Source: Bacillota bacterium (lineage in GTDB: Bacteria; Bacillota; DTU030). From it: 40,283 nt of DNA. The translations under genes were made by a program, and so were the position numbers. The notes under the pieces are model-generated. The model made no database searches. It was not told the DNA's origin and saw only the letters and a list, made by a program, of their open reading frames with translations. This document shows, piece by piece, positions 1-40,283 of this stretch; positions within the stretch are counted from its first letter, which is position 1, and each line of letters starts with the position of its first letter. Location: assembly GCA_012518435.1 (NCBI GenBank), contig JAAYSG010000040.1, positions 1-40,283 on the forward strand, given 5' to 3'.

Positions 1-361
1 CCTGTCTTAAAGATTTTATTTCTGCTTTCTTTTCTAGCCATTCTGCACATTCTTTGGCTATGGCCGCCTGCTTCATTTCATTCCTAAGCTTTATTTCAAA
101 TTCATTGCCAGATATCTTTTTTTCAGGGTTACGTTCTATGTAATATTCCCTGATAAGCTCTTGGTCCTTATGTACGAAAGTAGGTTCAGTAAAAATGAAC
201 CTCATATTGTCAATCTTGCTAAGCTCTTTTTTAAGTTCTGCATAAGCATAGATAGTAAAGTAAGCTGATATGACTGATAGTTTTGAACCCTTACGAAGTT
301 CTGCCTTTAATTCATCAACAACCCTATATTTTTTATTATCCAAAACCTTAGGTGATTTCAT
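1..361 (-). CDS. N-terminal ~120 aa of a SNF2-type helicase-related protein with PLD-like N-terminus (truncated by window start)
   Basis: Reverse strand open from ATG at 361 with GGAGG upstream: MKSPKVLDNKKYRVVDELKAELRKGSKLSVISAYFTIYAYAELKKELSKIDNMRFIFTEPTFVHKDQELIREYYIERNPEKKISGNEFEIKLRNEMKQAAIAKECAEWLEKKAEIKSLRQ; absent from the ORF track because it runs off the edge. Confidence 0.6.
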   Translation of the reverse strand, partial: MKSPKVLDNKKYRVVDELKAELRKGSKLSVISAYFTIYAYAELKKELSKIDNMRFIFTEPTFVHKDQELIREYYIERNPEKKISGNEFEIKLRNEMKQAAIAKECAEWLEKKAEIKSLRQ

Positions 362-388
362 ATAATCAATCCTCCGGCACTAATTTAT

Positions 389-577
389 CTACCCCTCTCT
401 TGTTTGCTTTTTCTTAGTTTTACGTCTATCCGTGGGTTTTTCTGCATCTTTGGGTATGGCCCAAACATTACTGAGTTTAAAGGCTCCTTTAATCCTTCCT
501 TCCCCACAAAGTATCTGAACTCTCCGTCTTGAGATGTTCCACTTCTCAGCTACTTCCTTTGCAGATAAATATTTCAT
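389..577 (-). CDS. Excisionase/MerR-like helix-turn-helix DNA-binding protein
   Basis: MKYLSAKEVAEKWNISRRRVQILCGEGRIKGAFKLSNVWAIPKDAEKPTDRRK; ATG at 577 has GGAGGTG at good spacing; 27 nt upstream of the helicase gene. Confidence 0.75.
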   Translation of the reverse strand: MKYLSAKEVAEKWNISRRRVQILCGEGRIKGAFKLSNVWAIPKDAEKPTDRRKTKKKQTREG

Positions 578-689
578 TATATACACCTCCGCCTTGGAAG
601 TCCATAATTTCATTATATTCCACCGTGCGAATAATTACAAGAATTGGTTGACTTTTAATACCGGGGGGTTCTTTTTGCTTGGAGAAATG

Positions 690-1342
690 TTAGAGTAATT
701 TTGGAAAAGCAGTAGTGAGTCGTGGCAATTGGTTGTAGAGATGGGAAAGATGAATTTTGGAACCTTGATTAAAAATTATTACCTTACTAATCGAGCTACA
801 ACTCGGTTGATTTTTAGTCTTGGGGTTTTGGGTTTGTTTTTCTTCTAGCCGCTTGGTAACTTTGCCAAATTTAATAATGGACTGTCGTATTACTTCATGG
901 CTGGCTGGGCGCTTTTTGAATACCTCCTCTAGACTGTCGGTTGCTGTACGATGGGAAGGAGTGATTGCGGCTTGATCTAGCAACAATTCTTCCAATGCGG
1001 GATTTATTTATGTGTCTTGGGGTAGGCCTGAGCTTTCAGCAAGTAGGAACATGTATTGGTCTGTTTGTTCATAAAAATAATTGCGGCGTGTGAAGGTGAC
1101 TTGTTGGCTCAACAGGTTTCAATTGTGGTTGATAGGCGCTCCTTTACTTTATAACGACTACTATCACGTGTTTTAAGAAGTACCTCATCTATGTTCTCTA
1201 AAATCTTTGTTAGGGCCTTGCCAAATTGTTCACGCATTGTTGCTAGCAATTCTATTTCCAATTCTTGCGGGGAAATGCCGATATGTTTTAGAAGTACATT
1301 CGTGCGAAAGGCTCTCCTTTCTTTTAGTCTAGCAGCTCCCAC
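690..1342 (-). pseudogene. Degraded ISLre2/UPF0236-type transposase N-terminal remnant
   Basis: Two ORFs join via a frameshift (~1109) and an in-frame TAA (~1015): ...ELLATMREQFGKALTKILENIDEVLLKTRDSSRYKVKERLSTTIET/VTFTRRNYFYEQTDQYMFLLAESSGLPQDT*INPALEELLLDQAAITPSHRTATDSLEEVFKKRPASHEVIRQSIIKFGKVTKRLEEK, the N-terminal pattern of this family; catalytic C-terminus absent. Confidence 0.6.
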
Positions 1343-1787
1343 TTGAAGATTGAGCCTCTCGTTTCCTCTCTTCAGCCATCTCTTTTTATTTTCCCCCTCC
1401 GCAGAAAATTATTGAAAATTAGTCATTCCGGGTTTTGTGAATTTCCTCCCTTAAGGGGGGAGGGGGGTTACTATCCCCCTTTATTTGTTTCTATACCCAA
1501 GAAGTTTTTACTCCCACTTGGTCTTTATGGGAAGATTACCATGCTAAAGTCCATACTACATTTCCGTGCAGATTGCTGTAATTTGGGCATTGGGGGTGGC
1601 TTGGGATGAATTTCGACTTAAAAAGGCAGAGCGGTTTTGCCAAACCACTCTGCCTTTAGTCAACTATCTGCAAAACTATTCTCCTTTCCGCACTGGGAGG
1701 CATATCCGTTCCCGGTTATACCCTATCGGCCCCAGTACCCTCCCCTATGGGATGGGGTAAGGGGGCTCGGAGTGAAGCAATGTGGGT

Positions 1788-2087
1788 TTACCCACCGGAT
1801 ATGGGGTAGAGGATGTATACCTCATCACCGTCTTTTAACACGTGCTGTTTTGCCACCAAGCTGCCGTTGACCATACACGATGTCATGGATAGTAACCTTT
1901 TATCCTTTTCCTTCATCCCCTGGCCAATTAGATGGAGGAGCTGTGCAACTGTGGTATTGGGGTGAAGTTTGAGTTTGTTGGCCTCTGGGCCTAAATTTGC
2001 CAGGGGTGCTCCGAAATATTTAACCGTTACCAACAATTTTATCACCGCCAAGGGGGGTATTGGAGAAAAGACTGTCTGGGCGCCCAT
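1788..2087 (-). CDS. MoaD/ThiS-family sulfur carrier protein
   Basis: Ubiquitin-like small protein with C-terminal GG (..VLKDGDEVYILYPISGG), directly downstream of AOR on the same strand. Confidence 0.8.
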   Translation of the reverse strand: MGAQTVFSPIPPLAVIKLLVTVKYFGAPLANLGPEANKLKLHPNTTVAQLLHLIGQGMKEKDKRLLSMTSCMVNGSLVAKQHVLKDGDEVYILYPISGG

Positions 2088-2118
2088 GGCCCTTGTTTTT
2101 TGCCCGGCTCAACCCCCG

Positions 2119-3984
2119 TTAGTCCACATCACCGTACAGATCCCTTATAACTTCCTGTAAATGGCCCAATTTGCCTAGGGATTTTAGGGATGGTTTGCCT
2201 GTTTTCCTATTCCAATCTGCCGCGGCAAAGAAGTTGTGGGCCAGCTGCACTTCATCTATGGTGACATTGGCCAAAGGACCCTCCTTAAGGGGTGGTTTTC
2301 CCACAATCCGCCGGGAAATGGTGCAAGCGGCGGGGGTTATTCCTTCCCGTAGGTTAAAGGCCTGGCGCATGTTTAGGATGCGCAGCCCGGTGGTAAAGCT
2401 GGCTTCGGCGGTAAAGGGGATGCCCAGTATGGCTTCGGTATAATCGTAAAAGGCCTGGGCTGTTACCCCCACACTGGCGGCAAACATGCAAAATCCCAGG
2501 CAGTTGAGGACTTCTTGGAAGGTGGTGGCTCTAAGGTCGGCTTCACCGGTGCCTTGGTAGACATACTTCTTTTCCGGTGGCAGGCTCAACTGGCCCAGGC
2601 CTATGCCGCCCTTGACATGGCGCCCGGGGGTGGGGTCAAACTGGTAGGTGCGGGCCAGGCCGGGGCCCAGGCGGGGGTCATGCATGGGAATTTCTATCCC
2701 GGAGGCGGTTTGTAGGTATTCGGCCCCCTTGCCCCATTTTTGGGCGGCAAAGGCGGAACCATTGGCCAAGACAGCACCACAGCCCTCACCATCGGCCATC
2801 CTTTGTAAAAGAGCCACGATGGCCTCACCCTTACCCCAATCCAATTCAATACCATCCAGATCTTCCTTGCTCAAAATGCCCCTATCATAACATTCCATGG
2901 CCCAGGCTATGGTCATGCCGGCGGAGATGGTATCTAAGCCATAGCGGTTGCAAAGCTCGTTGGCTTTTAACAGGGCATCCTCTTCATCGCAGAGGAGGGC
3001 TGGGCCGAAGGCGCCGCATGTTTCATATTCGGGACGTTCTGTTGCTCCCAAGGGCCAGCGGCCGGTGTTTACTTCGTACTCGGCACCACAGCCCAGGGGG
3101 CAGTTGGCACAGCCGTATTTTTTTGTCTTATACTTATCCAAAACTACACCAGATAGCTTGTGGGCGCTTTCTTCGCCGAAGTCCACTATTCCCGCCCCGG
3201 CCCAGTTTTTTACGGCGCAGTCGCCACTCAGGGTAGAGGCTGCTGTTATGCGCGTTGTACCATACTGGGACCAGGCTTCTGTGGCTGGGTGTTTTTGCAT
3301 CATGGCAATTACAGATTTGTTGGTTGCCAAGATTTTAGCCGGCTTGGCCACCGGTACTTCACCATTGCCCCGCACGGCGATGGCCTTGAGTTTTTTGGCA
3401 CCCATAACGGCGCCGCCGCCGCCCCGGCCGGGGGCCCGGTGGCCGTCATTTATGGGGCAGGCCAGATAGGACATTCTTTCTCCCGCAGGCCCGATGGCCA
3501 CCACCCGCACCCTTTCATCGCCGGTTTCTTCTTGCAGGGCGGCCCAGGTTTCCTTGGCATCCAGCCCCCACAGGTGGGAGGCCTCCCTAATTTCTACTTG
3601 TCCGTCCTTTATCCACAAGTACACCGGTTTGGCGGAAATTCCAGAGATGAATAGGGCATCATAGCCGGCTTTTTTTAGTTCGGGGCCAAAATAGCCGCCG
3701 GAGTTGGCATCGTTCCAACCCCCGGTAATGGGAGACTTATGGACGATGGTGTAGCGGCCGCTAAAAAGGGCCCTGGTGCCGGGGGCCGGGCCGGGAATGA
3801 AACCCAAGACATTATCGGGGCCCAGGGGATCAGCTCCAGCGGGCATCATCTTGTAGAGGATTTTGGCCCCCAGGCCGTATCCGCCGATAAAGTTAGTGAC
3901 CAATTCTTGTGTTACTTTCTTTTCTTGCACCTCACCCTTGGTGAGGTTGACGAAAAGCATCTTACCCCTGTATCCACCTAGCAT
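2119..3984 (-). CDS. aor: Aldehyde:ferredoxin oxidoreductase (tungsten enzyme)
   Basis: 621 aa; MLGGYRGKMLFVNLTKGEVQ..., GGYGLGAKILY, APGRGGGGAVMGAKKLKAIAVRG, CANCPLGCG cluster motif; AGGAGG before ATG. Confidence 0.93.
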   Translation of the reverse strand: MLGGYRGKMLFVNLTKGEVQEKKVTQELVTNFIGGYGLGAKILYKMMPAGADPLGPDNVLGFIPGPAPGTRALFSGRYTIVHKSPITGGWNDANSGGYFGPELKKAGYDALFISGISAKPVYLWIKDGQVEIREASHLWGLDAKETWAALQEETGDERVRVVAIGPAGERMSYLACPINDGHRAPGRGGGGAVMGAKKLKAIAVRGNGEVPVAKPAKILATNKSVIAMMQKHPATEAWSQYGTTRITAASTLSGDCAVKNWAGAGIVDFGEESAHKLSGVVLDKYKTKKYGCANCPLGCGAEYEVNTGRWPLGATERPEYETCGAFGPALLCDEEDALLKANELCNRYGLDTISAGMTIAWAMECYDRGILSKEDLDGIELDWGKGEAIVALLQRMADGEGCGAVLANGSAFAAQKWGKGAEYLQTASGIEIPMHDPRLGPGLARTYQFDPTPGRHVKGGIGLGQLSLPPEKKYVYQGTGEADLRATTFQEVLNCLGFCMFAASVGVTAQAFYDYTEAILGIPFTAEASFTTGLRILNMRQAFNLREGITPAACTISRRIVGKPPLKEGPLANVTIDEVQLAHNFFAAADWNRKTGKPSLKSLGKLGHLQEVIRDLYGDVD

Positions 3985-4248
3985 AGATTTTCCTCCTTTT
4001 CAGAAGATATCCCCAGGCGCTAAATATAATGTATTTCCCACCACCCCCATGCTCCTTCATTTTTCGGCCCCTGTTTCTAATCGTTATATTCTGTTTTACC
4101 TTTCCTATTTCCTGCCGGGGGTGGTCTAAGATTGGCCCCGGTTGCCACTGGCCCCGGGGGGGGATCTGTGCCATGTCCGGGGGACGGGCTGGGGAGGCGG
4201 GATGCTGCCCAGGGGATGGGGGGGAGGAAAGTCATCACATACCTTAAT

Positions 4249-4293
4249 AATATTAATATATAAATTGACAATATTAATATTAGCTGCTATGAT
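4249..4293 (+). promoter_or_regulatory. Sigma-A-type promoter TTGACA-N17-TATGAT with two palindromic AATATTAATAT boxes 21 bp apart
   Basis: TTGACA 4265-4270, TATGAT 4288-4293; repeats at 4249-4259 and 4270-4280 flank/overlap the -35. Confidence 0.65.
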
Positions 4294-4705
4294 TATTGTA
4301 AATAGGAAGGAGGTGCCTATAATTAATAGTTATAGTGTTCCCGATAAATGCCCTGTCTGCGGGCATGAACTCCTTATCAACAAGTTATCCTGTAGCCACT
4401 GTGCGACCAAAATCGAAGGAGAGTTTTCCACCTGTAAATTTTGCCGCCTGCCAGATGAACAAAGGGAGTTTATCGAGGTTTTTATCAAGTGTCGGGGTAG
4501 TATAAAAGAGGTGGAAAGGGAGTTGGGTATCTCTTATCCCACGGTGCGGAGCCGCCTTGATTCTGTGCTTACCGCCCTGGGCTACAAGGTGGCGGAGGGG
4601 GAGACGGGGGCTAGGGTTCGGGCCACGGAGGTTTTGGCCGCCTTGGAAAGGGGAGAGATATCGGCAGCAGAGGCGGCGCAGCGCTTGAAAAAAGGGGAAG
4701 GATAA
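4289..4705 (+). CDS. DUF2089-type zinc-ribbon/HTH protein (true start probably downstream of 4289)
   Basis: CPVCGHELLINKLSCSHCATKIEGEFSTCKFCRLPDEQREFIEVFIKCRGSIKEVERELGISYPTVRSRLD; AAGGAGGTG at ~4307-4315. Confidence 0.8.
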   Translation: MIIVNRKEVPIINSYSVPDKCPVCGHELLINKLSCSHCATKIEGEFSTCKFCRLPDEQREFIEVFIKCRGSIKEVERELGISYPTVRSRLDSVLTALGYKVAEGETGARVRATEVLAALERGEISAAEAAQRLKKGEG

Positions 4706-4725
4706 TAAAAGGGGGTAAGTAAATT

Positions 4726-5142
4726 ATGGGCGATGATAAGAAGCGGATTATGCGGATGATAGAGGAGGGAAAAATTACTGCGGATGAGGGGATGGAATTA
4801 CTGACGGCCCTGGAGGAATCATCCCGGGGGGAGGAACGGGGTGCAGCCCTGAGGAAACGTTTTTTGCGGGTGCGGGTTTCCTCGGAAAAGGGAACCAAGG
4901 CCAATGTTAATATCCCCCTCAGCCTGCTAAAGGTGGTTTCCAAACTTTTGGGCTTTGCCACGGCCCTTATTCCCACTGAGGCCCGGCGGGAACTGCAGCA
5001 GCAGGGTATAGACCTGGCCAAGATTGATTTTGAGGAATTGGTACACCTAGTTGAACAAGGTTTAAGTGATGGCAAGCTAGTTGATGTGGAAACGGAGGAT
5101 GAGAAGGAGGGCTTTACCAAGGTTGAGGTGTATGTGGAATAG
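4726..5142 (+). CDS. SHOCT-like/YvlB N-terminal domain-like protein
   Basis: KKRIMRMIEEGKITADEGMELLTALEE N-terminal repeat-like segment; 20 nt after the DUF2089 gene. Confidence 0.65.
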   Translation: MGDDKKRIMRMIEEGKITADEGMELLTALEESSRGEERGAALRKRFLRVRVSSEKGTKANVNIPLSLLKVVSKLLGFATALIPTEARRELQQQGIDLAKIDFEELVHLVEQGLSDGKLVDVETEDEKEGFTKVEVYVE

Positions 5143-5314
5143 ATGCTATTTGGCTGGCCCTGCCCCTGCCCTTCCCCCGCCCTTCCCAGATATGTTCCTT
5201 AAAATTAGTGGCCTTTGTTTTAGTTTGCAGGGTTGTGCCCTGGCGAATTCTTCGGTTTCGTTGGGCGGGCTGGGGAAATATGGCTGGGGGGAAGGGGAGT
5301 GGTGGGGGTTGGGG

Positions 5315-5449
5315 TCAATGCCCCTTAAGGGCCATATAAATATAGGTAATGCCCAAAAAAACGTAAATTATGGGTAGATGGGTGAAGTAATAGAGTAGAT
5401 AGGCTGCCCCCAAGAAAAGGTAGGGTAAATTTATTTTTCTTCTGTTCAT
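5315..5449 (-). CDS. Small 44-aa two-helix membrane protein
   Basis: MNRRKINLPYLFLGAAYLLYYFTHLPIIYVFLGITYIYMALKGH; GGAGG upstream of ATG; immediately after the MATE gene; not in ORF track. Confidence 0.55.
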   Translation of the reverse strand: MNRRKINLPYLFLGAAYLLYYFTHLPIIYVFLGITYIYMALKGH

Positions 5450-5476
5450 TGTTTGCCTCCTAAACATTATTTTAAT

Positions 5477-6892
5477 TTAGACCTTCATTGTTTTCCAGTG
5501 GCCCGATTTGTAGCGGGCATAGATAAATATGGAACGGAAGGTTTGGTCCAAGAGGTTGGCGCCCCAGGCCCCCAAAAGGCCAAAGCCCAGACCAATAAAG
5601 ATTTTGGCGAAGATTACCCTTATGCCCCAGATGCCAATTATGGTGGCGTAAAGGGGCCAGCGGGTATCACCGGCACCCCGCAGGGCCCCCGCCAGGATAA
5701 ACTGGGTGGATTGCAAGGGCTGCATGACGGCCAAGATTTTTAGGGCGGCTGCGGCCAGAAGAATTACCTTTGGGTCGCTGGTGTAAAGGCGGGCGATATA
5801 GCGGCCAAAGAAAAAGAAGAGCGTGGTAACAGAGGCGGCAACCATCATCCCCAGGCGTCGGGTGCGCAGGCCGTAAATGTGGGCTGCGTCGGGGTCATCG
5901 GCACCCAGGCTCTGGCCCATGAGGGTGGTGGCGGACATACCAAAGGCCTGATTGGGAGCAAAGGATAAACCCATTAAATTTATGCCTATTTGGTGGGCGG
6001 CAAATACCGTTGTGCCTAAACCCGACACTGTGCGGGTAAATTCTATTTGGCCCCCCCTCATTATCAATTGTTCCAGACCCGAAGGGAGGCCGATATTTAA
6101 TATTCTTTTTATTATGGGGATATTCAACTTGAATGATTTATAGACCGAAAGACTGTATAGGGAATCGGCATGATAAATTGCATAAAGAGCAAGAACCATG
6201 GCCAAGCCCCGGGAAATAGTGGTGGATAGGGCGGCTCCCGATACACCCAGGGCCGGGAAGCCGAACTTACCAAAGATCAAAACATAATTGCCCACCACAT
6301 TGAGGGAGTTGGCAATGACATTGTAGCGCATGGGAGTTACCGTATCACCGGCGCCCCGCAGGGCGGCTCCGATGCCCATGGTAATGGATGCAAAAATGGC
6401 CCCCAGGGCCGTAAGGGAAAAGTAGGAAGTGGCTGGGGGAATTACTTCCGGCTCGGCCCCCATAAAGATTACTACCTTTTCGGCGTAAATGTATCCCAGG
6501 GCACTGCAGGCAAGACCGATGACAAGTGATAATATTAGGGTTTGCTGCAACACCGTACGCCGTCCTTTGTAGTCTTTGGTCCCGGTAAAACGGGCCACCA
6601 AGGCCATGGTACCCACATTTAAAGACTGAAAAACCGACATAATGAGCATATTGGGTTGGGTGGAAATACCCACGGCCGCCAGGGCCACGGTGCCTACACT
6701 GCCCACCATAACCAGATCCACCATGTTAAAGAGGGTTGCCAGCATAAGTTCTATCAGGGCCGGCAGGGTAAGTTGCCAGATGTACTTGTCCACTTTTTTC
6801 ATATCTGTAAGATCTTCCCCGGACAGGGGGGGGAGCCGGCGCGTTTTTTGGCCTATCCTTTTGGCACCCGCTTGTGTTTTCCTGCTAGTCAT
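5477..6892 (-). CDS. MATE family efflux transporter
   Basis: 471 aa polytopic protein; duplicated MATE-type motifs (LRGAGDT twice). Confidence 0.92.
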   Translation of the reverse strand: MTSRKTQAGAKRIGQKTRRLPPLSGEDLTDMKKVDKYIWQLTLPALIELMLATLFNMVDLVMVGSVGTVALAAVGISTQPNMLIMSVFQSLNVGTMALVARFTGTKDYKGRRTVLQQTLILSLVIGLACSALGYIYAEKVVIFMGAEPEVIPPATSYFSLTALGAIFASITMGIGAALRGAGDTVTPMRYNVIANSLNVVGNYVLIFGKFGFPALGVSGAALSTTISRGLAMVLALYAIYHADSLYSLSVYKSFKLNIPIIKRILNIGLPSGLEQLIMRGGQIEFTRTVSGLGTTVFAAHQIGINLMGLSFAPNQAFGMSATTLMGQSLGADDPDAAHIYGLRTRRLGMMVAASVTTLFFFFGRYIARLYTSDPKVILLAAAALKILAVMQPLQSTQFILAGALRGAGDTRWPLYATIIGIWGIRVIFAKIFIGLGFGLLGAWGANLLDQTFRSIFIYARYKSGHWKTMKV

Positions 6893-6917
6893 ATCTTCTT
6901 ATCCACCTTTTTAGACG

Positions 6918-7575
6918 TTAACTGTATTCCATCAGGCTGTGCTCCATCTCTAATTGGCCGTAAAAGGGAAGGTTAAATGGCCAGAGACCATGCCGGTGGG
7001 AAGGGGTATTTACAATTATACCATAAAGAAACAGGGGGCGGTTTTCCGCCCCCTTCGCTCCCTGGGGTTTAAACTTTCTCCCATCTAAAGTTAGGTATCT
7101 CCACCGCCCGCGAAATTCAAAATCATCCCGTACTTCACCCCCACCACCTTGCCGCACCCCCTTTTGGTCATCCCGGGGGCTTAGGTTACCATCTTCATCC
7201 TCATTGCCAATAAGAACCCTATTAGTTGTCATAAAGGAATAACGGGGCTCAATGGTACTGCCATCTTGGGCCTGAAAACCTTCCTTTACCTTTATTAAAA
7301 AGGGCCCACCCTCAGTGGGAATAAAGCCGAAGATATTTTAGGCCATTTCATTGGGTCCATTACGGGTGCCCTCCGGCACTTGGATATCAAAAACGTGCAC
7401 CTGGTCATCTTTGGTGCTAAAATCACCATCGGCATCAAATATTACTGCAAAGTCATCTGCTGTCCCAAGGTCACCCAATCCTTTATTAAAGGTGAGGAAT
7501 AGGGAATAGATCCAGGGATCGGGGTAGACGGGATAGACCTTCGCAGCTAAAAGGCAAAGGGGTCCAGCCTAGGCC
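6918..7575 (-). pseudogene. Interrupted hypothetical protein
   Basis: Continuous reading AKVYPVYPDPWIYSLFLTFNKGLGDLGTADDFAVIFDADGDFSTKDDQVHVFDIQVPEGTRNGPNEMA*NIFGFIPTEGGPFLIKVKEGFQAQDGSTIEPRYSFMTTNRVLIGNEDEDG... broken by TAA (~7338-7340) and lacking a start. Confidence 0.5.
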
Positions 7576-7585
7576 CTTCTCCCTT

Positions 7586-8404
7586 CTATTCCAAATTCAA
7601 GTGCTTGCTTAAAACATAATTTGTGATGGCGAAATAGCCGGCAGCTAGAATAAAGGTGGCTGCTATGCCAAACCACATGACTGCATGGAATATTTGGGCC
7701 CTACTTAGCATGTGCAGGTGGCCCCCAGCCTCAGAAAATAGCCTTTGCATCCTTTGGGACAAGGGAGATGCTATTAGGCGCACTAGTTGAAAAAAAAGCA
7801 GCTGGGTTAGGGCATTTAGGGCAATAAAGGCTCCTACCGATGCTAAAATCCTCTGCCGATTGCACAGATGCCCCAGGGCCATGGAGGCATAGACCAGCAG
7901 TATACCCGCGGCTAGGCTAAGGGTAGCCCCTAGTAAAATTTCGCCGCTGAACAAAAAGATCGATGGGCCTAGGAAGGTGTATAAGCCAGTAACTGCTTCC
8001 CTAAAAGCAATGGTAAAGGCTCTGAAATTACCCCGCTCAAAAATGATAATGAAGATAGAAATATAGGCGGCTAGGCTACTTAGAATAGTCCAAAGTATGG
8101 CTACCAGTAACTTGCTAACAATTAGCTTCCAGGGTTGAGTAGGTAAGGTAAACATGAGGTATCCTTCTTCGGAAAGCAGATTTTTATAAAATCTCTGCAG
8201 CATCATAATAAAGGTGACGACAAACATCCCCACCATGATGGTGATATAAATTACCATGGCTATTATTTTTGGTGCCTGTACCTCTATGGGTAAAAGGGTG
8301 GAGATTAGTTTGTTGACAGCCGCCAGGGAAATCAAAATGGCATAAAGGGGTAAAAATATTCTGCCGGTGGCCTTAAGTTCATATTTTAATAGTTTCCTCA
8401 GCAT
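7586..8404 (-). CDS. ABC transporter permease
   Basis: Six-TM-like 272-aa protein (MLRKLLKYELKATGRIFLPLY) overlapping the ATPase gene. Confidence 0.8.
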   Translation of the reverse strand: MLRKLLKYELKATGRIFLPLYAILISLAAVNKLISTLLPIEVQAPKIIAMVIYITIMVGMFVVTFIMMLQRFYKNLLSEEGYLMFTLPTQPWKLIVSKLLVAILWTILSSLAAYISIFIIIFERGNFRAFTIAFREAVTGLYTFLGPSIFLFSGEILLGATLSLAAGILLVYASMALGHLCNRQRILASVGAFIALNALTQLLFFQLVRLIASPLSQRMQRLFSEAGGHLHMLSRAQIFHAVMWFGIAATFILAAGYFAITNYVLSKHLNLE

Positions 8405-9096
8405 TTGAAGACCTCCCTAAAGAGTGTATCTACCGATTTGCCTTCCTTTTCTCTTATTTCATCCACGGGTGATGCAAGAACAATTTCCCCCTCCTTGAGG
8501 AAAATCACATAATCTAAAACCTTTTCTATATCGGCAATAAGATGGGTGGAGATGACAATGGTGGAATCCTCGCGGTAGTTACTTATGATGGTTTCCAGAA
8601 TAAAATCCCGGGCTGCCGGATCGACCCCACCGATGGGCTCATCCAAGAGATATAATTCCGCTTCCCGAGCCATTACTAAACAGAGCTGCACCTTTTCCTT
8701 CGTGCCTTTGGACAGGGTTTTTAACTTATCCCTCGGGTCAACCTGCAACCTCTTCAGCATGTCATGGGCCCGGTCAACATTAAAATCTTCATAAAAATCC
8801 GCGAAGAACTCAACTAGCTGTTCCGTCCGCATCCATTCGTTCAAGTAGGTTTTTTCCGGCAGATAAGATACCATCTTTTTTGATTCCGGACCGGGTGCAA
8901 AGCCGGCAATGCGGATTTCTCCGGCTGTGGGTGTGAGTAAGCCGTTGGCCAGTTTTAAAAAGGTAGTTTTACCACTGGCATTGGGCCCCAAAAGGCCTAT
9001 AATTTTGCCCTTCTCAAGTTCTAAATCTATGTTTTTCAAAACCCTTTTTCTGCCGAAGTCTTTGCCCAGGCCCTTAGCGGTTAGGACTGCTTTCAT
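8398..9096 (-). CDS. ABC transporter ATP-binding protein
   Basis: Walker A GPNASGKTT, LSKGTKEKVQLC signature, Walker B LYLLDEP. Confidence 0.92.
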   Translation of the reverse strand: MKAVLTAKGLGKDFGRKRVLKNIDLELEKGKIIGLLGPNASGKTTFLKLANGLLTPTAGEIRIAGFAPGPESKKMVSYLPEKTYLNEWMRTEQLVEFFADFYEDFNVDRAHDMLKRLQVDPRDKLKTLSKGTKEKVQLCLVMAREAELYLLDEPIGGVDPAARDFILETIISNYREDSTIVISTHLIADIEKVLDYVIFLKEGEIVLASPVDEIREKEGKSVDTLFREVFKC

Positions 9097-9464
9097 ACCT
9101 TCATCTCTCCTAACATCTTATTTATAATTGCCTGAATCTCTTCTTTCTTTAATTCCAATTTTTGCATTTTCATAATAAATTGCATCGCTTCCTCCTGGGC
9201 CAGCCTATTTCTAGCTTTCGCGATCTCTTTTTTATCCTCCGTAACAAAGCGCCCGCTGGTGCGTTGGGTAATTACTAAGCCATCCTCCTCCAGTTTGGCC
9301 AGGGCCCGCTGCATGGTATTGGGATTTACCGCGGCTTCTTTGGCCAGATCCCGCACTGAGGGAATTTTTGCTCCGGCGGGGTAAGTACCGGCAAGAATAA
9401 ATGCTTCGATTTTTTCTGCCAGCTGTAGGTATAGGGGCCGGTGGGGATCGAAAACCCAGGGCAT
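9093..9464 (-). CDS. GntR family transcriptional regulator, YtrA type
   Basis: PLYLQLAEKIEAFILAGTYPAGAKIPSVRDLAKEAAVNPNTMQRALAKLEEDGLV; ATGA-type overlap with the ABC gene. Confidence 0.9.
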   Translation of the reverse strand: MPWVFDPHRPLYLQLAEKIEAFILAGTYPAGAKIPSVRDLAKEAAVNPNTMQRALAKLEEDGLVITQRTSGRFVTEDKKEIAKARNRLAQEEAMQFIMKMQKLELKKEEIQAIINKMLGEMKV

Positions 9465-9475
9465 ATTGTCACCAC

Positions 9476-9513
9476 CTGTATTATTGTATTATGTACATAA
9501 TACAATAATACAG
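9476..9513. promoter_or_regulatory. Perfect 38-bp palindrome, probable GntR/YtrA operator
   Basis: CTGTATTATTGTATTATGT|ACATAATACAATAATACAG, 19-bp arms with no mismatch, 12 bp before the GntR ATG. Confidence 0.8.
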
Positions 9514-9612
9514 TAAGGCTTCCTTCTTGTCAAGGAATTTGAAATTTAAACTGGGAAAATATATCCCCGGCCCGCTTGGCAATTAAATTGGGGGGAAAGG
9601 TCAATACTATAG

Positions 9613-10800
9613 GTGACCCTCCCATATGGCCCAGGAAAGGGGCATTCTCCCGTGTTGATGAGAAAAAAGAAATGGCTGTCCACTATTGCCCTCAGTGTGG
9701 TCTTGTTTCTCCTAATGGGTCCGCCGGTAAGGGCCGACTTTGAATCCAGGGCGGAAGGGGCTATTTTGCTGGATTTTTATACGGGAAACATCCTTTATGA
9801 AAAGAATGCCTCCCTAGCCAGGCCCCCAGCCAGTATTACCAAACTTATGACCCTCCTCCTGGCCTTTGAGGCCCTAAACGAAGGTCTTGTCACCTACGAT
9901 ACCCTCCTAACGGTTTCCGAAGAAGCCTGGCGCAAAAGTGGCTCCCAGATGTTTCTGGAGATTGGGCAGGAGGTTAGCTTTAGGGATCTCATCACTGGTA
10001 TTTCCGTTGTCTCGGCCAATGATGCCTGTGTTGTGGTGGCAGAACATCTAACAGGCAGTGAGGGGGTCTTTGTGGGAGCCATGAATGAAAAGGCGGCGGA
10101 AATTGGCCTTAAACACACCACTTTTAAGAATGCAACTGGTCTGCCGGCAGAAGGTCACGTTATGAGCCCTTTGGATATTGCAATTTTGTCCCGCCATCTT
10201 TTGACCAAGTATCCCCAGGTGCTGGAGTTTGAATCCCAAAGGGAGTTTACCTTCAATGGAATTAAGCAGTACAATAGGAATCCGTTAATTGCCAGATATG
10301 AGGGGGCCGATGGCTTAAAAACCGGCTGGACGGAGGAGGCGGGTTTTTGCTTGGCGGCCACTGCCCAAAGGGAGGGTCTGCGCCTCATCGGTGTTGTCTT
10401 AAATACACCCAGTGAAAGGGCCAGGCTAACTGCGGCGGTGGAGCTTTTGGATTATGGTTTTGCCAATTTCAGGCTTTATGAGATTCCGGCGGGGGAAATA
10501 ATAGAGGATGTACCTGTGCCCAATGGCCGTATCTTATCGGTGCCGCTAAAGACGGCCTCTCCGCTGGCCCTAACCGTTGCAAGAAATAGGATTATGGAGC
10601 TGGAGCAGGAGGTTATGGTTGCGGACAATGTGCGGGCGCCAATTAAGACGGGGGAAGCCTTGGGCAGGTTGCAAATAAAACTGGGTGGGCAAGTTTTGGC
10701 CGAAACAGAATTAGTTGCAGCTGAAGATGTGGCCCGGGCCAATATATTGGTGCGCATTTTCCGTTGGCTCTTGAGTTTGGTAAAAATAAAACCGGCCTAA
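9613..10800 (+). CDS. D-alanyl-D-alanine carboxypeptidase (PBP5/DacF-like); start likely 9652-9658
   Basis: SITKLMTLLLAFEAL (SxxK), SANDAC (SxN), DGLKTGWT (KTG) motifs and signal peptide. Confidence 0.93.
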   Translation: MTLPYGPGKGHSPVLMRKKKWLSTIALSVVLFLLMGPPVRADFESRAEGAILLDFYTGNILYEKNASLARPPASITKLMTLLLAFEALNEGLVTYDTLLTVSEEAWRKSGSQMFLEIGQEVSFRDLITGISVVSANDACVVVAEHLTGSEGVFVGAMNEKAAEIGLKHTTFKNATGLPAEGHVMSPLDIAILSRHLLTKYPQVLEFESQREFTFNGIKQYNRNPLIARYEGADGLKTGWTEEAGFCLAATAQREGLRLIGVVLNTPSERARLTAAVELLDYGFANFRLYEIPAGEIIEDVPVPNGRILSVPLKTASPLALTVARNRIMELEQEVMVADNVRAPIKTGEALGRLQIKLGGQVLAETELVAAEDVARANILVRIFRWLLSLVKIKPA

Positions 10801-11020
10801 AATAGGACCTTGTCCGCAACTACTGAAATTGTGAGGAGGCCCCAATGCCATAAGGGGTACTATGGCTCAGGGGAGGTAATTTTCGCATTATATTTTACAA
10901 GGATGGTGGAGAACTGATCATATATGTTCTTGAAATTGGTCCACGCGGGGGAACATATAGCCAGGGGCTTTAGTTGTCTGAAATAAAAGGATGTCTATTA
11001 TGGCGGTAAAAAAATGCCGA

Positions 11021-11062
11021 AAAATGCACTGGGAATGATCACTCCCGGTGCATTTCTCTCTT
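11021..11062 (+). terminator. Candidate intrinsic terminator
   Basis: AAATGCACTGGGAATGATCACTCCCGGTGCATTT stem followed by T-rich CTCTCTTTTG. Confidence 0.6.
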
Positions 11063-11133
11063 TTGTCCGGGAATCGAATTTTTTGCCCGGGGCAAACTAA
11101 TTTCGAAAACCGAAGACAGAAGGGAGTATCGAC

Positions 11134-12933
11134 ATGTCCAGTAAAAACTTTTTTTTCGGGGGCTTAATTTCCGGCTTGTTTGCCAGCCTAATTTTGCTCT
11201 TTGCCCTGTGGGGGATATGGCTGTTGCCTTCCTTGGGGCTCCTTCTCACTCGGGTGGATATTATAAATGGCACCATTGTTGTTGCCCTTCTGGGGGTAAC
11301 GGGCGGCTTGCTCTATGGGTTAATTATTAGAGAACGCCAGCTGAGTGTAATGAATAGGGCTTTGGCCGGGGCCATTGTGGGGTTGGTCCTGTGGTTAGGC
11401 GGGGTTCTTACCCTGGTGCCCATGATGTTGGGCTTTCCCCCCTCCCTCAAAAGCCCCCAAGATCATCTTGTAACCCTAATAATTTTTGTTGTTTATGGTC
11501 TGGCCCTGGCCTTTGTTTATCATAGGTTAGGTGCCAAGGGGTCCGTTAGAAGCCTGGGCTATGGGCTCAGCCTGCTTCTTTTGGCTGTGGTAGCCATGCC
11601 TCTCCTTTTGCATGGGGCCGTGAGTACAGATCCTGAAAACCTGGAGCTGCCTCCCGGCTACCGGGCCCAGGTTATTGCCAAGGGCCTGACCTACCCCACA
11701 AGCCTGGCCATTGATGAAGAAGGTGTCATCTACGTGGCCGAGTCGGGCTTTACCTATGGTCCCAAGACCACCACGGCTCAAATATTGAAGGTTAAAGAAG
11801 GAGGCAAGTTAGCGAAGATCGCCGACAAGTTTGAGGGCCCCATCGGTGGTTTAACTTACAAGGATGGCAACCTGTACATTTCCCACCGGGGAAAGATTAC
11901 AGAATTAGAATTAAAGACGGGAAAAAGGCGGGACCTAATTACCAACCTCCCCTCCCTGGGGGATCACCACAATGGGGATCTTTTGTTTGGGCCCGATGGT
12001 GCCTTATATTTTGGCCAGGGCACAGCCACCAATGCGGGGGTGGTTGGGTCCGATAACTTTGTCTATGCCTGGGCTGACCGCCACCCGGAATTTCACGATG
12101 TCCCCTCCCGGGATTTTACCCTGACGGGGGAAAACTACAGCTCCCTTGATCTAAAGAGCACTGATCCCACGGCCAAAAAAACCACCGGGGCCTTTGCCCC
12201 CTTTGGCCAAACCAGGGAGGCGGGGGAAAAGGTAAAGGGAGAGGTGCCGGCCAGTGGGGCCGTCCACCGCTATGACATGGAGGCTGAAACCCTCACCATC
12301 TTTGCCGATGGCCTTCGCAACCCCTATGGCCTAACCCAGGACCCAGAGGGGAATATTTATGCCAGTGTCCTGGGTTATGATGATCGGGGGGTTAGGGCCT
12401 CCACCAACTCGCCCGACTGGATTATGAAATTAAAAGAAGGGGCCTGGTACGGCTGGCCGGATTTTGTGGGTACAATTCCCCTAGGCGCTGAAGGCTTTGC
12501 CTCGGAAAGGGGTATTAACAGAAATCCCCTGATTCAAGACCCACCGGAGGTTACTCCCCCCCTGTCTTCCCTACCTTCCCACTATTCCCCCATGAAGATG
12601 GCCTATGCCCCGGAGGAGTTTCCCCAGCAGGGTATTTTTGTGGCCATCTTTGCCGATGGGCAGCCCTTAACCCAGGACTTGGAAAGGCAGCTCCCCAGTG
12701 GGGTAATGATTGTTGACCCGGAGACGGGCCAGTATGACTGGTTTGCCAAAAGTAAACACAAGGCCCGGGCCGGGCGCCTGGGAGATGGCTTTAAGCGGGC
12801 CATTGATGTTAAATTTACCAATGATGGCCAGGCCCTGTATGTCCTTGATTTTGGTGTCTGGGAGTTTGCCGACATGGCCCCCAACGCCATTCCCAAGTCC
12901 GGGGTTTTGTGGAAGATAAGCAAGGAAGAATAG
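11134..12933 (+). CDS. Membrane-anchored PQQ-dependent sugar dehydrogenase-like beta-propeller protein
   Basis: N-terminal ~170 aa with several TM helices, then LPPGYRAQVIAKGLTYPTSLAIDEEGVIYVAESG... GLRNPYGLTQDPEGNIYA propeller repeats. Confidence 0.75.
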   Translation: MSSKNFFFGGLISGLFASLILLFALWGIWLLPSLGLLLTRVDIINGTIVVALLGVTGGLLYGLIIRERQLSVMNRALAGAIVGLVLWLGGVLTLVPMMLGFPPSLKSPQDHLVTLIIFVVYGLALAFVYHRLGAKGSVRSLGYGLSLLLLAVVAMPLLLHGAVSTDPENLELPPGYRAQVIAKGLTYPTSLAIDEEGVIYVAESGFTYGPKTTTAQILKVKEGGKLAKIADKFEGPIGGLTYKDGNLYISHRGKITELELKTGKRRDLITNLPSLGDHHNGDLLFGPDGALYFGQGTATNAGVVGSDNFVYAWADRHPEFHDVPSRDFTLTGENYSSLDLKSTDPTAKKTTGAFAPFGQTREAGEKVKGEVPASGAVHRYDMEAETLTIFADGLRNPYGLTQDPEGNIYASVLGYDDRGVRASTNSPDWIMKLKEGAWYGWPDFVGTIPLGAEGFASERGINRNPLIQDPPEVTPPLSSLPSHYSPMKMAYAPEEFPQQGIFVAIFADGQPLTQDLERQLPSGVMIVDPETGQYDWFAKSKHKARAGRLGDGFKRAIDVKFTNDGQALYVLDFGVWEFADMAPNAIPKSGVLWKISKEE

Positions 12934-12945
12934 GCCAAGGTCAGG

Positions 12946-13602
12946 TTACTTCTTCTGGATCAGTTCGGCATCAAGGTCAACTACTTCAGCCTCATTATCC
13001 CGGGCGAAAAAGTAGGCTAGAAGGCGTCCATGGCAAAGCCTGGCCACGGCCCGAAAGAGGGAGGAATAAAATAGGCTAAAGATAACAATGAGTACCAGTC
13101 CCAGACCATGAAAGGAGCCAATAATACCCTGAATGCCGGGCACACCCACCAAAAAGGCCAAGAGGAGGATGCCACAGGTTAAAAGTACCGTGGGAAAGGT
13201 GAGCCTTTGCCAAAGGGGGATATTGGGGATAACCGTCAAGGCACTGGCCAGGCCCAGGGGGCCGGTGGCCAGTAAAAAGATTAGGGCCTCTTCAACATTG
13301 ATGAAAAATAACAAGGCCGTGGCTGCTAAAAACATGGCCAGGGCCCCATCGGCAAAGAGCAGTACACCAATGATCATGGGTATACTGCTCAGGGGCGAGA
13401 GGGCCATACCAATGACGGGAAGATAAATTGGGGCTGCATGAAGAAGGGCAGCCAAGGCGGCCAGGAGGCTGGCAGTGGTTATCCATTTGTTATAGTTTTG
13501 GAATTTACCCGTAATTATTAGTCGGTCCCTATTTCTACGGAAAAGGATAAATACAGAAAATAAAAGGCCCAGGTATCCCCCCAGGGAAAGGAAATTTAAC
13601 AT
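12946..13602 (-). CDS. Hypothetical multi-pass membrane protein
   Basis: 218 aa hydrophobic ORF convergent with the preceding gene. Confidence 0.6.
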   Translation of the reverse strand: MLNFLSLGGYLGLLFSVFILFRRNRDRLIITGKFQNYNKWITTASLLAALAALLHAAPIYLPVIGMALSPLSSIPMIIGVLLFADGALAMFLAATALLFFINVEEALIFLLATGPLGLASALTVIPNIPLWQRLTFPTVLLTCGILLLAFLVGVPGIQGIIGSFHGLGLVLIVIFSLFYSSLFRAVARLCHGRLLAYFFARDNEAEVVDLDAELIQKK

Positions 13603-13941
13603 AAATCACACCCCCAGATGTCTTTAATATAATATTATTCTCCCCCGCTTGCCCCCATGTAAAGAAAATGCCCCCCGACCCATTAAGGGGGCTTTTGTTG
13701 GGGTGGAGGTGCATTGGGCTGGGGGCAAAAAAATTCACTTTCGCCTTTATTTTATCTTCTCCTCATATTCCCTCCCATGGGGGAGCATCTGGGATAATTT
13801 GGGTGAATGGCATACCTAAATGGGTCATGCTACTTCTCAGTCCACACATTGCCCCCCTTGTACCCATCTGACGCCTTTGCAAAAGGCTAGGGCCTATGTT
13901 ATACTCCACTGCGTACCCAGGCAGGGTTTTTACAAACTTAA

Positions 13942-14085
13942 GAAAGTAGCGCTGAATTCTTATTTTTTTAAGAAGCGGGGGAACCAATCTTTTTGGGGTG
14001 AATCATCTTGAAGAGCCGCCCTTAGCTCTAACCCGGCAGCTAACCCCGTAAGCGTCCGAAGGGAGTTTTGTTATGCTAACTATTT
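13942..14085 (+). ncRNA. Cyclic di-AMP riboswitch (ydaO/yuaA class)
   Basis: AGCGCTGAATTC...AGCGGGGGAACCAA...TTGGGGTGAATC...AGCCGCCCTTAGCTCTAACCCGGCAGCTAACCCCGTAAGCGTCCGAAGGGAG matches conserved blocks of the class (GGGGAACCCAA, TTGGGGTGAATC, CAGCTAACCxCGTAAGCGT). Confidence 0.9.
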
Positions 14086-14097
14086 AGGTTTTTGTGC

Positions 14098-14124
14098 AGA
14101 CTATGGTATACCATAGTCTTTTTG
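14098..14124 (+). terminator. Riboswitch expression-platform terminator
   Basis: GACTATGGTATACCATAGTC perfect palindrome followed by TTTTT. Confidence 0.85.
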
Positions 14125-14183
14125 CTGGCCAAAATTAAAAGTTGTGGAATAGGGAAGGGAAAAAATGAAGGAGTGTTTGAAAG

Positions 14184-15188
14184 GTGAAAAAACTTGTTAG
14201 CCTATTAGTGCTAGTCAGTTGCCTATCTTTGGCCCTTATGGGTTGTGGAAGCGGAGGAGATGCGGGGGGCAAGGAAATTATCTTTGCCAACGCCGGCTGG
14301 GAAAGTATGATGTTTCACAATGCAGTTGCCGGGCTAATAGCAGAAGAGGTTTTTGGTTATGGCTGGAGGGAAGTAACTGGTACAACAGCTGTAATGTATG
14401 AAGGTCAATTGACTGGGGAAGTAGATGTGCATATGGAATCCTGGACAGATAATATAGAACCATATGCTGAAGATTTGGCAGCCGGTAGATTTAAGGAATT
14501 GGGTGTAAACTTTGATGACAATTTCCAGGGGATATATGTTCCCCGTTATGTAATTGAGGGTGATGCCAAAAGGGGTATTGAGGCCTCAGCCCCGGATTTA
14601 AAGTACATTTGGGATTTAAAGAATTACCCGGAGGTTTTTCCCGATGATGAAAACCCGGGTAAAGGCCGGATGTATGGATCTATACCGGGTTGGGAGATAG
14701 ATGAGATCCTCTACAAAAAATACCTTTTCTTTGGTTTAGATGAAAACTTTATCTATTTTAGGCCCGGTTCTGACCCAGCCCTGCAGACGGCCATTATGTC
14801 TGCCTATGAAAGGGGAGAACCCATTGCCGCCTATTACTGGGAGCCCACCTGGCTCTTGGGGATGTATGACATGGTATTGTTGGAGGATAAGCCCTATGAG
14901 GAGGATCTATACCTAAAGGGGGAGTGTGAGGTACCCCCAATGCGGGTAACCGTAAGTGCCAGCAACAATTTTGCCGACAATGAAGATAATAAGGAGTTTG
15001 TGAAATTCCTCAGCAATTATCAAACTTCAAGTGCATTGACATCTGAAGCCTTGGCCTTTATGCAGGAAACGGGTACAGAAGACTATACTGAGGTTGCCAA
15101 ATGGTTCCTTAGGGAACATGATGAATTACTGGATGCCTGGCTAGAACCGGAAGATGCAGAGACTATGCGGAGTTTTTTAGGTAACTAG
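14184..15188 (+). CDS. Glycine betaine/proline betaine-type ABC transporter substrate-binding lipoprotein
   Basis: Lipobox SLALMGCG; OpuAC/ProX-like GWESMMFHNAVAGLIAEEVFGY; operon with permease and CBS-containing ATPase. Confidence 0.88.
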   Translation: MKKLVSLLVLVSCLSLALMGCGSGGDAGGKEIIFANAGWESMMFHNAVAGLIAEEVFGYGWREVTGTTAVMYEGQLTGEVDVHMESWTDNIEPYAEDLAAGRFKELGVNFDDNFQGIYVPRYVIEGDAKRGIEASAPDLKYIWDLKNYPEVFPDDENPGKGRMYGSIPGWEIDEILYKKYLFFGLDENFIYFRPGSDPALQTAIMSAYERGEPIAAYYWEPTWLLGMYDMVLLEDKPYEEDLYLKGECEVPPMRVTVSASNNFADNEDNKEFVKFLSNYQTSSALTSEALAFMQETGTEDYTEVAKWFLREHDELLDAWLEPEDAETMRSFLGN

Positions 15189-15201
15189 GGAGGCCTATAA
15201 A

Positions 15202-16068
15202 ATGGATTGGATATATAGTTTCCCTTTTCAGCTGCCAATAAATTTAGATGCCATAGATGGTGCTGTGAGGGCCTTTAGCGTTAAGTACAGTGTTATTTTC
15301 TCAGCCATTAGAAGCATATTAAATATTTTCGTGAATATAATTCACGCTGCATTAAATTTTATACCCTGGTTTGTGGTCATATTGCTAGTCTTTTTTGCCG
15401 GCTGGAGGCTGTCGGGTAAGTTAAAGAATGGCCTCTTGTATAGTGGCCTATCCCTGCTCATAGGCGCGGCGGGCCTGTGGGATCTAATGAATGAAACCCT
15501 CTCCATAATTATTGCCTCGGTAATAATTTCCCTCTTGGTGGGGTTTCCCTTGGGGATTTTGGTTTCGGCCAGCGACAGGGCCGATGAAATAATTAGGCCT
15601 ATCTTGGATACAATGCAGACAATGCCGGTCTTTGTCTATCTCATACCTGCCCTTTTATTCTTTGGTTTGGGTAAGCCCCCGGCAGTTATAGCCACTACCA
15701 TTTATGCTATAGTTCCCATAATACGGCTAACCAACCACGGGATAAGGCAGATAGATAGGGAAGTTGTGGAGGCTGCCCTCTCCTTTGGTTCCACAAGTTT
15801 TCAGGCCTTAACTAAGGTTAAAATACCCCAGGCCCTGCCCACCATAATGGCGGGAGTAAACCAAACCCTTATGATGGCCATATCCATGGTTGTTACCACC
15901 TCCATGATTGGAGCCACGGGCCTGGGCATGGAGGTCTTAATTGGGGTGCAGCGCATCCAAATCGGCCGGGGGTTATTATCCGGGACGGCCATAGTAATAA
16001 TTGCCGTTGTCTTGGATAGGTTAACCCAAGGACTAGTGCGCCATAGTGAGGTGGACCAAGATGGATAA
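15202..16068 (+). CDS. Glycine betaine-type ABC transporter permease (ProW/OpuAB-like)
   Basis: GFPLGILVSASDRADEIIRPILDTMQTMPVFVYLIPALLFFGLGKPPAVIATTIYAIVPIIRLT. Confidence 0.93.
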   Translation: MDWIYSFPFQLPINLDAIDGAVRAFSVKYSVIFSAIRSILNIFVNIIHAALNFIPWFVVILLVFFAGWRLSGKLKNGLLYSGLSLLIGAAGLWDLMNETLSIIIASVIISLLVGFPLGILVSASDRADEIIRPILDTMQTMPVFVYLIPALLFFGLGKPPAVIATTIYAIVPIIRLTNHGIRQIDREVVEAALSFGSTSFQALTKVKIPQALPTIMAGVNQTLMMAISMVVTTSMIGATGLGMEVLIGVQRIQIGRGLLSGTAIVIIAVVLDRLTQGLVRHSEVDQDG

Positions 16069-17236
16069 TATTGTGTTGCAGGCCCAAAATGTCTCCAAAC
16101 TTTATGGGTCGGAAAAATCCAAGGCCATAAAACTTAAAAAAGCGGGTGCAGATAAGGATACTGTATACAAGAAGACAGGGGTCATTACAGCCCTTTGGGA
16201 CGTGACCCTTGATGTAAAAGAGGGGGAGGTCTTTGTCATCATCGGCCTGTCCGGTTCTGGCAAGTCCACCTTGGTCAGATGCTTTAATATGCTTAACAAA
16301 CCTACAGCGGGTAAAATATATTATCGCGGTAAGGATATAGGGAAATTTGCCAGGAATGAATTAAATCATTACAGGCGCAATCAGGTATCCATGATATTTC
16401 AGCAATTTGGCCTTATGTCCCACCGCGATGTCCTGGGCAATGTGGAATATGGCTTGGAGGTAAAGGGGGTTCCCCGGGAGGAGCGCCGGGCCAAGGCCCT
16501 GGAGATGCTTTCCATGGTGGGTCTAGAGGGGCACGAAAACGAACCCATATCCGCCCTATCCGGCGGTATGATGCAAAGGGTGGGCATCGCCCGGGCCCTG
16601 GCCAATGACCCCGAGATCCTCCTTATGGATGAACCCTTTTCGGCCCTGGACCCCCTGGTCAGGAAGGATATGCAGTTTGAACTCTTAACCATTCAGAGGA
16701 AACTGGACAAAACCATTGTCTTTATCACCCACGATATTAATGAGGCCTTTAAGCTGGGGGATAGGGTGGCCATCATGAAGGATGGGGAGGTAATTCAAAT
16801 AGCTCCGCCGGAGGAAATGAGCGAGAATCCGGCCGATGATTATGTGAAGCAATTCATCGACAGTGCTGATAAAACCCAAGTTATAACCGTCCGCAATGTA
16901 ATGATTACCCCCAATAGTATCGTCCGCCTCAAAGACAGCCCCAACTATGCCATAAAAACCATGCGGGCCAATGGTGTCTCCAGTGCCTATGTGGTGGGGG
17001 CAAAGATGAAACTGGAAGGAGTAGTTACCATAGATGACGCCTTGGAGGCCAGGAGGGATGGCCTGGGCCTTGCCGATATACTGATCCAGAGGATAAACAC
17101 CACAGCACCGGACACATTGTTGTCGGATATTATGAGTGTTGCAGCCAAAACCCGTTTCCCCATTGCCGTGGTGGATGAAAAAGGCAGTCTCAAGGGGATA
17201 GTGTCCAAGGTGCATGTGCTTTCATCCATGCTGTGA
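16061..17236 (+). CDS. Glycine betaine-type ABC transporter ATP-binding protein (ProV/OpuAA-like, C-terminal CBS)
   Basis: GLSGSGKSTLVRCFNML, SGGMMQRVGIARALA, LLMDEPFSALDPL; C-terminal CBS-like segment. Confidence 0.94.
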   Translation: MDNIVLQAQNVSKLYGSEKSKAIKLKKAGADKDTVYKKTGVITALWDVTLDVKEGEVFVIIGLSGSGKSTLVRCFNMLNKPTAGKIYYRGKDIGKFARNELNHYRRNQVSMIFQQFGLMSHRDVLGNVEYGLEVKGVPREERRAKALEMLSMVGLEGHENEPISALSGGMMQRVGIARALANDPEILLMDEPFSALDPLVRKDMQFELLTIQRKLDKTIVFITHDINEAFKLGDRVAIMKDGEVIQIAPPEEMSENPADDYVKQFIDSADKTQVITVRNVMITPNSIVRLKDSPNYAIKTMRANGVSSAYVVGAKMKLEGVVTIDDALEARRDGLGLADILIQRINTTAPDTLLSDIMSVAAKTRFPIAVVDEKGSLKGIVSKVHVLSSML

Positions 17237-17251
17237 TAGCATGGGATATAC

Positions 17252-17318
17252 AAACGGGGATGGGTTTTTGTTCCAACGGTTAAAAGAACATAAACCCATC
17301 CCCTGTTTTGTTTTTTAG
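17252..17318. terminator. Intrinsic terminator between convergent genes
   Basis: AACGGGGATGGGTTT...AAACCCATCCCCTGTTTTGTTTTTT. Confidence 0.75.
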
Positions 17319-17346
17319 GCCAGGCCCCGGTGGGGCCTATTTAATT

Positions 17347-17697
17347 TTAGGCCTTGCGGATGTAGTGGGGCAGGTCCGTGGGAAGTTCCAGGGCAAGTTC
17401 TACTAGACCGCCATATTCCCCCGAGTTTTTATACCAGGGTGCTTGATACAAAAGTTTTTTTACCCCACCCTTTTCCACCGTATAGCAATTTCTCCCCTGT
17501 TCCTTCAACATTGCTGCCATTTTGGCCCGGGCGGGTTCAGGGTGGCAGTCCAGGGCATTTTTACCCAATAGGTCGGCGCCACCATCGGCGGCATAGACGG
17601 ATTTTGCCTTTTCATTCATGTAAACTATTTTTCCCCCGGTATCACATACCGTAATTGCGGCACTAAAATTATGCAGGTAATTGTTATCCATGTGCAT
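17347..17697 (-). CDS. Single-domain PAS protein
   Basis: FSAAITVCDTGGKIVYMNEKAKSVYAADGGADLLGKNALDCHPEPARAKM. Confidence 0.8.
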   Translation of the reverse strand: MHMDNNYLHNFSAAITVCDTGGKIVYMNEKAKSVYAADGGADLLGKNALDCHPEPARAKMAAMLKEQGRNCYTVEKGGVKKLLYQAPWYKNSGEYGGLVELALELPTDLPHYIRKA

Positions 17698-17733
17698 TTC
17701 TCTACTCCTTTCAAGTAAGATAGTCTTACCCTT

Positions 17734-18681
17734 CTAGGGTCCCTTCCCTTTCGCCTCTACTTTTTCCGGCTGGTGGCGGGCATAATTGGCACCTATTACC
17801 CCCAGGATAATCAGGAAGGAACCGGCGACATGGTAAAAAAACAATGGTTCCTTTAGAAAGTATACCCCGGCAAAGATGGTGAAGACTGTGCGTAGGTTGC
17901 CAAAGACACTGACCTTGGCCGCCTCCATGTTTGCCAGAAGGTAATTATTCAAAAGTGAGGTGACCAAGGAAGACAAAACACCCAGGTAGAAAACGGCAAG
18001 AAGGAACTCTAAATTACTAAAGAGGGCCAATAAGTGCTGTAGGCTGCCAGCCATGGCATGTCCCGATAGGGAGAGGGTGTTGAAAAAGAAAAAGCCCAGG
18101 AGGGTCATCATGAAACTGATTTCCGTTGCGGTAAATTCCCTTATTGTTATCCGGGTAAGAATATGATAGCCGGCGGAGACAAAGGCTGAGAGCAGCAAAA
18201 GAAAAATACCCAATGTTTCTGTGGGGTCGAGCCCGGCCCCCTTCATGATAAAGATGTACAGGACACCTGCGACGGACAGGATAATTGAGACTTGTTGGAG
18301 AAATGTCGTTTTTTCCTTGAGAAAAATAGCAGCCAGGATCATGGTGAAGATGGGGGTGATGGCCAGCAAAATCCCCCCTTCGGAAGAGGTGGCATGGAGA
18401 AGACCAAAGGTTTGGAGGGCAAAGAAGGTTATGGGGTAAACCAAAGCCAAGGCAACGACCTGCCGCAGGTTTTTCCCCCGGAACTTTAGTTGCACACGCC
18501 GGAAAAGAACCGGGATAAAAAGGGCAAGCAGGGATGTTGTGAAGCGAAAGGCCAATACATCCACGGGGTTGGCATGTTTTAGGGCTGTTTTGGTGAAAAG
18601 GAAGGACAGGCCCGTTATCAGGTTATGGAGCAAGGCGGCCAGATAAAGGAGCATTATTTGGGGGTTTTGCATTCCCAGCAC
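17734..18681 (-). CDS. EamA/DMT family transporter
   Basis: Ten-TM-type 315 aa; FTKTALKHANPVDVLAFRF ... ILAAIFLKEKTTFLQQVSIILSVAGV. Confidence 0.9.
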   Translation of the reverse strand: MLGMQNPQIMLLYLAALLHNLITGLSFLFTKTALKHANPVDVLAFRFTTSLLALFIPVLFRRVQLKFRGKNLRQVVALALVYPITFFALQTFGLLHATSSEGGILLAITPIFTMILAAIFLKEKTTFLQQVSIILSVAGVLYIFIMKGAGLDPTETLGIFLLLLSAFVSAGYHILTRITIREFTATEISFMMTLLGFFFFNTLSLSGHAMAGSLQHLLALFSNLEFLLAVFYLGVLSSLVTSLLNNYLLANMEAAKVSVFGNLRTVFTIFAGVYFLKEPLFFYHVAGSFLIILGVIGANYARHQPEKVEAKGKGP

Positions 18682-19120
18682 CTCAAAGATAGTTATCCCT
18701 TACCAACCTTGGTGAAGGCGGTCAACTCCCACCAGCTTCATTTCTTGGGGTGGATACATGCCCCCCCGGGAAGGGCAACCTATAATTGTTTTCTTTCCAT
18801 GCTGGAGACGATAGCACACAGGTAGGTTGCATGACCGGAAGGCTGGTTTGTAACATAATTACCCTGGATATAGTTAATGGCAATCATAACCTGGCTTAGT
18901 TGTGGGGGGACGCAGGGAGCGGCCATCCCTTTGCTGTTCCCGTTTTCCCTTTAACAGTGGGTTTTTAGTGTTAATACCCAACTGTCCATAAGGGTGAATT
19001 CAACACAGGATGTCATTTCCCTCCATTGGGGCCAATACAGTTTTAACCTAGAGGGCATGCCACTCCGGGGTGTAAATCATGGGAGAAATTGGTTCGGCGG
19101 CTGTGGGGGTTTTAATGCCC

Positions 19121-19981
19121 TTATATATTAATTTCTAGTAAAATTGGCGTGTGGTCTTGCCTGGGACCGGAATCAATTATTTCCGATTTTATCACCCTAT
19201 CCGCAATACGATCACTGACCAGCCAGTAGTCAATCCTCCAGCCAGAGTTATTAATTTTACTTGTTTTGGCCCGTTGGGCCCACCAGGTATAAAGGCCTTC
19301 AATATCACCATGGAGGTGGCGGAAGGTATCTGTAAATCCCCTTGCCAAAAGATTTGTAAAGCCCTGCCTCTCCTCATCGGTAAAGCCGGGCGAACGGCGA
19401 TTGTTGTTGGGATGGGCCAAATCAATTTCCCTATGGGCCACATTAAAATCGCCCGCTGCGATTACACCCTTCTCCTCATCCAAGCGGGCCAGATAGTCTG
19501 CATATTTTACATCCCAAATCTGGCGCTCCCTTAGACGCCTTAGCCCTTCCCCCGCATTGGGTGTATAAACCTGTGTCAGGTAGAAGTCGGCAAACTCCAG
19601 GGTGATGATGCGGCCCTCAGCGTCCAATGTAGCCGGCGCACCAATTTTTGGGAAGGTAACAGAAGGGTTTAAATTGCCCTTGTACAAAAACATGGTGCCG
19701 GCATAACCCTTGCGGGCTGGTTCCACCGAACTATTCCACACGACTTCATAATCTGGGAACATGTCTCCCAAAACCTGCAAGTGTTTTTTGCTGGGGCCCC
19801 CACTGGGCAGCTTGGTTTCCTGCAGAGCAATAACCTCTGCCTTATGTTCAATTAGGGTATTTAGAACCCTTCGGGTTAATAGGGCACGTGCAGAAGTACC
19901 CGTTAGGGCGGCATTTAAGGAATCGATATTCCAGGAAATAAACTTCAATGCTTTTCCTCCTTTTATGGGCTTGTGCAGCAA
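19121..19981 (-). CDS. xth: Exodeoxyribonuclease III
   Basis: LKFISWNIDSLNAAL, VIALQETKLP, GDFNVAHREIDL, WRIDYWLVSD, QDHTPILLEI. Confidence 0.93.
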   Translation of the reverse strand: MLHKPIKGGKALKFISWNIDSLNAALTGTSARALLTRRVLNTLIEHKAEVIALQETKLPSGGPSKKHLQVLGDMFPDYEVVWNSSVEPARKGYAGTMFLYKGNLNPSVTFPKIGAPATLDAEGRIITLEFADFYLTQVYTPNAGEGLRRLRERQIWDVKYADYLARLDEEKGVIAAGDFNVAHREIDLAHPNNNRRSPGFTDEERQGFTNLLARGFTDTFRHLHGDIEGLYTWWAQRAKTSKINNSGWRIDYWLVSDRIADRVIKSEIIDSGPRQDHTPILLEINI

Positions 19982-20238
19982 GACATTTATTTAGACCGGG
20001 ATTAGTAAAGGCTTCGCCCCCAAAATGAGTTCTCCTGCCAGTTGGTCCCAAGGGGAGGAACCCCGTGCACCGGTGCCGGGTATCCCACACTCAAAGGGAT
20101 GCCGTGGGTGTAGCCATCCCCCCTTTGTCATTCTCCTTGGCGGCCCTGCCCGGGGAAACCTACTTAATGGCTATCTTATAAATTTCCGGCGGATCCGCAT
20201 GTATGGGTTAAATTACCCCGGCGGCGGAGCCCATTTAC

Positions 20239-20288
20239 AAAAATGCCGCATCACCCCACAGCTTTATTAGGTGGGAGATGCGGCAAAT
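20239..20288 (-). terminator. Intrinsic terminator downstream of tRNA-Sec
   Basis: Minus strand TGCCGCATCTCCCAC...GTGGGGTGATGCGGCATTTTTG; ~15-bp stem plus T run. Confidence 0.8.
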
Positions 20289-20317
20289 ATGGTGCAGTCT
20301 ACAAGGGTTATAAAATT

Positions 20318-20412
20318 TGGCGGGAGTGTGTGGGAATCGAACCCACCGCAGAAGGGCCACTCCTGCCACCGGATTTGAAGTCCGGGCGGGACACCAGACC
20401 CGATCCACCCCC
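20318..20412 (-). tRNA. selC: tRNA-Sec (anticodon TCA), CCA encoded
   Basis: GGGGGTGGATCGGGTCTGGTGTCCCGCCCGGACTTCAAATCCGGTGGCAGGAGTGGCCCTTCTGCGGTGGGTTCGATTCCCACACACTCCCGCCA: CTTCAAA anticodon loop, long variable arm, extended D-stem with TGGT loop. Confidence 0.95.
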
Positions 20413-20821
20413 ACAGGTTAGGGAAATAGCCATTTCAGAAGGCCTGCCAGAATTTAATTATAATGTTTTTTGGGGGGAAAAGCAAGGAAGTTGCCCCCTT
20501 GCTACCCCCAACCCACATTATCATTATCCTCTGGCCATGGTTACCCGGCAAAATTTCCGCGGCTGGGGGTGCAACTGCTCCCCTTGGGCCAGGGTGGTGC
20601 CTAGAAACGGACCGCCCCGGGAAGGGATAAGCTGCACAGGGGCAGAAGATTAAAAAGAACGGTCTCATACTTGGAATAAGCGGGGAAGAATACCATCCAA
20701 TGCCCCGGGAAATAAATAGGCACCTTTCCCCGGGGTAAAACATATAAGTGTAAGGTGGCAGGGGGGCGATGGCTTGCGTTACAAAAATCCCCATTACCAA
20801 AGGGTTAGGGGCTCCAGTACC

Positions 20822-21064
20822 ATGCTTGTCAGTTGTGGCCACTGCAGGAACAACATTGTCCTTTACCAAAAGGTGGGCAAGGGGGCTTTACTGCGAATGT
20901 ATGTGGAGAGGATTGTGAAAGGCTCGGTGGATCTATCCCAGAAACCGGGGCTACTTATTTGTCCCCACTGCAAGGAACAGTTGGCAATGAGGGTAACCTT
21001 GAGAAGGAAAAATAAGGAGGCCTACATAGTCAAGAGGGGGGCCCTCCATAGCAGGTTCTTGTAG
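20822..21064 (+). CDS. Small zinc-ribbon-like hypothetical protein
   Basis: MLVSCGHCRNNIVLYQKV...LLICPHCKEQLAMRVTLRRKNKEAYIVKRGAL; two CxxC pairs. Confidence 0.65.
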   Translation: MLVSCGHCRNNIVLYQKVGKGALLRMYVERIVKGSVDLSQKPGLLICPHCKEQLAMRVTLRRKNKEAYIVKRGALHSRFL

Positions 21065-21489
21065 CCGGCATATTCCCCCCCCGCAGGGACCGGGGGGAAA
21101 AACCATATTACCCCTTTTTCCCTGGCACTTATTAACAGTGTCTACTAAATTTACAAAAAAATAAGGCCACTGACAGGTGGGGTATGGTGGTAAACCCGGG
21201 TTAGCACTAATAAATGAAGTGGCATAAAGGAGCGGAGGACAACTTCAATGCCCCCGAAAGGCGCCGGGGGCCAAGGTTGGCCTCCTTGGCTAATTTCTCA
21301 ACCAAGTCCTTTAGATGTCCAGGAGTTTGCTTGGGCAAAGAAATAATTCTTTACTTTGCGGTCTGGGGGTTCCCAGAGGGCCTAAAAAGAAGCTGGATTC
21401 CTTGGCCACTTTAGGCCCGGGGATGGTGAAGTGAAGCTAAAGGCAAAGATATACCCCCCGGGCCCAGAAACAGACGACAGATATTAGGG

Positions 21490-21526
21490 GGCAAGGGCTG
21501 GTTGGCATCCAGCCCTTTTATCTTGC
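21490..21526 (+). terminator. Candidate hairpin terminator
   Basis: AAGGGCTGGTTGGCATCCAGCCCTTTTAT. Confidence 0.45.
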
Positions 21527-21528
21527 CC

Positions 21529-21744
21529 TTAGTTGTTTTTCTCCTTTAGCCTCTGCAATAAATTGGCTATTTTATCCCGCTGTTCTTCGCCACTCTTTTC
21601 ATCCAGTTCCATGCTTACCCGGAGGATGGAACCTTCCCTTGTGCCCGGGGGGAGGAGTTCTTGGGGCAGGTTTACCTTTATTTCCCCTTTCCCCCACAGG
21701 AGTACGGCATAGTCGCCCACAAACCTATCCACAACAACCCTCAT
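21529..21744 (-). CDS. DUF3006-type small protein
   Basis: MRVVVDRFVGDYAVLLWGKGEIKVNLPQELLPPGTREGSILRVSMELDE; adjacent to the ComEC-like MBL gene as is typical. Confidence 0.8.
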   Translation of the reverse strand: MRVVVDRFVGDYAVLLWGKGEIKVNLPQELLPPGTREGSILRVSMELDEKSGEEQRDKIANLLQRLKEKNN

Positions 21745-21751
21745 GTTTTAC

Positions 21752-22825
21752 TCACCCCACTGGTTTACATGTTTTACAGGGTATATAGCCCCTGGCCTCG
21801 GCATCCTTTCTGCTTTGGAAGATAATTATGTTCTCGGCCTTTATATCCGCTATATGCCTACAGTCTGGGCGGTGGTACCTATTGGAATTAACACTGCCCA
21901 GGAGCTCAAAGTCCGGTTCGTAATAATTTTCCGCCGGGCCGGCACCTTTTTCCCCAGCAATTGTATAGGTCTCCCCATCACTGCTGACAACTATACTTCC
22001 CAGAAGATCGGTGCGGTAAATGGCAACGCCCAGCCTGCTGTAGGTCTCCAGTACTTCCTCATGGGGGTGGCCGTAGTCGTTTCCCTCCCCGCACATAATA
22101 ATAACCGCTTCCGGTGCCACCGCCTGGACAAATTGGGGGGAATTAGAGGTGGAGCTGCCATGATGGCAGGCCTTGAGCAGGGTGCTTTTTATGGGAACAC
22201 CCCTGTCCAGGATTTCCCTTTCACTCTTTTTTTCTATGTCCCCAGTCAGCAAAAGGCTAATGTGGCCGCAAGTTATCCTGGTGACTAGGGAGGCATCATT
22301 GAGGGCGGAGCTTGTGGGGGCAAGGGGATGGAGGATCTCCAAAACAGCCCCACCCAGATCCCGCACCATGCCGGCCCGGCCCTCGGTAAATTTAATATCC
22401 TTTGCAGCAATGAGGGTCAAGTAGTCCTCAAAGAGCTTGGTGGTGTGGACAACGGCGGGATCCAGAACTTCCTTGACGGGGATATCTGTTAAGACCTGGA
22501 TAAGGCCCCCGATGTGGTCGGAGTGGGGATGGGTGGCAATGACCAAATCCAGTTTCTCAACTCCTTGTCCCCGTAAATAATCCACCACCATTTCCCCCTG
22601 GCTCTTTTCACCGGCATCGATGAGGATATTTTGCTCAGCAGTTTGAATAAAAATCGAGTCCCCCTGCCCCACATCTAAAAAGTGAACCTCCAGCCCCTGC
22701 AAAACCCCCTCTACCCCACCATCTTCGGGGGGAGCTTGGGGGGGGAGCTGGCAGCCGAAGATGAAAAAGAGGAAGAAGAGGAGCAGGAAGGGGACAAGGA
22801 AGCCCTTGAGTTTTCGTCCAGACAA
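21752..22825 (-). CDS. ComEC/Rec2-related MBL-fold lipoprotein with C-terminal Ada-like cysteine domain
   Basis: LEVHFLDVGQGDSIFIQT, ATHPHSDHIGGL, KACHHGSSTSNS; C-terminal SNRYHRPDCRHIADIKAENIIIFQSRKDAEARGYIPCKTC. Confidence 0.9.
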   Translation of the reverse strand: MSGRKLKGFLVPFLLLFFLFFIFGCQLPPQAPPEDGGVEGVLQGLEVHFLDVGQGDSIFIQTAEQNILIDAGEKSQGEMVVDYLRGQGVEKLDLVIATHPHSDHIGGLIQVLTDIPVKEVLDPAVVHTTKLFEDYLTLIAAKDIKFTEGRAGMVRDLGGAVLEILHPLAPTSSALNDASLVTRITCGHISLLLTGDIEKKSEREILDRGVPIKSTLLKACHHGSSTSNSPQFVQAVAPEAVIIMCGEGNDYGHPHEEVLETYSRLGVAIYRTDLLGSIVVSSDGETYTIAGEKGAGPAENYYEPDFELLGSVNSNRYHRPDCRHIADIKAENIIIFQSRKDAEARGYIPCKTCKPVG

Positions 22826-22957
22826 AAGATCTCCTCCCTTGGGATCAGCAGATTTTAGCGGTATAGGGGCCTATGCAGGCACCTTTACCCCTTTCTTATT
22901 CCCCACCAATAGGGCTTTCCCTCTATTTTGCCCCGCAAGGCCTGGCAAAAGAAGGAA

Positions 22958-22985
22958 AGCCGCCCTCCAATGGGGGGCGGCCCGG
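22958..22985 (-). terminator. Intrinsic terminator of the symporter gene
   Basis: Minus strand GCCGCCCCCCATTGGAGGGCGGCTTTCCTTCTTTT. Confidence 0.75.
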
Positions 22986-23006
22986 CAAAAGATTTACTTC
23001 TTCCAA

Positions 23007-24236
23007 TTAACCCCCCAGATCCACACTGGGCCCAGTTGTTATTGTCTCCAGGCCATCCTCTGTGGCAGCAACTACCACGGCTCCGGCGGCATCGCCGATA
23101 ACATTCATGGAGGTCCGGATCATATCAAAGATCCGGTCCACACCGGCCAGGAGGAGGATCCCATCCAGGGGTAAACCCACTGTCTGTAATACCAAACTGA
23201 GCATAATCATTCCGGCACCGGGTACACCGGCGGTGCCGATGGAGGCCAGGGTGGCGGTGAGGATAATCATCAGATACTGGGGCAGGCCCAGCTCTATGCC
23301 ATAGACCTGGGCGATGAAATAGGCACAAACTCCCTGGTAAATAGCTGTCCCGTCCATATTGATGGTGGCACCCAGGGGTTGGACAAAACTGGAGATTTCA
23401 CTGGGAACCCCCAAGTTTTCCTGGGCATTGCGCATGGAAACCGGCAGGGTGGCCGCACTGGAACAAGTGGTAAAGGCCACGGCCCAGGCCTCAAACATTC
23501 CCTGGAAGAACTTTACCGGGCTCATGCGGGCGAAGAGATAGACTGCCCCGGAATAAACTAGGATGGCATGGATAACGTTGGCCACATAGACGGCAACTAG
23601 GGTTTTGCCCAGGGGTAGTAGTACGTCGGCACCACTGGTGGCCGTAACCCAAGCCATAAGGGCACCGGCGGCATAGGGGGCCATATTCATTATCATGCCG
23701 GTGATATTGTACATGGTTTCGGCCAAACTTTCGCAAAAAGCCAGGAAGGGCTTCCCCTTTTCCCCAATCATGGCTGCGCCAATACCAATGAAGAGGGAAG
23801 AAACAATTATTTGCAGCATATTGTCGGTGGCCAGGGAGTTAATGATGTTTGTTGGTACCATATCCAGAAGGACATCGATGACATTGGGCATTGGTGCGGC
23901 CTCATAGGTATCTACCTCTGTTAGAATAAAGTTGGCTCCTGGCTGGATGGCCAGGGCAAAAAGAAGACCGATGATAATGGCTATGGCTGTTGTCACTAAA
24001 AAATAAACCAGGGTTTTTCCCCCCACACGACCCAGCTTCCTTACATCACCAATACTGGAGGCACCTACCACCAGCGAAGCAAAAACCATGGGTGCAATGA
24101 GCATCTTAATGAGGCGGATGAAAAGATCGCCAACGGGTTTTAGGGCTGCCAGTTGTGGAATCATCAGGCCCAAGACGGCGCCTATTACAAAACCGATTAA
24201 AACCTTATGCCACAGCTTTAATTTCATTAGCCACAT
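23007..24236 (-). CDS. Dicarboxylate/amino acid:cation symporter (DAACS/GltP-DctA family)
   Basis: Family motifs FTTCSSAATLPVSM, GATINMDGTAIYQGV, GTAGVPGAGMIML. Confidence 0.94.
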   Translation of the reverse strand: MWLMKLKLWHKVLIGFVIGAVLGLMIPQLAALKPVGDLFIRLIKMLIAPMVFASLVVGASSIGDVRKLGRVGGKTLVYFLVTTAIAIIIGLLFALAIQPGANFILTEVDTYEAAPMPNVIDVLLDMVPTNIINSLATDNMLQIIVSSLFIGIGAAMIGEKGKPFLAFCESLAETMYNITGMIMNMAPYAAGALMAWVTATSGADVLLPLGKTLVAVYVANVIHAILVYSGAVYLFARMSPVKFFQGMFEAWAVAFTTCSSAATLPVSMRNAQENLGVPSEISSFVQPLGATINMDGTAIYQGVCAYFIAQVYGIELGLPQYLMIILTATLASIGTAGVPGAGMIMLSLVLQTVGLPLDGILLLAGVDRIFDMIRTSMNVIGDAAGAVVVAATEDGLETITTGPSVDLGG

Positions 24237-24965
24237 ACCTCCTTGGCAAATATGGTATAATCACTCTACCAGCCCGATGGGTTTATTTTTCCCTATCACC
24301 CCCAAAGGAGAGGCCGAAATTAGGTTAACCAGTCGCACAACTGCCCCAATTGGCCCTTGGGCAACAATTGTGATTCGGGAGACTATTTAACCTATTGTGA
24401 TTATATATTGGCGCCTTGGGGTCTGAATTCCTGCCAGGAATGGCAATTTAATGCTAAAACCGCAAAGATTCAGATGGAATCACCGGTACCATTTCTCCCT
24501 TGCCCCATGGCTACACAGCCCGGTGCAGGGAAAGTTTCCCCCTTCCCTTGGGTTCTCGGGCGAAAACAGTGGCTTCCTCCAGTTGGGGCCTGTCAACCTT
24601 TTTAGTTATTATCTTGCCACCCTTGGTGCTGAGGATGCCCAGCACCAAACCCAGGGCCAGGGTAATTATAACCCGGATACTATTTTGCCCCCCGGTGCCA
24701 AAGGCCGAGGCCAAGCCACCGAAAACCATGGGGGCTTGGCCCAAGACAGTGTCGGCGCACCAGACCATATGGACCACACAGAGAAGGGCCACCGGGGGGG
24801 TAAGGGTTTTTCTCCGTAATTTTGCCCCTTCCAGGCCTATGACTAAAAGTGAGGCACCATTTTCCTGTAATTTTCCCCTGGCAAATCAGAACTTGCCGGG
24901 CAGGATAATTCCCTTTCCTTGGCGAATGCATATCGTTAGTCTAAAAAAGAGTGGGAGGATCTAAA

Positions 24966-25106
24966 ATGAGGGAATGGACCTGGGGCGGGATGGTCTTCCT
25001 GGGGATAGGTTTATTACTTCTAATGGTGGGCTTGCTGCGGGGGGAAGGGGTTTTGGTACTGGAGAAGGGGATCAACATCTGCCTGGAATGTATGGGCTTG
25101 GGCTAG
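24966..25106 (+). CDS. CD1871A-like CXXC-motif small membrane protein (46 aa)
   Basis: MREWTWGGMVFLGIGLLLLMVGLLRGEGVLVLEKGINICLECMGLG; one TM helix then CLEC; directly upstream of the 4Fe-4S membrane protein; not in ORF track. Confidence 0.75.
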   Translation: MREWTWGGMVFLGIGLLLLMVGLLRGEGVLVLEKGINICLECMGLG

Positions 25107-25118
25107 GATGGTGTTAAA

Positions 25119-25964
25119 ATGAAAAGGCGCCTGATGCAACTTGTGACCAGCATCCTGGCCAACTCCTATTTAACGGGTTTTTTCCGGGGCCATATCTACC
25201 GGGGGCCCCTCAAGGCCCTCTGTGTGCCCTTTCTCAACTGCTACTCCTGCCCCGGGGCCTGGGGGACCTGTCCCATGGGGGCCTTCCAGGCCTTGGCGGC
25301 GGGATTTAGCCAGACCTTGTCCTTCTATATAATGGGGCTTTTGACAACGCTGGGGGCCCTGGGGGGCCGCCTTGTCTGTGGCTGGCTCTGCCCCTTTGGT
25401 TTCTTTCAGGAGTTACTATACGCCTACCGGAGCAAAAAGTGGCGGCTGCCGCGCTGGCTGAAAATACTCCCCCCCTTTGTCTTGGCCCTTACGCTGGCCC
25501 TGCCCTTTCTCTGGCGCAGCGGGGTGGGGATGGGTCAACCATATTTTTGCCGCTTTATCTGTCCGGCGGGGACCCTGGAGGCGGGTCTAACCCTTTTAAT
25601 TTTACGTCCCCAACTGCGAACCCTAGTGGGGCCAACCTTCCTTATTAAGGTGGCAATATTGGTTATGCTAATTTTACTGGGTGTTTTTATCTGGCGCCCT
25701 TTTTGCCAAACCTTGTGTCCCCTGGGGGCCTTTTACGGTCTTTTCAACAATAAAAGTTTCTGGCGCCTAAAGGTAAAGGAATCCCGCTGTATAAAATGCC
25801 AGGCCTGTAGCCGCAGTTGTCCCGCCGGCCTTGTTCCCTTTATAGAAGCCAATGCCAGTGGCTGTGTACGCTGTTTGCAATGTACCAAGGTCTGTCCCAC
25901 CGGTGCCTTAACCTTCGGGTGTGCTGTGGATTATGCCCCCTTTAGGACTGAGACGGGAGGTTGA
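25119..25964 (+). CDS. Polytopic 4Fe-4S binding protein (NapH/YccM-like)
   Basis: CGWLCPFGF, CQTLCPLGA, CIKCQACSRSCP, CVRCLQCTKVCP motifs with multiple TM helices. Confidence 0.88.
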   Translation: MKRRLMQLVTSILANSYLTGFFRGHIYRGPLKALCVPFLNCYSCPGAWGTCPMGAFQALAAGFSQTLSFYIMGLLTTLGALGGRLVCGWLCPFGFFQELLYAYRSKKWRLPRWLKILPPFVLALTLALPFLWRSGVGMGQPYFCRFICPAGTLEAGLTLLILRPQLRTLVGPTFLIKVAILVMLILLGVFIWRPFCQTLCPLGAFYGLFNNKSFWRLKVKESRCIKCQACSRSCPAGLVPFIEANASGCVRCLQCTKVCPTGALTFGCAVDYAPFRTETGG

Positions 25965-25969
25965 AATGT

Positions 25970-26512
25970 GTGGTAAAAAAGCCACCTTGCTACCATTTAA
26001 TAGGGGTTTTGTTGGCGGTCATCTTAACCCTAACTGCCTGCGGCAGGGGGGAAGATACCCAGGAGCCGGTGCTGGATCCTCCCCGGGAGAATCCCAAGGC
26101 AGTATCCTTTGGGGGGAAGGATTTGCTTACCGGGGCCGACATTGAATTTGCCCCGGGGGATACAGGACGCCCTTCCCTCATTGCCTTCTTTTCCCCCGGT
26201 TGAGGGGCTTGTGTCCAAGAGGTGCTGCAGTTGCAGCCAGAATTGGAAGGGTTACGGGAAAAGGGGCTGGATTTTTACCTAATTGTCGAGGGTCGCCAAG
26301 ACGTGCTGCGGGACTTCTTTGGCCAGTATCCGCTAAGTGCCCCCGTGCTTTGGGATAAGGATCTGGCTATCTTTAGGGATTACGATGTGCTGGGGCTGCC
26401 GATGAACTTTTTTCTTGACAGGGATGGCCTTCTAGTGGACCTTAAACTGGGCTGGGGTGAGGATTCTCTGAGGGAAACCATGGAACTGGTGGATATGCTC
26501 TTGGCTCAATAG
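25970..26512 (+). CDS. Thioredoxin-like (TlpA/redoxin family) lipoprotein, probable selenoprotein with in-frame TGA = Sec at 26201-26203
   Basis: Frames of ORFs 25961..26203 and 26222..26512 are identical; joined: ...VLLAVILTLTACGRGED...RPSLIAFFSPG-U-GACVQEVLQLQPELEGLREKGLDFYLIVEGRQDVLRDFFGQYPLSAPVLWDKDLAIFRDYDVLGLPMNFFLDRDGLLVDLKLGWGEDSLRETMELVDMLLAQ. UxxC replaces CxxC. Start GTG 25970 preferred over TTG 25961 because of GGGAGG spacing. Confidence 0.87.
26204..26245 (+). promoter_or_regulatory. Candidate bacterial SECIS element
   Basis: GG-T-GCTGC[AGTT]GCAGC-C hairpin with bulged T and GT in apical loop, loop ~26 nt after the TGA. Confidence 0.6.
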
Positions 26513-26554
26513 GCAGCCTTATGTTACTTTTTTCCATTGAAAGGGGGAGTTGAG

Positions 26555-26740
26555 ATGGAGGCAATTAAAAAGGAAAGGATTGCAGAAGAGGTCAAGGCGG
26601 CGGCGGTGGATGGGCGGCTCTCCTGCGCCCGGGCCTTTGCCCTGGCAGAAAAACTGGCTGTCAAACCCCGGGCCCTAGGAGAGGCGGCAGATGACCTGGG
26701 GATTAGGATTGTGGCCTGCCAGTTGGGATTATTTAAATGA
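26555..26740 (+). CDS. Small conserved protein upstream of moeA
   Basis: MEAIKKERIAEEVKAAAVDGRLSCARAFALAEKLAVKPRALGEAADDLGIRIVACQLGLFK; overlaps moeA start by ATGA. Confidence 0.75.
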   Translation: MEAIKKERIAEEVKAAAVDGRLSCARAFALAEKLAVKPRALGEAADDLGIRIVACQLGLFK

Positions 26741-27984
26741 GGGGCGGCGATTCAGACCTCTTCTTCGCTGTACTACCCGTTGCCGAAGCCCGGGCCCGGC
26801 TTTTCTCCCACTATCAACCCAGTCCCCTGGCCCGGGAAGAGGTGGAGCTTGGCCAGGCCCTGGGCCGGGTCACTGCAGAAGCCGTATTGGCCACAGAGGA
26901 TGTGCCCCCCTTTGCTCGCTCCACCGTGGATGGTTTTGCCCTGCGGGCCGCCGATACCTTTGGAGCCAGTGAAGGGTTGCCGGCTTTTTTGGCCCTGGGG
27001 GAGGATATCCCCATGGGTAAGGCGGCGGAGAGGAAGATAGCCCCGGGACAAGGGGCCCGGATTGCCACCGGGGGTATGCTGCCCCCGGGGGCAGATGCCG
27101 TGGTTATGGTGGAATACAGCGAACCCATTGATGAAAAAACGGTGGCAGTGCTTGGCCCCGTGGCCCCGGGGGAAAATGTCATTCGTCGGGGTGAGGATAT
27201 TGCCGCCCACAGCCAGCTTTTGCCGGCGGGGCATACCCTGCGCCCAGCCGATATAGGGGCCCTGGCGGCCCTGGGCCGCACCCGGGTCTGGGTGCGGCGG
27301 CCACCCAAGGTGGGGATTATATCCACCGGGGACGAAATTGTCCCCCCGGAGGTGGAGCCGTCCCCGGGCCAAATCCGCGATATCAATAGCTACTCCCTCT
27401 GGGCGGCCGTCACCGCCGCCGGGGGAGAACCGGTATATTTGGGCCTTGCCCGGGATGAGGCGGCGGCAGTGCGCGCCAAGGTCTTGGCTGGCCTCAAGGG
27501 CTGTGATCTTGTTCTTTTATCCGGGGGGAGCTCTGTAGGCCCCCGGGATGTGGCCGCCCAGGTTTTGACAGAGCTGGGACCGCCGGGGGTTCTGGTCCAT
27601 GGGGTGGCCCTGCGGCCGGGCAAGCCCCTTCTAATAGCCCTTTGCCAGGGCAAACCGGTCTTTGGCCTGCCGGGCCATCCGGTTTCTGTCCTAACCACCT
27701 TCGATCTTTTTGTCCGCCCCACCCTCCAGCTGCTTCTGGGCCAGAGGCCGGTACCCCAGGCCAAATTGCGGGCCCGCCTAAGGCGGAGCCTATCCTCGGC
27801 TCCGGGGCGGGAGGAACATATACGGGTCCGGCTGGAGGAAGGGAAAGATGGCCTTTGGGCCCAACCGGTCCTGGGAAAATCAGGGCTAATTACCACCCTG
27901 GTGGCGGCCCAGGGTACCATAATAATCCCCCTGGAAAAGGAAGGCTTGACAGCCGGGGCGGAAGTGGAGGTCTACCTATTATGA
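26737..27984 (+). CDS. moeA: Molybdopterin molybdenumtransferase MoeA
   Basis: TVDGFALRAADT, IATGGMLPPGADAVVMVE, ISTGDEIV, LSGGSSVGPRD, GLPGHPVSVLTTF. Confidence 0.94.
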   Translation: MRGGDSDLFFAVLPVAEARARLFSHYQPSPLAREEVELGQALGRVTAEAVLATEDVPPFARSTVDGFALRAADTFGASEGLPAFLALGEDIPMGKAAERKIAPGQGARIATGGMLPPGADAVVMVEYSEPIDEKTVAVLGPVAPGENVIRRGEDIAAHSQLLPAGHTLRPADIGALAALGRTRVWVRRPPKVGIISTGDEIVPPEVEPSPGQIRDINSYSLWAAVTAAGGEPVYLGLARDEAAAVRAKVLAGLKGCDLVLLSGGSSVGPRDVAAQVLTELGPPGVLVHGVALRPGKPLLIALCQGKPVFGLPGHPVSVLTTFDLFVRPTLQLLLGQRPVPQAKLRARLRRSLSSAPGREEHIRVRLEEGKDGLWAQPVLGKSGLITTLVAAQGTIIIPLEKEGLTAGAEVEVYLL

Positions 27985-29894
27985 AACGCAATGTCTATCT
28001 GGACGATATCCCCCTCCAGGAGGCCCAGGGGAGGTTCCTAGGCTATTTTGCTGGCCTCAGGAGCCCGGCAGAGACAATTACTGTGTCCCCTGCAGCCGCT
28101 GGGCGGGTGACGGCCAAACCCATCTTTGCCCGGCTTTCGGCACCCCATTATCATGCCGCGGCCATGGATGGGGTGGCGGTGGCGGCCCAGGTGACCTTTG
28201 GGGCTTCGGAGACCAGCCCCAAGAAGTTGGCCTTGGGGGAAGATGCCTTTTGGGTGGATACCGGTGACCCCCTTCCCCCGGGAACAAATGCCGTCATTAT
28301 GGTGGAGGATCTGCACCAACTTCCGGCGGGCCAAGTGGAGATTATTGCCGCCGTCAGCCCCTGGGAACATGTGCGCCTCCTGGGGGAAGACATGGTGCAG
28401 ACGGAACTAATTTTGCCCGCCAACCACCGTCTGCGCCCCGTGGACCTGGGGGCCATCTTGGCCGGTGGTGTAAGGGAAATTGCCGTCCATAAACGGCCCC
28501 GAGTGGCCATTATTCCCACCGGCAGTGAGCTGGTAGCAGCGACGGAATCACCAGCCCCGGGGGAAATTATTGAATTTAATTCCACCATGATGGCGGCCCA
28601 GGTGCTGGAATGGGGTGCTGAAGCCCTAGTCTATCCCATTACCCCCGACCATTATGAAAAAATTACCCGGCGGGCCCTGCAGGCCCTTGAAGAAGCCGAT
28701 ATTATTCTCTTGGGGGCCGGTTCTTCCGCCGGTTCCAAGGACTACAGCGCCCAGGTTATGGCGGAATTGGGGGAAGTATTTGTCCACGGGGCAGCCACCC
28801 GGCCGGGAAAACCGGTGGTCTTGGGGCGGATGCAGGAAAAACCGGCCCTGGGTGTGCCGGGTTACCCCGGTTCAGCTCTTCTCTGCCTGGATTTGTACCT
28901 CAAGCCCCTCCTAGAGGGCATGTTGGGCCTGGGCCCGGAAGAAGCTCCGGTCTTGACGGCCCACTTATCTCGCACCGTGGCCTCGACCCTGGGGATGGAT
29001 GAGTTTCTACGGGTTAAGCTGGGCCCGGTGGGGGAAAAACTAGTGGCCACGCCCCTGCCCCGGGGCGCTGCCTTAACCACCAGCATGGTGCAGGCCGATG
29101 GGGTGCTAATGATTCCCCGCCACAGTGAGGGTATTGTGGGGGGGAAGAAGGTCAAGGTGCAGTTGTTAAAAACGGAGGGGGTCATTAAAAATACCGTGGT
29201 GGCCGTGGGTAGCCATGATCCCACCCTGGATATCATTGCCAACCTCCTACGGGAAAGGGACCGAAAATTCACCCTTTCTTCAGCCCATGTGGGCAGCCTG
29301 GCCGGGCTCCTCTCCCTAAGACGGGGGGAATGCCACCTGGCCGGTACCCACCTTCTGGACCCAGTCAGTGGGGAGTACAATGTTTCTTACCTTAAACAGC
29401 ACTTGGCGGGGCGGAAGGTGTGCCTTATCAATTTGGCCCACCGCCAGCAGGGTCTCATGGTAAGGCCGGGAAATCCCAAAGCAATAACAAAACTAGAAGA
29501 TTTAATCCGCCCGGGGGTAACCTTTGTCAACCGCCAGCGGGGAGCCGGGACCAGGGTGCTTTTGGACTGGGCCTTGGCGGAAGAAGGGATTGATCCCCAG
29601 GCCATCGAAGGTTATAATCGAGAGGAGTACACCCATACAGCGGTGGCGGCGGCCGTACAAGGCGGTGCCGCCGATGTGGGTCTGGGGGTTTTATCTGCGG
29701 CCCGGGCCCTAAAATTAGATTTTATTCCCTGGCGTTTGGAAAGATATGATCTGGCAATACCGGCGGAATTCTTACAGCATCCGGGGGTTGTGGCCATTCT
29801 GAAGGTGATTAGGAGTGAGGAGTTTCGGCTCCAGGTAAAGGCCTTGGGTGGCTATGACCTGCGGGATTGTGGGCAGATTATGTGGGAATCTTAG
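27981..29894 (+). CDS. MoeA paralogue fused to C-terminal periplasmic-binding/LysR-substrate-like domain
   Basis: N-term MoeA motifs (AAMDGVAVAA, IPTGSELV, GAGSSAGSKD, GVPGYPGSALLC); C-term VVAVGSHDPTLDIIANLL...RGAGTRVLLDWALAEEGIDPQAIEGYNREEYTHTAVAAAVQGGAADVGLGVLSAARAL. Confidence 0.93.
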   Translation: MKRNVYLDDIPLQEAQGRFLGYFAGLRSPAETITVSPAAAGRVTAKPIFARLSAPHYHAAAMDGVAVAAQVTFGASETSPKKLALGEDAFWVDTGDPLPPGTNAVIMVEDLHQLPAGQVEIIAAVSPWEHVRLLGEDMVQTELILPANHRLRPVDLGAILAGGVREIAVHKRPRVAIIPTGSELVAATESPAPGEIIEFNSTMMAAQVLEWGAEALVYPITPDHYEKITRRALQALEEADIILLGAGSSAGSKDYSAQVMAELGEVFVHGAATRPGKPVVLGRMQEKPALGVPGYPGSALLCLDLYLKPLLEGMLGLGPEEAPVLTAHLSRTVASTLGMDEFLRVKLGPVGEKLVATPLPRGAALTTSMVQADGVLMIPRHSEGIVGGKKVKVQLLKTEGVIKNTVVAVGSHDPTLDIIANLLRERDRKFTLSSAHVGSLAGLLSLRRGECHLAGTHLLDPVSGEYNVSYLKQHLAGRKVCLINLAHRQQGLMVRPGNPKAITKLEDLIRPGVTFVNRQRGAGTRVLLDWALAEEGIDPQAIEGYNREEYTHTAVAAAVQGGAADVGLGVLSAARALKLDFIPWRLERYDLAIPAEFLQHPGVVAILKVIRSEEFRLQVKALGGYDLRDCGQIMWES

Positions 29895-29935
29895 TTGAAG
29901 CAATTGGGGCCCATGGCCCCCGGGGGGAGAAAAAT

Positions 29936-30907
29936 GTGAAGGACAAGCTGGGTAGACGGATTGATTACCTGCGGATATCTGTAACTGACCGTTGCAACCT
30001 GCGCTGCCTATACTGTATGCCCGCCGAGGGGGTGGCCTATAAGTCCCATGGGGACATCCTCTCCTATGAGGAAATTGTGCGCTTTGCCCATGCAGGTGCC
30101 CAGTTGGGCATCCGCCGAATTCGCCTCACCGGTGGAGAGCCCCTGGTACGGGCCGGCTTGCTGGAACTGGTGCGGGGGCTGAAGGCAATACCCGGTATAG
30201 GGGAATTATCCCTCACCAGTAACGGTATCCTACTAGCCCCCTTGGCCGGAAGGTTGAAGGCCGCTGGCCTGGATCGGGTTAATATAAGCTTGGACACCTT
30301 AGATAGCCAAAAATATGCCCAAATAAGCAGACGCGATTCACTGCCGGCTGCCTGGGCGGGTATTAGGGCTGCCCTAGAGGTGGGCCTGGAACCGGTGAAA
30401 ATAAATACCGTGGCCTTGAGGGGGATAAATGAGGATGAATTGCCGGCCCTGGCGGCCTTGACCCTAAAACACCCCCTCCATGTGCGTTTTATTGAGGTAA
30501 TGCCCCTGGGGGATGATCTGGACTGGGCCCGCCAACACCTTTTGCCCCTAAATGAGGTCAAGGACCTAATAGGGACAGTGGGGGAGCTGGCCCCGGCCAG
30601 GGTGGCCGGCTCCGGGCCGGCCCATGTGTATCGCTTTGCCGGTGGGTTGGGGACGGTGGGCTTTATTGCTGCCCTCTCCCACAACTTTTGCCACCTTTGC
30701 AATAGGCTGCGCCTGACGGCCGACGGCAAACTAAAACCCTGCTTGGCCTCCGATGTGGAGGTTGATGTCAAGGGGGCACTGCGGGCCGGGGCTGACATGG
30801 GGGAAATCCAGGCCCTATATAGAAAGGCCGTGGCCCTAAAACCATCTCGGCACAAACTACAGCAGTACCGGGAACAGGGGCGCAATATGAACCAAATTGG
30901 GGGTTAG
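29936..30907 (+). CDS. moaA: GTP 3',8-cyclase MoaA (radical SAM)
   Basis: DRCNLRCLYCMP radical-SAM motif, RLTGGEPLVR, C-terminal CHLCNRLRLTADGKLKPCL; GTG start at 29936. Confidence 0.95.
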   Translation: MKDKLGRRIDYLRISVTDRCNLRCLYCMPAEGVAYKSHGDILSYEEIVRFAHAGAQLGIRRIRLTGGEPLVRAGLLELVRGLKAIPGIGELSLTSNGILLAPLAGRLKAAGLDRVNISLDTLDSQKYAQISRRDSLPAAWAGIRAALEVGLEPVKINTVALRGINEDELPALAALTLKHPLHVRFIEVMPLGDDLDWARQHLLPLNEVKDLIGTVGELAPARVAGSGPAHVYRFAGGLGTVGFIAALSHNFCHLCNRLRLTADGKLKPCLASDVEVDVKGALRAGADMGEIQALYRKAVALKPSRHKLQQYREQGRNMNQIGG

Positions 30908-30912
30908 CCGCT

Positions 30913-31440
30913 GTGGAGTTTACCCACCTTAATGAAAAGGGAGAGGCATACATGGTGGATGTGGGGATAAAGCCCGTCACAAGGCGGGTGGCCCTGGCCC
31001 GGGGTTCCGTTTGGATGAAGCGGGAAACCCTAGAGTTGATTGCCGCCCACGGAGTTGCCAAGGGGGATGTCTTGGCAACGGCCCGGGTGGCTGGAATAAT
31101 GGCGGCCAAAAAAACACCCCAGCTCATTCCCCTCTGCCATCCCCTCAACTTGGGTTCGGTGGCAGTGGAACTAAAATTAGATATGGCGGGGAGCCGGGTG
31201 GAGGTTGAGGCCCGGGTGAGCCTAAGGGGCCAGACGGGGGCGGAGATGGAAGCCCTTACCGCCGTCGCTGTGGCGGCCCTTACCGTTTATGATATGTGCA
31301 AGGCAGTGGATAAGGATATGGTAATCGGTGACATTTATCTGGCGGAGAAATCCGGGGGAAAGGGTGGAACCTATATCCGCGAAAAAAATAGAGGTGGAGG
31401 CCCCTGTCGGCCCGCGCATGTCTCCCCATTGGAGGAATGA
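30913..31440 (+). CDS. moaC: Cyclic pyranopterin monophosphate synthase MoaC
   Basis: FTHLNEKGEAYMVDVGIKPVTRRVALARG, IPLCHPLNL, EMEALTAVAVAALTVYDMCKAVDKDM; start GTG. Confidence 0.95.
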   Translation: MEFTHLNEKGEAYMVDVGIKPVTRRVALARGSVWMKRETLELIAAHGVAKGDVLATARVAGIMAAKKTPQLIPLCHPLNLGSVAVELKLDMAGSRVEVEARVSLRGQTGAEMEALTAVAVAALTVYDMCKAVDKDMVIGDIYLAEKSGGKGGTYIREKNRGGGPCRPAHVSPLEE

Positions 31441-31979
31441 ATATGCTGGAAAGACACGACCGGACAGATGAGAATGCCGCCATTGCGCAGGATTGGGCCT
31501 ACCGCCTGGCAATTTTAACCGCCAGTGATAAGGGTTCCCGGGGCCAGAGACGGGATGTGAGTGCCCAGGTAATTCGGGATCTTACCTCCCCCTTCTGTCA
31601 GGTAATTTCCTACAGTGTCGTTCCCGATGAAAAGGAAACCATCAGCCGGGAATTAATTCGCTTGGCCGATGAACTGGCGGCGGACTTAATATTAACCACC
31701 GGTGGTACCGGTTTATCGGCCCGGGATGTGACCCCGGAAGCCACCCTGGCTGTGGTGGACCGACTTGTGCCGGGCTTTACCGAGCACATGCGGGCCAAGG
31801 GCCTGGAAAAGACCCCCCATGCCCTGCTGTCCCGGGCTGTGGCCGGGGTGCGGGGGCAAACCCTTATCATCAATCTTCCCGGGAGTCCCCGGGGTGTGGA
31901 AGAAAACCTAAGCGTGATTTTGCCGGCCCTTCCCCATGGGCTGGAAATATTGACGGGCCGCTGTGGTGAATGCGGTTAG
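31437..31979 (+). CDS. MogA/MoaB family molybdopterin adenylyltransferase
   Basis: ILTASDKGSRGQRRDVSA, LILTTGGTGLSARDVTPEAT, LIINLPGSPRGVEENL. Confidence 0.93.
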   Translation: MNMLERHDRTDENAAIAQDWAYRLAILTASDKGSRGQRRDVSAQVIRDLTSPFCQVISYSVVPDEKETISRELIRLADELAADLILTTGGTGLSARDVTPEATLAVVDRLVPGFTEHMRAKGLEKTPHALLSRAVAGVRGQTLIINLPGSPRGVEENLSVILPALPHGLEILTGRCGECG

Positions 31980-32237
31980 GCACGGAGAAAAATTAAATAG
32001 CTGACTGCCAAAAGGTGCGGCTAAAGGGAGGTCCTTCCCATCTGTCGCACATGGATCTTCGACCCTGTCCACCTAAAGTACTGCCAAGGGGCCAGGGCGA
32101 TAGGGTTAAGCTGGAAACGGCTTAGCCTCCCATTGTGGAAAGAAGATGCGGCCCCAGCTTTTTAACCCCAAGCTGTCGGTCTCATAAAAGGAGGTGCTAG
32201 GCAGGCGGGGTAATTTTTTTAAAAGGAGAGTTTTAAC

Positions 32238-33092
32238 TTGAAAAGAAAAAAACTGTTTTCTTTGTTCCTGCTAGTATTGTTGACCATTACTTTGACAGCT
32301 TGTGGAGGGGAACCGGCGGCCGAAGATGGGGATACAGCAGAACCGGAAATCAAGGACCTGATTTTATCCACCACCACCAGTACCCAGGATAGCGGCCTCT
32401 TGGATGAATTGATTCCCATTTTTGAGGAAGAAACGGGTTATTTGGTAAAGACAATTGCCGTGGGGACGGGCAAGGCCCTGGAAATGGCCAGCCTGGGTGA
32501 GGCAGACGTCCTCCTGGTCCATGCCCCCGATGCGGAAAAGGAAGTTGAGGCCGCCGGTGATGTTATTAACCGCCAACTGGTAATGCACAACGATTTTGTC
32601 CTTGTGGGCCCGGCGGAGGACCCCCAGGGCCTAAGGGGACTAACAACTGCCCAAGAGGCCTTCACCGCCCTTTTTGAAAATGAAACAGGCTTTGTCACCC
32701 GGGGCGATGACTCCGGCACAGACAAGATGGAGAAGGGTATTTGGGCCGATTTGGGCTTGGAACCAGAAGGCGCCTGGTATATTGATGCCGGCAGTGGTAT
32801 GGCCGATACCCTAAAGATTGCTTCCGAAAAGGGTGCTTACACCCTTACCGACCGGGGAACATACCTGGCCCTTAAGGATACCCTGGATCTGGACATCCTC
32901 TTTGAAGGGGATGAAATTCTCCTCAATATCTACCATGTCATGCAGGTCAACCCGGAAAAATTCGCAAACATTAATGCTGAAGGTGGCCAAGCCTTTGTGA
33001 AATTCATGGTGGCCAAGGAAACACAAGATATCATCGGTGAATTTGGTGTGGACAGGTTTGGTTCCCCCCTCTTTTTCCCCGATGCCAAGTAA
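32238..33092 (+). CDS. tupA: Tungstate ABC transporter substrate-binding lipoprotein
   Basis: Lipobox LTACGG; LILSTTTSTQDSGLLDELIPIFEEETGYLVKTIAVGTGKALEMA, TRGDDSGTDKMEK. Confidence 0.93.
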   Translation: MKRKKLFSLFLLVLLTITLTACGGEPAAEDGDTAEPEIKDLILSTTTSTQDSGLLDELIPIFEEETGYLVKTIAVGTGKALEMASLGEADVLLVHAPDAEKEVEAAGDVINRQLVMHNDFVLVGPAEDPQGLRGLTTAQEAFTALFENETGFVTRGDDSGTDKMEKGIWADLGLEPEGAWYIDAGSGMADTLKIASEKGAYTLTDRGTYLALKDTLDLDILFEGDEILLNIYHVMQVNPEKFANINAEGGQAFVKFMVAKETQDIIGEFGVDRFGSPLFFPDAK

Positions 33093-33134
33093 AGGATGTT
33101 GCTGGCTATGAGCCCATAAAATGGCAACTGGAGC

Positions 33135-33171
33135 CAAGGGACAGGACGGTTAAGGGCCCTGTCCCTTAACC
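33135..33171 (+). promoter_or_regulatory. Strong intergenic hairpin between tupA and tupB
   Basis: AAGGGACAGG-N11-CCCTGTCCCTT (nearly perfect inverted repeat) without a long T run. Confidence 0.55.
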
Positions 33172-33199
33172 CATCTGGCCCTTGGAAAATAATAGTTAG

Positions 33200-33910
33200 G
33201 TGGTTGGTTATATGGATTTTATTGTCAAGGGTTTTTTCCAGGCCTTGCAATTATTGCTCCGGGGCGACAAGGAGGTATATTCCATAGCTTTTCTAACCCT
33301 CAAGGTATCGGGCCTGGCTACTCTAATAAGCCTCCTTTTGGGTGTTCCCCTGGGTTTATACTTGGCTGTCTCTCGCTTCCGGGGCCGGGAATTTTTCCTG
33401 GGCGGAGTGAATGCCGGCATGGGCTTACCCCCCACGGTGGTGGGCTTGTGGGTGGCCTTGTTTTTCTGGCGCCGGGGTCCCTTGGGTTTTCTTGGCCTCA
33501 TGTATACACCCACGGCAATGGTTATTGCCCAAACCGTTATTGCCACCCCCTTGGTGGCCGGGCTCACCCTAAGTGCGGTGCAACAATTGTCCCCCAAGCT
33601 GCGCCTGCAAATTTTGGCCCTGGGGGCCTCCCCCCTACAATTTTGGTGGCTTATTATTAAGGAGGTCCGCCTGGGCATATTGGCAGCGGTCATGGCGGGT
33701 TTCGGCCGGGTAATTGCCGAGGTGGGGGCCTCCATGGCGGTGGGGGGGAATGTGCGCTGGTATAGCCGGGTTCTCACCACCTCCATTGTCTTGGAAGTTA
33801 ACAGGGGAAATTTTTCCTTGGCCCTGGCCCTGAGCTTCGTTCTCCTCTTCATTACCTACAGTGTTACCTACCTTCTGACAGTGCTCCAGCAAAGGAGGAG
33901 GCAGACATGA
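33200..33910 (+). CDS. tupB: Tungstate ABC transporter permease
   Basis: LPPTVVGLWVALFFWRRGPLG, EVGASMAVGGNVRWYSRVLTTSIVLE. Confidence 0.93.
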   Translation: MVGYMDFIVKGFFQALQLLLRGDKEVYSIAFLTLKVSGLATLISLLLGVPLGLYLAVSRFRGREFFLGGVNAGMGLPPTVVGLWVALFFWRRGPLGFLGLMYTPTAMVIAQTVIATPLVAGLTLSAVQQLSPKLRLQILALGASPLQFWWLIIKEVRLGILAAVMAGFGRVIAEVGASMAVGGNVRWYSRVLTTSIVLEVNRGNFSLALALSFVLLFITYSVTYLLTVLQQRRRQT

Positions 33911-34623
33911 CCCCAGTATTGCAGGTGAAGAATATTCTTGTAAGGCGGGGCCGACGCTTTCGTCTCAGGGTGGATGAATTTGCCGTGGAGCCGGGGGAAG
34001 TAGTGGCCCTCATTGGTCCCAATGGTGCCGGCAAAAGCACCCTCCTGACAATTTTGGCCTGTCTTTCCCAAGCCCATGAGGGGGAGGTGTTTTTCCAAGG
34101 AGAAAGGGTGGACAGAAGAAATGCCCTGACAGTACGCCGCCAGTTATCGGTGGTTTTTCAAGAACCCCTTCTTTTGGATAGCTCGGTGTTGGCGAATGCC
34201 GCCCTGGGCTTGCGACTGCGGGGGCAAAGGGCAGGGGCGGAGGATAGGGCCCGTGCCTGGTTGGAGCGTTTTGGCGTGGGGCACCTCTTTGCTCAAAATG
34301 CCCTTACCCTCTCTGGAGGTGAGGCCCAGCGGGTAAGCCTGGCCCGGGCCTTTGCCTTAAACCCCCAGGTTCTCCTCCTGGATGAGCCCTTTGCCTCCAT
34401 CGATGTCATTTCTCGCACACCCCTCATCAAGGAATTTAAGGCTGTCCTTACCAGCACTAAAACCACGGCGGTATTGGTAACCCACGATTTCCAGGAAGTT
34501 TTAGCCCTGGCCAGCCGGGTTGTGGTTTTGGATCAGGGAAGGATTCGAACTGAGGGGACCCCCACGGAAATTGCCGCCCATCAAATCTGGGGCAAGCTGG
34601 CCGGCGCCCAAATCCCCGGCTAA
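33907..34623 (+). CDS. tupC: Tungstate ABC transporter ATP-binding protein
   Basis: GPNGAGKSTLL, LSGGEAQRVSLARAFA, LLLDEPFASID; ATGA overlap with tupB. Confidence 0.92.
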   Translation: MTPVLQVKNILVRRGRRFRLRVDEFAVEPGEVVALIGPNGAGKSTLLTILACLSQAHEGEVFFQGERVDRRNALTVRRQLSVVFQEPLLLDSSVLANAALGLRLRGQRAGAEDRARAWLERFGVGHLFAQNALTLSGGEAQRVSLARAFALNPQVLLLDEPFASIDVISRTPLIKEFKAVLTSTKTTAVLVTHDFQEVLALASRVVVLDQGRIRTEGTPTEIAAHQIWGKLAGAQIPG

Positions 34624-34766
34624 CAGACAGCCATCCTTCCCCCCCTCCCATTTATTGTAGAACTTTGCCTGGTGGAGAAGGAAATCCTTGGGAATGTGTC
34701 GAAATAATAATACATTTACTCCTTTCTAGACTGTCACCACCTATTGCCATAAAGGATGTGTGGGGG

Positions 34767-35897
34767 ATGTGCAGCGGGGTAGGTCTTAGCCGGGATAAGG
34801 ATGGAAAACGGGCGGGAATGGCGGCGGCGAAAGAAGCAATGGCAAAATCGGGCCCACCAACTATCAGTTTCCTCTTTACAGCCGGCAACTACGATCCGGC
34901 GGAGGTTCTAACTGGGGTGCAAAGTATAATTGGCCCAAGCAAATTGGTGGGAGCTTCCACCTACGGCATCATTACCCGTGGGGGGGTATGTACCGCGGGG
35001 GTGGGGGTATGTTGCTTAGGCGGCCCTAATATTCGGGCGACAACCTACCTTGAAAAGAGCCTTTCCACTGTGGGCAGTGCCTATGCGGGCAACTTCAATA
35101 TTGTGACCTTGTCCCACCAAGGCAAGGCCAAAACGGTTTTTGTCTTCCCCGATGGTTTTGGCAACAATATTTCGGCCCTATTGCGACAGCTACACGATTC
35201 CATGGGTCCGGGTTATTCCTACGCCGGCGGCGGAACCGGTGACAATTTAGACAAACGCTGTACATATCAGCTCACGGACGAAGGCGTAACAACAGGGGGT
35301 TTTTCACTGGCAACGGTATATGGGGTTGATTTTGAATTTGGCCTGGGCCATGGTTGGCAGCCCACGGGTGAACCCATGTTGGTGACAAGGGCGGAAGGTA
35401 AAAGGGTTTATGAACTGGATGGGGTGACGGCCTTTTCCCGCTATGCCTCATCCCTGGCCATTGCAGATTCCAATGATTTTTCCCATGTTAGTATGAAATA
35501 CCCCCTAGGGATTTTATGCCGGGGCGGTGAGTTTTTACTCCGCGATCCCCTACAGGTTGGGGATGATGGCAGCATAGTATTTGTCACGGAAATTCCACCC
35601 AATACCGTGGTCACCATAATGACCCCTCCCCCTGGAGGCGATGTTTCCCAAGTGAAAAGTGAGATCCTTTATAATACTTATGCCAGTGCACCAAAGGCTA
35701 AAATTATGTTTGTCTTTGATTGTGTTTCTCGCTATTTTCTTTTGGGGGAGGCCTTTGAACGGAATCTCACCCAAGCCTTGGCGGGTATAGAACCAACCCT
35801 GCCTGTCTTTGGCTGCCTAAGCTTTGGTGAAATTAGCAGTATATCCGGGGCTCCACTCTTTTATAACAAGTGTATAACCGCGGTGGTAGGAGGGTGA
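34767..35897 (+). CDS. FIST N/C domain sensory protein
   Basis: MCSGVGLSRDKDGKRAGMAAAKEAMAKSGPPTISFLFTAG...LVGASTYGIITRGGV; C-terminal FIST_C-like FDCVSRYFLLGEAFERNLTQAL...FGCLSFGEIS. Confidence 0.85.
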   Translation: MCSGVGLSRDKDGKRAGMAAAKEAMAKSGPPTISFLFTAGNYDPAEVLTGVQSIIGPSKLVGASTYGIITRGGVCTAGVGVCCLGGPNIRATTYLEKSLSTVGSAYAGNFNIVTLSHQGKAKTVFVFPDGFGNNISALLRQLHDSMGPGYSYAGGGTGDNLDKRCTYQLTDEGVTTGGFSLATVYGVDFEFGLGHGWQPTGEPMLVTRAEGKRVYELDGVTAFSRYASSLAIADSNDFSHVSMKYPLGILCRGGEFLLRDPLQVGDDGSIVFVTEIPPNTVVTIMTPPPGGDVSQVKSEILYNTYASAPKAKIMFVFDCVSRYFLLGEAFERNLTQALAGIEPTLPVFGCLSFGEISSISGAPLFYNKCITAVVGG

Positions 35898-35901
35898 ACC
35901 T

Positions 35902-38046
35902 ATGAGCCAAGCATTACTGGAGCTTCTGGCCTTGTATGATGTGACTTCCTTATCAACTCCCAAAACCTTCGAGGATTTATTTGCCCAACTGGTGGAAAAG
36001 ACGACCCGCCTGTTTGGAGCTGTGGGTGCCGCCCTGGTGTTACCCGCGGAAAATGGGCAACAGACGGTCTTTACCTGGGGCTGGAAAAATACAAAGGGCC
36101 TGTTTAGATATCCTAAAGGTGCAGGAGAACACTGTCTCGTGCACCATTTTACTCCTAAAGAAGCGGGTTCCCTTTACATTAAATGCAAACAGGCCCTGTT
36201 ACCCGAAGAAAGGCGGCTGGCCCTTATTCTGGCCCAGACCGTTGAAAGGCTCATCCACCAAAGGAAGGTAGAGGAAGATCTGAAGAAGGCGGAGGAAGAA
36301 AAGAACCTGATCTTGGACAGTCTGGCTGAACAGTTATTTTTCATCGATGGCAAACAGCGCATAAAGTGGGCCAATCTTAGCACGGCCTCCGCCGTTGGTT
36401 TACCCCTCGGCGAACTGGTGGGCAGGCGCTGCTACCGGGTCTTGAAGGGCCACTGTGGCTCCTGCCGGGAATGTTTGGCCATCGCTGTCTTTAAAAGTGG
36501 GAAGGCCCAACAGGGGGTAGTTATATCTTCCCAGGGAAGAATTCTAGACATTCGTTCCTATCCCATGAGGCGTGCCGATGGGGCCTTTCGGGGGGTTTTA
36601 AACACCATCACCGATATTACCCAACGGGTGAAGGCCGAGGAATCCCTTCGTCTTTCCGAGGCCAAATATCGGGAAATTGTTGCCATGCTCCAGGAGGGTT
36701 TTTACGAGGCGGATTTGTCGGGGACTATTATTTTGTCCAATGATGCCGCGGAAAGGCTACTTGGTTATGAGCCCGGCCAGCTTGTGGGAAAAAATTTCCG
36801 CCATATTGTCAAAAACCCCTACACAGCATTGCGCATCTTCAATGATGTTTATGTAACTGGCCGGGCCCGGCAGGGAGTCATCTTGGAGGTCAAGCACAGT
36901 GAGGGAAAACCACGCTTTGTGGAAATATCTGTAACCCCAATTAAGGATAGCACTGGGGAGATAACAAGCTTTTGTGGTGTTGCCCGAGATGTTACCGAGC
37001 GCAAAAGACATGTGGAAAAGTTGGAACACTACAGTTGGCACGATGCCCTGACGGGTCTTTACAACCGGGCCTGGTTTGAACAACAGCTCAAGGAAATAGA
37101 TAGTGCTTGCTACCCGGTTACCCTCCTCATGGCTGATCTGGATGGCCTGCGGCTTATTAACGATATTATGGGCCATGCCCATGGCGATGAATTGCTCAAG
37201 GCCTGTGCCCGTGTTTTCAAAACATCGGTTCGGGCCACTGATCGGGTGGCCCGTATTGGTGGAGATGAGTTTGCGGCCATCTTACCCAAATGCGATGAGG
37301 ATGTTGCAGAAATTGTACTAAAAAGAATCCGCAGGACCCTTTCGGAACACAATAGCAGTAACCCCCAGTTTCTTCTCAGCCTTTCCATAGGTGCCGCCAC
37401 TAGCCATGGAGATTCTTCCCTCCGGCAGACCTTTAAGAAGGCGGATAATCGCATGCTGGGAGATAAATTGCTGCGTAGCCTCAAGCAAAAGAATCAATTA
37501 ATTGAAGGCCTGGCGGCAACCTTGGCTGAGCGGGATTACACCACTAGGCTCCATGTCGAGCGCTTGGCAGAGCTTTGCCCCAGGCTGGGGCGGCGTCTGG
37601 GTTTATCTAAGGAGGAGCAGGAGGATTTGGCCCTCCTGGCCCGGGTTCATGATCTGGGGAAGGTGGGTGTTCCCCCTGACATATTGTTTAAGCAAGGCTC
37701 CCTCACACCGGAGGAGAGGGCCATTATGGAACAACATCCGGAAAAGGGCTATCGCATTGCCAGTTCCTCGCCGAATTTGGTGCATGTCGCCCGCCTTGTC
37801 CTCTGCCATCACGAACGTTGGGATGGCGGGGGTTACCCCCTGGGCCTGCGGGGCAAGGAAATCCCCTTAGAATGTCGTATCTTGGCCCTGGCCGATGCCT
37901 ATGATGCCATGACTTCCGATCGACCCTACCGCAGGGCCATGTCCCAAAGGGAGGCCCTAAGGGTGATAAGGGAATGTGCCGGCAGCCAGTTTGACCCCCA
38001 GCTAGCGGAGGAATTTATCAAGATGATGGAGGAAAATGAGGAGTGA
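35902..38046 (+). CDS. PAS-GGDEF-HD-GYP signalling protein
   Basis: Two PAS segments, ARIGGDEFAAILP (GGDEF), VHDLGKVGVP ... HHERWDGGGYPLGLRGKEIPLECRILALADAYDAMTSDRPYR (HD-GYP). Confidence 0.93.
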   Translation: MSQALLELLALYDVTSLSTPKTFEDLFAQLVEKTTRLFGAVGAALVLPAENGQQTVFTWGWKNTKGLFRYPKGAGEHCLVHHFTPKEAGSLYIKCKQALLPEERRLALILAQTVERLIHQRKVEEDLKKAEEEKNLILDSLAEQLFFIDGKQRIKWANLSTASAVGLPLGELVGRRCYRVLKGHCGSCRECLAIAVFKSGKAQQGVVISSQGRILDIRSYPMRRADGAFRGVLNTITDITQRVKAEESLRLSEAKYREIVAMLQEGFYEADLSGTIILSNDAAERLLGYEPGQLVGKNFRHIVKNPYTALRIFNDVYVTGRARQGVILEVKHSEGKPRFVEISVTPIKDSTGEITSFCGVARDVTERKRHVEKLEHYSWHDALTGLYNRAWFEQQLKEIDSACYPVTLLMADLDGLRLINDIMGHAHGDELLKACARVFKTSVRATDRVARIGGDEFAAILPKCDEDVAEIVLKRIRRTLSEHNSSNPQFLLSLSIGAATSHGDSSLRQTFKKADNRMLGDKLLRSLKQKNQLIEGLAATLAERDYTTRLHVERLAELCPRLGRRLGLSKEEQEDLALLARVHDLGKVGVPPDILFKQGSLTPEERAIMEQHPEKGYRIASSSPNLVHVARLVLCHHERWDGGGYPLGLRGKEIPLECRILALADAYDAMTSDRPYRRAMSQREALRVIRECAGSQFDPQLAEEFIKMMEENEE

Positions 38047-38291
38047 TGCTGCCGGAAGGCGGTGAAGGGAGAGGTAGGCCCCGAGTTTTCCCAACCCCTT
38101 GTTGAAATAGAGCTCTACCAAATATACTTGCCCTAAATCAGCTGGTGGAAGGAATTGCCAGCCGGGTCATCGGCCCTGGGCCGGGCATAATTTTACCTTC
38201 CCCCTTTGTATAAGCCAATAATATAAGGACAAACTAACAGGGAATAAAATGTCCCATATTATGTGGCCAAACAGCAGAAGGGGGAGACAAG

Positions 38292-39899
38292 ATGAACAAG
38301 TTAAGACCCAATAGAATGGGCTGGGCCCTAATATTACTTTTGTGCCTAACCCTGAGTGTTAGTGGTTGTTTTAGGCGGGCACCCCAGAAAGCAGAGGCCG
38401 ATAAGGAGGCCGATGTGGTGGTCCTGGGGGGCGGTGGGGCTGGTTTAGCAGCCGCTACCGCAGCGGCCGAAAAGGGGGCCAGTGTAATTCTCATTGAAAA
38501 AGCAGCCTTTCTGGGGGGCAATACGGTCCTGGCCGGTGGGGCCTTTAATGCAGTAAATCCGGAGCTGCAGGGAAAGGAAGAACTGAAACAGGCCCTCAGG
38601 GATGAACTGGAAGAAATATTGGAGGCCGCTGAAGGGGAATTTGGCGATTTTAAGGGGACCCTGGCCACCCTTAAGGAACAGATTCAAGAATATTTTGCCT
38701 CCGGAGAGACCAAGCTCTTTGACAGTGTTGAGCTCCACATGATCCATACTTATTTGGGTGGCAAGCGAACTGATTTAGCCGGCAATGAAATTGCCAGCGA
38801 TTTTGCCCTGACCAAAACCCTCTGCACCAATGCCCCCAAGGCCAAAAAATGGCTTGAGGAACACGGGGTTGAATTTAGTGATAAAATTGATACTGTCTTG
38901 GGCGCCCTTTGGCCCAGGACCAACAGTGTTATCGGGATGGGCAATGCCTACATTAAGGCCCTCTCCGAGGCGGCTAGGGCTAAGGATGTGGAGATAATGC
39001 TGGAAACCCGGGGCAAGGAACTTATTATGGAGGAGGGCAAGGTAGTAGGTGTTAAGGCCGAGGATGCCGCTGGTAAGGAAATAACCATTAGGGCCAAGAA
39101 GGGATTAGTTATGGCCACAGGCGGGTTTGGCGCCAATCCGGAAATGCGGGCCAAGTACAATACCTATTGGGAGGATTTGCCCTTGGAAATGCCCACTACG
39201 AATTCCCCCCATATTAGCGGGGATGGAATTGTCATGGGGGAAAAGGTGGGAGCCAATTTGGTGGGGATGGGCTTCATCCAGCTGATGCCCAGTTCCCACC
39301 CGGAAACGGGCAGCCTCTTTTCCGGGGTATGGGGCAGTGCCGAAACCCAGCTCTTTGTAAATAAAGATGGCAGGCGTTTTGTCAATGAATATGCGGAGCG
39401 GGATGTTTTGTCCAAGGCAGCCCTACAACAGGAAGATGCCCTATTTTTCATCATTGTCGACCAACAGATTGTGGGTGACCGGGATATAGAGGTTATGTTG
39501 GAAAGGAAGGATATTTTCCAGGCGGACACCCTGGAGGAATTGGCGGAAATGATCGCTGTGCCCCCGGAAAACCTAGTGGCCGAGGTGGAAAAATACAATG
39601 GCTATGTCGACAACCAACATGACCCGGACTTTGGCAAGGAAAACTTTGGCAATAGAATAGAGGAACCCCCCTTTGTGGCCACACCCCGCTCTCCGGCGGT
39701 TCACCATACCATGGGTGGGCTCCAAATTGATACAGAGGCCCGGGTTTTGGCCAAGGATGGCAAACCCATCCCCGGCCTTTATGCCGCTGGGGAAGTCACC
39801 GGAGGCATCCACGCCGGTAACCGCCTGGGGGGCAATGCCCAGGCCGATATCTTTGTCTTTGGCAGAACCGCCGGTGAAAATGCGGCTGAGGGTAAGTAA
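38292..39899 (+). CDS. Flavocytochrome c/fumarate reductase-type FAD-dependent oxidoreductase lipoprotein
   Basis: Lipobox LSVSGC; ADVVVLGGGGAGLAAATAAAEKGASVILIEK; MGGLQIDTEARVL...GLYAAGEVTGGIHAGNRLGGNAQADIFVFGRTAG. Confidence 0.92.
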   Translation: MNKLRPNRMGWALILLLCLTLSVSGCFRRAPQKAEADKEADVVVLGGGGAGLAAATAAAEKGASVILIEKAAFLGGNTVLAGGAFNAVNPELQGKEELKQALRDELEEILEAAEGEFGDFKGTLATLKEQIQEYFASGETKLFDSVELHMIHTYLGGKRTDLAGNEIASDFALTKTLCTNAPKAKKWLEEHGVEFSDKIDTVLGALWPRTNSVIGMGNAYIKALSEAARAKDVEIMLETRGKELIMEEGKVVGVKAEDAAGKEITIRAKKGLVMATGGFGANPEMRAKYNTYWEDLPLEMPTTNSPHISGDGIVMGEKVGANLVGMGFIQLMPSSHPETGSLFSGVWGSAETQLFVNKDGRRFVNEYAERDVLSKAALQQEDALFFIIVDQQIVGDRDIEVMLERKDIFQADTLEELAEMIAVPPENLVAEVEKYNGYVDNQHDPDFGKENFGNRIEEPPFVATPRSPAVHHTMGGLQIDTEARVLAKDGKPIPGLYAAGEVTGGIHAGNRLGGNAQADIFVFGRTAGENAAEGK

Positions 39900-39970
39900 A
39901 GGAAAACAAATCCCTCCCCTTAGGGGCGGTGAGTTAAGAAAACATTTAATGCGATTGTCGGCATGGCACA

Positions 39971-40283
39971 TCAGGCTATGCCGACTTTCGCTATTTCATG
40001 GTTTATTTGGGCTTGCTCAATGGCCTTTCCAAAGTCAAACGCACCGATAAAGTTATAGACGATTTCGATTTCCTGTACCTTGTCGGAAGCCCTGCGCCCT
40101 TTCTTGCCGGAAGTTTTCGATACAAGGATTTTGTCAATAAACTCCCGCAGTATGGTTGCGTCAAGCTCGGTCAGGCCGGTATACTTCTTCGCCGTAGTAA
40201 CAAAGTTCTTAACATTGGATTTGCTCTTTTCTTGCTGCTTGACTTCCTCTCGCAGTATTTTTGACGTAGCCTTTAGGTTATCC
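39971..40283 (-). CDS. C-terminus of large serine recombinase (DUF4368-type), truncated by window end
   Basis: Reverse strand: DNLKATSKILREEVKQQEKSKSNVKNFVTTAKKYTGLTELDATILREFIDKILVSKTSGKKGRRASDKVQEIEIVYNFIGAFDFGKAIEQAQINHEIAKVGIA*, the characteristic C-terminal module of Tn4451/Tn5397-like recombinases; the + ORF 39998..40264 is antisense. Confidence 0.85.
   Translation of the reverse strand, partial: DNLKATSKILREEVKQQEKSKSNVKNFVTTAKKYTGLTELDATILREFIDKILVSKTSGKKGRRASDKVQEIEIVYNFIGAFDFGKAIEQAQINHEIAKVGIA

What the first reader, a model, noticed from the sequence alone, without database searches (positions are those of the whole stretch)
4249..4330. DUF2089 gene: annotated ATG is the -10 box; translation probably starts at a non-canonical ATT/ATA codon
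TTGACA-N17-TATGAT is consensus-like; the ATG at 4289 is part of TATGAT and precedes any transcript from it. The Shine-Dalgarno GGAGGT (4309-4314) lies 7 nt before in-frame ATT 4322 (ATA 4319 is adjacent), with no ATG/GTG/TTG at proper distance. A rare infC-like start may limit or autoregulate expression.
Basis: seen in the sequence. Interest (0 to 1): 0.6.

Follow-up and report, generated by a model that had tools for sequence, protein, structure and literature searches.

The report
Regulator gene starting at ATT codon
A small DNA-binding regulator gene in this bacterium appears to begin with the rare start codon ATT instead of ATG, and about two dozen relatives across its phylum also begin with ATT, ATC or ATA, so this looks like a conserved way of keeping the protein scarce rather than a sequencing quirk.

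Summary
The promoter TTGACA-N17-TATGAT, the in-frame ATG inside its -10 box, the Shine-Dalgarno (SD) AAGGAGGTG 4307-4315 and the ATA 4319/ATT 4322 codons are all present. Across 170 DUF2089 orthologues the start lies mostly about 8 codons before the first zinc cysteine. In the clade nearest the window that codon is ATC, ATT or ATA in 25 genes, 22 of them exactly 8 nt after the GGAGG core; with the window (start one codon earlier) and one later find the set is 27. Sisters have TTG, ATG or GTG there. Two orthologues carry an in-frame TAA directly before ATT/ATC, so no ATG, GTG or TTG can start them. The operon's partner gene starts with ATG almost everywhere. The genome's own infC starts at ATC. 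The promoter carries an operator-like array (TTRA-N5-TTAA boxes, 21-bp phase, last box containing the -35) shared across the family and perfect only once in this genome. Likely function: autoregulated transcription plus weak, IF3-discriminated initiation keeps the regulator below its partner, as in sigR-rsrA. The start assignment is comparative; IF3 control is inferred. No published DUF2089 case was found in the library searched.

The parts
4244..4256 (+). Operator-like box 1: TTAATAATATTAA (TTAA-N5-TTAA)
   Evidence: pattern conserved upstream of DUF2089 genes
4265..4277 (+). Operator-like box 2: TTGACAATATTAA, 21 bp from box 1, containing the -35 hexamer
   Evidence: boxes 21 bp apart 68 times and 42 bp apart 24 times in 170 upstream regions, essentially never in shuffles
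4265..4270 (+). -35 hexamer TTGACA
   Evidence: conserved in relatives
4288..4293 (+). -10 hexamer TATGAT with TG before it; contains the in-frame ATG 4289-4291, which is probably not the start
   Evidence: same TATGAT in L002, where the gene's frame has stops
4307..4315 (+). Shine-Dalgarno AAGGAGGTG (its GTG 4313-4315 is in frame but inside the SD)
   Evidence: about -19 kcal/mol with a generic anti-SD
4319..4321 (+). ATA, alternative non-canonical start (5 nt from GGAGG)
   Evidence: aligns with ATG of L002
4322..4324 (+). ATT, most likely start codon (8 nt after GGAGG)
   Evidence: Same 8-nt spacing as 22 of 26 ATH codons found at the family start position
4322..4705 (+). DUF2089 regulator: zinc ribbon, helix-turn-helix, SHOCT-like C-terminus
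   Evidence: PF22747 1e-14, PF09862 6.3e-26; the SHOCT-like C-terminus is by the family description, not by a match here
4726..5142 (+). Operon partner with SHOCT-like domain, ATG start
   Evidence: PF22746 1.3e-10; ATG start conserved

Best explanation
The DUF2089 gene is transcribed from the TTGACA-N17-TATGAT promoter (start expected near 4300, inferred). It is translated from a non-canonical AUH codon, most likely ATT 4322, read by initiator fMet-tRNA and positioned by a near-perfect extended Shine-Dalgarno. This is an inherited trait of a DUF2089 clade in this phylum, where the start codon interchanges among ATC, ATT, ATA, TTG, ATG and GTG (shown comparatively). Because AUH codons initiate weakly and are discriminated against by IF3 (established for infC and others), the regulator should be made at a small fraction of its mRNA's potential, while the co-transcribed SHOCT-like partner starts at a normal ATG and is made in excess. 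The protein probably also binds the 21-bp-phased TTRA-N5-TTAA boxes over its own -35 and regulates its own transcription (inferred). Shown: sequence anatomy, conservation of the start position, the two decisive orthologues, and the operator array. Inferred: actual initiation, low yield, IF3 control and autoregulation.
For: Start position: codon -8 (8 codons before the first Cys of the zinc ribbon) is ATG 53, TTG 27, GTG 20, ATC 12, ATT 9, ATA 5 in 170 orthologues; the ATC count includes L055, which starts at an ATG one codon later. In the 59 nearest genes it is only TTG, ATC, ATG, ATT, ATA, GTG, ACG plus the window's AAT, whose start lies one codon earlier. That column has no stop, whereas columns -9, -10, -11 and -13 hold 5, 2, 3 and 6 stops. 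Every Leu codon there is TTG and every Val codon GTG, the signature of a start codon. Decisive cases: L182 GAG GTG AGT TAA ATT and L185 GAG GTG AAT TAA ATC; their near relatives L180 and L181 keep the SD and ATC/ATA while the two codons between vary freely. L198 has AAGGAGGAGAACAAA-ATT with no GTG in the SD. Spacing: 22 of 26 ATH codons at -8 are exactly 8 nt from GGAGG, the mode of the NTG orthologues too. L091, L096 and L188 lie in single-contig genomes, so this is not a draft-assembly error. Controls: partner gene B has ATG in 20 and GTG in 1 of 21 ATH-class loci; this genome's infC has in-frame TGA in its SD and then ATC. Promoter: boxes in 97% of the nearest 61 upstream regions, 2.18 per region against 0.08 in shuffles; the double box is perfect only at this locus in the genome. 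The gene upstream is divergent, so there is no co-directional gene to read through from. Precedents: PMC13009471 (AUU/AUA starts of cvfC1, ccpN, infC with extended SD, about 10% of AUG in poor medium for the three sites tested), PMC5472188 (sigR GTC, IF3).
Against: No ribosome profiling, N-terminal or TSS data. In the window an in-frame GTG (4313) lies inside the SD with a weak AGGA 5 nt upstream, and similar GTGs are present in most ATH orthologues; six have an ATG at -9 or -10 (L002, L095, L092, L097, L162, L193) and in L088 the GTG has its own SD, so only L182 and L185 are free of any rival. The window departs from the clade by one extra codon, leaving ATA versus ATT open. The congener has ATG at the aligned ATA position, though only 2 nt after GGAGG (a second AAGGA lies 8 nt before it). 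A weak hairpin may cover the start (z -0.43, not significant).
Confidence: 0.82

Rival explanations
1. Translation starts at the in-frame GTG 4313-4315 embedded in the SD; the conserved Ile/Leu/Met at the supposed start is just a hydrophobic residue.
For: GTG is in frame here and in most clade members (43 of 59 at -11); in the window a weak AGGA lies 5 nt upstream (-4.2 kcal/mol); in L088 an SD lies upstream of the GTG.
Against: The GTG would have to escape its own SD duplex; most clade members have no SD upstream of the GTG (scores about 3); L020/L168, L169 and L170 have TGA in place of it, and L182 and L185 have TAA after it; residues between GTG and -8 are random and include stops; Leu codons at -8 are only TTG.
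Confidence: 0.1
2. Translation starts at ATG 4289 (MIIVNRKEV...), on a leaderless or longer transcript.
For: It is the only in-frame ATG near the domain.
Against: It lies in the -10 box, has no SD (-0.1 kcal/mol), and in the congener the gene's frame has TGA and TAA there. The upstream gene is divergent.
Confidence: 0.03
3. The start is ATA 4319 rather than ATT 4322 (a sub-case of the best explanation).
For: ATA aligns with ATG of L002 and is 5 nt from GGAGG, an acceptable spacing.
Against: Clade spacing is 8 nt (22 of 26), matching ATT; the I-N-(S)-Y alignment also matches ATT with a one-codon insertion.
Confidence: 0.22
4. A sequencing or assembly error has changed an original ATG.
For: The window genome is a draft in 107 contigs.
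Against: ATC/ATT/ATA recur at the homologous position in some 25 further genomes, several of them single-contig; the infC of the same genome shows the same kind of start.
Confidence: 0.02

Closest known systems
infC (IF3) AUU/AUC/AUA start codon
   Same: Strong extended SD followed by a conserved AUH codon; start type conserved over wide distances; found in the same genome at ATC
   Different: infC encodes the factor that does the discriminating; DUF2089 is a putative DNA-binding regulator, and its start alternates with TTG/ATG/GTG between lineages
ccpN (AUA) and cvfC1 (AUU) of Staphylococcus/Bacillus (PMC13009471)
   Same: Regulator or zinc-finger genes with extended SD and conserved AUH start; cvfC1 is first in its operon; reporters gave about 10% of AUG in poor medium
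   Different: Different genes; here no reporter data, and homology of cvfC1 to DUF2089 was not tested
sigR-rsrA of Streptomyces (GTC start, IF3-repressed; PMC5472188)
   Same: First gene is a regulator with a non-canonical start, second gene is its partner, giving partner excess
   Different: GTC rather than AUH; sigma/anti-sigma pair; that DUF2089 and its SHOCT-like neighbour interact is inferred only
DUF2089 gene contexts of PSP-like envelope-stress systems (PMC11237479)
   Same: ZnR + HTH + SHOCT-like architecture, SHOCT-like neighbour
   Different: The passages read there describe domains and neighbourhoods, not the start codon or operator

Membership tests
DUF2089 (PF22747 zinc ribbon + PF09862 HTH) | Significant match to both domains in order | tested here: met
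   E 1e-14 (residues 21-52 of the ATG 4289 frame) and 6.3e-26 (54-100), both above the curated cut-offs
Genes with an AUH (infC-like) start codon | AUH codon at SD-appropriate distance with no better-placed ATG/GTG/TTG | tested here: met
   Window: SD -19.2 kcal/mol, ATT 8 nt from GGAGG; only an SD-embedded GTG and SD-less upstream ATG/TTG compete
Genes with an AUH (infC-like) start codon | Non-canonical start conserved among orthologues, with sequence that forbids canonical alternatives in some | tested here: met
   27 genes including the window; L182 and L185 have in-frame TAA directly before ATT/ATC; at least 5 ATH/NTG changes on the tree
Genes with an AUH (infC-like) start codon | Initiation shown by N-terminal sequencing or ribosome profiling, and IF3-dependent | not testable with these tools
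   Needs experiment
Autoregulated transcription factor | Conserved operator-like sites overlapping the promoter of its own gene | tested here: met
   21-bp-phased TTRA-N5-TTAA boxes, -35 inside the last; sole perfect double site in the genome
Autoregulated transcription factor | The protein binds that operator | not testable with these tools
   Needs EMSA or footprinting

The most novel reading that the evidence does not exclude
DUF2089 operons are a phylum-wide regulatory class in which a 21-bp-phased operator autoregulates transcription and a conserved AUH start codon couples regulator synthesis to IF3 or initiation fidelity, setting a regulator-below-partner ratio as in sigR-rsrA; the start codon toggles between AUH and UUG/AUG among lineages.
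Probability: 0.5. Interest if true: 0.72.

Novelty: new member of a known kind. Interest (0 to 1): 0.62.

Why it matters
Conserved AUU/AUC/AUA starts are known for very few bacterial gene families (infC, pcnB, ccpN, cvfC1). A further regulator family that uses them, in a clade where sisters have TTG or ATG instead, gives a natural experiment on why such starts are kept. It also means that standard gene callers, which allow only ATG/GTG/TTG, are likely to misplace the N-terminus or lose the gene (L182 and L185 have no legal start before the zinc ribbon). The operator array gives a first testable DNA target for DUF2089.

Tried and rejected
ATG 4289 as start: rejected (in the -10 box, no SD, stops in the congener's frame). 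GTG in the SD as start: disfavoured by two TAA-containing orthologues, TGA-containing TTG orthologues and lack of SDs before it. Sequencing error: rejected by recurrence. Chance: rejected by the codon spectrum of the -8 column and the 8-nt spacing mode. Rfam leader or riboswitch: none found. Structured start region: not significant. NCBIfam gave no family for either protein. A wider regulon: no second perfect double box in the genome; the two other 2-mismatch sites are no more than the control pattern gives. The class-wide search covered 13 genomes, of which only 3 carry the gene.

Full report
Check of the observation. The scan counts the promoter as 11 of 12 with a TG before the -10. The reading frame encodes a DUF2089 protein, zinc ribbon plus HTH, followed by a SHOCT-like protein starting at ATG 4726. 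The neighbour upstream is divergent.

Where orthologues start. I collected orthologues from genomes of the same phylum and from named assemblies and read the codons before the first zinc cysteine. Most of the family starts at or within one codon of position -8. At -8 the codon is ATG 53, TTG 27, GTG 20, ATC 12, ATT 9 and ATA 5 times; one ATC, in L055, is not a start because an ATG follows at -7. In the 59 genes nearest the window the column holds nothing but ATG and single-base neighbours of ATG, apart from the window, whose start is one codon earlier; there is no stop in it, while the spacer columns before it contain stops. If -8 were merely a hydrophobic residue, CTN or TTA codons should occur beside TTG, and GTH beside GTG; none does.

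Decisive cases. L182 reads GAG GTG AGT TAA ATT AAA TAC and L185 GAG GTG AAT TAA ATC AGA TAC. The TAA lies in frame directly before the AUH codon, so neither the GTG in the SD nor anything upstream can start the protein, and no ATG/GTG/TTG follows before the zinc cysteine. Their near relatives L180 and L181 keep the SD and ATC/ATA while the two spacer codons change freely. L198 has a strong SD without GTG followed by ATT. Conversely, L020/L168, L169 and L170 have TGA within the SD and TTG at -8, which confirms the position. Several AUH genes (L091, L096, L188) are in single-contig genomes.

Spacing. In 22 of 26 genes with ATH at -8, the codon begins 8 nt after the GGAGG core, which is also the mode of the NTG genes. 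By that rule the window's start is ATT 4322; ATA 4319 would be 5 nt away. Pairing energy with a generic anti-SD is -19.2 kcal/mol before ATT, -4.2 before GTG 4313 and -0.1 before ATG 4289. In the congener L002 the same TATGAT is present, but its ATG is out of the gene's frame, which holds TGA and TAA there.

Controls. The SHOCT-like partner gene in the same operons has ATG at its start in 20 of 21 AUH-class loci and GTG in one, so these genomes do not use AUH starts at random. The genome's own infC, the classic AUH gene, reads GGG AGG TGA CAC ACT ATC AGT, an in-frame stop followed by ATC. On a tree of 150 proteins (few columns, many weak forks) at least five changes between AUH and NTG are needed: an old trait with repeated switches.

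Promoter and operator. The upstream regions share boxes TTRA-N5-TTAA, on average 2.18 per region in the nearest 61 genes against 0.08 in shuffles; pairs are 21 bp apart 68 times and 42 bp apart 24 times in the whole set. The regions are listed. In the window the boxes are 4244-4256 and 4265-4277; the second contains the -35. The double box occurs perfectly only here in the 1.7-Mb genome. I infer that DUF2089 binds these boxes and controls its own promoter. The same conservation supports the promoter being real, which puts ATG 4289 upstream of the transcript.

Mechanism. An AUH codon with a strong SD initiates at roughly a tenth of AUG in S. aureus reporters in poor medium (PMC13009471), and IF3 represses a GTC start in sigR so that SigR stays below RsrA (PMC5472188). 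The DUF2089 operon has the same layout: regulator first with a weak start, partner second with ATG. The most likely function is to hold the regulator low relative to its partner. This step is inference.

Relation to what is known. DUF2089 has been described as ZnR-HTH-SHOCT in envelope-stress-like contexts (PMC11237479). None of the seven papers holding the word DUF2089 has a title or abstract about its translation start, and a search for related terms found nothing; most subscription papers are not in the library. AUH starts as such are known, so this is a new family within a known kind. Statements on infC and pcnB beyond the cited papers rest on general knowledge.

Uncertainty. The GTG in the SD, ATGs at -9 or -10 in six orthologues, and ATA against ATT in the window remain open without experiment. 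I put 0.82 on an AUH start here (about 0.6 ATT and 0.22 ATA).

Noticed in passing
window 4244-4277: 21-bp-phased TTRA-N5-TTAA box array over the promoter, shared by DUF2089 genes across the phylum; candidate DUF2089 operator, unique in this genome as a perfect double box.
   Followed up: partly
L086 (own genome contig C49, infC): infC starts at ATC after an in-frame TGA within its SD.
   Followed up: yes
L167, codon -8: One orthologue in a single-contig genome has ACG at the start position with ATC one codon before; its start is unclear.
   Followed up: no
L189 and L193 (same genome, G504): Two DUF2089 paralogues in one genome, both with AUH at -8, one with an added ATG at -9.
   Followed up: no
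window 4317-4337: CTATAATT-AAT-AGTTATAG inverted repeat could fold over the ATA/ATT start codons; folding not better than shuffles.
   Followed up: partly
window 4296-4323: A second promoter-like match TTGTAA-N16-TATAAT overlaps the SD and start; probably chance.
   Followed up: no
relatives in the window's class: DUF2089 is patchy: only 3 of 13 genomes of the class carry a match, so loss or transfer is probably common.
   Followed up: no
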